A stretch of DNA of 42,273 bases, from the IMG/VR virus record IMGVR_UViG_3300045996_001555, positions 1 to 42,273 of that record. One strand, 5' to 3'. Below, in pieces: positions 1-42,273 of this stretch (position 1 is its first letter; each line of letters starts with the position of its first letter). Both the position numbers and the translations under genes were made by a program. The stretch is from a virus. Below the pieces are notes generated by a model. It was given only the letters and a program-made list of their open reading frames with translations. It was not told the origin of the DNA and did not search any database.

Positions 1-127
1 TTGACGATATTCTGACAATCGCCGATGACGGTCGCAATGACTGGATGGAGCGCAAGAACGCTGACGGCCAAAACATTGGTTGGCAGGAGAACGGCGAGGC
101 CATGCGGCGCTCCCAGCTTCGCATAGA
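1..127. repeat. Exact terminal direct repeat, left copy (contig circularises)
   Basis: These 127 bases are identical to 42147-42273. The small terminase reading frame continues across the join without a break. A repeat of exactly 127 bases matches a common assembler k-mer length, so it most likely records a circular or circularly permuted molecule, not a physical terminal repeat. Confidence 0.95.
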
Positions 128-302
128 AGCGCGGAAGTGGATGGCCGGGAAACTCCAGCCCAAGAAGTACGGCGACAAGATAGCCCTTGAGCACGGCGGC
201 TCGGTAAAACACACCCTCACGGACCTGACCGATGACCAACTCGCTGCCATCGCCACAAGCGGCGGCACAAGAACTGCTGCGTCGGCGAAGGGCAAGAGCT
301 AA
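1..302 (+). CDS. terS: Terminase small subunit, C-terminal part (joins 41951-42146)
   Basis: This is the C-terminal 100 or so residues of the DNA-recognition subunit of the packaging motor. The reading frame is codon-aligned at base 3. Joined to 41951-42146 it gives a 165-residue protein starting at GTG 41951. The N-terminal part resembles a helix-turn-helix (QICDDEALPACSTVFLWLK). This part carries the segment EARKWMAGKLQPKKYGDK, which is typical of small terminases in which this stretch follows the DNA-binding domain. The stop overlaps the start of the large subunit by 71 bases, so the two are probably translationally coupled. Family assignment is firm; the exact packaging site is not visible. 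Confidence 0.88.
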   Translation, partial: DDILTIADDGRNDWMERKNADGQNIGWQENGEAMRRSQLRIEARKWMAGKLQPKKYGDKIALEHGGSVKHTLTDLTDDQLAAIATSGGTRTAASAKGKS

Positions 303-1791
303 CCTCGTCGATTTCGCGCGGTACATCGACGTACCAGGCGCCCCAATAGAGGAACAGGACGAGGACAGCGACAGAGCGCCAAAGCAGGCAGAGACCTCGC
401 TGGCTGCCCATCACGTCCTCACCCTCGATGCCTGCCAGCGGTGCATCGAAACGCCTTACGGGCGCTTGATGCTGTTCATGCCGCCCGGCTCGGCAAAGAG
501 CACGTATGGCTCAGTTGTTGTGCCATCGTGGATCATGGGCAAGAAGCCCGGCTATCGCATGATCGGCGCCAGCTACGGTAGCGACCTCAGCCGCAAGCTC
601 GGCAGGCGCACGCGATCCATCGTCAAGCAGGCGAAGTATCGAGCGCTGTTCGGGACCGAGCTGAGCGCTGAAAGCAGCGCCGCAGACGAATGGGCGCTTG
701 AGAATGGCAGCGAATACATGTCGGGCGGCATCCTCTCGGGGATCACCGGCAACCGCGCCGATCTGGTTGTTGTCGATGATCCCGTGAAGGGAAGGGCCGA
801 GGCGGAATCCGATGTGATCCGCAAGCGGACCATTGAAGCGTTCGACGATGACGTGAAGACCCGCTTGAAGCCGGGCGGCTCGATCATCCTGATTCAGACA
901 CGCTGGCACGAAGAAGACCTAGCTGGGTCAATTCTACCCATAGGCTATAGCGGCGAAAGCGGCGTGATCCATTGCCGTGACGGGCAAGACTGGGAAGTGA
1001 TTTGCCTCCCGGCAAAGGCTGAGCGAGCAGACGATCCGCTTCATCGCAACGTTGGGGATTACCTCTGGCCGGAATGGTTCGACCGCAGGCATTGGGCGCA
1101 GTTCGAGAGCAAGCCCCGCACATGGGCATCGCTCTATCAGCAGCGACCCGCTCCGGAAGAGGGCGATCTGTTCCGCGCAGAGTGGCTGAGGCCATACGAG
1201 AAGGCGCCGGCACGCGACACGCTGCAAATCTATGGCGGCTCAGACTACGCGGTCACGGCAGACGGTGGCGACTACACCGTGCATGTCATCGTCGGCGTTG
1301 ACCCTGAGGAGCGCCTTTGGCTTCTCGACTTGTGGCGGGGCCAGACCAGCTCTGACCAATGGGTCGAGGCGTTCTGTGACCTCGTTCTTGAGTGGCGCCC
1401 GATAGGATGGGCAGAGGAAACCGGGCAGATCAAATCCGGTGTTGGACCATTCCTCTCGAAGCGGCAGAGAGAACGCAAGGCGTGGGTTGCACGTGAAGCA
1501 TTCCCGACGCGTGGCGACAAGGCCGTGAGAGCCCAGTCCATCCGAGGCCGCATGGCGCTGGACGGTCTCCATGTCCCGCTCAACGCGCCCTGGTACGAGA
1601 AATTCAGGTCCGAGTTGCTGACGTTCCCAACGGGGCGCAATGACGATCAGGTCGATGCGCTCGGGCTGGTGGGCCAGCTCATCGACAAGATGGTGGCTGG
1701 CAAGAAACCGCGGTCTGAGACGCCAGTTCGGCGCGACCGCTACGACAGAGACGACGATAGAGAGGAGGCCACAAATTGGAAAGTAGCGTAG
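232..1791 (+). CDS. terL: Terminase large subunit (ATPase and nuclease)
   Basis: This 519-residue motor protein cuts concatemeric DNA and pumps it into the prohead. The ATPase domain has a Walker A motif (MPPGSAKST, residues 83-91), a Walker B motif (LVVVDDP, 178-184) and a coupling motif with QTRWHEEDL near 222-230. The C-terminal RNase H-fold nuclease has an acidic GGSDYAVTADGGDYT segment at 336-350 and NDDQVDAL at 471-478, which supply the metal ligands. The ATG at 232 lies inside terS, and the end overlaps the portal start by 16 bases. Length is normal for a P22-like or podoviral large terminase. Confidence 0.95.
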   Translation: MTNSLPSPQAAAQELLRRRRARANLVDFARYIDVPGAPIEEQDEDSDRAPKQAETSLAAHHVLTLDACQRCIETPYGRLMLFMPPGSAKSTYGSVVVPSWIMGKKPGYRMIGASYGSDLSRKLGRRTRSIVKQAKYRALFGTELSAESSAADEWALENGSEYMSGGILSGITGNRADLVVVDDPVKGRAEAESDVIRKRTIEAFDDDVKTRLKPGGSIILIQTRWHEEDLAGSILPIGYSGESGVIHCRDGQDWEVICLPAKAERADDPLHRNVGDYLWPEWFDRRHWAQFESKPRTWASLYQQRPAPEEGDLFRAEWLRPYEKAPARDTLQIYGGSDYAVTADGGDYTVHVIVGVDPEERLWLLDLWRGQTSSDQWVEAFCDLVLEWRPIGWAEETGQIKSGVGPFLSKRQRERKAWVAREAFPTRGDKAVRAQSIRGRMALDGLHVPLNAPWYEKFRSELLTFPTGRNDDQVDALGLVGQLIDKMVAGKKPRSETPVRRDRYDRDDDREEATNWKVA

Positions 1792-3749
1792 CCTCCGATG
1801 CCCAGCTCAACGTCACCGATCTGGTGCGTATGTTCGAGACCTCGGAAGAGTCGAGCTACGAGGCGCGCAAGCTATCCGAGCGGGATCGCGACTATCACGA
1901 CAACATCCAGCTCACGGCCGAAGAGAAGAAGGTTCTCCGCCGTCGTGGGCAGCCCGAATACATCGACAACCGCATCAAGACCAAGATTGACTACCTCGTG
2001 GGGCTCGAGAAGCAGCAGCGCATCAACCCGCGCGCGCTTCCCCGTACGCCAATGCACGAAGACGACGCGGACAGCGCGTCGCAGGCGCTCAACTATGTCG
2101 CGGACAAGGAGCAGTTCGACTACAAGCGCTCCGCTGTCTGGCGCAACCTGCTCATTGAAGGGGCGGGGGGCATCTCCGTGTCGGTCGAGCCGGGCTACAA
2201 CGGCGAATGGTCGATCCGCCTCCGTCGCATCCCGTGGGATCGGATGTTCTGGGATCCTCACTCTTCCGAAGTCGATTACTCGGACGCAGGCTATTTGGGC
2301 ACCGTCACATGGATGGACCAGGACGACGCGCTGAAGCTCTACGCGGACAATCCTGAGGCGGCAGGCATCCTCGACGACACGATCAAAGACTGGTCCCTGT
2401 CGGACACCTACGACGATAAGCCCAAGTGGAACGTGTGGGCCGACAAGAAGCGCAAGCGCGTTCGCATCGTCGCGATCTGGATCAAGCGCGGTGACGAGTG
2501 GTTCTTTGCCGAGTTCACCAAGGGCGGCATTCTAAAAGCCGGCCCATCGCCGTATAAGGACGACGAGGGCAAATCGGACTGCGAACTGCTGTTTCAGTCG
2601 GCCTACGTTGACCGGGAGAACAACCGCTTCGGCCTCGTGCGCGAGATGATCTCGTTGCAGGATGGCGTCAATAAGCGCTCGTCGAAGTCGCTGCATGCGC
2701 TCAATACGGCTCAGGTCGTGACCAACGAGGTAGCCATCTCAGGGCAAGACCCGGAGAAGCTGCGCAGGGAAGCGGCCAAGCCAGACGGCTTCATCGTGCT
2801 CAGCGCCGATACGGACCCAGCGAGCTTCAAGTTTGAGACCCGCATGGATATGGCGCAGGGCCAGGTGATGCTCTTGCAGGAAGCCAAGCAGTCCATTGAC
2901 CTCAAAGGGCCGAACGCGACCCAGATGGGCGAGAAGACCGCTATGGGATCGGCCTCTGCGTCGGGCAAGGCCATTATCGCCAGCCAGCAAGGGGGCATGA
3001 TCGCCCTCGGTGATTTGCTCGACAATCTGCGACACCTCGACAAGCGGGTGTTCCGTGCCATCTGGAACCGGGTTCGCCAGTTCTGGACGGGCGAGAAGTG
3101 GCTGCGGGTCACAGACGACGAGCAGAACATCAAGTGGGTTGGCATCAACGTCGATCCGCAGATGGCCCAGATGGCCATGGCGCGCAATCCGCAAATGGCT
3201 GAGAAGATCAGCGGCATTGTGGGCAATGTGGCGCAGCTGGACTGCGACATCATCATCGACGAGGCGCCCGATAGCGTGACGCCTGCCCTTGAGCAGTGGC
3301 AGTCGCTGGTGGAGTTGGCAAAGGCTGGTGTAGCCATCCCGCCCGACGTGCTCGTGACGGCAGCGCCGAACCTCAAGAACAAGGGCAAGCTGCTCGAAAA
3401 GATGAAGGGCGAGCCGGACCCCATGGCGCAGCACATGCAGCAGTTGCAGGTCCGCGGTGCAACGGCCGAGGTGCAGAAGACGGAGGCCGAAGCGATCAAG
3501 ACCATGGCCGAGGCACAGAACATCGGTGCTGGCGAGCAGCCCGAAGACCCGCGCCCCGCCATGATGGAAAACGCCGTTCGATTGCAGGAAGGGCAGATCA
3601 AGCTCGCCGCGACGGAAGCGAAGAGTCAGGCCGATCAGATCAAGGGCGTGCTCGATATCGAGGGCAAGCAGCTCGACAACATCGGCAGGCGGCTGGACAT
3701 CCAGCGCCAGCGCGAAACACCGATCCCGCAGCCCTCGCAGGCCGCATAG
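1776..3749 (+). CDS. Portal protein, P22 gp1-like
   Basis: This 657-residue protein should form the dodecameric ring at the capsid vertex through which DNA enters and leaves. The N-terminal region (DYHDNIQLTAEEKKVLRRRG, then the YIDNRIKTKIDYLVG segment) is typical of the P22-type portal family, and the length matches that family better than HK97- or SPP1-type portals. The C-terminal 120 residues are rich in Gln, Ala and Glu and look helical, like the barrel of P22 portals. The chosen start is TTG at 1776, supported by AGAGGAGG at 1761-1768; the next ATG is at 1829 and would remove 18 residues. Confidence 0.9.
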   Translation: MESSVASDAQLNVTDLVRMFETSEESSYEARKLSERDRDYHDNIQLTAEEKKVLRRRGQPEYIDNRIKTKIDYLVGLEKQQRINPRALPRTPMHEDDADSASQALNYVADKEQFDYKRSAVWRNLLIEGAGGISVSVEPGYNGEWSIRLRRIPWDRMFWDPHSSEVDYSDAGYLGTVTWMDQDDALKLYADNPEAAGILDDTIKDWSLSDTYDDKPKWNVWADKKRKRVRIVAIWIKRGDEWFFAEFTKGGILKAGPSPYKDDEGKSDCELLFQSAYVDRENNRFGLVREMISLQDGVNKRSSKSLHALNTAQVVTNEVAISGQDPEKLRREAAKPDGFIVLSADTDPASFKFETRMDMAQGQVMLLQEAKQSIDLKGPNATQMGEKTAMGSASASGKAIIASQQGGMIALGDLLDNLRHLDKRVFRAIWNRVRQFWTGEKWLRVTDDEQNIKWVGINVDPQMAQMAMARNPQMAEKISGIVGNVAQLDCDIIIDEAPDSVTPALEQWQSLVELAKAGVAIPPDVLVTAAPNLKNKGKLLEKMKGEPDPMAQHMQQLQVRGATAEVQKTEAEAIKTMAEAQNIGAGEQPEDPRPAMMENAVRLQEGQIKLAATEAKSQADQIKGVLDIEGKQLDNIGRRLDIQRQRETPIPQPSQAA

Positions 3750-3756
3750 TTTCCAC

Positions 3757-3858
3757 CCGTCGCCGGGGTCAACGGGCGCAACGAATGGCCAAGCGTCAAG
3801 AGCCGAGTGCCGCCAACTCAGATGGGCGTTGCCGCCGTCGCCGGGCGTATCCGGGCGC
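3757..3858 (+). repeat. Bipartite direct repeat between portal and scaffold
   Basis: The 137-base gap after the portal contains CCGTCGCCGGG at 3757-3767 and again at 3835-3845. Each copy is followed a few bases later by CGGGCGC (3773-3779 and 3852-3858). A 26-codon frame from ATG 3784 to 3865 covers part of it, but its composition (Arg-rich, no ribosome site) is not convincing. No function is evident. Confidence 0.45.
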
Positions 3859-3886
3859 TTCGTGAACTCCGACGCATAGGAACAGC

Positions 3887-4744
3887 ATGTCAAAAGGACT
3901 GGATGAAATCCTGTCCGGCGAAGAGCCGGCGCAGGTAGAGCAGCCTACTGTCGAAACTCCGACCGAACCCACTCCCGAACCGGAAGCGCAGCCGCGTGGT
4001 CCTGATGGTAAGTTCGCCCCCAAAGCGAACGAGCCCGAAGAGCCGCAACCGGCCCCGCCTCCTGTCGAGAGTGAGCCGCACAAGGGCGCACCTCCCGGTG
4101 TGCTCGAGGAACGCAACAGGCGGAAATCGGCAGAGGAACGCGCCGCCGATCTCGAACGGCAACTGGCAGAGGTAAGGGGACAGGTCTCGGTCTTGACGCA
4201 GCAGCGCCAGACCGCACCGGCTCCGCAGCCAAAGCCTGAACCGCCCAAGCCGGTGGACTTCTGGGAAGCCCCAGACAAGTTCGTAGCGCAACAGCTCACG
4301 CCCATTCAGGAGGAACTTGCGCAGGACCGCTTTGAGCGTTCGCTGGATCGAGCCATCACCAAGCACGGTGAGGGAGCGATCGAAGCGGCCGAGACGGCCA
4401 TGCGTGAAGCGATCCAGAGCGGGCAGCTCAATGGTGACGCGGTGAAGGCTCAGATGAGCCGCAGCCGTGACCCCATCGGTGAATTGGTCGCGTGGCACCA
4501 GAACCAGCCTGCCAGCATCGAAGCACGCTTGCGTGCCGAGATCGAGGCACAGGTTCGCGCGGAACTTGGGGCGTCACAGCCTCAACCCGCACTGGTGGAA
4601 CAGCCGTCCACTCCAGCCCCATCGAACATGCCTTCCAACCTCGTCGGTCAACGGAACGTCGGAACCCGCAGCGGACCCGCATGGAGCGGCCCTGCATCCC
4701 TCAACGACATCTTCGACCGATCCCGAGCCAAGAAGGCCGGGTAA
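3887..4744 (+). CDS. Scaffolding protein (predicted)
   Basis: This 285-residue hydrophilic protein lies between portal and capsid genes, the usual place for the P22-style scaffold. The N-terminal half is rich in Pro and Glu, with a GPDGKFAPK segment near residue 38 common in phage scaffolds. A helical, probably coiled-coil stretch (RNRRKSAEERAADLERQLAE, about 76-95) follows. The C-terminal end is basic (FDRSRAKKAG), as expected for a scaffold that contacts coat protein. There is no enzymatic motif. The assignment rests on position and composition, not on a catalytic signature. Confidence 0.75.
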   Translation: MSKGLDEILSGEEPAQVEQPTVETPTEPTPEPEAQPRGPDGKFAPKANEPEEPQPAPPPVESEPHKGAPPGVLEERNRRKSAEERAADLERQLAEVRGQVSVLTQQRQTAPAPQPKPEPPKPVDFWEAPDKFVAQQLTPIQEELAQDRFERSLDRAITKHGEGAIEAAETAMREAIQSGQLNGDAVKAQMSRSRDPIGELVAWHQNQPASIEARLRAEIEAQVRAELGASQPQPALVEQPSTPAPSNMPSNLVGQRNVGTRSGPAWSGPASLNDIFDRSRAKKAG

Positions 4745-4782
4745 TCCGGTCGCGGGTGTCTTCCCGAAAGGACTAGCCAGAA

Positions 4783-5901
4783 ATGGCCGACACTCGCGCT
4801 AATGCGAATCTCACTCCCGAAATCTGGGATGAGAACTTCTTCACCGAATACCTCACCGAAAACCGCTACAGCGGCGAGATGGGGACGAACGAGAACAACG
4901 TCATCCAGGTTCGAGAAGACCTCTCGAAGAAAAAGGGTGACCGGATCAACTTCGCCCTCGTCAACAAGCTGTCTCAGGATGCCGTCACTGGTCGTGCGAC
5001 CATGGAAGGCAACGAAGAGGAGATGGGCACTCGCTCGTTCGAGCTGGCCGTTGACAAGCGCCGTAATGCGGTGCGCGTCGCGGAAATCGACGAGCAGTTC
5101 TCCGCGATCTCCCTCCGCGACGCTGCCAAGTTCGTCCTCAAGGACTGGGCGATGAAGGACACTGAACGCCTCATCACCCGTGCTCTTGGGAACTGCGGCG
5201 GCGTCCTGATGAACGCGACCGACATTGCGGCCGCCGGCAATCAGGCGGCTCTCGACGCCTATCTGGTGGACAATGCTGATCGCTTCTTCTGGGGCAACAG
5301 CGCCTACACCGCCAACACCGACTTCAGCGCTGGTCTCGCCACGCTGACCTCTGGCACGGCGGCCGAGCGTTGCACTGTCGCCAACCTCGACGCCATGAAG
5401 TTCATGGCGATGAATCGTGCGAACCCCAAGGTTCGTCCGATCCGCTCGGAAGGCGACGGCAAATACTACTACGTTGTCTACGTCCACCCGCTGGCGTGGC
5501 GTGACCTCAAGCAGGACACGACCCTCACGGCGGCTCAGCGTGAAGTCCAGATCACCATGGAGAACAACCGCCTCTTCAAGGGCGGCGACATGCTCTGGAA
5601 CGGCATGATCCTCAAGGAAGCTCACGACCTCTACGACTACTCGACCCTGACCGCTCTGGGCGACTCGTCAACGACCGTCGTGCCCGCGTTCCTCTGCGGC
5701 GCTCAGGCTGTCGGTGTGGCGTATGCCCGCCGCTGGCGTTCGAAGACCGAAGAGTTCGACTACGGCGACAAGCACGGCGTCGAGACTTCGGCCATCTACG
5801 GCGTCGGCAAGATGGTCTTCGGCTCTGGTGCCGGTGATCGTGACGACCTCAAGGACCACGGCGTTGTGACGGGCCTCTTCGCCTCGTCCACTGCGGCGTA
5901 A
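4783..5901 (+). CDS. Major capsid protein
   Basis: This 372-residue protein directly follows the scaffold and is the only candidate for the shell subunit. It begins NLTPEIWDENFFTEYLTENR, reminiscent of the N4 gp56/DUF4043 capsid family with an HK97 fold. It continues with the EDLSKKKGDRINFALV segment, in which a predicted E-loop-like region is followed by a SFELAVDKRRNAVRV stretch. The start has AAAGGA upstream. There is no cleavable N-terminal delta domain and no separate protease gene, consistent with a P22-like assembly using a scaffold. Which coat family it belongs to is less certain than its role. Confidence 0.85.
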   Translation: MADTRANANLTPEIWDENFFTEYLTENRYSGEMGTNENNVIQVREDLSKKKGDRINFALVNKLSQDAVTGRATMEGNEEEMGTRSFELAVDKRRNAVRVAEIDEQFSAISLRDAAKFVLKDWAMKDTERLITRALGNCGGVLMNATDIAAAGNQAALDAYLVDNADRFFWGNSAYTANTDFSAGLATLTSGTAAERCTVANLDAMKFMAMNRANPKVRPIRSEGDGKYYYVVYVHPLAWRDLKQDTTLTAAQREVQITMENNRLFKGGDMLWNGMILKEAHDLYDYSTLTALGDSSTTVVPAFLCGAQAVGVAYARRWRSKTEEFDYGDKHGVETSAIYGVGKMVFGSGAGDRDDLKDHGVVTGLFASSTAA

Positions 5902-5919
5902 CGGAAAGGACAACGCAAA

Positions 5920-6381
5920 ATGGTAGCAGCAGCTCGTGCGGCCACTGGCTTCCCCGTCTATGGGGGCTCCAGAGGCAACCTTCGTGTGGCGTGGGGCACT
6001 TATGTCCACGCCTCCAATCTGGCGGCCGCCACGGCCATTGAATACTGCCGCGTCCCCAAGGGCGCGACCGTGCTCGGTGGTTGGTGGCAGGCGACTGACC
6101 TCGACACCGGGACGGAAGAACTGGACATCGATATCGGTTGGCTCGCCAACGGCGTCGATGCCGCGGACACTGACGGGTTCGGCAACCTCGATGTGCTCAC
6201 TGGCGACGTGTCGGTGCATGTCCCCGTGGCCGGTATCTGGATTCCGTTCCAGGGCGTTCTTGCCGTCGATGGACCCAAGACGTTCAGCGCGGAAACGGTG
6301 CTGGCCGCCTTGGTCAATGTCGATGCCGCCACCGGCGGCACTGGCCGGTCGTCGATGTACGCCTTCTACACCCTCGACTGA
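5920..6381 (+). CDS. Structural protein, probably capsid decoration
   Basis: This 153-residue protein has no catalytic motif. It is rich in Gly, Ala, Val and Asp and looks mainly beta-stranded. It sits 18 bases after the capsid gene with GGAAAGGA before its ATG, so it is probably made in large amounts with the coat protein. Small beta-rich proteins in this position are often head decoration or stabilising proteins. That role is inferred from position and composition only. Confidence 0.6.
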   Translation: MVAAARAATGFPVYGGSRGNLRVAWGTYVHASNLAAATAIEYCRVPKGATVLGGWWQATDLDTGTEELDIDIGWLANGVDAADTDGFGNLDVLTGDVSVHVPVAGIWIPFQGVLAVDGPKTFSAETVLAALVNVDAATGGTGRSSMYAFYTLD

Positions 6382-6388
6382 CGATACA

Positions 6389-6414
6389 GGAGGAGGCCGC
6401 ACATGGCCTCCTCC
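6389..6414 (+). promoter_or_regulatory. Perfect hairpin enclosing a ribosome site and ATG
   Basis: GGAGGAGGCC (6389-6398) and GGCCTCCTCC (6405-6414) form a perfect 10-bp stem with the loop GCACAT. The stem buries a strong Shine-Dalgarno sequence, and the ATG at 6403 spans the loop and stem. An 18-base copy of the initiation region (6391-6408) recurs at 6427-6444 outside the hairpin, so the downstream ATG at 6439 is the open start. There is no U-run, so a simple terminator is unlikely. Confidence 0.7.
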
Positions 6415-6438
6415 ACCCGTTCCCATAGGAGGCCGCAC

Positions 6439-6786
6439 ATGGCCGTCTTCACCTTCACCGGCGATCCTCGCGCGCCGGGAACCGACCCGCTTACCTGCGA
6501 AATGGGTGGGGTCGTCTTCACATTCCTCACGCCCATGAGCGTCGATGATCCCGCGCTGGTCGAGAAGCTGCGCGGGCATTCTCATTTCACTGAAACCGGA
6601 GGCGCTACGAACCTTGGCGACTTCGATGGGGATCAGAAGCCAGGTGGCTCCGTCGCTGCTGTCGATGGGCCAAAAGTCATTCACAAGGGCCGCGGCAAGT
6701 ACGCCGTGGTCATTGACGGCACGGTCGTTGTGGATGGTCTGAGCAAGGCAGACGCCGAAGCCCACCTTGCCGGGCTGACCAAATGA
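6439..6786 (+). CDS. Small structural-region protein, unknown
   Basis: This 115-residue protein lies between the decoration-like protein and the gp4-like adaptor. It begins MAVFTFTGDPRAPGTDP and ends with a short predicted alpha-helix (GLSKADAEAHLAGLTK) after several beta strands. ATG 6439 is chosen because AGGAGG lies 6 bases upstream and is free. The ATG at 6403 would add 12 residues, but its ribosome site is locked in a hairpin. It overlaps the next gene by 4 bases (ATGA). In podoviral clusters this slot often holds a head-completion or Rho-like N-terminal-domain protein, but no specific family is recognised. Confidence 0.7.
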   Translation: MAVFTFTGDPRAPGTDPLTCEMGGVVFTFLTPMSVDDPALVEKLRGHSHFTETGGATNLGDFDGDQKPGGSVAAVDGPKVIHKGRGKYAVVIDGTVVVDGLSKADAEAHLAGLTK

Positions 6787-7121
6787 CCAAGTCGCGCGAG
6801 GATCTGATTGCCCGCGCCCTGCGCAAGCTCGGCGCCGTGAGCGCCGGGCAAGCCCCAGCGGCAGAAGACGCACAACTGCTGGACGATGAGATCGAGCCTG
6901 TCATGGCCGACCTCATGGCCCGCGGCGTCTATGCGTGGGGCGATCCAGAAGTGATCGAAGACGATGCGTTCGTCCATCTCGCGGACATTCTCGCCAATTC
7001 GGTAGCACGGGACTTCGGCAAGCCGCAGGACGACGCAATGCGCCTCGCTGCTGAGCGCCGTTTGCGTCAATTGGAGGCTGTTGTCCTCTCCGGCCAGCCT
7101 CAGGTCACAGAGTATTTTTGA
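6783..7121 (+). CDS. Head-tail adaptor, P22 gp4-like
   Basis: This 112-residue, mainly helical protein opens with REDLIARALRKLGAVSAGQAP, a common start for the gp4-type head-tail connector family. It continues with a short WGDPEVIEDD segment and a helical AERRLRQLEAVVL stretch. In P22, gp4 assembles under the portal ring and helps keep packaged DNA inside. Its position directly before the gp10-like hub reproduces the P22 order. It overlaps both neighbours (ATGA at its start, TGATG at its end), which suggests coupled translation in fixed ratios. Confidence 0.78.
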   Translation: MTKSREDLIARALRKLGAVSAGQAPAAEDAQLLDDEIEPVMADLMARGVYAWGDPEVIEDDAFVHLADILANSVARDFGKPQDDAMRLAAERRLRQLEAVVLSGQPQVTEYF

Positions 7122-8542
7122 TGGAAGTCGTATTCCCCATCACGACCGCGCCGGGGCTCCAACCCACTGAAAGCGGCGGACGGCTGATCAACTCGACGGT
7201 GGAGTATGCGCCGCCTGGATCGCGTTCCAAGCACATCTGGCGAGCGGTGCCGGGGCTGGTGCCCGCAACCACGATCGGGACGGACGATCACCGCGGGGCT
7301 CTCAAGCTGGGCTCTACGCTGATCGTCATCAACGACGATGAGGGCTATTCGCTCGACTCCTCCTATTCGTCCACAACGCTCTCTGGCGATGCTGTGCCGG
7401 GTGAGGGCAGGGTCATCATGGCCCGCAATATGCGCGCCACGCCACAGATCATCGTCGTGACCGACAACGGCATGGTGAAGATCGAAGGCGGCGCCATTGC
7501 GACGTTCACGGACGCCGATCTGCCAGCTCCGAACTCGGTGTGTTTCAAGGACGGGTACTTCTTCTTCGGCATTGGTGACGGGCGGTGCTTTGCATCGGGC
7601 CTCAACGATGTCACGGTTTCGTCGCTCGACTGGACACGCGCTGAATCGTCGCCTGATGGGCTGACCCGCGTGTTCCCGTTCGCCAGCGGCATTGCGCTCG
7701 GTGGCGAAAACTCCATCGAACTGTTCTCGAATACCGGCAACCCGACCGGCTTCCCGTTCACGCGCTCAACGGTGCTGCCCTACGGGCTCTACGGTCTTCA
7801 TGCGGTGACAGGCTTCATCGAAGGCTTCACGGGCGACCCGCTGTTTGTGGACAATGAGGGCGTCGTGCGGCTCATGTCCGGCTTTGGCGCTCGCGCGGTA
7901 TCGACCAAGGACGTTGAAGACCTCATCAACGCGATCAGCGACCGAACCACGTTGACGGCGGATTGCTACGTGTCGCGTGGCCAACCGGTCTATGTGCTGA
8001 GTTGTGCGGACTGGACGCTCGAATACTCACCCGCCTCGGCAACGTCGCCGGAGCATTGGCGGGAACGTGTGTCTATCGGGTCCGCTCGGTGGCGTGCGGG
8101 CATCGTCGTCAACTGCTTCAACCGCTGGCTGGCTCTCGACGAAACCGGCGATGAAATCCTTCAACTGGATGCTGCGTTCCGGCGTGAGGGCACGCAGCAG
8201 ATGGTGTGGCAGTTGCGATCGACGCAGGCCCACAACTTCCCAGCCCGCGCTCAGGTGCATCGGGCCAGCTTCGACTTCCTCGTGGGCGTTGGAACGGACA
8301 CGGGCATCGATCCCATCGAGACCAATCCTCAGGTCCAGATCTCATGGTCCGACGATGGCGGTGTCACGTGGAGCAATCCGGTGTTTCGTTCGCTCGGGAC
8401 GCAGGGTGAATATCGCGCAATCGACGTGAACCGGCTGGGCATCACGAAGCGGCAAGGACGGCAATACAAGCTCGTCGTCGCTGATCCCGTGCCGGTGGCG
8501 TTCTATGGCGGCGCGCAGGACGTGGAGGCACTGGCGGCATGA
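7121..8542 (+). CDS. Tail hub / DNA stabilisation protein, P22 gp10-like
   Basis: This 473-residue protein opens with PITTAPGLQPTESGGRLIN and has a RAVPGLVPATTIG segment, features of the gp10 packaged-DNA stabilisation family. The body is largely beta-stranded, with repeated short strands such as GDGRCFASGLNDVTVSSLDW. In P22 this protein forms the hexameric hub between gp4 and the tail needle and spikes. The ATG at 7121 overlaps the gp4 stop as TGATG; the TTG at 7118 is also in frame but unnecessary. Length matches P22 gp10 (about 470 residues). Confidence 0.85.
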   Translation: MEVVFPITTAPGLQPTESGGRLINSTVEYAPPGSRSKHIWRAVPGLVPATTIGTDDHRGALKLGSTLIVINDDEGYSLDSSYSSTTLSGDAVPGEGRVIMARNMRATPQIIVVTDNGMVKIEGGAIATFTDADLPAPNSVCFKDGYFFFGIGDGRCFASGLNDVTVSSLDWTRAESSPDGLTRVFPFASGIALGGENSIELFSNTGNPTGFPFTRSTVLPYGLYGLHAVTGFIEGFTGDPLFVDNEGVVRLMSGFGARAVSTKDVEDLINAISDRTTLTADCYVSRGQPVYVLSCADWTLEYSPASATSPEHWRERVSIGSARWRAGIVVNCFNRWLALDETGDEILQLDAAFRREGTQQMVWQLRSTQAHNFPARAQVHRASFDFLVGVGTDTGIDPIETNPQVQISWSDDGGVTWSNPVFRSLGTQGEYRAIDVNRLGITKRQGRQYKLVVADPVPVAFYGGAQDVEALAA

Positions 8543-8844
8543 GCTTCCAGACGCTTCCCGCGCTCCCTCCTGCCAGTCAGCCCTTCGTCGATGCAAACGG
8601 CTTCGTGACGACACCGTGGCGCGAGTATCTGATCCAGGTGGACAACAGGCTCCGCCGGATCATGTCAGGGGTGGGAGCGGCTGGCGTGACGGTTGCCAGC
8701 CTGCCGTCTGCTTCGGCGCTCGGGGCAGGGGCTACGGCCCTCGTCACAAATGCGAACGCAACGACCTTCGCCAGCACGGTTGCCGGTGGGGGCTCAAATG
8801 TCGTGCCCGTTTACAGCGACGGCACGAATTGGAAGATCGGTTAG
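8539..8844 (+). CDS. Small tail-region protein, unknown
   Basis: This 101-residue protein overlaps the gp10-like gene by 4 bases. The N-terminus has the pattern LPPASQPFVDANGFVTTPWREYL, followed by a short helix VDNRLRRIM. The rest is Ala, Gly and Val rich and ends VPVYSDGTNWKIG, a motif seen at the end of many small virion or fibre-attachment proteins. No enzymatic residues are visible. It may link fibres or needle to the hub, by position only. Confidence 0.65.
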   Translation: MSFQTLPALPPASQPFVDANGFVTTPWREYLIQVDNRLRRIMSGVGAAGVTVASLPSASALGAGATALVTNANATTFASTVAGGGSNVVPVYSDGTNWKIG

Positions 8845-8853
8845 GAGGCCAGC

Positions 8854-9594
8854 ATGGCACTCGGATGGCTTGGTGATTTCCTCGGGATCAATCGCGGGGA
8901 AGGTACGCGGCAGGCTTCGCGCGATAATCGGCAGATCATCGACGACTACGCGGGGCGCGGTCGTGACATCATCGGGCAGGGCCGTCGCCGGTCGCAAGGC
9001 TATCTCAACGACGCGCTCGACCTCACGGGCATGCGTGGATCGACGCTCTACGGCGACGCTATCGGCGCGAACGGGCAGGGCGGTTCGGCGCGGGCTCGTG
9101 ACGCATTCCAGTTCTCGCCCGGCTACCAGTTCAATCTCGATCAGGGCAACCAGGCGCTTGACCGCCGCGCCGCTGCTGCTGGACGCTTCTCGTCCGGCAA
9201 TGCCGACATCGACGCGATGACGTTCTCGCAAGGTCTCGCCTCGCAGGAATGGAACGGCTGGCTGGACCGCATCACGGGCGCCAACGACCGCGCCATGGGC
9301 ATCTATCGCGACATGGCGGGCAACGAGACCGGCTATGCCGACCGTCTGCTCGGCCATGAGGGGCAGATCGCCACTGGCTACATGGGCGCCAACAATCAGG
9401 ATGCCGCTGGTCGGGAAGCTGGTCAGGGTGGTCTCTGGTCGTTGCTCGGCAATGTTGCTGGCGTGGCAGGCGCAGCAATGGGCGTGCCACAGATCGGTGG
9501 CGGCATGGGTGGCGCGCCCGGTGGCGGCGTAGGCAACCACGGCCCTGCACAGCCCCCGCGCATTCCTGCCTTCGGCGGATACGGAGCCTACTGA
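8854..9594 (+). CDS. DNA ejection / internal virion protein 1 (predicted)
   Basis: This 246-residue protein has an Arg- and Asp-rich helical N-terminal half and the motif SPGYQFNLDQGNQALDRRAA near residues 90-109, recurrent in phage DNA-transfer proteins. It ends in a Gly-rich tail with a hydrophobic stretch (LWSLLGNVAGVAGAAMGVP). It stands first in a set of three genes between hub and fibres, the position of P22 genes 7, 20 and 16, whose products leave the virion and help DNA cross the envelope. The start has TTAGGAGG upstream. Confidence 0.68.
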   Translation: MALGWLGDFLGINRGEGTRQASRDNRQIIDDYAGRGRDIIGQGRRRSQGYLNDALDLTGMRGSTLYGDAIGANGQGGSARARDAFQFSPGYQFNLDQGNQALDRRAAAAGRFSSGNADIDAMTFSQGLASQEWNGWLDRITGANDRAMGIYRDMAGNETGYADRLLGHEGQIATGYMGANNQDAAGREAGQGGLWSLLGNVAGVAGAAMGVPQIGGGMGGAPGGGVGNHGPAQPPRIPAFGGYGAY

Positions 9595-9595
9595 C

Positions 9596-11158
9596 ATGGC
9601 GCTCGCTTACCCCGGCTTTGCCGTCCCTCAGGGCTATGAGCAGAACCCCGACATCATCGGGCGCTTCGCTCAGGGCTTCGACCTCAGCCAGAAGATCGGC
9701 AACGAGCGCGATGCTCAGCGCACGCTCGGGGATTACGTCAAAAGCCTCTACATGGGCGGCGAAACCGCGCCCGCTCAGCCGGACAAAATCACTGCTCTGG
9801 TCAATGGCTCGCATGCCGCTGCAACAGCAGCGACCGATCCGACGCTCGACTCCTACTTCAAGGCGATCCGCGCCGCTGAGAGTGGCGGCAATGACGCTGC
9901 CCGCAATCCCAACAGCACCGCGACGGGGCGGTATCAGTTCCTTGAGGGAACGTGGAACGGCCTCATGCAGACGCATCCCGAGCTGGGGCTGACGCCTGAG
10001 GGTCGGAACGACCCGACGCAGCAGGAAAGGGCGATCCGCGCCTTCACCAGCGACAACATCAAGGCGCTTCGTGGCAAGGGCATCGGCATCAACCCCGGCA
10101 ACCTCTATGCCGCCCACGTCCTTGGTGCCGGGGGCGCGTCCGGAGTGATTGGTCAGGATGATGCAACCCCGCTCGCTACCGTCTTGTCACCCGATGTCAT
10201 TCAGGCGAACCCGAACCTCGCCAGTATGACGGTCGGTGACTTCAAGCAGTGGGCCGCAAACAAGGCCGGGAACGGTCAGGGCGGCTATCAGGCTCCGATG
10301 GCACCGCAGGACGCGGGCAGCCCCTCGGGCGCCCCGCTGACCTCTACGGCATCATCGGCAGGCAACGGCCTGCCTCCGCGCGACGTGATGATGGCGCTCA
10401 TGCGCAATCCCGAGACCCGCGCCTTCGGAGCGCAGCTCATTCAGGCCGCTCAGGGCGGCAAGGCCACTGACGACATGCGAGAGTACGCCTATGCGCGAGC
10501 GCAGGGCTATCAAGGATCATTCGCGGATTGGCAGACGAGCAAGACGAAGGGCACGACCGTTAACGTCAACAGCGGATCAGATGATTTCTACACTGCCGCG
10601 GACAAGAAGCGGGGCGAGGATTTTGTCGCCACCGAAGTCGCGGGGACGCAGGCAGCATCCAAACTCACGCAGCTGGGGCGGCTCGAACAGCTGCTCAGCA
10701 CCCCCGGCACTCAGGGCGTAGAAGGTGCGTGGAAGAGCCTTGCGGGCCAGTTCGGCATCAACTCTGAGGGGCTGGACGACATCCAGGCGGCTCAGGCGCT
10801 CATCAACAGCATGGTCCCCGACCAGCGCCAGCCCGGTTCGGGTACCATGTCCGACGCGGACCTTGCTCTGTTCAAGGCGTCCATCCCGCAGATTATCAAC
10901 CAGCCCGGCGGCAACGCGCTCATCATCCAGACCCTGCGAGGCATCGCCACGTACGATCAGGAGATTGGCCGCATCGCAACGCAAGTCCTCGACCGTGAGC
11001 TCACACCTGCACAGGGCCGCGCGGCAATGGCGCAAGTCACCAACCCGCTCGAAGCGTTCCGCACGAAAGAGCAGCGCACCGCCGACACTGTGCCCGAGGG
11101 CGTCGATCCTCAGTTGTGGGAACTAATGCTTCCCGAGGAGCGCGCCGCATGGCAATGA
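9596..11158 (+). CDS. Internal virion protein with lytic transglycosylase domain
   Basis: This 520-residue protein carries an SLT/lysozyme-fold domain around residues 82-200. The catalytic glutamate is probably E95 in RAAESGGND, followed by ATGRYQFLEGTWNGL (109-123), the usual second motif of this fold. Such proteins locally open peptidoglycan when DNA is injected. The C-terminal two thirds are helical and Gln/Ala-rich with no other known domain, and probably form the ejected conduit. It begins one base after the preceding stop and overlaps the next gene by 10 bases. Confidence 0.8.
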   Translation: MALAYPGFAVPQGYEQNPDIIGRFAQGFDLSQKIGNERDAQRTLGDYVKSLYMGGETAPAQPDKITALVNGSHAAATAATDPTLDSYFKAIRAAESGGNDAARNPNSTATGRYQFLEGTWNGLMQTHPELGLTPEGRNDPTQQERAIRAFTSDNIKALRGKGIGINPGNLYAAHVLGAGGASGVIGQDDATPLATVLSPDVIQANPNLASMTVGDFKQWAANKAGNGQGGYQAPMAPQDAGSPSGAPLTSTASSAGNGLPPRDVMMALMRNPETRAFGAQLIQAAQGGKATDDMREYAYARAQGYQGSFADWQTSKTKGTTVNVNSGSDDFYTAADKKRGEDFVATEVAGTQAASKLTQLGRLEQLLSTPGTQGVEGAWKSLAGQFGINSEGLDDIQAAQALINSMVPDQRQPGSGTMSDADLALFKASIPQIINQPGGNALIIQTLRGIATYDQEIGRIATQVLDRELTPAQGRAAMAQVTNPLEAFRTKEQRTADTVPEGVDPQLWELMLPEERAAWQ

Positions 11159-12984
11159 CCAAAGAGCAGGCGATCGCTCTGGCGTCGGCGCGCAAGCGTC
11201 TGGCCGACCAGCAGCAGCCCGCGGCGCCACAGCAGCCCGCGCCTCCGGGCGACATTGGCGACGTGCTCAGCGCTGGCTTCACGTCAGCCGTAAATGCCGT
11301 CCCCTTCGTTGGTCCGTCGCTCATGTCGGGCCTCAACAACGTCAAGGCCGCCGTTCACGGCGTTCCGGTCGAAGAGATCGCGGCTGAGAATACGCAACTC
11401 GAGGAGCAGAACCCGGTCGCGTCCGTGGTCGGCTCTATTGCCGGCCCCACCGTAGCACTCGCTCCGCTGGGCGCTACCGCACTTGGCGGCCGCCTCCTTG
11501 GCCTCACGGGCAGCACTGGTTCGCGTGTCGCACTGGGCAGCCTGTCTGGCGGCGCAATCGCTGGCGGTGACTCTCTCGTCGCCCGTGGAAGTGATCCCTT
11601 GGAAGCCCTCACCGACGCCGGAATTGGCGCCACCATTGGCGGGGCTCTACCGATCGCCAGCAAGGGCGCGGGATGGCTTCGTGACCTTGTGCTCGGTCGC
11701 TCGGCACCGAAGGAAGCACAGAACATCGCCCGCGCGCTCCGTGACGATGACGTGCCCATCGATCAAATCAACCAGCGGCTCCAGCAGCTCGGCCCCGACG
11801 CCATGGTGATGGACCTTGGTCCGAACATTCAGTCTCAGGCCGGTGCGGTTGCCTCGGTGCCTGGTCCGGGTCAGCGCGTCGTGCGCGAAGCGGTCACGCA
11901 GCGCGGCAGGGGAGCGCCGGGGCGCGTTCAGGCCGACGTTGATGCAACCATCGGCACCGGGCCGGAGATCGGCGCCCTTCGTGACAGTATCGTACAAGCT
12001 CAGCAGACTGCAGCCGCGCCCCTCTATGACGCGATCCGGGACGTGGCGATCGAAGCCCCTCCCGCACTTCGCGCCATCCTTCAGCGCCCGCAGGGACAGC
12101 AGGCGATCCGCGATGCGGTCCAAATGGCCGCGAATGACGGCTATCGTTTCCCGACCAGTGGCAATGTCATGACTGTTGGACTGGCCGACTACATCAAGCG
12201 GTCCCTCGACGATATCGCCAGTGCGGCTGGACGAGCAGGGAAGAACAACGAAGCCCGCACCGCTCGGAACATGGCGCGCGCCATCACTTCGACGGTGGAT
12301 CGGCTGGAGCCGCGTTATCGGCAGGCCCGCGATGCGTTTGCCGGCCCCGCGCAGGTGCTCGACGCCATCGACACGGGAACCAGCGCCTTCAACCGCGATA
12401 TGTCGCCCGCCCAATTGCGCCGTGAACTCGCTGCCCTCTCCCCGTCTGAGCGGGAAGGCTTCATTCAGGGCGCACAGGCTCAGGTCGAAGCCATGATGGG
12501 CAATGCGGTCAACGACGCCGCGACCCTCCGCAACACCTTCCGCAAGGGCTGGAACGAGTCGAAGCTGAGGATCCTGCTGGGTGATGATGTGGCAAACGAT
12601 TTGCTCCGTCGCATCGACCGCGAACTGACGTTTGGGCAGACCTCGAACGCTGTCGCCTCCAATTCCGAGACCGCGCGGCGGTTGGCCGCTCAGGGCGAGG
12701 TGAACCCACAGACGGGGACAGTTGCAGTACCGGGCCGGACAATCCTCGGCCTTGTGACCGAGGCATTCAACGCGGCGCGGAACGGCATCCAGGGCGTGCG
12801 CCAGCCACAGATCAATCGCGGCATGGCGGACCTGCAGACCGCTCGCCAGTTGACACCGGAACAAGTCCGCCTCTTGCAGAACGGCAACCGCGCCACTCGT
12901 CCCGGCACGCTCCCACCGGCCGCAGTCTCCGTCACCGAGCAGCAGCAGCGCCGCCAACCGATTGAGATCACCGTAGGGCGCTAG
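11149..12984 (+). CDS. Large internal virion / ejection protein (predicted)
   Basis: This 611-residue protein has no catalytic motif. Residues about 85-190 contain a long run of Gly, Ala, Leu and Val with three or four possible membrane segments (for example VGSIAGPTVALAPLGATALG), and the rest is helical and Gln/Arg-rich. This layout, after two other ejection-type genes, fits a protein that enters or crosses the host membrane during genome delivery. ATG 11149 is chosen because GAGGAG lies about 10 bases upstream; an in-frame GTG exists at 11116. The stop TAG at 12982-12984 lies in a CTAG shared with the opposite-strand gene. Confidence 0.68.
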   Translation: MAMTKEQAIALASARKRLADQQQPAAPQQPAPPGDIGDVLSAGFTSAVNAVPFVGPSLMSGLNNVKAAVHGVPVEEIAAENTQLEEQNPVASVVGSIAGPTVALAPLGATALGGRLLGLTGSTGSRVALGSLSGGAIAGGDSLVARGSDPLEALTDAGIGATIGGALPIASKGAGWLRDLVLGRSAPKEAQNIARALRDDDVPIDQINQRLQQLGPDAMVMDLGPNIQSQAGAVASVPGPGQRVVREAVTQRGRGAPGRVQADVDATIGTGPEIGALRDSIVQAQQTAAAPLYDAIRDVAIEAPPALRAILQRPQGQQAIRDAVQMAANDGYRFPTSGNVMTVGLADYIKRSLDDIASAAGRAGKNNEARTARNMARAITSTVDRLEPRYRQARDAFAGPAQVLDAIDTGTSAFNRDMSPAQLRRELAALSPSEREGFIQGAQAQVEAMMGNAVNDAATLRNTFRKGWNESKLRILLGDDVANDLLRRIDRELTFGQTSNAVASNSETARRLAAQGEVNPQTGTVAVPGRTILGLVTEAFNAARNGIQGVRQPQINRGMADLQTARQLTPEQVRLLQNGNRATRPGTLPPAAVSVTEQQQRRQPIEITVGR

Positions 12985-13217
12985 TCAAAGCGCTTTAGCC
13001 ACGTCCCGATGAGAATGCCGAAGGCGAAGGAAACAGCCGCCACCGTGCCGACAATTGCCACCAAGGGTAGTTCGGCGCGGTTCCACCATGCAAAGACGAT
13101 GAACCCCAAGGCGATGACGGCCGCATAGGGGACCGTGATCCGAAAATCATCGCGGCTGATCCAGCCGCGCCTAGTCCCGACCCGGTAGTCATCGGGCTTC
13201 AAGTCAATCTCTGGCAT
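12981..13217 (-). CDS. Small membrane protein with two helices, leftward within late genes
   Basis: This 78-residue protein has a charged N-terminus of about 27 residues and then two hydrophobic helices (ITVPYAAVIALGFIVFAWW, about 27-45, and LVAIVGTVAAVSFAFGILIG, 52-71), ending in basic KRFD. It is transcribed against the late genes. Its TAG stop and the stop of the ejection protein share the bases CTAG at 12981-12984. Possible roles are a holin-like, lysogenic-conversion or exclusion protein; none can be chosen from sequence. The two clear membrane segments make a shadow frame unlikely. Confidence 0.65.
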   Translation of the reverse strand: MPEIDLKPDDYRVGTRRGWISRDDFRITVPYAAVIALGFIVFAWWNRAELPLVAIVGTVAAVSFAFGILIGTWLKRFD

Positions 13218-13274
13218 GGCCGCAACATAGGCCTGCCGCCCTCCCGCAACAACCCCATCCCTAAAGGTGACCCC

Positions 13275-14240
13275 ATGGCAACCATGTGGCCGCGATCCCG
13301 CACGGCTGAATACGACATCAATGGGAACGCCATTATCGGGGCGGAGGCCTATTTCTTCGACATCGGCACAACCACGCCGCAAACGACCTACACCGACGCG
13401 ACGCTTGAAGTGCCGCACGACCATCCGGTGGTCACGGACGGCTATGGCCGGTGGCCTGCCGTGTTCTTTGCTGCCGACACTGAGGGCTATCGCCAGCGCA
13501 TCGTCACGGACGAGACAACCTACGATGACGACGACATCGACGTGCCGCTGCCGGCCGATTACACCGCTCCAGAGGCGGGTGAGACTTCCGCGCAACTCCT
13601 GTTCCAGACTGGCGACATCAAGTACCGCTACGGCACCGGCACGCTGGCAGGCTATGTGCGCGGCAATGGCCGGACCATCGGCTCAGCCTCATCGGGCGCC
13701 AGCGAACGCGCCAATGCCGACTGTGAAGACCTCTTCCTCCATCTGTGGGACGCGGACAGCAATTTGTCGGTCTCTGGTGGCCGAGGGGCTAATGCCGCTG
13801 CTGACTGGGCGGCGAACAAGACGATTGCTCTGCCCGACTTCCGAGACCGCGCTTCTATCGGCCTCGGCAATATGGGCAATTCCGATGCGAACCGCATTCC
13901 GGATTCGATTGTCGATGCCAGCAAGAACAATACGACGCTCGGCGCGACGGTGGGCACGGCCCAGCACACGCTCGATATCGACGAGATGCCGGCCCACAAC
14001 CACACGGCAACGTTCTCGGGCAATGCGCTCCCGCCGCACAAACACACCGTTCCGGCACGCAGTGCCGATGGTCCCGACGAGCTGGCGACCGGCGACGGCG
14101 CTGATGCCTACAACCAAGACACCACCTCCGTCTCGGCTGGTACCCCGACCGGAACAGTGACGGTTGCGAACAGGGGAGGCGGCGATCCGCACCTCAATAT
14201 GCAGCCGTCGATCTTCGTCACCGTCTATATCAAGCTCTGA
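13275..14240 (+). CDS. Tail fibre / collar-type receptor-binding protein
   Basis: This 321-residue protein has an N-terminal beta domain (DINGNAIIGAEAYFFDIGTT), resembling fibre attachment regions. The middle has IALPDFRDRASIGLGNMG near residues 190-207, the usual motif of the phage tail collar family. Several His-containing short repeats (MPAHNHTATF, LPPHKHTVPA) could bind metal along a trimer axis. The C-terminus, HLNMQPSIFVTVYIKL, is the standard ending of this family. It probably contacts the cell surface together with the tailspike. ATG 13275 has AAAGGTGA upstream. Confidence 0.82.
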   Translation: MATMWPRSRTAEYDINGNAIIGAEAYFFDIGTTTPQTTYTDATLEVPHDHPVVTDGYGRWPAVFFAADTEGYRQRIVTDETTYDDDDIDVPLPADYTAPEAGETSAQLLFQTGDIKYRYGTGTLAGYVRGNGRTIGSASSGASERANADCEDLFLHLWDADSNLSVSGGRGANAAADWAANKTIALPDFRDRASIGLGNMGNSDANRIPDSIVDASKNNTTLGATVGTAQHTLDIDEMPAHNHTATFSGNALPPHKHTVPARSADGPDELATGDGADAYNQDTTSVSAGTPTGTVTVANRGGGDPHLNMQPSIFVTVYIKL

Positions 14241-14249
14241 GGCCCGGCG

Positions 14250-14582
14250 ATGTACGAAGTCCGCTGGTTCGGGACAGACGATGCGTCCTTCGGGAAAGCC
14301 ATCGAGCTATTCGACGACGACACTGGCCTTCCTCTCGATATCGAGGACGCGACCTTTGCGCTGCAGGTGTCGCATTGCGGGAGCGCTGAGCTGTCCGCAT
14401 CAAGCGATGACGGCACTATCATCACGCCCGCTGACAGCACGATCCAGTTCCTGTTCTCGGCTGAGCAGATGGGCTCTCTCTGCCCCGGCACGACCTACGA
14501 TGTCGGGCTCACCATGACCACCAACGCCGGCACCATCCAGCTTCTCGTTGGATCGCTCGCCATCATCAATGGGGGCTTCTGA
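14250..14582 (+). CDS. Small beta-rich fibre-associated protein
   Basis: This 110-residue protein is predicted to be all beta strand, with a pattern (DDTGLPLDIEDATFALQV, then TIQLLVGSLAIINGGF) similar to small baseplate or fibre accessory proteins. It sits between the collar-type fibre and the tailspike and shares one base with the tailspike start (TGATG). A role as an adaptor between spike and tail, or as a chaperone, is inferred from position only. Confidence 0.6.
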   Translation: MYEVRWFGTDDASFGKAIELFDDDTGLPLDIEDATFALQVSHCGSAELSASSDDGTIITPADSTIQFLFSAEQMGSLCPGTTYDVGLTMTTNAGTIQLLVGSLAIINGGF

Positions 14583-17386
14583 TGGCCGACCGTATCCGAC
14601 TCCGCATGCTACCCGCGCTCCTGCCGCAGAACATCGAATTCCGTGAAACCGCAAGCGCGCTGGAATGGCGCTACGTCGGGCAGGATGACGACGATTGGCA
14701 GACGCTGATCGAGATTGACGACTTCGCGGCGACGGTCGAGATCGGCACCGTATCGACCCTCGGTCCGGGTGAGGCCGTAACGGTCGTCAACGTCGGCACA
14801 GCCCGAAACGTCATTCTCGATATCGGCATACCGGCCGGTTCGGACGGGCTCGTGCAAACTGTCCTCGGCGGCAGCGGCATCACGGTCGATTCGACCGATC
14901 CGAACAACCCCACAGTCTCGGCGTGGAGCTTTGCGACGCTCGCGGATGCCGCGGCGTTCGACCCGAGCGTTCCTCCGGATTTCACTCGCACGGCCGGTTA
15001 TGCGGCGGCAGGAGACGTTGGTGGTGCGCTTTATGCCCTAGCGGAGTCAGAGCCGAGCCACGCTGGGAAGTACGAGGATGCGGTCGGCAACTGGTACGAG
15101 CTGGTCCCGGAAGGCGGCGTCGTGACCCCGGAGCAGTTCGGTGCCGAAGCGGGCGGCTCGCAGACGGCCAGCGACAGGCGCACCGCAATCCAGGCCGCCA
15201 TAGACTATGCTGCGGAGGTCGGCGCCAAGCTCGACTTCTCGACGCTATCCACCAGTGTCATCGAATGCGATGGGCCGCTGTTCTACAACACCGGCAATCA
15301 CTTCGTGTTCGGTGGCATTGACATCACCGTTTTCAAGCTCTCCGACGACGCGGGTGACGATGATTGTGTGTGGGAGCCCGCCACTCGTGACGGGTCGACA
15401 ACGGACGTGGTATTCGAGGGGGGCTTCACCGTCGACGGCAACTATGCCCGTTCCGTCGCAGTAACGCCTAGTACCTACCCCAATGCATCTGGCTTCATCA
15501 CCGCCGGTGCCAAGCGGCTGACGATTATCGGTGGCATCAAGGCCAAGGACTGCAAGCTGCACGGGCTAGACATCTGCAGCGGAGGCGAGACCACGAGCTA
15601 CGTGGACGCTGGCAACAAGGCACCAACCTACTACCCCGCCAACATGTCGTCGTTCATTCGCATCGATTACGCCTATGCCGAAAATTGCGGCGACGACAAC
15701 CTCACTGGTCACTACTCTCACGATGTTCATATCGGCGCTTGGGACACCGGGATTGCGGGGCTTCGGCACTCGGATGAAACGGCCAGCAACGGCTTTGAGG
15801 TCGATGATGGGTGCTTCGACTGGCATGTCGGGTCCGGGACTGCCAGAGGCGGGAACCGTGGTCTGGCGATCAAGTCGCACTCTCCGGAACCTGCGCCGTA
15901 CAACATCCATTTCGGCGACGTGGTTACAGACGGGTGTCGCCGCGGGGTGTACATCAACGGCAACGACGACGATGTTGATCAGGGTCAGGACATCACGATC
16001 CAGTCGGTCACCGTCAGGCACCCGGAACAGAACCACGCAAGCGACACATCGGAGGTGCGTGGCTTCTGGATCGAAAAGTACAAGGGCGTCTTCATCGGCA
16101 GCATCAAGATCGAAGCCGATGGGGATGAAAGCCTAACGCTGGAAACAGGCGTCCTTATCTCGAACTACGTTCTGGACCTGAACATCGGGGCAATTGACGT
16201 TCGCAACTGGCCGTACGCGAACACAAGCAACAGCTCGGTTGGTGGCGTGCGCTTCGCTGGGACATGCTCGGACATCACGATCGGCTCGATAAAGACCGAC
16301 AATTGCGGCTATCGGGGGGTCGTGAATACGGGTGCTGAGCGTGTGCGGATTGGCACGATGCAACTGGTTGGAGCCAGTCTGTCGAGCTCAATCGCGCTGC
16401 GCATGTCGTCGTTCCCCAGGGTGCTCCAATGTACGATCGGACCATTCAATAGTTCGGGGTTTACTACGGCAACGAGCTACGACACCTCAACTTCTACCAA
16501 TACCGAAGTGCCGTTCTGGCCGCAGGGCCTCCAGACGGACGGGATGATCCTAGCCGGTGTAGACACGATCCACGCACACCACCGGTTCAAGGCGGCGGTA
16601 AGCAGCGGATCGCTGGTGGCAAACTTCGTCGGCGCCAGTGACGAGGAAAGCCTCCTGGTCTATGGCCGCGGTGGTGGCTCATTCGGTGTTGGGTCCGGCA
16701 ATTCGGTCGTGAAGGTGACGAAGGACAATACCACCAGTCGATCGATCGCAGCGGCCGGCACGATCAACGCATCAGGCGCCGACTATGCCGAGTATCATCA
16801 GGTCGTGCCGCACCTGGAGGGCAATGTGGCGGCGGGAGAAGTGCTTGGCTTCAACGCCGAGGGGCTTCTAACCGACATATTCGATGATGTAACGGGCCCC
16901 TTCGTCGTCAAGAGCACGCACCCATACGGCGTCGGCGGCGATGCGTGGAGCCAGCCGGAGAGAATCTGTAAGCTCTACGGTGTCGAGCCCATCGGTCGCG
17001 AGCCGTCGATGCCGGTTCTGCCAAAGCCACAACCGGACGCACCCGATGCAGAATGGCGAAGCTATGAGGCGGCGGTGGACGAGGCGCGTGTCTCATTCGA
17101 GGCGATGACTGCCGCGTGGGCGGAACGCGTCGTCCTGTTTGAGGCGGCGCTTGAGGCAGAACGTCGTCGCTGGGATCGCATCGCGAAGACAGGGTATGTC
17201 CCGGTCAACACTGAAGCCGCTCCGGTTGGTCATGTCATGGTCCCGCGTCGTGCGGCGGCAGGCGGCATCGACCTCGTGGCAGTTGCGCCGGGCAGCGTCT
17301 CGCTTCCAGACTACCTATCGTCGATAGGTCGGGTTATCGGGCTCTCCGAAGACGGCCGGCCTCTGGTGGAAGTGAAGACCGCCTAG
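14582..17386 (+). CDS. Tailspike, beta-helix with C-terminal self-processing-type domain
   Basis: This 934-residue protein has a head-binding N-terminus (about 1-110, with GIPAGSDGLVQTVLGG). Residues about 180-630 have the repetitive short-strand pattern of a right-handed parallel beta-helix, starting with the FGAEAGGSQTASDRRTAIQA segment that precedes pectate-lyase-like spikes. Such domains usually bind or cut surface polysaccharide. A C-terminal region starts near SGADYAEYH (731-739), resembling the Peptidase_G2 intramolecular chaperone domain. A charged helix of about 70 residues (805-875) and a final beta module follow. The exact saccharide target cannot be read from sequence. Confidence 0.82.
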   Translation: MADRIRLRMLPALLPQNIEFRETASALEWRYVGQDDDDWQTLIEIDDFAATVEIGTVSTLGPGEAVTVVNVGTARNVILDIGIPAGSDGLVQTVLGGSGITVDSTDPNNPTVSAWSFATLADAAAFDPSVPPDFTRTAGYAAAGDVGGALYALAESEPSHAGKYEDAVGNWYELVPEGGVVTPEQFGAEAGGSQTASDRRTAIQAAIDYAAEVGAKLDFSTLSTSVIECDGPLFYNTGNHFVFGGIDITVFKLSDDAGDDDCVWEPATRDGSTTDVVFEGGFTVDGNYARSVAVTPSTYPNASGFITAGAKRLTIIGGIKAKDCKLHGLDICSGGETTSYVDAGNKAPTYYPANMSSFIRIDYAYAENCGDDNLTGHYSHDVHIGAWDTGIAGLRHSDETASNGFEVDDGCFDWHVGSGTARGGNRGLAIKSHSPEPAPYNIHFGDVVTDGCRRGVYINGNDDDVDQGQDITIQSVTVRHPEQNHASDTSEVRGFWIEKYKGVFIGSIKIEADGDESLTLETGVLISNYVLDLNIGAIDVRNWPYANTSNSSVGGVRFAGTCSDITIGSIKTDNCGYRGVVNTGAERVRIGTMQLVGASLSSSIALRMSSFPRVLQCTIGPFNSSGFTTATSYDTSTSTNTEVPFWPQGLQTDGMILAGVDTIHAHHRFKAAVSSGSLVANFVGASDEESLLVYGRGGGSFGVGSGNSVVKVTKDNTTSRSIAAAGTINASGADYAEYHQVVPHLEGNVAAGEVLGFNAEGLLTDIFDDVTGPFVVKSTHPYGVGGDAWSQPERICKLYGVEPIGREPSMPVLPKPQPDAPDAEWRSYEAAVDEARVSFEAMTAAWAERVVLFEAALEAERRRWDRIAKTGYVPVNTEAAPVGHVMVPRRAAAGGIDLVAVAPGSVSLPDYLSSIGRVIGLSEDGRPLVEVKTA

Positions 17387-18105
17387 TCGGCGGGCGCTGG
17401 AGCGTTCTTGTCCTTAACCCAGTACATGCGGATGATCGGCATGTCGCGGATCAGGATCGGGCGTGACGTGGTGTATTTCTCGCTTGCTGCGGCGGCTGCA
17501 ACGATGTGCGCCTGAAGTGGCGCCGGATCGCCCCATGTGCCGTAGAATTTCCCGATGGTGTGGAAGACTGGCTTGAGCCCGTCATTCAGGACGGCCTCCC
17601 ACACTGCCGCGGCTGTCCCTGGCGTGTGCTCGGTGCGGTAGTCGTCGAATGCCACGATCCCGTCTTCGCGAAGCAGTTTCCGGGCCGAGGCCGTATCGAC
17701 GCGCACATGCTCATACATGTGCGAAGCGTCGATGTGGATGAAGCGGCAGCTTCCCTCCGCCACATGGTCAACGATGGCCGAAGATGGGCCGCGAACCACA
17801 TGCGGCAATTCGCTGTGGAAGGCCAAGTAGTTCGTTTCAAACTCGGCCTGCGTGAGTGACTTGTAGTACTGCCCTATGTGGGGGTTGATCTCAGAGGATG
17901 TCGCGGCCTCTTCGAAGAGGTCGCAGACCGTGAAGGTCTCCGTGGGCTTGAGAAAGCGCCCGATGTGTATGGCGCTCTTTCCCTTGAAGGCTCCCAGCTC
18001 GACGACATTACCGGGTGGCTCAGACTGGTTCTGGTGCTCCAGCACCCATCGGAAAGCAAACTGGTCCGTTACAGAAATCCAGCCCGGAACATCTTCAAAC
18101 TTCAA
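17383..18105 (-). CDS. Class I SAM-dependent methyltransferase (Methyltransf_24-like)
   Basis: This 240-residue enzyme lies leftward between tailspike and lysis genes. SAM-binding motif I is VELGAFKGKSA (35-45), an acidic residue follows in TVCDLF (59-64), and the later FIHIDASHMYEHVRVD segment is typical of the Methyltransf_24 group acting on sugars or small molecules. Its start is TTG 18105, supported by GAGGGGATGAGG upstream. Its stop shares CTAG with the tailspike stop at 17383-17386. A likely role is altering a surface glycan, but the substrate is unknown. It looks like a moron gene under separate control. Confidence 0.75.
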   Translation of the reverse strand: MKFEDVPGWISVTDQFAFRWVLEHQNQSEPPGNVVELGAFKGKSAIHIGRFLKPTETFTVCDLFEEAATSSEINPHIGQYYKSLTQAEFETNYLAFHSELPHVVRGPSSAIVDHVAEGSCRFIHIDASHMYEHVRVDTASARKLLREDGIVAFDDYRTEHTPGTAAAVWEAVLNDGLKPVFHTIGKFYGTWGDPAPLQAHIVAAAAASEKYTTSRPILIRDMPIIRMYWVKDKNAPAPAD

Positions 18106-18225
18106 AGCCTCATCCCCTCGCTCAAAATAAAACTCTCCGCGCCCGCAATCGCATTTTAGCCGCTGCGCGGCAAGAGTCCCAGCCGCCTCCGGCCGGCTCT
18201 TTCATTTCAACGATGGAGACTACCC

Positions 18226-19368
18226 ATGACGCCTGCCGCACTTCGCGGGGCAGCGATCCTGCTCGACTTCCTCGGCAAGACCGAGACGGGCCGCACCGGA
18301 ACGGATGCCTACCGCACGATCTACGGCCACAAGGAAGGCACCCTGCCCAAGCCCGTGACCGAATTCACCATCGACGAGCTTCTGTCGGCGCAACTGCGCT
18401 GGGGCAAGAACTGGGGCAGCTCTGCCGCCGGGAAATACCAGATCATCCGCAAGACGCTCGTCGGCCTGGTCAAGAAGCTCGGCATCTCGGGCTCGGCCAA
18501 GTTCGGCGCGAAGACGCAGGACATGCTCGGCCTGCAACTCCTGAAGGGCCGCGGCTACGAGAAGTTCGCTTCCGGCGCCATGAGCATCGAGGCATTCGCG
18601 CTGGAACTGGCGAAGGAATGGGCGTCGATGCCCGTGCTGGCCGATACCAAGGGCGCAAGCCGCAAGGTGAAGGCGGGACAGTCCTACTACGCAGGCGACG
18701 GTCTCAACAAATCGCTCGTGACCCCCACCGAACTGCGTGCAGTCCTGAGCGATGTGCTCAACGCCATCAGCCAGCCCGCCGCTGAGCCCGCGCCGCCTGA
18801 GCGCCCGGTTGAGGACTACGAGGACGACATCGCAGCGGCCCCGGTGACGCGCCCGCGTCCGTCGTGGGTGGCGATCGCCATCATCACGGCTCTGGCGGTG
18901 CTGGTGGGGGCTTCCGTCTTCTTCGGTGGGCAGGCGGTCACGGGCGAGGAAGTGTCGCTGCTCGGCCCTCAGATGCCGATGGACAACCCCTTCACGCTGG
19001 CGGGGCTCAGCGGCGGCGGAAATCTATGGGCCGACATCGGCATGCAGATCGCGCTCAGCTTCGTTGCACCGCTGGTCTCGGCCGCCGCGACTGCCCTCGT
19101 CGGCTGGATCGGCTGGCAGTGGCAGCGCGTGCTCAAGGCCGACTTCGACGCAAAGAGCGCCGATGCGCTTCACAAGGCGCTGGAGCGCGGCATGCTGGCG
19201 GCGATCGATGCTCTCGGGACCCGCGCCGGCAAGGACAAGAAGCTCGCCTTCGCTGCTACTTATGCGGCCGAGAACAACCCCGGCGCCGTGCGGCACTTCA
19301 AGCTGGGGCTCGGGGATCTGGAACGGCTCGCCGTCCCGCATCTCGTGAGCGCCAAAACCACCAAGTAG
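18226..19368 (+). CDS. Endolysin of lambda R type fused to two membrane helices
   Basis: The N-terminal 160 residues resemble the lambda R / GH104 lytic transglycosylase: E20 in KTETGRTGT matches the catalytic glutamate, SSAAGKYQII (65-74) matches the GAGRYQLL motif, and KTQDMLGLQLLKGRG (96-110) matches the helix after it. A Pro-rich linker (183-213) follows, then two hydrophobic helices (about 213-234 and 271-297), and a basic, helical C-terminus. Lambda R itself has about 158 residues and no membrane part. The fusion could be a membrane-tethered endolysin or an endolysin-holin fusion. It leads the lysis block. Confidence 0.82.
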   Translation: MTPAALRGAAILLDFLGKTETGRTGTDAYRTIYGHKEGTLPKPVTEFTIDELLSAQLRWGKNWGSSAAGKYQIIRKTLVGLVKKLGISGSAKFGAKTQDMLGLQLLKGRGYEKFASGAMSIEAFALELAKEWASMPVLADTKGASRKVKAGQSYYAGDGLNKSLVTPTELRAVLSDVLNAISQPAAEPAPPERPVEDYEDDIAAAPVTRPRPSWVAIAIITALAVLVGASVFFGGQAVTGEEVSLLGPQMPMDNPFTLAGLSGGGNLWADIGMQIALSFVAPLVSAAATALVGWIGWQWQRVLKADFDAKSADALHKALERGMLAAIDALGTRAGKDKKLAFAATYAAENNPGAVRHFKLGLGDLERLAVPHLVSAKTTK

Positions 19369-19441
19369 CGGCCCCGAGGTGCGGTCCAACGCATCCCCGA
19401 GGCCTTCCAGCCACCCTGCAGATAACAGGACGACCGGCCCC

Positions 19442-19525
19442 ATGAGCATCCGCCCAATTTATTACCGAACCAGCGTCATCCCGAACTCCAATCAAGGGAC
19501 TGCCGCAATTGACTTCTCCGCCTGA
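19442..19525 (+). CDS. Possible 27-residue peptide
   Basis: An ATG frame of 27 codons (begins MSIRPIYYRT, ends AAIDFSA) lies between the endolysin and the next membrane protein and overlaps the latter by 17 bases. No good ribosome site is seen and no family is recognised. It may be only a leader that couples translation of the TTG-started gene that follows. Confidence 0.25.
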   Translation: MSIRPIYYRTSVIPNSNQGTAAIDFSA

Positions 19526-19886
19526 TGACAATCCCGCAAAGCTCACCGTGGAGCAGCGATTGACCCTCCTCGAAAGAGACGACCGGGACCATGCGCGAAT
19601 CCTCACGGAACTGGTCCAAGCAGGACGTTCGTTCACCGACGAGCAATTGACGCAAATCCGGCACGCCTTCCGTGAGGAACTGGCTGAGGCCGGGCTTCGC
19701 CTCGATGAGCCCGAGCATCAGGACGCGGCACGAGAGGACTTCCGCTTTGTCCGACGCCTCCGCCTCACATGGGACGGGGCCGTGAGCCGGGTAGGGAACG
19801 CCGTGTTGCTCGCCTTCGTGGGCGTGCTGTTCGCGATCATCGGTGCTGGCTTCTGGGCATGGCTCAGCTCTCACCTTCCGAAATAG
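19509..19886 (+). CDS. Membrane protein of the lysis block, single C-terminal helix
   Basis: This 125-residue protein has a charged, helical cytoplasmic part (residues 1-95, with EQRLTLLERDDRDHARILTE and a REELAEAGLRLDEPEHQ segment) and one C-terminal membrane helix (NAVLLAFVGVLFAIIGAGFWAWL). It starts at TTG 19509 with AAGGGA about 10 bases upstream; no better start is present. Its position between endolysin and RlpA-like genes suggests a holin or regulator of lysis, but a tail-anchored layout is unusual for a holin. Function is therefore open. Confidence 0.65.
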   Translation: MTSPPDDNPAKLTVEQRLTLLERDDRDHARILTELVQAGRSFTDEQLTQIRHAFREELAEAGLRLDEPEHQDAAREDFRFVRRLRLTWDGAVSRVGNAVLLAFVGVLFAIIGAGFWAWLSSHLPK

Positions 19887-19899
19887 GGGCCGCCCAACC

Positions 19900-20280
19900 A
19901 TGGGTCTGAAACTCTTCATCGGCATGTCTGCCGGTGCCTTCATTGTCGCTGCAATGCTGCTTGGCGTGTCTCAGGGATGGGCTGGGGAGTGCGACCGGGC
20001 TGGCAAGGCTAGCTGGTACGGCGGGCATCACCATGGCCGCCTCATGGCCAACGGCAAGCCCTTCAACATGCACGCGATGACGGCCGCCATGTGGGACGTA
20101 CCGCTGGGCTCCGCCTGGATTGTACGAAACGTACAAAATGGCAAATCCGTACGAATTGTAGTGACCGACCGTGGCCCGGCCCGTCGCCTCAACCGCATCA
20201 TCGATCTGAGCAAGGCAGCGGCCGGGAAGCTCGGGATCATTCGCGCCGGAACTGGCAAAGTCTGCCTCACGCGGCTTTAG
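19900..20280 (+). CDS. Secreted RlpA-like double-psi beta-barrel protein
   Basis: This 126-residue protein has a signal peptide (hydrophobic residues about 4-24, then GWAGEC). The mature part is a double-psi beta-barrel with KASWYGGHHHGRLMANGKPF and later VVTDRGPARRLNRIIDLS, the hallmark motifs of RlpA. Bacterial RlpA cuts naked glycan strands at the septum. This form lacks the SPOR domain that targets RlpA to septa. In a phage lysis block it may help break the wall after endolysin action. ATG 19900 is chosen over an upstream GTG because it begins the signal peptide and has AGGGGC before it. Confidence 0.8.
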   Translation: MGLKLFIGMSAGAFIVAAMLLGVSQGWAGECDRAGKASWYGGHHHGRLMANGKPFNMHAMTAAMWDVPLGSAWIVRNVQNGKSVRIVVTDRGPARRLNRIIDLSKAAAGKLGIIRAGTGKVCLTRL

Positions 20281-20300
20281 AGAAACCAGTCTTTCTCTAA
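20277..20300 (+). terminator. Perfect 9-bp inverted repeat over the RlpA stop codon
   Basis: TTAGAGAAA (20277-20285) and TTTCTCTAA (20292-20300) pair perfectly with a 6-base loop. The left arm includes the stop codon of the RlpA-like gene. The stem is AT-rich, with no U-run beyond it, so it may be an mRNA 3'-end protector or weak terminator. Confidence 0.45.
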
Positions 20301-20308
20301 CTCACAAA

Positions 20309-20318
20309 GCATTGATGC
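20309..20318. promoter_or_regulatory. Isolated operator-like palindrome
   Basis: GCATTGATGC matches the core of the repressor operators at 31486-31531 and 32928-32960. It lies in the 117-base gap before the gene at 20398. The 11-base string CATTGATGCGC recurs at 23143-23153. A second CI-controlled promoter for late or lysogenic genes is possible. Confidence 0.35.
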
Positions 20319-20397
20319 GCCTCAACTAATTCCGCCTCAGGCGGTTTGCGACGGGCTGCGCTTCAGCCCAACTCCCGAAGAAGAAGGACTACGCACC

Positions 20398-20652
20398 ATG
20401 TTCACTGTCAAGCACATCTCGTCCAGCGGCGCTGAAACCCTGTACGAGGCGACCGAGGTAAACTACTCTCCAGCCAATCAGGCGCCCGGCGCCGATCCGT
20501 CCACCTTCATCCCCGACACTGTCTGGTACACAAAGCCCGGCACGCGCGAGATTTGCTCGATCGATCGCGGCATGGTTTTCGTGACGAACGAGACCGGCGC
20601 GACCGTCGCGCGGTACAATCTTCCGCCCGACCAACTTCCTCACGCCGCCTAA
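20398..20652 (+). CDS. Unknown 84-residue protein
   Basis: A small soluble protein with alternating polar and beta-forming residues (VKHISSSGAETLYEATEV, VWYTKPGTREICSIDRGMVF, ARYNLPP). It has no recognised domain. GAAGGAC lies before its ATG. It follows the RlpA-like gene after a 117-base gap with short hairpins and an operator-like site, so it may be separately expressed. It could be a lysogenic or late accessory gene. Confidence 0.6.
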   Translation: MFTVKHISSSGAETLYEATEVNYSPANQAPGADPSTFIPDTVWYTKPGTREICSIDRGMVFVTNETGATVARYNLPPDQLPHAA

Positions 20653-20658
20653 CACTCC

Positions 20659-20683
20659 CGGCCCGGTCACACTGGCCGGGCCG
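20659..20683 (+). terminator. GC-rich hairpin after the 84-residue gene
   Basis: CGGCCCGG (20659-20666) pairs with CCGGGCCG (20676-20683) across a 9-base loop, starting 7 bases after a stop codon. No run of T follows, so it would be a hairpin-only or Rho-assisted terminator, or an mRNA stabiliser. Confidence 0.45.
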
Positions 20684-20702
20684 CCCACCTTCGAGGTGCC
20701 CC

Positions 20703-20822
20703 ATGCCGACGCCCCGCAATCCCGATGGCGTCACAGCGGCGTTCATCCTTGCCGGGGTAGTCGTGCTTTGGGTTGTTGCGGCTGTAGTGATTGGAGCGGC
20801 TGTAGCCGTTATAGGGGTGTGA
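20703..20822 (+). CDS. Single-helix membrane peptide, 39 residues
   Basis: The frame encodes a short polar N-terminus (MPTPRNPDG) followed by one long hydrophobic helix (AFILAGVVVLWVVAAVVIGA). GAGGTG lies just before the ATG. Such peptides are common in phage genomes; this one may be a lysis accessory or membrane stress peptide. The function cannot be assigned. Confidence 0.5.
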   Translation: MPTPRNPDGVTAAFILAGVVVLWVVAAVVIGAAVAVIGV

Positions 20823-20853
20823 CAGCGGGTGCCGGTCCGTCCTATGCTGGAGC

Positions 20854-21084
20854 ATGACCCGCGTTTCAGATACCGCCCCGCCCCGCATTCTCGACGTCAC
20901 CGATGTTGTGCCTCTGGACGAGGGGCACGGTGTGGCCGTCATCATTCTCGATACGGACGACGGCCCGATGCAGTTCGCGGTCAACCGTGGGATTGCCTCC
21001 CTTGTCGCTCAGGCGCTGGTTGAATGGCTCGGTGGGCCGTATCCAGAAGATGAAGAGGCTGAGGCGTCAAGCTCGGACGGCTGA
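20854..21084 (+). CDS. Unknown 76-residue acidic protein
   Basis: A soluble protein with a beta-rich middle (GHGVAVIILDTDDGPMQFAV) followed by one helix (GIASLVAQALVEWLGG) and an acidic end. It is the last rightward gene. Its last 76 bases overlap the end of the MucR-like gene on the other strand. The regular strand-helix pattern suggests a true protein; no family is named. Confidence 0.6.
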   Translation: MTRVSDTAPPRILDVTDVVPLDEGHGVAVIILDTDDGPMQFAVNRGIASLVAQALVEWLGGPYPEDEEAEASSSDG

Positions 21085-21701
21085 GGGCCAGCATCCCCCT
21101 TATACGTTGCTCCACTCCGTATCCTCTGCACGGCAGATTGGCTCACCCCGAAGCGCGTCGCCAGCTCTCTCACAGTAAGAGTTCTGGGCAAGCTGCGGAT
21201 AGTATCCGCCTCCTGCTGGGTCAATTTCGCATTCGGACTCTTTTCCCCCTGCTGGTTCTTGGCCGCGCGCCGGCCATTCTCGCGAGCTGCAGCGCGCTTA
21301 GCTTCGCTGGGGCCGGAGCTAAGAATACGCTCCCTTGCTGCGATAGTCCCCTTCGCCACACGCTCTGCGGTGTGCGCCTTGATAATCGGCGAGTCCTTCA
21401 TCAGGCGACCGCCCCGGCCACGCCTCTGCGACAACTCCTTCATCATTGCCGGTTCGGCTCTGCCGCTCTGTATCAGCCGATCTCGTACCGCTTCGCGAAG
21501 TTCCGGACAGGCCAGCCCGACGCTATATGGGATACCGTACTTTTCCCGGTAGTCGTCGGGGGCCATTCCGTGGCCCCTAGATAAATGGGTGGCGAGCTTC
21601 TTGAACCTGCGACCGCATTCCAAGCACTGGACACGCGGCTCATTCAGGTAACGGTCAAGCTCAGCCCTTGATTGAAACGGGCGTGCAATCCATTCGGCCA
21701 T
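21009..21701 (-). CDS. MucR/Ros-type zinc-finger regulator with C-terminal HTH
   Basis: This 230-residue protein has a Ros/MucR zinc finger: C26-x2-C29-x9-H39-x4-H44 in VQCLECGRRFKKLATHLSRG, followed by HGMAPDDYREKYGIPYS as in MucR proteins. A basic linker (about 75-150) leads to a helix-turn-helix (VRELATRFGVSQSAVQRIRSG, about 179-199) like those at the ends of HNH or resolvase proteins. Chromosomal MucR/Ros is about 140 residues and lacks the second domain. The protein probably binds DNA at two sites and may act on phage or host promoters. It ends in a Ser-rich tail that overlaps the opposite gene. Confidence 0.75.
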   Translation of the reverse strand: MAEWIARPFQSRAELDRYLNEPRVQCLECGRRFKKLATHLSRGHGMAPDDYREKYGIPYSVGLACPELREAVRDRLIQSGRAEPAMMKELSQRRGRGGRLMKDSPIIKAHTAERVAKGTIAARERILSSGPSEAKRAAARENGRRAAKNQQGEKSPNAKLTQQEADTIRSLPRTLTVRELATRFGVSQSAVQRIRSGATYKGDAGPQPSELDASASSSSGYGPPSHSTSA

Positions 21702-21749
21702 TCAAGTCTCCGTCACGTTGTTGCGGCGACGAAGGGGAGCGGATTGTAA

Positions 21750-21768
21750 TCCCGGGGAACGCCCGGGA
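21750..21768 (-). promoter_or_regulatory. GC inverted repeat upstream of the MucR-like gene
   Basis: TCCCGGG (21750-21756) and CCCGGGA (21762-21768) form a 7-bp stem with a 5-base loop. It lies between the end of the leftward operon (21817) and the MucR-like start (21701). On the minus strand TACAAT, a good -10-like box, touches the repeat. It may be the operon terminator, an operator for the MucR-like gene, or both. Confidence 0.4.
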
Positions 21769-21816
21769 ATCCGGCTCTTTTCGTCCAAAGCTACTACCAT
21801 TTCTGGGGGAGAACTT

Positions 21817-22011
21817 CTAGGCGTGCCGAGCGATGAACTCTCGCAACAAGTCGAGCTTCCAGCCCGCAAGGTAGTGCTTCCGAAAGCTCGGGTGCATGGA
21901 GCGAAGGGCGGCCCAGCCGCCAGAGGGGGTCGTCTTGAGGCGGCGGCGTAGCCGCTCCCGAGGCCAACCGGGGGAGCGCTGCCAGGGCTTAATGCGAAGT
22001 TGGTAGCTCAT
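21817..22011 (-). CDS. Unknown 64-residue basic protein
   Basis: A small, Arg/Trp-rich, probably helical protein (LRIKPWQRSPGWPRERLRRR, then a KHYLAGWKLDLLREFIARHA end). Its ATG overlaps the stop of the upstream gene as ATGA, which supports true translation. A nucleic-acid-binding role is possible from charge alone. No family is recognised. Confidence 0.55.
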   Translation of the reverse strand: MSYQLRIKPWQRSPGWPRERLRRRLKTTPSGGWAALRSMHPSFRKHYLAGWKLDLLREFIARHA

Positions 22012-22259
22012 TCATCTTCTCCATGAACGCCTGTAGGGGGCTCGGGGAGAGGCATCCAGTGGGTCACCCGCCCTTGAATAGGCTCAGCGTGATAATCGCC
22101 ACTATCCTGATTGGCCCACCACCAATCGCCGCCGCCCTCGCGGTCCTCGTTAGCGACCCAGTGTGCCTCGCCGACGGCGGGCTTATCGCTGTGGAAGAGC
22201 GTCGCGCAGACGATACAGCCGTCTAGGTCCGCTTTGTCGATGTCATTCCGCCACGTCAT
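22008..22259 (-). CDS. DUF551-like protein, copy 1
   Basis: This 83-residue protein ends in RVTHWMPLPEPP, the hallmark of DUF551 proteins, and has Trp-rich strands in the middle (EGGGDWWWANQDSGDYH). A second DUF551-type gene lies at 40403-40687. The biochemical role of DUF551 is unknown. It overlaps both neighbours by ATGA, so it belongs to the leftward operon. Confidence 0.65.
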   Translation of the reverse strand: MTWRNDIDKADLDGCIVCATLFHSDKPAVGEAHWVANEDREGGGDWWWANQDSGDYHAEPIQGRVTHWMPLPEPPTGVHGEDE

Positions 22260-22726
22260 TGGGCTGGACCTTCGAGCATCAGCGGACGGAGCGGCTTGCC
22301 TTCCATCAGCGCCGTCATTTGCGGCTTGACCTTCTCTCCGATGGTCTCGCCGTCCGGCATAACAATCTGGCTGAGGAAGGCGTCATCGAAAAGCTCGATA
22401 TTCTGCTCGACCGATTCCAGTTTTGCCTTGATGCACAGGTGGAGCTGCCGCCATCGCTCGCGATTGGCCTGCATCCACAGGTTGTCGATGGTGCTGGGCT
22501 TGTTGGGCTGCATCCCGCGCGCTCCGTAGTTCGAGTGCGTGAACTGATCGCGTTGAGGCAACGGCAGGTTGAACCGGATCGCCCGTCCATTGAGGTGGAA
22601 GGCGATGATCGCTCGTGACCGCTCCTCCATGAAGGCGATGGCCTCGGCCCCGGCCTTCTGCAGCATCTTCTTAATCTGCGTCTCGGTCGTGCCGATTTCG
22701 GTCTTCGTCCCCTTGGCGTAGGCCAT
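22256..22726 (-). CDS. Unknown 156-residue phage protein
   Basis: A soluble alpha/beta protein. The first part (TTETQIKKMLQKAGAEAIAF and then a RAIIAFHLNGRAIRFNLPLP beta hairpin) is followed by a helical region with ANRERWRQLHLCIKAKLESV. The pattern is seen in hypothetical phage early proteins. ATG 22726 has GGAGAG 6 bases upstream; an adjacent in-frame TTG at 22729 is not needed. Conserved helices and basic residues suggest DNA or protein binding, but this is inference. Confidence 0.65.
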   Translation of the reverse strand: MAYAKGTKTEIGTTETQIKKMLQKAGAEAIAFMEERSRAIIAFHLNGRAIRFNLPLPQRDQFTHSNYGARGMQPNKPSTIDNLWMQANRERWRQLHLCIKAKLESVEQNIELFDDAFLSQIVMPDGETIGEKVKPQMTALMEGKPLRPLMLEGPAQ

Positions 22727-22774
22727 CAATGGCTCTCCATGAACGCACAGCGAACATCGCTGTGACAGATTTGG

Positions 22775-23098
22775 TCACGCAACGGAATCGAGGCGCCAGT
22801 AGTCAGGGCCCTGCTCCGCCACAAGTTTCACGTGTTCGGTGTAGTAGACCTCCAGCAGCCGAACTGCCGCCTGAGGTTGGCCACGGAACCACTCTCCGCG
22901 GGCTCTCCGAGAGGACAATTCCCGGTGGATCGCCTTCTCAACCACGAATGCAGTTTCGCGCGACCCAAAGTCACGGAAGGCCACGAGCGTAAGCTCCAGC
23001 GGGCAACAGGTTTGCAGGTCACGCACCCTGCTATGGGGAGCGTCTGCGACGCCGACCTTGATGAAGCCACGGCACCTAATGACGTAAACGCAATTCAT
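22775..23098 (-). CDS. GIY-YIG / T5orf172-like protein, copy 1
   Basis: This 107-residue protein has the compact layout of the T5orf172/Mug113 branch of GIY-YIG nucleases: YVIRCRGFIKVGVADAPHSR (residues 5-24), with Y-V-I and K-V-G in place of GIY and YIG, then EKAIHRELSSRRARGEWF (54-71), with the conserved glutamate and GEWF. It may nick or cut DNA. A related domain is at 35372-36067. It lies just past integrase across the attP-like region. Confidence 0.7.
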   Translation of the reverse strand: MNCVYVIRCRGFIKVGVADAPHSRVRDLQTCCPLELTLVAFRDFGSRETAFVVEKAIHRELSSRRARGEWFRGQPQAAVRLLEVYYTEHVKLVAEQGPDYWRLDSVA

Positions 23099-23115
23099 GG
23101 CTCAGCCCTGTCCGT

Positions 23116-23301
23116 CGAAAGTTTTGCGAGCGGCGCGTAACCCATTGATGCGCAAAGGCCCGCTAAAGTCCGGTTTTGCAGCTAAGTGCTTGAAAAATGG
23201 GGAAGGAGCGCAGCCGGGGAGGCTGCGACCCAATCCTGAAAAGCGCAATTGCCACAACACCTTATAACCCATCCTGCGAAAGTTTTGCATCCGGTTTTGC
23301 A
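23116..23301. other. attP candidate with repeated arm-type motifs
   Basis: Around the integrase 3' end CGAAAGTTTTGC occurs at 23116-23127 and 23277-23288, TCCGGTTTTGCA at 23169-23180 and 23290-23301, and TAACCCAT at 23138-23145 and 23265-23272. Repeated short sites flanking the end of a tyrosine integrase gene are typical of arm-type integrase sites in attP. The crossover core itself cannot be identified without the host attB. The right-hand sites lie within the integrase coding end. Confidence 0.55.
23209..23227 (-). terminator. Integrase terminator (hairpin)
   Basis: CGCAGCC (23209-23215) and GGCTGCG (23221-23227) form a 7-bp stem with a 5-base loop, 34 bases past the integrase stop on the minus strand. 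On that strand a CTCCTTCCCCATTTTT stretch follows, so a factor-independent terminator with a delayed T-run is plausible. Confidence 0.5.
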
Positions 23302-24341
23302 CCGCTGTTCGCGTTTAGTTGCCGGATCACCGCCATGGTCGCTGCCTTCCGGCCGACATAGCGGCGGATGATCTTGTCCACCACGTCCTCTTCCCACGCC
23401 ATGATCTCTGCGATGACGCGCACGCTCAGCCCGGCGAGATAGAACTTCGTTGCAGCGGTGCCGCGCAGATCGTGGAAGTGCTTCTCTCCGATATGACTTG
23501 CCTCATCTGGTAGCCGGTTCTTGGCGCGTCCGAACGCCTTGCGGAGCTGGTGTCCATCATCGCGGCCGCGGTCGTTGCCCCACGGCGCCCCGAGCGAATT
23601 GGTGAGGATCGTCGGGGACCGCTTGGGTATCGTCGCCAGCACCGCGCGCAGTTCGCCATAGAGCGGGATGAACGCCTCGGCTCCGGTCTTGGAAGTCGCA
23701 GGCAGGTGGATATGGTCGTCCTTGACGCAGTTCCACGTGAGACGCACCAGATCGCCTTGGCGCAGCCCCGTGGTGGCTGCCAGCTTGACGGCGTGCATCA
23801 CCTCGGCCGGCGCGACCTTACCCAGCGCTTCGATATCCTCGGGTAGCCAGATGATCTCGCTACGGTCGGACTGGTGGAGGCGCTTGAGCCCGTTGCACGG
23901 GTTCACGCCGATCACCCCCATCGGGTCGATCCCATGGCTGATGACAACAGACAGCACCTGCAACCCGGTGTCGGCGGCGCGAGGCTTCGACGCGAAGCGG
24001 TTACGCCACTCGCGGATCAGCGGCTTGATCTTCTCGGGATGGTGGAAAACGCGCAGGGGCAGAGGGTCGAAAGCCCGTCCGATCTCATCAATCCATGGCG
24101 TCCATACCCGTTTCGTGCTATCAGCAAGTTCAAGGAACGGGCCGGTTTTGTAGCCCATCCGGACCGCCGCGAAGAGCGACTTGTCCGGCGCGTGGCGGGA
24201 CTCAGTGGCCTCGGTATAGGAGCGGATGAACTCGGGGGAGCCTGGCGCGCCCAAGAGGCGCGGGCCGCCCCGCCAAGCGTAGAAATAGTCCCGGCCCTTG
24301 GCCTTGACCCGATAGACGCCCTCTAGTTCGATTTTGACCAC
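23262..24341 (-). CDS. int: Tyrosine-type integrase
   Basis: This 359-residue recombinase should insert and excise the phage genome. The catalytic set is visible: R194 in TTGLRQGDL, H290 and R293 in HFHDLRGTA, W316 in EIMAWEEDV and Y328 in IIRRYVGRK. The N-terminal half has the arm-binding and core-binding regions. It starts at GTG 24341 with GGGAGAG upstream, overlapping the preceding gene by a few codons. Its gene ends inside the repeat-rich attP candidate, the usual arrangement in temperate phages. Confidence 0.92.
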   Translation of the reverse strand: MVKIELEGVYRVKAKGRDYFYAWRGGPRLLGAPGSPEFIRSYTEATESRHAPDKSLFAAVRMGYKTGPFLELADSTKRVWTPWIDEIGRAFDPLPLRVFHHPEKIKPLIREWRNRFASKPRAADTGLQVLSVVISHGIDPMGVIGVNPCNGLKRLHQSDRSEIIWLPEDIEALGKVAPAEVMHAVKLAATTGLRQGDLVRLTWNCVKDDHIHLPATSKTGAEAFIPLYGELRAVLATIPKRSPTILTNSLGAPWGNDRGRDDGHQLRKAFGRAKNRLPDEASHIGEKHFHDLRGTAATKFYLAGLSVRVIAEIMAWEEDVVDKIIRRYVGRKAATMAVIRQLNANSGAKPDAKLSQDGL

Positions 24342-24526
24342 CCCGCTCTCTCCCGGAACTTGCGCAGATCGTCGTCCACATCATCAGTGGGCGCGCCTTC
24401 TGGGAAGACGTTGATCCGGCCATCCGGAGCGATTTCCACACGGCCGACGCTAAATCCGGCCGCATTCGCCGCCCGCAGGACGCGAACAAGGTCGGCTTGC
24501 GTGAATCGTGCGGCGGTCCTGCTCAT
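24323..24526 (-). CDS. Small protein next to integrase, possible excisionase-like
   Basis: This 67-residue protein begins MSRTAARFTQADLVRVLRAA, a short helical pattern, followed by two strands (GFSVGRVEIAPDGRINVFPE) and a charged end. Such genes often sit upstream of integrase in alphaproteobacterial prophages. Its start at 24526 overlaps the previous stop as ATGA. A recombination directionality role is suggested by position only; there is no clear winged-helix match. Confidence 0.6.
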   Translation of the reverse strand: MSRTAARFTQADLVRVLRAANAAGFSVGRVEIAPDGRINVFPEGAPTDDVDDDLRKFRERAGWSKSN

Positions 24527-24615
24527 CTCCCCCACCCCAACGCCCAGATCACCCGAGCCCAGCAGAGCACCAGAACAAGACCGATTGCGAAGATTGGGCC
24601 GGTGTAGCGGTTCAT
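24523..24615 (-). CDS. 30-residue membrane peptide
   Basis: ATG 24615 opens a short frame with one hydrophobic helix (GPIFAIGLVLVLCWARVIWA) and a basic end. Both ends overlap neighbouring genes as ATGA, which strongly favours translation. It is one of several tiny membrane proteins in this phage. Function unknown. Confidence 0.55.
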   Translation of the reverse strand: MNRYTGPIFAIGLVLVLCWARVIWALGWGR

Positions 24616-24812
24616 GGGTTGGCCCTCAGAGATTCACGACCTGCCTCAGTTATGCGGTGGCCGGGGCGGACCTTGTTCTCGTCGCCGGGAACAACTTCAG
24701 CGTACCCACGAGCGACGAGCTTCTTTGCTGTCGCCTGCCGGAACGCATAGTAGTCGTAGCTACGCATTTCGCGCAGCGTCTCCTGTTCGGCCAACGTCAA
24801 TGCGTCGCTCAT
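24612..24812 (-). CDS. Unknown 66-residue winged-helix-like protein
   Basis: The sequence (LTLAEQETLREMRSYDYYAF, then TAKKLVARGYAEVVPGDENK and RITEAGRESL) reads as three helices and a wing, like small MarR/PadR-type folds or phage regulators that end in TxxGR. It has ATGA overlaps on both sides. DNA binding is inferred from the pattern. Confidence 0.6.
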   Translation of the reverse strand: MSDALTLAEQETLREMRSYDYYAFRQATAKKLVARGYAEVVPGDENKVRPGHRITEAGRESLRANP

Positions 24813-25201
24813 TCCCTCCCCCTCTGCTGTAGGGCGCGCAAGGTGGCGAGGATAACGTATTTGGCTAGGTGCTCCGGTCCTTGCGTTCCGGCAACGCCTA
24901 GCGCTCGCACGGCGTCAAGCAGTATGCTGTACCAGTTGTCGCCATGAAGTCGCTCGGTCAGAGCGAGAGCGGCGTCGATGGAGGCGGTGTAAGTTGGCGC
25001 GAGCCGGACGACATTGCTGTAGCCCAAGCCGCGCGAACGAGGGAACTCGTCCATCGGTTGAGGCGTGCCAATAGCGCCGTTCCAGTAGGCGCGAAGGGCG
25101 GCGGCGTGGTCGAACGCCCAAAACAGCCGAGCGTCCAGTTCCCGATCCGGCCCCGTCGCCTTCTCAAACCGCTCTATCAGCCCTTCAACTGTCTGGTTCA
25201 T
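24809..25201 (-). CDS. Unknown 130-residue phage protein
   Basis: It starts with the pattern LIERFEKATGPDRELDARLF, common among hypothetical proteins of alphaproteobacterial phages. It continues with a region containing Trp and Tyr that mentions a SNVVRLAPTYTASIDAALAL stretch and ends in a helix. There is no catalytic motif. It is encoded within the leftward operon with 4-base overlap. Confidence 0.65.
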   Translation of the reverse strand: MNQTVEGLIERFEKATGPDRELDARLFWAFDHAAALRAYWNGAIGTPQPMDEFPRSRGLGYSNVVRLAPTYTASIDAALALTERLHGDNWYSILLDAVRALGVAGTQGPEHLAKYVILATLRALQQRGRE

Positions 25202-25678
25202 TTATGAGGTCTCCGAGAGGGCGGTGCGGGATTTCCACTCAGGGCTCATCCCGTCGCGGGCAAAGTCGGGGGTGATGGTGTCGCCGCCGCTGGACTTCAT
25301 CGGCAACCAGCCAGCATCGTAGCCCTTGCGCACGGCGTCGTTGCACATGCCGACAGCGTAGGTCATCCGACCATCTGCATAGCGCAAAGCCATCCAGTAG
25401 ATGTCGCGAACAATGCCTCGCGCTTCATCCCTCTCCCTCTTGAGCCGTTCTATCTCGGCATCCTTGGCAAGGAGGGAGTCGGCGATGGCGTTGGCCATTG
25501 CTTCGGCGCCGGCGCCGTGGAAGTGCTCGGCCACGAATGTCGCATCAGCGCCATGCAAGATTGTGCAGGCTTCCTCGGTGAAGGAGTTGCGGGACTCGTA
25601 TCGAACACCGCTGTTAGGCAGCGCTCGCTTGCGCAGCCACATCGCCAGCCGCCTCACAAGATCGTCGGTGTCCGGCAT
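25202..25678 (-). CDS. Unknown 158-residue protein with coiled coil
   Basis: The first 55 residues are basic and helical. A coiled-coil-like helix (LLAKDAEIERLKRERDEARG) occupies about 69-88, and the C-terminus has aromatic residues with no known fold. It overlaps the upstream gene by one base and is followed directly by the next start. Many early phage genes have this helix. Function unknown. Confidence 0.6.
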   Translation of the reverse strand: MPDTDDLVRRLAMWLRKRALPNSGVRYESRNSFTEEACTILHGADATFVAEHFHGAGAEAMANAIADSLLAKDAEIERLKRERDEARGIVRDIYWMALRYADGRMTYAVGMCNDAVRKGYDAGWLPMKSSGGDTITPDFARDGMSPEWKSRTALSETS

Positions 25679-26061
25679 TACGCTTTCTCCTTGGGGGAGA
25701 GCTTGCGGATTTCACCGAGAGCGGAGAGCGCCTGTCCCGACTTGATGCGCCACCATGTTGCACCGGGCGGCACGTCGCCATCACCCCAGCCGGTCCACTC
25801 GGTTTCGTTGAGGTTGGTCCAGGCGTCGAGTTCCTTAACAGCGGCCATAGCGCGGTCGCGGACCTGCTCGAATGTCGGGCGCGGACCGCCTTCTTGCCAC
25901 GCCACCGGCTCACTGTGATCCGATGCTGCGGGGGAGGAGACGATCTCAATCAGAGCGTCGAAATGCTCCTTGCCACCGTCGCTTGGCAGGGCGTTGAACC
26001 AAGCCTCCAGCTTGAGAAGAAGGGCCATGTCGATGCGGCGCATGTCAGTGTCACTGACCAT
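25678..26061 (-). CDS. Unknown 127-residue protein
   Basis: A soluble acidic protein with an N-terminal helix (MRRIDMALLLKLEAWFNALP), then a PTFEQVRDRAMAAVKELDAW helix and a Trp-rich strand (TEWTGWGDGDVPPGATWWRI). No family is recognised. It overlaps the upstream gene by 11 bases in the leftward operon. Confidence 0.6.
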   Translation of the reverse strand: MVSDTDMRRIDMALLLKLEAWFNALPSDGGKEHFDALIEIVSSPAASDHSEPVAWQEGGPRPTFEQVRDRAMAAVKELDAWTNLNETEWTGWGDGDVPPGATWWRIKSGQALSALGEIRKLSPKEKA

Positions 26062-26710
26062 CGATCGGCTCCGGGGTTGTGTGCTTGAGGGCGCGGATGG
26101 CGTTCAGTGCCTCGGCGTCGGTCTTGCCTTCGCCCTTCACGTAGCGGCCATCGGGGTGGGTGAGCAGCCAGAACGTCATGGGGACGCCGTTCAGCCGGTA
26201 GTCGTTGTGAACAGCTACCGCGAACCCCTGCGCGCGAAGATCGTCGGGCAGCGGATCATCCCGCTCGCTCGTCTGTGCGGGAACAGGCGGTGCGGAGGAG
26301 AGCATGATCTGAGAGCGAATTCGGGCGTCGCGGTCAGCTTGGCATGCGACCTTGGCGGCTTCCACGTCACCCGCTTGATCGAGAACCCATCGACGTTCGG
26401 GGCCATAGCACCAGCGCCCATCGTCTTTGACGAGATAGTTATACCCGGTGCCCGGCTCGACGTTGCCGTGCCACTCGTTGCGGATATGGTCGCGGCCCCA
26501 AGATAGCGGCTTCACCCCCACTCCCGCTTCTCCTGTGGAGAGGGCCATGACCGAGCGCAACGCCTCCTCGCCATAGATGTGCACAATCTGCGTTGGCGTT
26601 GGGCGTGCGAGGCTGCCGCTGAGTAGGCTGATATGAACGGCATTAGGGTCGTTCGCCAGCATGGCAAGTAAGGCGGCGTCGTCGGCATCTGCATTGAGGG
26701 GTGTGGTCAT
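26051..26710 (-). CDS. Unknown 219-residue protein
   Basis: It has a helical N-terminal half, then a beta/Trp region (GYNYLVKDDGRWCYGPERRW), a helix with AAKVACQADRDARIRSQI, a Pro/Asp linker and a C-terminal compact module (VAVHNDYRLNGVPMTFWLLT, ending in a helix). The C-terminal module may be a separate domain. It overlaps the upstream HNH gene by 4 bases. Confidence 0.6.
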   Translation of the reverse strand: MTTPLNADADDAALLAMLANDPNAVHISLLSGSLARPTPTQIVHIYGEEALRSVMALSTGEAGVGVKPLSWGRDHIRNEWHGNVEPGTGYNYLVKDDGRWCYGPERRWVLDQAGDVEAAKVACQADRDARIRSQIMLSSAPPVPAQTSERDDPLPDDLRAQGFAVAVHNDYRLNGVPMTFWLLTHPDGRYVKGEGKTDAEALNAIRALKHTTPEPIDGQ

Positions 26711-27186
26711 GTCAGGCTGCGCTCCTTCGCGCGGGATGGGAGTTTCCGTGTGCCCTTCTCAGGCCATGGGTTGGCTCGCTGTGGAATCTCGGTCTTGCCC
26801 ACGATCTGCCGGCGCTGTGCCTTGGCCTTGCGAGAGCGTACCTTCCTCGCCTTCGGGGCAGGAGCTGGCAGCGGCCACAGCGTCGCAGGGCGCGCCGCAT
26901 AGAGGGCAATGGCAACGGCGTGAGGGTCGGGGATGCCCTTGCTTGCCCACCATGCCATTTCGTTGTTCCGGTGCTGCTCCGTGTGGTCCTTGCGACACAG
27001 CGGCAGCACCCAGCAATCGTCTGGCTTCTCCTGCATGCCGCACTGCCGCTTCCCGTACTGACGGGCTCCGGTGCGAATGTGCGCCGGGTCGGAGCGGGGA
27101 TAACCGCACACCAGGCACGGCATGTTCCGCACGAGCGCGAGCCATGCAGGGTCTTCGATGCGAGGGCGGCGCTGTTCAAGCAGCAT
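26707..27186 (-). CDS. DUF968-like HNH nuclease-type protein
   Basis: This 159-residue protein has a zinc-binding nuclease pattern: CLVCGYPRSDPAHIR (residues 24-38) with CxxC and His, then WVLPLCRKDHTEQH (59-72) with Cys and His residues. This matches the DUF968-type proteins found in phage recombination regions, often near NinB. The basic C-terminal tail (KARKVRSRKAKAQRR) probably binds DNA. A role in processing recombination intermediates is inferred from family and context. Confidence 0.75.
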   Translation of the reverse strand: MLLEQRRPRIEDPAWLALVRNMPCLVCGYPRSDPAHIRTGARQYGKRQCGMQEKPDDCWVLPLCRKDHTEQHRNNEMAWWASKGIPDPHAVAIALYAARPATLWPLPAPAPKARKVRSRKAKAQRRQIVGKTEIPQRANPWPEKGTRKLPSRAKERSLT

Positions 27187-27385
27187 CAGCCTCTCCCAAT
27201 GAGGTGAGGGAATAGCGGGGGCCGTCGTCGGTCTCTTCGCTCTCGACCAGGCCTTTGCGTTCGAGGCGGTCGAGAGCCTTCACCAGCCCCGCAGCCTTCC
27301 ACGCCTTGAACCGTTCGCCGGGGCGCAGCGGCCCGTGCTTGCGCAGCAGATGGAGCGCCTGATCCTCTTCGGCGGTGAACTTCAT
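27176..27385 (-). CDS. Small winged-helix protein
   Basis: This 69-residue protein has the layout of a single winged helix: two helices (TAEEDQALHLLRKHG and GERFKAWKAAGLVKALDRLE) and a wing (GLVESEETDDGPRYSLTSLG). It may regulate the operon. It lies between NinB and the HNH gene and overlaps both. Confidence 0.65.
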   Translation of the reverse strand: MKFTAEEDQALHLLRKHGPLRPGERFKAWKAAGLVKALDRLERKGLVESEETDDGPRYSLTSLGEADAA

Positions 27386-27792
27386 GCGGCCCTCGCTACT
27401 TCGCTAAAGTCCACATCGTGCTCAGCGCCGAACTTCAGGATCAGCTCGATCAGCATGGTCATCTCGTCTTTCGACAGGTCCGACGAGGACGTGCCGACAT
27501 TGACGATCCCGCCGCTCTGGTTGAGCGCAGGAAGCATGTGCGGCTCCGCGGCAAGTTCGCGCCGCAGTGCGTCGAGGAACAGCAGCTTCCAAGTGTCCGG
27601 CGTCTGTTTCGCGCCGCCCCATGGCAGGGCGAGCGAGAGTTGCGTGAGCAACACCCACATCAAGGAATTCTGGTCGGTGGATCGCTTCGCAGCCTTCACC
27701 TCGATACGAGTGCCGGACGGGGCCTTGTCGATGACGGCATGGGCCTCTGCCCGGCTACGCGGGCCAGTGAGCGGGATGACATAGCGAGTCAT
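27382..27792 (-). CDS. ninB: NinB-like recombination protein
   Basis: This 136-residue protein matches the NinB family, which in lambda works with the Red system to promote strand annealing by replacing SSB. Visible features are the N-terminal strand-helix region, the segment RSTDQNSLMWVLLTQLS, a TPDTWKLLFLDALRREL helix and the SSSDLSKDEMTMLIELILKF ending. It is two genes from Bet, as expected for a recombination cluster. It overlaps both neighbours by ATGA. Confidence 0.82.
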   Translation of the reverse strand: MTRYVIPLTGPRSRAEAHAVIDKAPSGTRIEVKAAKRSTDQNSLMWVLLTQLSLALPWGGAKQTPDTWKLLFLDALRRELAAEPHMLPALNQSGGIVNVGTSSSDLSKDEMTMLIELILKFGAEHDVDFSEVARAA

Positions 27793-28016
27793 GGCGACAA
27801 CGCCCCGGTGATCTGAAAGAACTTGTGGGCATAGAGAGCAGCAAGGTCTTCACGCGCGCCGGGCGGCAGCTTGTCGAAATCGGCGCTGTCGATCGCCTTC
27901 GCAGCAGCCTCAAGGTCGCGCTCGTTGGTCGCGTCCCTGAGTGCTCGCTGCGTCTGCGTGAAGAAGTCAGCGGCGCTTGTTAGGCTCTCCGCTGTCCCTG
28001 TTGCGGGGGAAGTCAT
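27789..28016 (-). CDS. Unknown 75-residue helical protein
   Basis: A short acidic helical protein (SAADFFTQTQRALRDATNER, then AAAKAIDSADFDKLPPGARE) placed between Bet and NinB. It overlaps both by 4 bases. A role as a recombination accessory is suggested only by position. Confidence 0.6.
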   Translation of the reverse strand: MTSPATGTAESLTSAADFFTQTQRALRDATNERDLEAAAKAIDSADFDKLPPGAREDLAALYAHKFFQITGALSP

Positions 28017-28828
28017 GCGACCAACGCCTCCAGTCGATCCTTCTTCATCGTGAAGGCTTCGGCCAAGCGGTCATCCATGCCGGACAACTTGCGCTCCACA
28101 TCGGCGGCGTCCCAAACCTCTTGCACGAGCTCGGCGTCTGTCGCCGCACCGAGGTCGGCAAACAGGGAGGCCATGAACGCTTCAACGTCGAGAGCCGGTT
28201 CGGCGTCCACGTCGATGTGCTCGGCAACCGGCGCCGCGATCTGAGCCGCGGGCGGGGGAGGTGGCGCTACCGTCTCGGTGATGACTTCTGGCGAGCGCTC
28301 CGCTTCCTCAGGGTCGATGATCCCCGCAAAGCCGAACGCATACCTGGCGCACTGGATCGCGGCCTTGTGGCGGAGCATCCGCGCGGGCCACTTCTGCCAC
28401 GGCTCGGTGCTCCGCTTGCACTCGCCCATGTACTCGGTGACCATCGTCGGGTGCTTGCGGTCCTTGCGGTGGATGATCGCCGTGATTGAGACAAGTTCCT
28501 TCGCGTCGTTGAAGTCGTCGCGGAACTCGATACCGTCGCAGCTCGGGTGCGAGTTAATGAGGTTCATCCATCCGTCGATTCCGACGATGGGCTGGATGCC
28601 GCCGCCCTTGGTGGGGAAGGCGTAGATTTCCTTGGTGACCGGGTTGAGCCCGTACTGCTTCGCGACGAGCAGAAAGGCGGCGAACTGTTCCTTGCTAGTA
28701 TTGGGCGGAACCACCGTTGCGCGAAGCGTTGCCTCGAAGGCGGCAGGCTCCATGCCATAGGCCGACGACATGCTGACGAGGACAGAGCGCTTCGGCGGCT
28801 CAAGGGTGGTGACGGTGCTGGTGCTCAT
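28013..28828 (-). CDS. bet: Bet/RecT-family single-strand annealing protein
   Basis: This 271-residue recombinase anneals complementary strands during phage replication and recombination. The family core is seen in FAAFLLVAKQYGLNPVTKEI, FPTKGGGIQPIVGIDGWMNL and the later LRHKAAIQCARYAFGFAGII, all standard in Bet/RecT proteins. A Pro/Ala-rich linker leads to a C-terminal helical part. ATG 28828 is preferred to the longer GC-rich extension because it follows the preceding gene with a 4-base overlap. No exonuclease partner was found beside it. Confidence 0.9.
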   Translation of the reverse strand: MSTSTVTTLEPPKRSVLVSMSSAYGMEPAAFEATLRATVVPPNTSKEQFAAFLLVAKQYGLNPVTKEIYAFPTKGGGIQPIVGIDGWMNLINSHPSCDGIEFRDDFNDAKELVSITAIIHRKDRKHPTMVTEYMGECKRSTEPWQKWPARMLRHKAAIQCARYAFGFAGIIDPEEAERSPEVITETVAPPPPPAAQIAAPVAEHIDVDAEPALDVEAFMASLFADLGAATDAELVQEVWDAADVERKLSGMDDRLAEAFTMKKDRLEALVA

Positions 28829-29148
28829 GCTGCTTCGGCCTCCTCGGGCCACTTGTGGTTGGTATGCCAGAACTGGTATCGTTCGTAGGTGATTGGGCGG
28901 CTGGCGCAGTATTGCCAAAGGTCCATCGGATCGACCGGCTTGCCGCCGCGCTCAGCTCTCAGAACGCCGTTCTCGTCGCGCCAGATGGCGCATGCGATCA
29001 GCGGCCAACGGGCGGCTTTGACCTTGCTGCTGCGATCCTGGGTAGCGAAGTAGCCGCACCAGGGTTCGTTCAGGTGCATCGTGGGCTTGCCGCCGGCCAA
29101 TGCCTCGCGCCACTGCGAAAAGTCAGCGGGGGCAGCTGTTGCGTTCAC
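28825..29148 (-). CDS. Unknown 107-residue protein upstream of Bet
   Basis: It starts at GTG 29148 with AAGGAT upstream. The protein is Trp-rich (MHLNEPWCGYFATQDRSSK, then ARWPLIACAIWRDENG) and ends RYQFWHTNHKWPEEAEAA. It looks like a compact alpha/beta protein. No nuclease motif is visible, so it cannot be named as the Bet partner, though its position would fit. Confidence 0.6.
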   Translation of the reverse strand: MNATAAPADFSQWREALAGGKPTMHLNEPWCGYFATQDRSSKVKAARWPLIACAIWRDENGVLRAERGGKPVDPMDLWQYCASRPITYERYQFWHTNHKWPEEAEAA

Positions 29149-29157
29149 TTCTGATCC

Positions 29158-29472
29158 TTACGGTTGAGGCTGTGCCGCGATAGCGCGGTCAAACAGGGCG
29201 AGAACATCGGCGTGGGTGGTGGAGGGATCGTCGTTGAAATCATCAACGGACCCGTGCCATTCTTCGGAGAGTTCGCGGCGGAGAGCAGTGGTTACGTGGT
29301 TGTCGTCACCACGCCAGTCTTCGCCGGGCCGCCAATCGGTAGTGCCGTAGAGAGCCTTCCTTGCCGCCCCCAGCGCACAATAACATCCCTGGCGCTCGTA
29401 ATGGCCTCGCACCCACTTCTCAGGCGTATCGATCAGCGCTCGAGCTGCGATAAGGTCATCACGGACCGTCAT
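29158..29472 (-). CDS. DUF6197-like protein
   Basis: This 104-residue protein has the pattern ALIDTPEKWVRGHYERQGCY followed by CALGAARKALYG and ends ALFDRAIAAQ, close to the DUF6197 family common in actinobacterial and proteobacterial phages. Its biochemical role is unknown. GGAAGGAA lies before its ATG. It overlaps the short upstream gene by 4 bases. Confidence 0.65.
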   Translation of the reverse strand: MTVRDDLIAARALIDTPEKWVRGHYERQGCYCALGAARKALYGTTDWRPGEDWRGDDNHVTTALRRELSEEWHGSVDDFNDDPSTTHADVLALFDRAIAAQPQP

Positions 29473-29582
29473 TTCCGTTCCTTCCCAATGTCAGGGTTCA
29501 AAGCGACGAACACGCGAAGAAGATCGAGTGTTCTGCGAGTGCGGGTTTCAGCCTGTACGGCGATGAGGTCGGGGTGGGTCAA
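29469..29582 (-). CDS. 37-residue protein, TTG start
   Basis: TTG 29582 overlaps the stop of the AAA+ gene (TTGA), and the stop overlaps the next ATG (ATGA). The peptide is one charged helix (VQAETRTRRTLDLLRVFVAL). Coupling at both ends supports it, but it has no known relatives that can be named here. Confidence 0.45.
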   Translation of the reverse strand: MTHPDLIAVQAETRTRRTLDLLRVFVALNPDIGKERK

Positions 29583-30868
29583 TTGAGCGACCTCATCCGC
29601 TTCGCTTCCTCGAACGGGATCGCGACAGTTTCGACAAACTCGCGCAGCGCGTAGTCGTTGTTGATGCCTTTGCTTTCGAGCAACACTTCATCGACCGCCG
29701 ACCGAACGTCTGCGACCGTCAGTCCTGTGCGAGTGCCAGCGGCCATGTCGCGACGGAAAGCGATGCCCTTGGCTCGGTTGACGAGACCGACGACCATTGC
29801 GCCGCTAACAGTGTGAGCGAGCGTGAAGTGGTGCGTGATGTTGGTCGCGGGGTTGGTCAGCGGTGCGATGAGGTGCTGTGGATCGAAAAGATAGTCGATC
29901 ATGTCCGCCGCGTTGACAGCGCCGAGCCATGCAGAGCCTTCGCCGAGCTGCTTGCCCGCTATGTTCAGCGCGTCCTCATACGAGGGGCGTTCAACGCGGA
30001 TTTTCCTGTCGCAGCGACCGTCGCGCAGCAGCGCTGCGTCGAGAGTGTCCGGACGGTTCGTGGCAAGAATGACGAACGCCCCGGAGTCCTCCATGCCGTC
30101 CATCTCGGTAAGAAAGGTAGCGACGTTCGACGCATTCCACATCGGACGACCTTCGCGGGAAGGCAGGATCGCGTCTGCCTCATCGACGAAGATCACAAGC
30201 TGATGGCCGTGGCGCTTCTTGTAGTGACGGGCATACGCGAAGATGTCGCGGATTGTCTCCTCGGTCTTGCCGACCCAGGGCGACTGGATTTCCGGTCCGT
30301 TGATAACCAGAAGCTCCACGGCTTTCTTGTGCAACCGCGCGAGAGCAGCGGCAGCCGCCTTGCCGAACATCGTCTTGCCGCAGCCCGGGGGGCCATAGAG
30401 AAGAACGCCCTTCGAGAGCTTCATCCCGTAGTGCTTGTAAAGGTCCGCATGGGTGACCGGGTGCTCGATGGCTTCGAGCAGGGCGGTGCGGGCGCGGTCG
30501 TTGCCGACTACATCGTCCCATCCCACGGAATGCGTGGTTTCGAGCAGGTAGTTCTGGACCTTCTCGCGTGCCGCTCTATACTCGCTGTCGTCGGCCTTGG
30601 GTGCCTCGGAGACGGTCGAGTAGAACATGCTTGCGCGCGCGGCTTCCAACATCGCCCTGCGCATCTCGTCATAGGGGTTGGAGGCGCTGCGACGAGCGCT
30701 GGCAGTGCCGCCCGGAGCCTTGCCGCCGCGACCGTCCTTCGGGTTGCAGTAGTCGCAGTTCGGATCACCGCAACCGCCGAGGCGACGGTGCTCCTGCTCA
30801 GCGCTCTCATAGCGGACTCTCTTGCCCTCCAGCTGATAGGAGAGGTCCCAGTTGAACTCATTCGCCAT
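29579..30868 (-). CDS. AAA+ ATPase of Cdc48/FtsH type with zinc-knuckle-like N-terminus
   Basis: This 429-residue ATPase has Walker A GPPGCGKT (159-166), a pore-loop-like SPWVGKTEE (196-204), Walker B VIFVDEADA (225-233) and a second region of homology ATNRPDTLDAALLRDGRCDR (269-288) with the arginine-finger region. This is the classic AAA family of Cdc48, FtsH and proteasome ATPases, not a replication helicase loader. The N-terminus has CGDPNCDYC (33-41), a possible metal site. There is no protease domain. ATG 30868 follows GGGGAT; an in-frame ATG at 30931 would add 21 basic residues. It may remodel nucleoprotein or replication complexes. Confidence 0.85.
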   Translation of the reverse strand: MANEFNWDLSYQLEGKRVRYESAEQEHRRLGGCGDPNCDYCNPKDGRGGKAPGGTASARRSASNPYDEMRRAMLEAARASMFYSTVSEAPKADDSEYRAAREKVQNYLLETTHSVGWDDVVGNDRARTALLEAIEHPVTHADLYKHYGMKLSKGVLLYGPPGCGKTMFGKAAAAALARLHKKAVELLVINGPEIQSPWVGKTEETIRDIFAYARHYKKRHGHQLVIFVDEADAILPSREGRPMWNASNVATFLTEMDGMEDSGAFVILATNRPDTLDAALLRDGRCDRKIRVERPSYEDALNIAGKQLGEGSAWLGAVNAADMIDYLFDPQHLIAPLTNPATNITHHFTLAHTVSGAMVVGLVNRAKGIAFRRDMAAGTRTGLTVADVRSAVDEVLLESKGINNDYALREFVETVAIPFEEAKRMRSLN

Positions 30869-30955
30869 CTTTATCCCCACGTCGAATTTGTTGCGCCCCG
30901 CCGGTGGGGCCTTTGGTTTGAAACGAGCCATCTCACGCGGTCCGGGCTTCCCTGT

Positions 30956-31453
30956 TCATGCAGCAGCTCCCTCAGACACGTTGGTTGAAGTGGTGGGGGT
31001 GCGGTCGCGAGTGCGAAGGCCCTCAAGCGTGGCGTCGAGAACTGTGCCGGTGAGGACGATGCCAGCCTTCGCGATGATCGCCATGCGCGCGGTGGGGAAG
31101 CCTTCAAGTTCGCGCTTCTCGTGAGCGACGCGGACCTCATAGCGGCGACGGATGGGGTTCTCGGGCGGGTAGTAGTTGGTCGGAGAGAACTTGCTTTCCG
31201 CGTCCCGCGCATGACGGCAGCGGATGCTGACGAAGTCGTGGAGCGCGTTGTAAGCGGACGTGATCGCATCGCACTCGCGGGTCCAACCGGAACGCTGGAA
31301 AGTCCCCGCGATCTGCATGAGGCGCGCTTCGATGGAGAACATGTCGGGGGTGTGCGACACGTCCGCGAAACGGTTCAGGAGGACCATCGCCTCTTCCGCG
31401 TCGGCGCGAAGGGCAGGGGTGAAGCGGGCAATCTCGGCGGAGGTGTAGGGCAT
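30956..31453 (-). CDS. Unknown 165-residue protein, first gene of leftward operon
   Basis: A helical protein with TSAEIARFTPALRADAEEAM at the start, a SAYNALHDFVSIRCRHARDA helix in the middle and a REVRVAHEKREL-like charged stretch. ATG 31453 is chosen since GAGG lies 8 bases upstream; the ATG at 31465 lacks a ribosome site. Being first after the operator-controlled promoter, it should be among the earliest leftward products. No domain is recognised. Confidence 0.62.
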   Translation of the reverse strand: MPYTSAEIARFTPALRADAEEAMVLLNRFADVSHTPDMFSIEARLMQIAGTFQRSGWTRECDAITSAYNALHDFVSIRCRHARDAESKFSPTNYYPPENPIRRRYEVRVAHEKRELEGFPTARMAIIAKAGIVLTGTVLDATLEGLRTRDRTPTTSTNVSEGAAA

Positions 31454-31485
31454 CGGTGGCCTCATCAATCTGACAAGACCGATAC

Positions 31486-31531
31486 TGCATTAATGCACGA
31501 GCATCGTCAAGCACGAAAATGCATTGATGCA
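31486..31531 (-). promoter_or_regulatory. Left operators and leftward early promoter
   Basis: TGCATTAATGCA (31486-31497), a perfect palindrome, and TGCATTGATGCA (31520-31531) are spaced 34 bp apart. On the minus strand TTGACG lies between them, followed by CAGTAT after 17 bases, and the first palindrome falls in this spacer. Binding of the CI-like protein would block the leftward operon. Further TGCACGA half sites lie nearby at 31537-31550. No gene covers 31469-31629. Confidence 0.72.
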
Positions 31532-31629
31532 CGACCATGCACGATACAGGCGTGCAGCTTTACCGACTCGACTCCGCCCCCGGCTCAGTGGTTAAATGAG
31601 AACGGACAGGGAACAGACGGGAGGTCGCG

Positions 31630-31875
31630 TTGGTCACGTATTACGTGGTTCAGGCCTATCAGGCAGGGCGGAATGGGTACCTGGTGCCCGATGATCCAAG
31701 GGAATTGCCCAGCCAGCGGCAGGCGGAAATTGCGGCTCGGATTCTATCTCAGAGCCGCCCTGCTGTCGTGGCGTTTTCCCGCTCCGGCAACCCCCAAACA
31801 GGGGATTGGCAGGACGCCGAGATCATCTATCAGGCCGGAGAATTGCCGGACGAGCTATTCGCAGCTGCGGGCTAG
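31630..31875 (+). CDS. Unknown 81-residue protein, TTG start
   Basis: TTG 31630 has GGGAGG 6 bases upstream. The protein is a compact alpha/beta unit (TYYVVQAYQAGRNGYLVPDD, then a helix RQAEIAARILSQSRPAVVAF and a final strand). Such proteins are frequent in alphaproteobacterial genomes and phages, with no known role. It faces the membrane-anchored gene, and the two stops share CTAG at 31872-31875. It is probably expressed in the lysogen, being in the immunity region. Confidence 0.62.
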   Translation: MVTYYVVQAYQAGRNGYLVPDDPRELPSQRQAEIAARILSQSRPAVVAFSRSGNPQTGDWQDAEIIYQAGELPDELFAAAG

Positions 31876-32192
31876 TTCGCGAGCGAGCAGGTGTAGCTAT
31901 CGCTTGGGTAGGCCTGCATGTAGAGCCGCGCAAAATCGTAACAGGCGTCCCAATCATCGTAGTAGCCGAAAAACAAGGCTATCTTCTCCGGTCCTGCCGC
32001 TCCGTTCTTTACCAGCCAAACGTCAGCGCTGTAGCCGATCCGATGCTGACGGGCGTGGCCCTCAAGGGCGGCGACTTGATCGACGTAAACGTCCTGACCC
32101 AGCCAGCCCCTCACCGTGACCCACCCGCCGCCAAAACCGAGCCACAGCCCTACGGCCAAAAGAGCGAGCCAGAACCATCCCCCTTCTGACAT
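31872..32192 (-). CDS. Membrane-anchored lysogenic-region protein
   Basis: This 106-residue protein has an N-terminal membrane helix (GGWFWLALLAVGLWLGFGGG, residues 4-23) and a soluble domain rich in Tyr, Asp and Trp with two Cys residues. It lies directly downstream of the CI gene in the same direction, so it is probably made in the lysogen. Small membrane proteins in this position often give superinfection exclusion. That role is inferred. Its TAG stop shares CTAG with the opposite gene. Confidence 0.62.
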   Translation of the reverse strand: MSEGGWFWLALLAVGLWLGFGGGWVTVRGWLGQDVYVDQVAALEGHARQHRIGYSADVWLVKNGAAGPEKIALFFGYYDDWDACYDFARLYMQAYPSDSYTCSLAN

Positions 32193-32203
32193 TTTGCGCC
32201 TCG

Positions 32204-32890
32204 CTAACTCGCGTATTTCTTCCCAACAACCCTATGGGCGATGGGCCAAATCTTTCGGCTTTCCTTGAAATCTTTGGCAGGATTCCACTGTTGAAGATCC
32301 CACTCTCTATCGTTCCAGCCCGTCAGGCGCTTTATGATCGCCTCGGCGTCCTCGCCTAGTGGCGGGGTGTGGTAGAAAACATGCGGCTGTCCCCGCATGG
32401 GCCTTAGCACCGGGTTTACGTAGGCATAGTCGCCGGGCCAAAACTCCGGCTCCATGGAGCTACCATCGACCATTATGCCGTAGGCGCCCGTGACATTCTC
32501 CAGTTCGGCCGGCATCTCGACGCGATCCACCACGTCTGAGCCGACTATCAGCTTCCCTCCGCCGCCCGCCGCGCCCGAAAAGATGTCTAGCAATTTGGCG
32601 CGGCCGGGCAGGATCAAATGTTCGCCTGGGATGTGAGTGATCGGGTGGCCCTTCATCCGGGGCTCCGGCTCACCGACCACCGTTTCCGCGAACCGGATAC
32701 CTGTCGCCTCCTCGATCTTCTTGATGGTGGGCATCGACAGCACGAATTTGTACCCCTCGGCGTTCAGCCGCCGGGTGAGGGTGCTGCCCGCTATCCCGGC
32801 CTTCTTGGCAAGCCCGCCCGGCTTCAAGCCCGTGTCGGCAAGGACTTTCTGGAGGTAGCGGAGGTCGTCGTCTGAGGTCTGGTGGTCCAT
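32204..32890 (-). CDS. CI-like repressor, HTH plus S24 peptidase domain
   Basis: This 228-residue protein keeps the phage in lysogeny. The N-terminal domain has an HTH (LKPGGLAKKAGIAGSTLTRR, about 22-41). The C-terminal LexA-like domain has the catalytic serine S145 in VDGSSMEPEFWPGD and lysine K187 in AEAIIKRL. The linker contains AAGGGG near 107-112, a possible self-cleavage site. RecA-triggered cleavage would cause induction. Its gene starts at 32890, facing away from cro, with operators between. Confidence 0.9.
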   Translation of the reverse strand: MDHQTSDDDLRYLQKVLADTGLKPGGLAKKAGIAGSTLTRRLNAEGYKFVLSMPTIKKIEEATGIRFAETVVGEPEPRMKGHPITHIPGEHLILPGRAKLLDIFSGAAGGGGKLIVGSDVVDRVEMPAELENVTGAYGIMVDGSSMEPEFWPGDYAYVNPVLRPMRGQPHVFYHTPPLGEDAEAIIKRLTGWNDREWDLQQWNPAKDFKESRKIWPIAHRVVGKKYAS

Positions 32891-32974
32891 GCACGAAAAC
32901 TATTGACAGCCGTGCAGGACTGCACCATGCATCAATGCTTGCAAACCGTGCATTGATGCTGCATAGTGCAGGAC
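32891..32974. promoter_or_regulatory. Divergent CI/cro control region with three operators
   Basis: Three palindromic sites are seen: GTGCAGGACTGCAC (32912-32925), TGCATCAATGCT (32928-32939) and TGCATTGATGCT (32949-32960). The last two are 21 bp apart, two helical turns. A rightward promoter is likely, with TTGACA at 32903-32908 and ATGCAT 18 bases on, overlapping an operator. A second possible pair, TTGCAA and CATAGT (32962-32967), would give a nearly leaderless cro mRNA. CI would be read from the other strand across the same sites. Confidence 0.75.
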
Positions 32975-33175
32975 ATGGCTACGAAAGACGAAATCACCGA
33001 ATTTGAAACTCGCGCCAACAAGGCGGGGCTGAAAATCGCCGCCGTCCTGCGGGAAGCGGGCATCGACCGTTCGCTCTGGACGCGATGGAAAAACGGCTCG
33101 GTTGAGCCTCGCTTGGTCAGCTGGCGCGCTGTCGAAGCAGCCGCTGAAAAGCTCGGCCTCAAGAGGGCGGCATGA
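32975..33175 (+). CDS. Cro-like HTH protein
   Basis: This 66-residue protein has the size and layout of Cro: an HTH with KAGLKIAAVLREAGIDRSLW and then TRWKNGSVEPRL as the recognition region. It starts at ATG 32975 with GCAGGA upstream, 84 bases from the CI start and divergent to it. It should bind the same operators and favour lytic growth. It overlaps the next rightward frame by 4 bases. Confidence 0.78.
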   Translation: MATKDEITEFETRANKAGLKIAAVLREAGIDRSLWTRWKNGSVEPRLVSWRAVEAAAEKLGLKRAA

Positions 33176-33180
33176 GCGGA

Positions 33181-33450
33181 TCAGTGAAGCGCCCCGGCGG
33201 CCCCGGCCCGAACCACAGACAGCCCGATGCTCCGGCCCGCAAGGAACAGGATGCCGGGCAGGGCGCTGGTCGGCACGATCACCCGCGCCACGACAACGAA
33301 CTGCTCTCGACCGCCAATGCGTTGCGGTGCGAACAGCGTGAATCGGTAGCACCCGCCTCCAACGTCCTCGATCTCCCCAAGGCCGGACGCGAACACGTCC
33401 GCCACGGCGTGCGGATCGGTCATAGGCGGCATTTCCAGATTGAACTGCAC
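33181..33450 (-). CDS. Probable 89-residue leftward gene after cro
   Basis: The minus-strand frame has a strong start: GTG 33450 with GGGGAGG 6 bases before it. The product has a regular beta-strand pattern (DVGGGCYRFTLFAPQRI, REQFVVVARVIVPTSALP), which looks like a true fold. The plus-strand frame here (33172-33579) overlaps cro by ATGA but codes for a low-complexity His/Arg/Pro-rich sequence. I therefore prefer the minus gene. It would be antisense to the rightward early transcript. Confidence 0.55.
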   Translation of the reverse strand: MQFNLEMPPMTDPHAVADVFASGLGEIEDVGGGCYRFTLFAPQRIGGREQFVVVARVIVPTSALPGILFLAGRSIGLSVVRAGAAGALH

Positions 33451-33575
33451 GACGCTCCTCCCCAGCGAGCCCCGCGCGAAACTCACGCCGCGTCATGTGA
33501 CCGCGCAAGCGCTCCGTCGCCGTTCTCACCATGTGGTCGCGACCATGCTTACCGAGACGTGAACGGGAGGGCAGC

Positions 33576-33977
33576 ATGAAGGGCCGCGCGATCGTCATGG
33601 CTAAGCAGGTGGAGGCGCACTTTCTCCGTGGCTACAAGGCCGAGGCCCTGACCGAGCAGGCGGGCTGCTGCAAATACTGCTTCGCGCCGCTCACTGGCTC
33701 CACCGCTACCGCCGATCATGTGAGGCCCCGCTCCAAGGGCGGCACGAGCATGCGGCGCAACATCGTCGCGGCGTGTGTCGAGTGCAACGCTGCCAAAGGG
33801 TCAATGCCGGTTGGCGCTTTCAACAGAGCCATTCGCGTCCCGGAAGGGCACGGGCTCCACATCTGGCGAGCGTGGTCGCGTCGCCGCATCTGGCTGGCTA
33901 CCCATCGGGCCTGTCGGAACATCGGCTACTCCGTGGGTATCGAGAACACGACGCCGGTCGGTCGGAGAGCAGCATGA
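33576..33977 (+). CDS. HNH endonuclease
   Basis: This 133-residue protein has a zinc-supported HNH site: CCKYCFAPLTGSTATADHVR (with CxxC and the DH pair), KGGTSMRRNIVAACVECNAAKG (with the Asn and second CxxC). This is a typical HNH endonuclease of the McrA-like class. It starts at ATG 33576 after GGGAGG. In this place it may be a homing-type or host-DNA nuclease, or aid packaging, though it is far from terminase. Confidence 0.82.
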   Translation: MKGRAIVMAKQVEAHFLRGYKAEALTEQAGCCKYCFAPLTGSTATADHVRPRSKGGTSMRRNIVAACVECNAAKGSMPVGAFNRAIRVPEGHGLHIWRAWSRRRIWLATHRACRNIGYSVGIENTTPVGRRAA

Positions 33978-34069
33978 AGCCCGTCGCCCGATTCACCGAA
34001 CCGGCGCTCGTCATCGCAATCATCATCGCCATTGCCTGCGCAATAGCCATTGCAGCGGGAGTGCGGTGA
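33974..34069 (+). CDS. 31-residue membrane peptide
   Basis: The frame overlaps the HNH stop as ATGA. It encodes a short polar start (MKPVARFTEP) and one hydrophobic helix (ALVIAIIIAIACAIAIAAGV). It is directly followed by the next gene (TGAATG). Function unknown, but coupling at both ends argues for translation. Confidence 0.55.
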   Translation: MKPVARFTEPALVIAIIIAIACAIAIAAGVR

Positions 34070-34393
34070 ATGGGGAAGCCGGAGGATATCAGCGACGAGG
34101 TTTGGTCTGAGGCGAAAGCTGCCGCGGGCGGCTGGATGGCCGCGGGCGAGTCTGAGAGCAACGCTGCGCTCATTGAATCGGTCGCCCGCGCCATCCTCGC
34201 TGCTGAGAAGCGCGGCGAAGAGCGCGAACGTGAGCGGGCCAAGGACATGGCCGACTGCCTCAGCGACATGACCGAGCACTACGTTGCTCTCGTCAACAGC
34301 GGCGATGCTGGCTTCTGGAACGCCGAGGAAGAAATCGAGGTACAGGCCGCTCGCCAGATGATCGTCGCCATCCGCAACGGGGGCGCGTCCTAG
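34070..34393 (+). CDS. Unknown 107-residue helical protein
   Basis: An acidic, mainly helical protein (DISDEVWSEAKAAAGGWMAA, then SVARAILAAEKRGEERERER). The start follows the previous stop directly. Similar early phage proteins have no known function. A coiled-coil or dimer is likely from the heptad-like pattern. Confidence 0.62.
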   Translation: MGKPEDISDEVWSEAKAAAGGWMAAGESESNAALIESVARAILAAEKRGEERERERAKDMADCLSDMTEHYVALVNSGDAGFWNAEEEIEVQAARQMIVAIRNGGAS

Positions 34394-34609
34394 ATGCTCA
34401 CGCTCCCAGCAAACGACAATCAACACCGTCCAGCGGTGGACCAATCGACGGCAGCACTGATGGAAGTGCCCCGGGGGCAGCAGCGCGACGGTGAGCGCAG
34501 GGCTGTTATGGGGGCGAACAGCGCCGAAAGAACGCCAGCGGGTACTCAAGCCCCGCCCGTCGATACCCATTTCCCTCGCATCCCTCATCGCGGGGCGGTG
34601 CGGGCATGA
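34394..34609 (+). CDS. Unknown 71-residue protein
   Basis: A polar protein without clear secondary structure (TLPANDNQHRPAVDQSTAAL, Pro/Arg/Gln rich). It begins immediately after the previous stop (TAGATG) and overlaps the next rightward frame as ATGA. The coupling favours it, while the low-complexity composition weakens it. Confidence 0.42.
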   Translation: MLTLPANDNQHRPAVDQSTAALMEVPRGQQRDGERRAVMGANSAERTPAGTQAPPVDTHFPRIPHRGAVRA

Positions 34610-34935
34610 TCTCCAGCAACAAGCACCAGATGAGAACCGGCGCGGCGTGTGGGCAACACGCTACGGGCGGCGTTACGCGCCGGTTCACACCTGCTGCTCA
34701 CCAAGCGCAGGGCGGGCGGCATGTGCCGTCCGTTGGAGCTGCCAGCGATTCCTCCTCGCTGTTTGACGCTCCCCGTAAAGTCGCGGAACGCACCTCCCTC
34801 ATCCGCGCACAACTGAGCCGGGCCTTCGGGCTCGGCTCCTTTTCCCAATTCTCGCTGCGCTTCAATGGCGGCAGCAGCCATCTTCGCGTTCCTCAGCACC
34901 TCGACTGCCAGGTCATGTACGTGCCGGAACGTCAT
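34585..34935 (-). CDS. Possible leftward gene, 116 residues (alternative to plus-strand frame)
   Basis: From ATG 34935 the minus strand codes for a plausible helical start (FRHVHDLAVEVLRNAKMAAA, then EAQRELGKGAEPEG), with GAAAGG upstream. The competing plus-strand frame 34606-35037 (143 residues) starts with ATGA coupling but looks irregular. The evidence does not decide between them. Only one is likely to be real. Confidence 0.3.
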   Translation of the reverse strand: MTFRHVHDLAVEVLRNAKMAAAAIEAQRELGKGAEPEGPAQLCADEGGAFRDFTGSVKQRGGIAGSSNGRHMPPALRLVSSRCEPARNAARSVLPTRRAGSHLVLVAGDHARTAPR

Positions 34936-35037
34936 TCGTCGTCGCCTTTCGTGGTCCGTCGTCTCGATGACGATGAACATATGAAAGGCCACCGAGAACC
35001 ATGTTCCAGAAATCAGAGAAAGCGACTCCCCCAATGA
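34606..35037 (+). CDS. Possible rightward gene, 143 residues (alternative to minus-strand frame)
   Basis: The frame fills the gap between 34609 and 35001 in the rightward operon. Its ATG overlaps the previous stop (ATGA), and its end overlaps the next start by 37 bases. The sequence has a helical middle (APRKVAERTSLIRAQLSRAF) but is otherwise Ser/His/Arg-rich and irregular, with no recognised domain. Confidence 0.35.
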   Translation: MISSNKHQMRTGAACGQHATGGVTRRFTPAAHQAQGGRHVPSVGAASDSSSLFDAPRKVAERTSLIRAQLSRAFGLGSFSQFSLRFNGGSSHLRVPQHLDCQVMYVPERHSSSPFVVRRLDDDEHMKGHREPCSRNQRKRLPQ

Positions 35038-35375
35038 GTGTCGAAGCCGCTACCGAGTACGTGCGGGTAATGGTCCAGCGAGAAAGCCGGGGCCCCGGCG
35101 ACCTCGACAATGCCATGAGCCGTATCGAGGCCAAATACGGCCTCCCGTTCTGGACCCTTTGGCACTTGCGCAGAGGCAAGGCCAAGACCGTCGAGGCTTC
35201 ATTGCTGGCGCGTATTCGCGGCGCCTACCTCGACATGTGCCAACGGCAGGCGAGCAACCTGCTTCACGAGATCAAGATCGAGGCGGCAACCGGCGATGAT
35301 TTGGATGGAGATATTGCGGCAGAGCTTGAGGCTTTGGTGGCGAAGATTAAGGCGAAGAGGGAGGCGGTGAAGTGA
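35001..35375 (+). CDS. Unknown 124-residue early protein
   Basis: A helical protein with SVEAATEYVRVMVQRESRGP, an ARIEAKYGLPFWTLWHLRRG-like segment (MSRIEAKYGLPFWTLWHLRR) that resembles a DNA-binding helix pair, and a charged C-terminal helix (AELEALVAKIKAKREAVK). Related proteins are common in alphaproteobacterial phages. ATG 35001 gives a full-length form; ATG 35034 would remove 11 residues. It overlaps the next gene as GTGA. Confidence 0.65.
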   Translation: MFQKSEKATPPMSVEAATEYVRVMVQRESRGPGDLDNAMSRIEAKYGLPFWTLWHLRRGKAKTVEASLLARIRGAYLDMCQRQASNLLHEIKIEAATGDDLDGDIAAELEALVAKIKAKREAVK

Positions 35376-36067
35376 GCAAGGCCTTCATCTACGCCGTGGG
35401 AGCCGACTGGACGGGGCCGGTAAAGATCGGCGTGGCTAGTGACGTAGCTCGTCGGCTTGAGCGGTTGCAGAGCGGCAACCACGTCCTGCTGTCGGCGCTA
35501 TGGACCAGCCACGGACTCAGTGACCCTTTCGCCGTCGAGGCGGCGCTTCACCGTGAGTTTGACAAGTACCGCATTCGCGGCGAGTGGTTCTCGATACCTG
35601 GCTTGTCCGCCGCCATGCTCGAAGAGGCGGTGGAAAGGCTGAAGGCGGACGCAGTGTCACGGCGACATGCGCCCAAGGCGGACACGTCCTTCGCAACCAT
35701 CCTCGCGGTCCGTACCCTCATTGACTGCGCCAAGCGTGAAGGCCTCAGCACAGAGGACGCGATAGGCAAGGTGGCATCGGACGCCGACGTTGGTCGGAGC
35801 CTCGTATGGGCGCTCTGCTATCGGCCTCCCGCTGACGTTTGGACATCGGACTACGCACGCATCGCCGCGGCCACATTCAAGGCCGCAGGCAAGCCGGGAT
35901 TCACCGTCGATGAAATACCAAGCTCGATCACGCTTCGATTGGTGGTCCTGCAACTCCGTCATGCCCGCGGTCTGCCCGAAATTGAGAACCGCGCCGCACT
36001 TATCAGCGAGGCGGAAGCTTCGCTCGGCACTCCGGTCCAGCCCGAATACGAAAGCAGGGAGCGATAG
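35372..36067 (+). CDS. GIY-YIG / T5orf172-like protein, copy 2
   Basis: This 231-residue protein starts at GTG 35372 with GGGAGG upstream. The N-terminal 90 residues form a T5orf172/Mug113 GIY-YIG unit: FIYAVGADWTGPVKIGVASD (residues 5-24), with ARRLERLQSG following, then EAALHREFDKYRIRGEWFSI (56-75). The C-terminal part is helical and may direct target binding. It is about twice the size of the copy at 22775-23098. Confidence 0.72.
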   Translation: MSKAFIYAVGADWTGPVKIGVASDVARRLERLQSGNHVLLSALWTSHGLSDPFAVEAALHREFDKYRIRGEWFSIPGLSAAMLEEAVERLKADAVSRRHAPKADTSFATILAVRTLIDCAKREGLSTEDAIGKVASDADVGRSLVWALCYRPPADVWTSDYARIAAATFKAAGKPGFTVDEIPSSITLRLVVLQLRHARGLPEIENRAALISEAEASLGTPVQPEYESRER

Positions 36068-36247
36068 ATGAAGTTCACCATAGGCTTCATCGCGTTGAAC
36101 GCCCTGTCAGCCATACTCAACGGACGGGGCTATCTGGCGGACGGCGACACCGCGAGCCTCGTCTTCGCCGCGGTAAACACCGCCATTGCGGTGGCGCTCA
36201 TTGGCATCCTGTGGATCGAACTTCGCCAACACGCAGACGGGGAGTAG
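36068..36247 (+). CDS. 59-residue membrane protein
   Basis: The frame starts right after the previous stop (TAGATG). It has two hydrophobic stretches (FTIGFIALNALSAIL and LVFAAVNTAIAVALIGILWI) separated by a polar loop (NGRGYLADGDTA). A two-helix membrane protein of unknown role. GAGCG before the ATG is a weak ribosome site. Confidence 0.55.
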   Translation: MKFTIGFIALNALSAILNGRGYLADGDTASLVFAAVNTAIAVALIGILWIELRQHADGE

Positions 36248-36251
36248 GTAG

Positions 36252-36998
36252 ATGCGGATCGCTGAAGACGTACTCGCTGTTCTCGACGCGGCGGAAGTCA
36301 CTGGCAACCGGCTCGTGCTGCAGGGGCAGTTGGATCGGAAGCTCTATGCTGACGTGAACAAGGTCATCGAAGCCATTGGCGGAAAATGGAACCGGGGCGC
36401 AAAGGCTCACGTGTTCGACATGCCCGCCTCTGAGGTCCTGGAACCGATCCTCGATACCGGTGAATACAGCCGCACCAAGCAAGACTTCGGGCAGTTCGAT
36501 AGCCCAGAAGAAGTCGTAGAACGCGTGCTGCAGCTTGCCAAGATCGAGCCGGGCATGACGGTGCTGGAGCCTAGCGCTGGTCTTGGCAATCTCGCCAAGG
36601 CGGCGGAACGTGCCGGCGGCGTGGTCACGGCTGTTGAGATCGACGCGAAGCGCGCTGCAGCTCTCAATGGCGCCGCCATTCCGAAAGCGACGGTCGTCAA
36701 GGCGGACTTCTTGGCGTGGTCTCCCGCGGCGCAATTTGACCGCGTAGTGATGAACCCGCCGTTCGCTCGACAGGTCGACATCGACCACGTGTTGCGCGCC
36801 TTCGACATGCTCAAGCCGGGCGGTCGGCTAGTGTCCGTAATGTCGGGCGGCGTGCTGTTCCGCAACAATCGCAAGGCGGCTGACTTCCGGACGTTTGTTG
36901 ACCGCTTCGGCGCGGCCTTCATCAAACTGCCGGCTGGGGCGTTCGCTTCGTCCGGCACTGAGGTCAGCACCTGCATTCTGACGCTGGTGCGCGAATGA
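36252..36998 (+). CDS. DNA methyltransferase, N6-adenine type
   Basis: This 248-residue enzyme has SAM motif I as VLEPSAGLGNLA (105-116), an acidic residue in VTAVEIDAKRA (125-135) and the catalytic NPPF at 168-171, the order of gamma-class adenine methyltransferases. An N-terminal extension of about 80 residues may recognise DNA. There is no endonuclease next to it, so it is an orphan enzyme. It may protect phage DNA or change gene control, and the GcrA-like gene nearby makes the latter attractive. Its target sequence is unknown. Confidence 0.82.
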   Translation: MRIAEDVLAVLDAAEVTGNRLVLQGQLDRKLYADVNKVIEAIGGKWNRGAKAHVFDMPASEVLEPILDTGEYSRTKQDFGQFDSPEEVVERVLQLAKIEPGMTVLEPSAGLGNLAKAAERAGGVVTAVEIDAKRAAALNGAAIPKATVVKADFLAWSPAAQFDRVVMNPPFARQVDIDHVLRAFDMLKPGGRLVSVMSGGVLFRNNRKAADFRTFVDRFGAAFIKLPAGAFASSGTEVSTCILTLVRE

Positions 36999-37189
36999 GC
37001 CGCCAGCAAACGAACCGCGAAGTCCGAGACGAGGCCCAGCGCTTCAACGAGACCTACCACAAGCTCAAGGCAGAGCTTCGCGCTGCAGGAATCCGCAACG
37101 TCCACACGAGCCCCAAGGCCCGCAAGCTCATCGCTATCGCAGCAACAGCATCTCTTGACGCATCAGCACAGAGGCAGGGGAGGGCGTAG
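36995..37189 (+). CDS. Unknown 64-residue basic protein
   Basis: A small helical, basic protein (EVRDEAQRFNETYHKLKAEL, then SPKARKLIAIAATASLDASA). It overlaps the methyltransferase stop as ATGA and precedes RusA. DNA association is possible from charge. Confidence 0.58.
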   Translation: MSRQQTNREVRDEAQRFNETYHKLKAELRAAGIRNVHTSPKARKLIAIAATASLDASAQRQGRA

Positions 37190-37194
37190 ACCCC

Positions 37195-37575
37195 ATGCAC
37201 ACAGACACGCAAAGCGGGGGAGGGGGAGAGGTGCGGCTGGCTCTGAGCTGGCCGCCGTCCGTGAACAACCTGTTCCTCAACCGACAGGGCCGTGGCCGCA
37301 TCCGCTCGCCTGAGTATCGCGCTTGGGCTGAGGAAGCGGGCTGGATCATCGGTACGTCCAAGCAGCCGAAGCTCAAGGGCCCGGTTCGGGTCGCGATTGC
37401 GTACCGCGCTCCCGACCGCCGCAAGCGTGACCTCGACAACCTATTGAAGCCCGTTCTGGACCTGCTCGTCACGCACGAAATCATCGAGGCCGACGATAGC
37501 ACGATTGTCCGCAAGATCGAAGCGGAATGGGTGGAGTCGGGGGAGCCATGCACAGTCACAGTGAGGCCGATATGA
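37195..37575 (+). CDS. rusA: RusA-family Holliday junction resolvase
   Basis: This 126-residue enzyme cuts four-way DNA junctions. The family signature is clear: PPSVNNLFLN near residues 20-29, RDLDNLLKPVLDLL (78-91) with D79, D81 and K85, and EADDSTIVRKIEAEW (98-112) with D100/D101. It works downstream of recombination or replication, together with the Bet and NinB products of the leftward operon. It overlaps the next gene by 4 bases. Confidence 0.9.
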   Translation: MHTDTQSGGGGEVRLALSWPPSVNNLFLNRQGRGRIRSPEYRAWAEEAGWIIGTSKQPKLKGPVRVAIAYRAPDRRKRDLDNLLKPVLDLLVTHEIIEADDSTIVRKIEAEWVESGEPCTVTVRPI

Positions 37576-37772
37576 GCGACACGATCGACGCATTCCCGAC
37601 ATTCGTCCCTTGGTACGGGCGCACGATGCTTCGCATCCCCAAAGACCCAGCCACGCCAGAGGAGCAACGGCTTCGCGCGTTCGCTCGGCAGTGCCGCGTT
37701 GATCGGATCAAGGCCAACGTTGAGAAGGCGCCGTCCGTGTCGATGTTCGTTTGGGAGGAGCGCGCAGCATGA
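37572..37772 (+). CDS. Unknown 66-residue protein
   Basis: A short protein with an aromatic start (FPTFVPWYGRTMLRIPKDPA) and a basic helix (EEQRLRAFARQCRVDRIKAN). It overlaps RusA and GcrA genes by ATGA, so it is part of one translational chain. No family is recognised. Confidence 0.58.
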   Translation: MSDTIDAFPTFVPWYGRTMLRIPKDPATPEEQRLRAFARQCRVDRIKANVEKAPSVSMFVWEERAA

Positions 37773-38281
37773 GGACCAAGGGCGCAAGCAAGTGGACCGA
37801 GGCGCAGGACAGTGACCTCCGCCGCATGTGGGACGTAGAGGGCCTATCGTCCGGGGACATCGCCCATGTCATGGGCATGACCCGCAACGCGGTGATCGGC
37901 CGCGCGCGTCGGCTCGATCTGTCGATGCGCGCCAGCAAGGTCCAGCCGCGCATCAAGCCCCGCAAGACGTATGAACTGGCAGCGCCGCGCAAGCCGCGTC
38001 CGGTGCTCAACGCCATGCGCCAGCCTGGACCGGTGTTCTTGTCCGCGCCTGACATGAAGTTGCTGCGCGGCGCGGCTTGGTCCCCGCTACCTGGCACAGC
38101 CCCGGTGACGCTGGTCGATCTCGACCGCGGCATGTGCAAGTGGCCCGTTGGCGATACTGCCCCGTTCCTATTCTGCGGCGCCTCATGTGAGGGCTCCTAT
38201 TGCGAGACCCATCAAGCCCTGTCTGCGGGGCAGGGGACGCCAAGCGAGCGCGACGCCCACAAATGGAAGGAAGCCGCATGA
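37769..38281 (+). CDS. gcrA: GcrA-family cell-cycle regulator
   Basis: This 170-residue protein matches GcrA: an N-terminal HTH with WTEAQDSDLRRMWDVEGLSS and then TRNAVIGRARRLDL (38-51), a basic linker, and a C-terminal domain with CKWPVGDTAPFLFCG (123-137) and EGSYCETH (141-148). In Caulobacter, GcrA binds sigma-70 RNA polymerase and responds to adenine-methylated GANTC DNA. A phage copy could redirect host transcription. ATG 37769 overlaps the previous stop. Confidence 0.88.
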   Translation: MRTKGASKWTEAQDSDLRRMWDVEGLSSGDIAHVMGMTRNAVIGRARRLDLSMRASKVQPRIKPRKTYELAAPRKPRPVLNAMRQPGPVFLSAPDMKLLRGAAWSPLPGTAPVTLVDLDRGMCKWPVGDTAPFLFCGASCEGSYCETHQALSAGQGTPSERDAHKWKEAA

Positions 38282-38598
38282 AGTGCCCGTGCTGTGGCGG
38301 CGACATGCCCGCCGTAATCCCCACGACAGCTCTTTCGGCAATCCCCATGCCCGACAGCGAGCGTACGATCCTTGACCTGGCTATCGCCTCGTATCCGCGC
38401 GCGGTGATGACACAGACGATTACCAACGCTCTCTGGGGTCTCCGTGCCGACGGCGGCCCGATGGAGCCCGAAAACGGCATCGGCGTCCGCGTCCACCGGC
38501 TGAACAAGAAGATCAAGCCCGTTGGCTGGCGTGTCCGCGCCGTCAACAACGCCTTTCATGGCCGCCGCCTCGAGCCCATCGGAGATGCACATGCATGA
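38278..38598 (+). CDS. Zinc-ribbon and winged-helix-like protein
   Basis: This 106-residue protein begins MKCPCCGGDMP, a CPxC-type knuckle with C3, C5 and C6. The remainder (RTILDLAIASYPRAVMTQTI, then GIGVRVHRLNKKIKPVGWRV) resembles the winged DNA-binding domain of OmpR-type regulators. It overlaps the GcrA stop as ATGA. It may regulate transcription with GcrA. Confidence 0.68.
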   Translation: MKCPCCGGDMPAVIPTTALSAIPMPDSERTILDLAIASYPRAVMTQTITNALWGLRADGGPMEPENGIGVRVHRLNKKIKPVGWRVRAVNNAFHGRRLEPIGDAHA

Positions 38599-38935
38599 GA
38601 ACGTGGTGAGCTTGTTCGAACAGCCCGCGCCAGCTCCGGCCGGCGATTTCGAGGCCATTTGGAAGCTATGGCCCAACAAGGCGAAAAAGGTGCTCGCCAA
38701 GGCCAAGTACGACGCAATTCTAAAGGGCGGGTTCAAGACCCGCACGCTGGACAAGGACAGCGGGCAATATGTCGAGATCGAGCTGGCAGCCAGCCCGGAT
38801 GAAATCCTCGCTGGCGTGAAGGCCTATGTGACCGCCCAAGTCGATCGGCGCACCTTCAAATTGAAGGATGACGGCAAGTTCATCCCGCACCTCGCGACCT
38901 TCCTGAATCAAGGCCGGTGGGAGGACTTTCAATGA
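38585..38935 (+). CDS. Replication-protein-like C-terminal module
   Basis: This 116-residue protein has the pattern FEAIWKLWPNKAKKVLAKAK, a SPDEILAGVKAYVTAQ helix and KFIPHLATFLNQGRWEDFQ at the end. This is the standard C-terminal domain of phage replication initiator or helicase-loader proteins, here as a small stand-alone gene. ATG 38585 and ATG 38591 are both possible. No helicase or polymerase gene accompanies it, so host replication proteins are probably recruited. Confidence 0.72.
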   Translation: MHMHENVVSLFEQPAPAPAGDFEAIWKLWPNKAKKVLAKAKYDAILKGGFKTRTLDKDSGQYVEIELAASPDEILAGVKAYVTAQVDRRTFKLKDDGKFIPHLATFLNQGRWEDFQ

Positions 38936-38961
38936 CCTGTGGAAAACCCGCAAACCCCACT

Positions 38962-39003
38962 TGTTCCGGGCCTTTCCTGGGCAGTGTTCTGGTAATGTTC
39001 CAG
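38962..39003 (+). repeat. Three short repeats, iteron-like
   Basis: TGTTCCGG (38962-38969), TGTTCTGG (38985-38992) and TGTTCCAG (38996-39003) follow the replication-protein gene directly. Three 8-base similar units could be initiator sites, but the spacing is irregular (23 and 11 bases). The support is weak. Confidence 0.35.
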
Positions 39004-39012
39004 TGAAAATAA

Positions 39013-39397
39013 GAGGGGCAAACGGTACCCGCCGCGCCCCTCAACCTCGGTCTCTCAGCAGATCACCCGAGGCACCAACGGTAATATATTACCGCGACGT
39101 GGAGCGCAAGCAAATGATGTGCGGTACGGGCGCCGGTCCCCATAGCGAGGCCGGAAACAAAAAACACCAGGTGCGCGTGACCCATAGCGCCCTGGGCCTC
39201 CACGAGCCGGGCAACCCCCGGAGCGGTCCGAAGGCCATCAAGCCGTCCAACCGAGTTGGCTACTCGGGACAAGGCTCGATGGTGACGCCAGCCGTAGAAA
39301 ATGGCGTCAGAGCAACGTGCGGGGAACCCGCTCGGGGGCGTAAGCCCGAAAAGGCACTGAGTATGCGCACTCGCAAGAGTGTCCTCTTAGCCAGAGG
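39013..39397 (+). ncRNA. Hairpin-rich non-coding stretch, candidate structured RNA
   Basis: About 530 bases (38936-39469) lack a convincing gene, and 39013-39397 can fold into a row of hairpins: GAGGGGC/GCCCCTC (39013/39036), CCTCGG/CCGAGG (39045/39067), a 16-base palindrome CGGTAATATATTACCG (39079-39094), GAGGCC/GGCCTC (39147/39195), CCGGG/CCCGG (39207/39217), CCGAGT/ACTCGG (39251/39262), GACGCCA/TGGCGTC (39284/39302), GCGGG-GAA-CCCGC (39319), GGGC-GTAA-GCCC (39336), CACTC-GCAA-GAGTG (39368) and CCTCT/AGAGG (39383/39393). Two loops are GNRA on the plus strand, which sets the likely direction. No known RNA family could be recognised. Confidence 0.6.
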
Positions 39398-39469
39398 CTC
39401 CAAGTAAGGGCAGTCGCTCATACCGTGGAGGCAGAAAAGGGTGATCTATGAGCAGAGCGAGGCAGCAGC

Positions 39470-39691
39470 ATGATCGGTGGCAAGGACAACCGCGATCCCC
39501 GAGACGCTGGTCCAGATGATGGGCCAAGCAGGCACTATGCGAGGCCGGTTGAGATGGGACTGCGCGTGATGCTGATGAGCGGGAGCAATGCTCAGAAGGT
39601 CCGGGCGCTGTTCTCGCTGTGGAAGTCCGAGGGCTTCATTTCCGACCTCGGGATCACCGCGTTCAACGCCGAAAAACGAGTGCGCAAGTAG
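39470..39691 (+). CDS. Unknown 73-residue protein
   Basis: A small basic protein. The first half is polar (GGKDNRDPRDAGPDDGPSRH), and the second half looks folded (SNAQKVRALFSLWKSEGFIS, then DLGITAFNAEKRVRK). It follows the hairpin-rich stretch. The ribosome site is poor, but an upstream 23-codon frame (ATG 39447, with AAAAGGG before it) overlaps its start and could couple it. Confidence 0.45.
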   Translation: MIGGKDNRDPRDAGPDDGPSRHYARPVEMGLRVMLMSGSNAQKVRALFSLWKSEGFISDLGITAFNAEKRVRK

Positions 39692-39769
39692 CTGAAAAGC
39701 CCGGAAATGCTGGCGTGTCAGCTTGTAAAACGATAGTCTAAACGACGCTGATTTGCAAAGGAAATCGAG

Positions 39770-40111
39770 ATGACTGAACTGACTTTCAGCGGCCTTCGAG
39801 CGGGCAACGAAGCGCGTCAGGCGCACTGGGGCGGCTCCGACAACTGGACGCTCAGCGACTGGTCCAACGCCGTGGCTGGGGAAGTGGGCGAGGCCTGCAA
39901 CGTGGTCAAGAAAATCCGCCGAGTGGAGCTCGGGACCGCGGGCAACAAGAAGCCCACCGAGGCCTACTACGACCAGCTCGAAACCGAGATCGGCGATGTC
40001 CTCATCTACCTGGACCTCCTCGCTGCCAAGGCTGGCCTGTCGCTCGATGGCTGTGCGCGCCGTGCCTTCAACGAAAAATCCGATGAACTGAAAATGCCGG
40101 TCCACATCTAA
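39770..40111 (+). CDS. MazG-like nucleotide pyrophosphohydrolase
   Basis: This 113-residue protein has the EExxE-ExxD metal-binding pattern of the all-alpha NTP pyrophosphatase family: E38 and E41 in AVAGEVGEACNVVKK, and E73 and D76 in LETEIGDVLIYLDLLAA. Phage MazG proteins break down NTPs or the alarmone ppGpp and keep host metabolism active. GGAAATCGAG lies before the ATG. It starts a group of genes separated by short gaps with repeated leaders. Confidence 0.85.
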   Translation: MTELTFSGLRAGNEARQAHWGGSDNWTLSDWSNAVAGEVGEACNVVKKIRRVELGTAGNKKPTEAYYDQLETEIGDVLIYLDLLAAKAGLSLDGCARRAFNEKSDELKMPVHI

Positions 40112-40143
40112 CCCCCCAAGCAAACACAGGAAAGGGGAAGACG

Positions 40144-40368
40144 TTGAGCGAGAGAGACGAGGCCGAGAGCTTTTCGAACCAAGTCGCAGAATTGTTCGCG
40201 GCGAGGGTTAAGGCGTTTGCTCTGTGGTGCGAGACGCAATGGACCATCACTCACGAAGAGGCCGAGCGGGACAATCTCAAGATGACCCCCGAGCAGGTCG
40301 AGGGCTGGAACCGAGCAGTCCAGTCCTTGAGCGGTGCGGCCAGCGTTTGGTTGGAAGAGTTCGATTGA
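40144..40368 (+). CDS. Unknown 74-residue protein, TTG start
   Basis: TTG 40144 is supported by AAAGGGGAAG upstream. The product is an acidic helical protein (AESFSNQVAELFAARVKAFA, then a TPEQVEGWNRAVQSLSGAAS helix). Its leader contains CACAGGAAAGG, like the leaders of the next genes. No family is recognised. Confidence 0.58.
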   Translation: MSERDEAESFSNQVAELFAARVKAFALWCETQWTITHEEAERDNLKMTPEQVEGWNRAVQSLSGAASVWLEEFD

Positions 40369-40383
40369 AACCCCACTCTCCCA

Positions 40384-40398
40384 CACAGGAAGGCACCA
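40384..40398 (+). repeat. 15-base repeated leader, copy 1
   Basis: CACAGGAAGGCACCA, with the ribosome site GGAAGG, lies just before the DUF551-like gene and recurs exactly at 40665-40679 before the next gene. Shorter versions (CACAGGAAAGG, CACAGGGG) precede neighbouring starts at 40144 and 40952. Confidence 0.6.
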
Positions 40399-40402
40399 GC
40401 AG

Positions 40403-40687
40403 ATGACGTGGCAACCGATTGAGACAGCGCCGAGGGATGGGACCGCGTTCCAAGCGAAGATACCGGGGCACGGTAGCGACAACGTGATTGGCTGGTTCGA
40501 CGACCTCATGAACTCGGACGGCAGGCCATGTGGCGGGTGGGCGTTTATGAGCGAGCAAGAGCCACCAGACTCGTGGACCGACGGCATATGTTGGGCAGTC
40601 AACGAGGACGGCGAGAAGTCGGTCGAGCCCACCCACTGGATGCCCCTCTCCACCCCACCCAACCCACAGGAAGGCACCAAGGGATGA
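40403..40687 (+). CDS. DUF551-like protein, copy 2
   Basis: This 94-residue protein starts MTWQPIETAPRDGTAFQAKI, a common opening of DUF551-type proteins, and ends with PTHWMPLSTPP. It resembles the gene at 22008-22259 in the leftward operon, though the two differ in most positions. Its role is unknown. It has a repeated leader, and overlaps the next gene by 4 bases. Confidence 0.68.
   Translation: MTWQPIETAPRDGTAFQAKIPGHGSDNVIGWFDDLMNSDGRPCGGWAFMSEQEPPDSWTDGICWAVNEDGEKSVEPTHWMPLSTPPNPQEGTKG
40665..40679 (+). repeat. 15-base repeated leader, copy 2
   Basis: Exact second copy of the sequence at 40384-40398, placed inside the end of the DUF551-like gene and before ATG 40684. The repeat suggests duplication of a translation-initiation unit along with its gene. 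Confidence 0.6.
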
Positions 40688-40905
40688 GCGAGCAGGTAGC
40701 TGGAAAAGCAATGCGACTGATCCTCGAAAAGGATGGCGTCAAGCGCGAGATCCGAGCGCCATTTCGGCTTTGCTTGAGCCGCGAAGATGCGAACGTTCTG
40801 ATTGCTCAGCTCATGGACAAGCCAACCAACTACGGGTGGGTGACGATCCACGGTGAAGTGCTGGTGGGCGATCCGGATACAACTCCACGTCGATGGACCG
40901 AATAG
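40684..40905 (+). CDS. Unknown 73-residue protein
   Basis: A compact protein with a beta hairpin (AMRLILEKDGVKREIRAPFR), a helix (SREDANVLIAQLMD) and a final strand (GWVTIHGEVLVGDP). It overlaps the DUF551-like gene as ATGA. No family is recognised. Confidence 0.6.
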   Translation: MSEQVAGKAMRLILEKDGVKREIRAPFRLCLSREDANVLIAQLMDKPTNYGWVTIHGEVLVGDPDTTPRRWTE

Positions 40906-40951
40906 CCAGCACAATCAACCGACTAACCCAACCACAGGGGCGGACTAACAC

Positions 40952-41608
40952 ATGGGGCGGCAATACGGAGGCGATGCACGGCACTGGTACGCGATCGATG
41001 TCGTTCGCCAGAAGGAGTACGTGGCGGGCCATATCTTCCAGCGGATGGGGTGCGAGACCTTCATCCCCACAGAGACGCGCTACCGCAAGCGCAACCGCTA
41101 CGCCAAGGCGAAGATCGAGGTCGCATACGCAGCCCTGCCGGGCGTCGTCTTCGTTGGCTTCCCATCAGCGCCGGATTGGTATCGCGTGATGTCGATGCAC
41201 CTGGTCAACGGCGTCCTGTCCTACGACGATCACCCGCGCCGCATCGACCCCGAGGACAAGCAATGGGTTGCCTACCGCTCGTCGCAGAACGATGGCTATC
41301 TCGTCATCGAGCGCGTCAAGCAGAACCGCTACATTCGAGACCTCAAGACCCGAGCCGATGTCGATGTCAGCGCCGCCAGCATCCACGTAGAGGGCAAAGG
41401 CGTTCTCCGCGCTCCTGCCGTCCAGAAGCACATGAAGACCAAGCGCGAGTTTGGCGAAGGCGCCAGCGTCATGGTTTCAGACGGGCCATTCCGCTTCAGT
41501 GCCGGCAAGGTCATCCAGATCACCGGCCATCGCGCCAAGGTGCTGCTACCTCTGTTCGGTGGAGAGACAGCCATCGACATTCCACTGCAGAATCTCGAGG
41601 CGGCTTGA
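40952..41608 (+). CDS. NusG/RfaH-like antitermination protein
   Basis: This 218-residue protein has an NGN-like N-terminal domain (HWYAIDVVRQKEYVAGHIFQ, then a TFIPTETRYRKRNRYAKAKI segment and LPGVVFVGF) and a C-terminal KOW-type domain (GEGASVMVSDGPFRFSAGKV, about 168-203). Specialised NusG paralogues travel with RNA polymerase past terminators. It is the last early gene, followed by a terminator hairpin and then the terminase genes. This makes it the best candidate for a late-gene activator in place of lambda Q. Confidence 0.82.
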   Translation: MGRQYGGDARHWYAIDVVRQKEYVAGHIFQRMGCETFIPTETRYRKRNRYAKAKIEVAYAALPGVVFVGFPSAPDWYRVMSMHLVNGVLSYDDHPRRIDPEDKQWVAYRSSQNDGYLVIERVKQNRYIRDLKTRADVDVSAASIHVEGKGVLRAPAVQKHMKTKREFGEGASVMVSDGPFRFSAGKVIQITGHRAKVLLPLFGGETAIDIPLQNLEAA

Positions 41609-41950
41609 CGAGGGGCTTGTCAACGCGGGCAAATCACTCCAGATTCCCGTTTCAGGACGAGTTCGCGAACCGAGGACAGCCACTGAGCCGAGTCCCGGCG
41701 GCCCCAGGTCAGCCACATGCGTTGACCCCGTAGCCCGAATTGCGCCCCAAGTTTCCAGAAGCCCGCCGGTTCACGCCAGCGGGCTTATTGCATTTCCACC
41801 CAGCGCGACCTCCTAAGCTCTCCGGGGAGAGGGCGTAGTCTCATCGTCCGATGCGCGACTGCTGTTGCGTCAAAGCCGTGCGCTGGGGGCGTTGCTTCGC
41901 TCATGTTAGCGGCCAATCGGAAGTGCTCCCCAATTCATTCGAGGTAGTCA
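41609..41950 (+). other. 342-base gap before terminase, late control region
   Basis: No convincing gene is present. The gap holds a terminator hairpin at 41759-41786 and a short perfect inverted repeat CTCTCC-GG-GGAGAG at 41818-41831. A late promoter or packaging site would be expected here, but I could not identify either with confidence. Confidence 0.6.
41759..41786 (+). terminator. Terminator hairpin between NusG-like gene and terminase
   Basis: AAGCCCGC (41759-41766) and GCGGGCTT (41779-41786) form a perfect 8-bp stem with a 12-base loop. ATTGCATTT follows, a partial T-run. This would stop early rightward transcription unless an antiterminator acts, and the NusG-like gene is the obvious candidate. 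Confidence 0.72.
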
Positions 41951-42273
41951 GTGACTTTCACGGCTAAGCAGATCGAGCAGCACAAGGCAGCCATCTGCGA
42001 CCGTATCGCCAATGGCGAAAGCCTGAGGCAGATTTGCGACGACGAAGCGTTGCCCGCCTGCTCAACTGTGTTCCTTTGGCTCAAGGATGATGCCGCCTTT
42101 TCGGAGCAGTACGCACGCGCGCGCGAAGCGCAGGCTGACGCCATCTTTGACGATATTCTGACAATCGCCGATGACGGTCGCAATGACTGGATGGAGCGCA
42201 AGAACGCTGACGGCCAAAACATTGGTTGGCAGGAGAACGGCGAGGCCATGCGGCGCTCCCAGCTTCGCATAGA
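41951..42273 (+). CDS. terS: Terminase small subunit, N-terminal part (continues at base 1)
   Basis: GTG 41951 opens the frame, with the sequence TFTAKQIEQHKAAICDRIAN followed by a helix-turn-helix (LRQICDDEALPACSTVFLWL). The frame runs off the end and continues at base 1 of the window (42147 equals base 1), ending at 302 for a total of 165 residues. It recognises phage DNA for packaging. GAGGTAGT before the start is a fair ribosome site. Confidence 0.85.
   Translation, partial: MTFTAKQIEQHKAAICDRIANGESLRQICDDEALPACSTVFLWLKDDAAFSEQYARAREAQADAIFDDILTIADDGRNDWMERKNADGQNIGWQENGEAMRRSQLRI
42147..42273. repeat. Exact terminal direct repeat, right copy
   Basis: Identical to bases 1-127. It lies within the small terminase gene. 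The unique genome is therefore bases 1-42146. Confidence 0.95.

Follow-up and report, generated by a model that had tools for sequence, protein, structure and literature searches.

We identified a structured RNA on the plus strand, at positions 39013 to 39450 of a viral contig of 42,273 nucleotides (the whole stretch analysed, called the window here), and show that its family is not among the catalogues searched. It represents a new RNA family of bacterial phages, prophages, and mobile elements, the members of which have a shape in common while the letters have changed; the job of the RNA is unknown. What is categorically new is the RNA family and its fold; for the wider group of large structured phage RNAs there are precedents. 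To our knowledge, only a few large structured phage RNAs are known (GOLLD and ROOL), and their functions are unknown. The present work contributes another family, which has a fold of its own backed by compensatory changes, together with a search model for the 3' domain (R1) and members found in integrase-bearing phages. In this RNA, a long-range helix (S1:S3) closes the core together with a pseudoknot. Our best explanation, to which we give a probability of about one-half, is that the RNA acts as an independent, trans-acting two-state molecule; the function is inferred only, without transcript data.

RESULTS

The RNA comprises approximately 440 bases with approximate ends and is divided into a 5' domain (39013 to 39156) and a core (39157 to 39450). 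A sequence-only reading of the window had proposed an undescribed, hairpin-rich phage RNA at 39013 to 39397. That the region makes a structured RNA outside Rfam was borne out by covariation, codon-position rates, and negative Rfam searches, and the hairpin-rich fold agreed with the finding that 38960 to 39470 folds better than dinucleotide shuffles (z = -4.9, with 0 of 100 as good). The proposed 5' edge was supported by hairpin counterparts in relatives, whereas the 3' edge fell approximately 55 bases short of the true end at about 39450, and the 55 bases left out hold S3, the strand that closes the core, and the tail of the pseudoknot.

The family currently has 25 members: the window, 18 IMG/VR contigs, one fragment, and five loci in bacterial genomes. 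The first homologue, L020, was obtained through a terminase scan, and its positions 5010 to 5448 align to 39038 to 39473 of the window with 74% identity; searches with neighbouring proteins gave no RNA homologues. IMG/VR was searched with conserved blocks as DNA patterns, and the matches, checked by profile searches, were L151, L101, L186, L187, L142, L192, L195, L202, L111, L194, L200, L198, L179, L201, L199, L193, L196, and the fragment L169. Homologues were collinear with the window over 39038 to 39473, and from AATAAGGG onward. R1, a covariance model of the 3' domain, gave 69 to 118 bits for the phage members (which match by construction), 37 for the fragment, and at most 16 for unrelated loci, and it found the five bacterial loci, with 36 to 60 bits, in approximately 1,600 sampled genomes; within the loci searched, members (at least 36 bits) and noise (at most 16 bits) were separated. 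The bacterial-genome loci were detected by the 3' domain only, and all five have a hairpin A upstream, with inner stem and CCC loop in changed letters (read by eye; for example, GTGT/ACAC and TGT/ACA). Three of the bacterial-genome members, L211, L212, and L214, have in common a 5' domain (GATGAATGACCGC...) that is longer and of another kind, which suggests a subfamily.

Outside these sources, exact-pattern scans of 84,980 species genomes returned nothing or only chance matches, and when several members were compared by BLAST with 50,697 named phages and 72,556 plasmids, there was no match except one 33-base chance hit. Rfam 15 lists no member, the window has no match at gathering thresholds, and at relaxed E-values (up to 10 for the window) no credible match fell on the RNA, either in the window or in the phage and bacterial-genome members scanned. 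A minus-strand match to Rfam sX5 (23 bits) was rejected as being below the gathering score of 50 and on the wrong strand. The family was not found described in text searches of the open literature, which is weak evidence since subscription papers are missing.

The core was tested in a MAFFT alignment of 13 members (A3) with a named structure of 42 pairs. The proportion of paired cells was 96.9%, compared with 77.3% in shuffles; 29 of the 42 pairs had two-sided changes, and there were 91 double-change cells versus 24.5 expected. None of 500 shuffles reached the observed values on five measures, and when partners were slid as a control, pairing fell to 24 to 48% (below 48% for a slide of one column). 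For the 3' domain, consisting of hairpins H and I and S2:S3 (A1, 19 sequences), 91.5% was paired and 81 double-change cells were observed versus 22.8 expected. Because the structure was derived in part from the same sequences, it has an advantage over its slid versions, and the relatedness of the sequences inflates shuffle tests; even so, all shuffles were exceeded on the two measures that relatedness affects least (pairs and types). For strands listed by hand, a pairing of 100% is not independent evidence. In the 3' helices, G-U pairs outnumbered A-C pairs (18 versus 6), a bias in the aligned letters that favours the plus strand as the RNA strand. Substitution rates at the three codon positions of a 148-codon frame across the region were 0.32, 0.33, and 0.29, and relatives differ in length by non-multiples of 3, with stops breaking the frame in several. 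Since the codon positions vary equally, the frame is not a gene. The sequence-only reading would have been refuted by codon-wise conservation of this frame or by a lack of covariation in its stems, and neither was observed.

All features are given on the plus strand. The 5' domain starts with a hairpin GAGGGGC/GCCCCTC (39013 to 39042), and in the corresponding position L020, L151, L101, L186, and L187 have hairpins of other letters. In hairpin P1, CCTCGG (39045 to 39050) pairs with CCGAGG (39067 to 39072); a paired change on both sides gives CGTCGG/CCGACG in L020, L151, L101, and L186, while L187 has CCTCGG/CCGAGG. Hairpin P2, GGTAA/TTACC (39080 to 39093), has paired changes across six members, and the conserved block GTGGAGCGCAAGC (39099 to 39111) is identical in six members. 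A minimum-energy closing helix of approximately 39045 to 39068 with 39440 to 39463 was rejected; it is not conserved, and its 5' strand forms the local hairpin P1. A repeat of CCCATAGCG, reported earlier at 39139 and 39181, was retained in part: the second copy, in the loop of hairpin A, is conserved, but the first is not. Because relatives carry CCACAAGAAGCG and the like at the position of the first copy, the alignment indicates that the two-copy repeat is probably due to chance.

Hairpin A (39167 to 39195) has an outer stem CCAGG/CCTGG (39167 to 39171 and 39191 to 39195), an inner stem GCGC/GCGC (39173 to 39176 and 39187 to 39190), and a loop containing ACCC (39180 to 39183), with two-sided changes in eight of its nine pairs. 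Directly 3' of it lies S1, GCCTCCAC (39196 to 39203), which provides the 5' strand of S1:S3, the long-range helix that closes the core. Hairpin B, CCGGG/CCCGG (39207 to 39221), was 100% paired with two-sided changes in two pairs. Helix C (39235 to 39239 with 39278 to 39282) carries hairpin D (39251 to 39256 with 39262 to 39267), and 18 members showed 16 different strand pairs here, all complementary (strands chosen by hand). RNAalifold gave GGUC (39225 to 39228) with the loop of hairpin D as a second possible contact, with changes on one side only. Hairpin E, GACGCCA/TGGCGTC with loop GCCGTAGAAAA (39284 to 39308), was 100% paired, six of seven pairs having two-sided changes. Hairpins F (GCGGG/CCCGC) and G (GGGC-GTAA-GCCC, 39336 to 39347), which together occupy 39319 to 39347, have similar hairpins in most members; register shifts occur among members, and the evidence for them is not column based.

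The block CTGAGTATGCG (39357 to 39367), unpaired in the model, was invariant in all 19 phage members, with the reservation that TGAGTATGCG formed part of the search pattern; in bacterial-genome members it has diverged to GAGTAATCGG, AAGTACGCG, and GAGTACCTAG. Every pair of hairpins H (CACTC-GCAA-GAGTG, 39368 to 39381; 5/5) and I (CCTC/GAGG with loop TTAGCCA, 39383 to 39397; 4/4) had two-sided changes. The hairpins with GTAA and GCAA loops of the GNRA type, pointed out in the first reading, do exist and are conserved in relatives, where other stable tetraloops (UUCG, CUUG, and GAAA) replace these loops. Directly 3' of hairpin I is S2, CTCCA (39398 to 39402), and S3, GTGGAGGC (39425 to 39432), is followed by an A-rich linker AGAAAA and the tail GGGT (39439 to 39442), the two together spanning 39433 to 39442. 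The start-codon-like ATG after the tail (39448 to 39450) opens a 23-codon frame in the window.

S3 is complementary to both S1 and S2 and covaries with both. The S1:S3 helix was predicted by RNAalifold without being given a structure; of 18 phage members, 17 have it with 5 to 9 bp, and in 14 the shuffle P value is ≤0.015; it is weak in L199, L193, L196, L213, and L214. Among bacterial-genome members, it is perfect over 8 bp in L212 and not significant by shuffling in L213 to L215. The alternative helix, S2:S3, covaries on its own, with 95.6% paired, two-sided changes in four of seven pairs, and a covariation score reached by 0 of 500 shuffles. The three strands S1/S2/S3 change together, reading TTC/TTC/GAA in L020, TAC/TAC/GTA in L192, TGC/TGC/GCA in L202, and GTC/GTC/GAC in L200 and L179. 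Because S3 is complementary to and covaries with both partners, the comparison suggests that S1:S3 and S2:S3 may be two exchangeable states. Folds forced into one or the other differed by 0.3 to 14 kcal/mol (ignoring the pseudoknot), with S1:S3 preferred in 11 of 14 and S2:S3 in 3, and were nearly equal in energy in L020 and L202. The double complementarity of S3 could be partly historical, S1 and S2 being alike; the arrangement of the three strands gives a direct mutational test.

The pseudoknot joins xCCC in the loop of hairpin A to GGGx' in the 3' tail, and its variable pair is A-U in most members, C-G in L195, L201, and L196, and G-C in L199 and L193. Another pairing of this loop with the end, CATAG:CTATG, fails in L193, L196, L200, and L201, whereas xCCC:GGGx' holds with changes.

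Positions 1 to 127 and 42147 to 42273 of the 42,273-base contig form a 127-base direct terminal repeat, and because of this repeat the contig is probably a complete phage genome, circularly permuted or terminally redundant. The window also carries a GcrA-like cell-cycle regulator (37751 to 38281; Pfam E = 4e-23); as this regulator is known from Alphaproteobacteria, it points to the class of the host. Gene calls around the members are mechanical open frames, mostly without annotation. In the window, the RNA lies between a replication-initiation-like gene (38591 to 38935) and an unassigned 73-amino-acid frame, followed by a MazG-like gene (39770 to 40111); a NusG-like antiterminator gene (40952 to 41608) stands between the RNA and the terminase, which lies across the circle. 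In the window, L020, and several others, the RNA is downstream of replication genes and 1.6 to 5.4 kb upstream of a same-strand terminase. Elsewhere it lies by apparent repressor or recombination genes (L111 and L194) or near lysis-like genes on the other strand (L179); it is followed by a convergent gene in L194, an opposite-strand frame in L215, and a GC-rich terminator-like inverted repeat, GAGGCCCGC...GCGGGCCTC, in L202 (read from the sequence; the mechanical scan did not list it). An integrase was present on 8 of 17 source contigs. Of the bacterial-genome loci, two are beside an integrase (one also by a minor tail protein), one is beside a serine recombinase, one is beside terminase, prohead protease, and portal genes, and one is on a contig with plasmid Rep3 and ParA. 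The label of phage RNA is thus right for the phage members but too narrow for the family. Because neighbouring genes differ among members and are sometimes on the opposite strand, the RNA is probably independent of its neighbours. A late-operon leader or NusG-dependent antitermination is not general: no NusG-like frame was seen near the RNA in L020, and the contexts in L111, L194, L202, and L215 also disfavour it.

In L101, a 155-amino-acid HNH_3 endonuclease frame (10768 to 11235, minus strand; E = 2e-12) starts at the ATG of the RNA end. At the start of the unit, GTTGCTATGG restores the RNA end; the last part of the unit is CAGAAAAGGG, after which comes the original end, TGAGCTATGGCC, so that CAGAAAAGGG is duplicated around the unit. 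The simplest reading, an inference, is that a homing gene entered a conserved site and rebuilt the 3' end of the RNA, which implies that this end matters. Separately, a sub-threshold match to a group I intron (32 bits, E = 2e-4) was seen in L142 at 11568 to 11704 (plus strand).

DISCUSSION

We infer that the RNA, made from the DNA of phages and mobile elements, would work in trans as an independent folded molecule. During transcription, the local S2:S3 hairpin would form first; as the tail emerges, S3 would switch to S1 and the tail would dock on hairpin A. The RNA would then have two states, one open and one locked, and only in the open one would the tail, usually with a start-codon-like triplet, be reachable. 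The tail would be the likeliest site of contact with a partner, for which the ribosome is a first guess. The link to the ribosome is weak, because the Shine-Dalgarno strength of the tail was not above that of composition-matched shuffles (mean, -9.9 versus -9.1 kcal/mol; standard deviation, 2.7) and four members (L111, L196, L198, and L200) have no start codon after the tail. The fuller proposal, a new class of mobile-element RNA in which one strand is kept complementary to two rival partners, so that a 3' tail able to bind the ribosome of the host, or some other host factor, in infection can be opened or locked, is tentative, and we would not rely on it.

A cis role is not excluded, because same-strand genes follow closely in many members. 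In its specific form, the RNA would be a leader controlling translation of the frame at the 3' ATG/GTG and also, through a stop codon that overlaps a start codon, translation of the gene after it. The GGG of a ribosome-binding site would be hidden in the pseudoknot and exposed in the S2:S3 state. In favour of this, 21 of the 25 members have ATG or GTG after the tail, the triplet having changed to GTG in L212 and L213, stop and start codons overlap or nearly so in L142, L179, and L199, the HNH gene of L101 is read straight from the RNA-end ATG, and the terminase often lies downstream on the same strand. However, the downstream frames are unrelated and often only 3 to 25 codons long, the terminator-like repeat of L202 and the convergent gene of L194 come directly after the RNA, and both the missing start codons and the negative ribosome-site comparison count against a leader, which we consider a possible but rather doubtful explanation.

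Another candidate is an RNA of the GOLLD/ROOL type that serves in assembly or as a scaffold; such a phage RNA would be abundant and form a compact or multimeric particle. The phage and prophage location, the pseudoknots, the conserved loops, the absence of a fixed protein neighbour, and a 5' domain that varies while the 3' core is conserved, as for GOLLD (PMC12286853), agree with this idea; the size, about half that of many GOLLD RNAs or less, the absence of a tRNA gene from the window, and the lack of sequence or model similarity to GOLLD or ROOL make it unlikely. A self-cleaving or self-splicing ribozyme of a new type could account for a compact pseudoknotted core with the invariant unpaired blocks CTGAGTATGCG and GGCAGAAA and, as in introns, for an endonuclease gene inserted in one copy. 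We hold this to be quite improbable: as in the first reading, which had found no intron cores, the Rfam models of group I and II introns matched the RNA in none of the members scanned, and in the window the RNA does not interrupt a gene, the one upstream having ended at 38935. It is harder still to see the RNA as a guide or partner of an HNH nuclease, like the omega RNA of IscB. An HNH gene lies directly behind the RNA in L101, and HNH-looking frames (without a domain scan) are nearby in L169, L179, and L111, but the window, L020, and L151 have no adjoining HNH gene, such genes are common in phages, and the copies of the RNA 3' end flanking the L101 unit are what homing into an RNA gene would leave. 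A DNA-level element (an origin or packaging site) or a 148-codon protein gene, for which the frequent location between replication and terminase genes and the open frame in the window might speak, can practically be dismissed given two-sided paired changes with a G-U bias and equal change at the codon positions.

The trans-acting, two-state RNA that we prefer has features of several known systems. As in translational riboswitches, two helices that exclude each other lie next to a possible ribosome-binding site, and the riboswitch criterion of mutual exclusion is met, S1:S3 and S2:S3 sharing S3 and both covarying. Unlike riboswitches, the RNA has no conserved downstream gene and no known ligand, a start codon does not always follow the tail, and its neighbours are unrelated among members instead of being genes of one pathway. 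It resembles group I and II introns in being compact and pseudoknotted and in carrying an HNH endonuclease gene once, but it differs in the absence of an Rfam match on the RNA and of any split gene seen (not all members were covered). HEARO and the omega RNA of IscB are likewise structured RNAs, and one member here is directly 5' of an HNH gene; in our family, however, this gene occurs in few members only, apparently inserted, the members scanned have no Rfam match to HEARO or the omega RNA, and the neighbours in the window are not IscB. GOLLD is often found near tRNA islands, a trait not seen in the window, which has no tRNA gene, and the GOLLD Rfam model did not match the window or the phage and bacterial-genome members scanned, even at relaxed thresholds. 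Like our RNA, GOLLD is a large structured phage and prophage RNA of unknown function with a conserved 3' and a variable 5' part, although many GOLLD RNAs exceed 800 nt (PMC12286853), compared with about 440 bases here. ROOL, of which the RNA studied has 659 nt (PMC12286853), gave no sequence or Rfam model match in the window and members scanned and is similar in being a phage and prophage RNA with multiple pseudoknots. Overall, GOLLD and ROOL are the nearest known kind of RNA to the family described here (PMC12286853).
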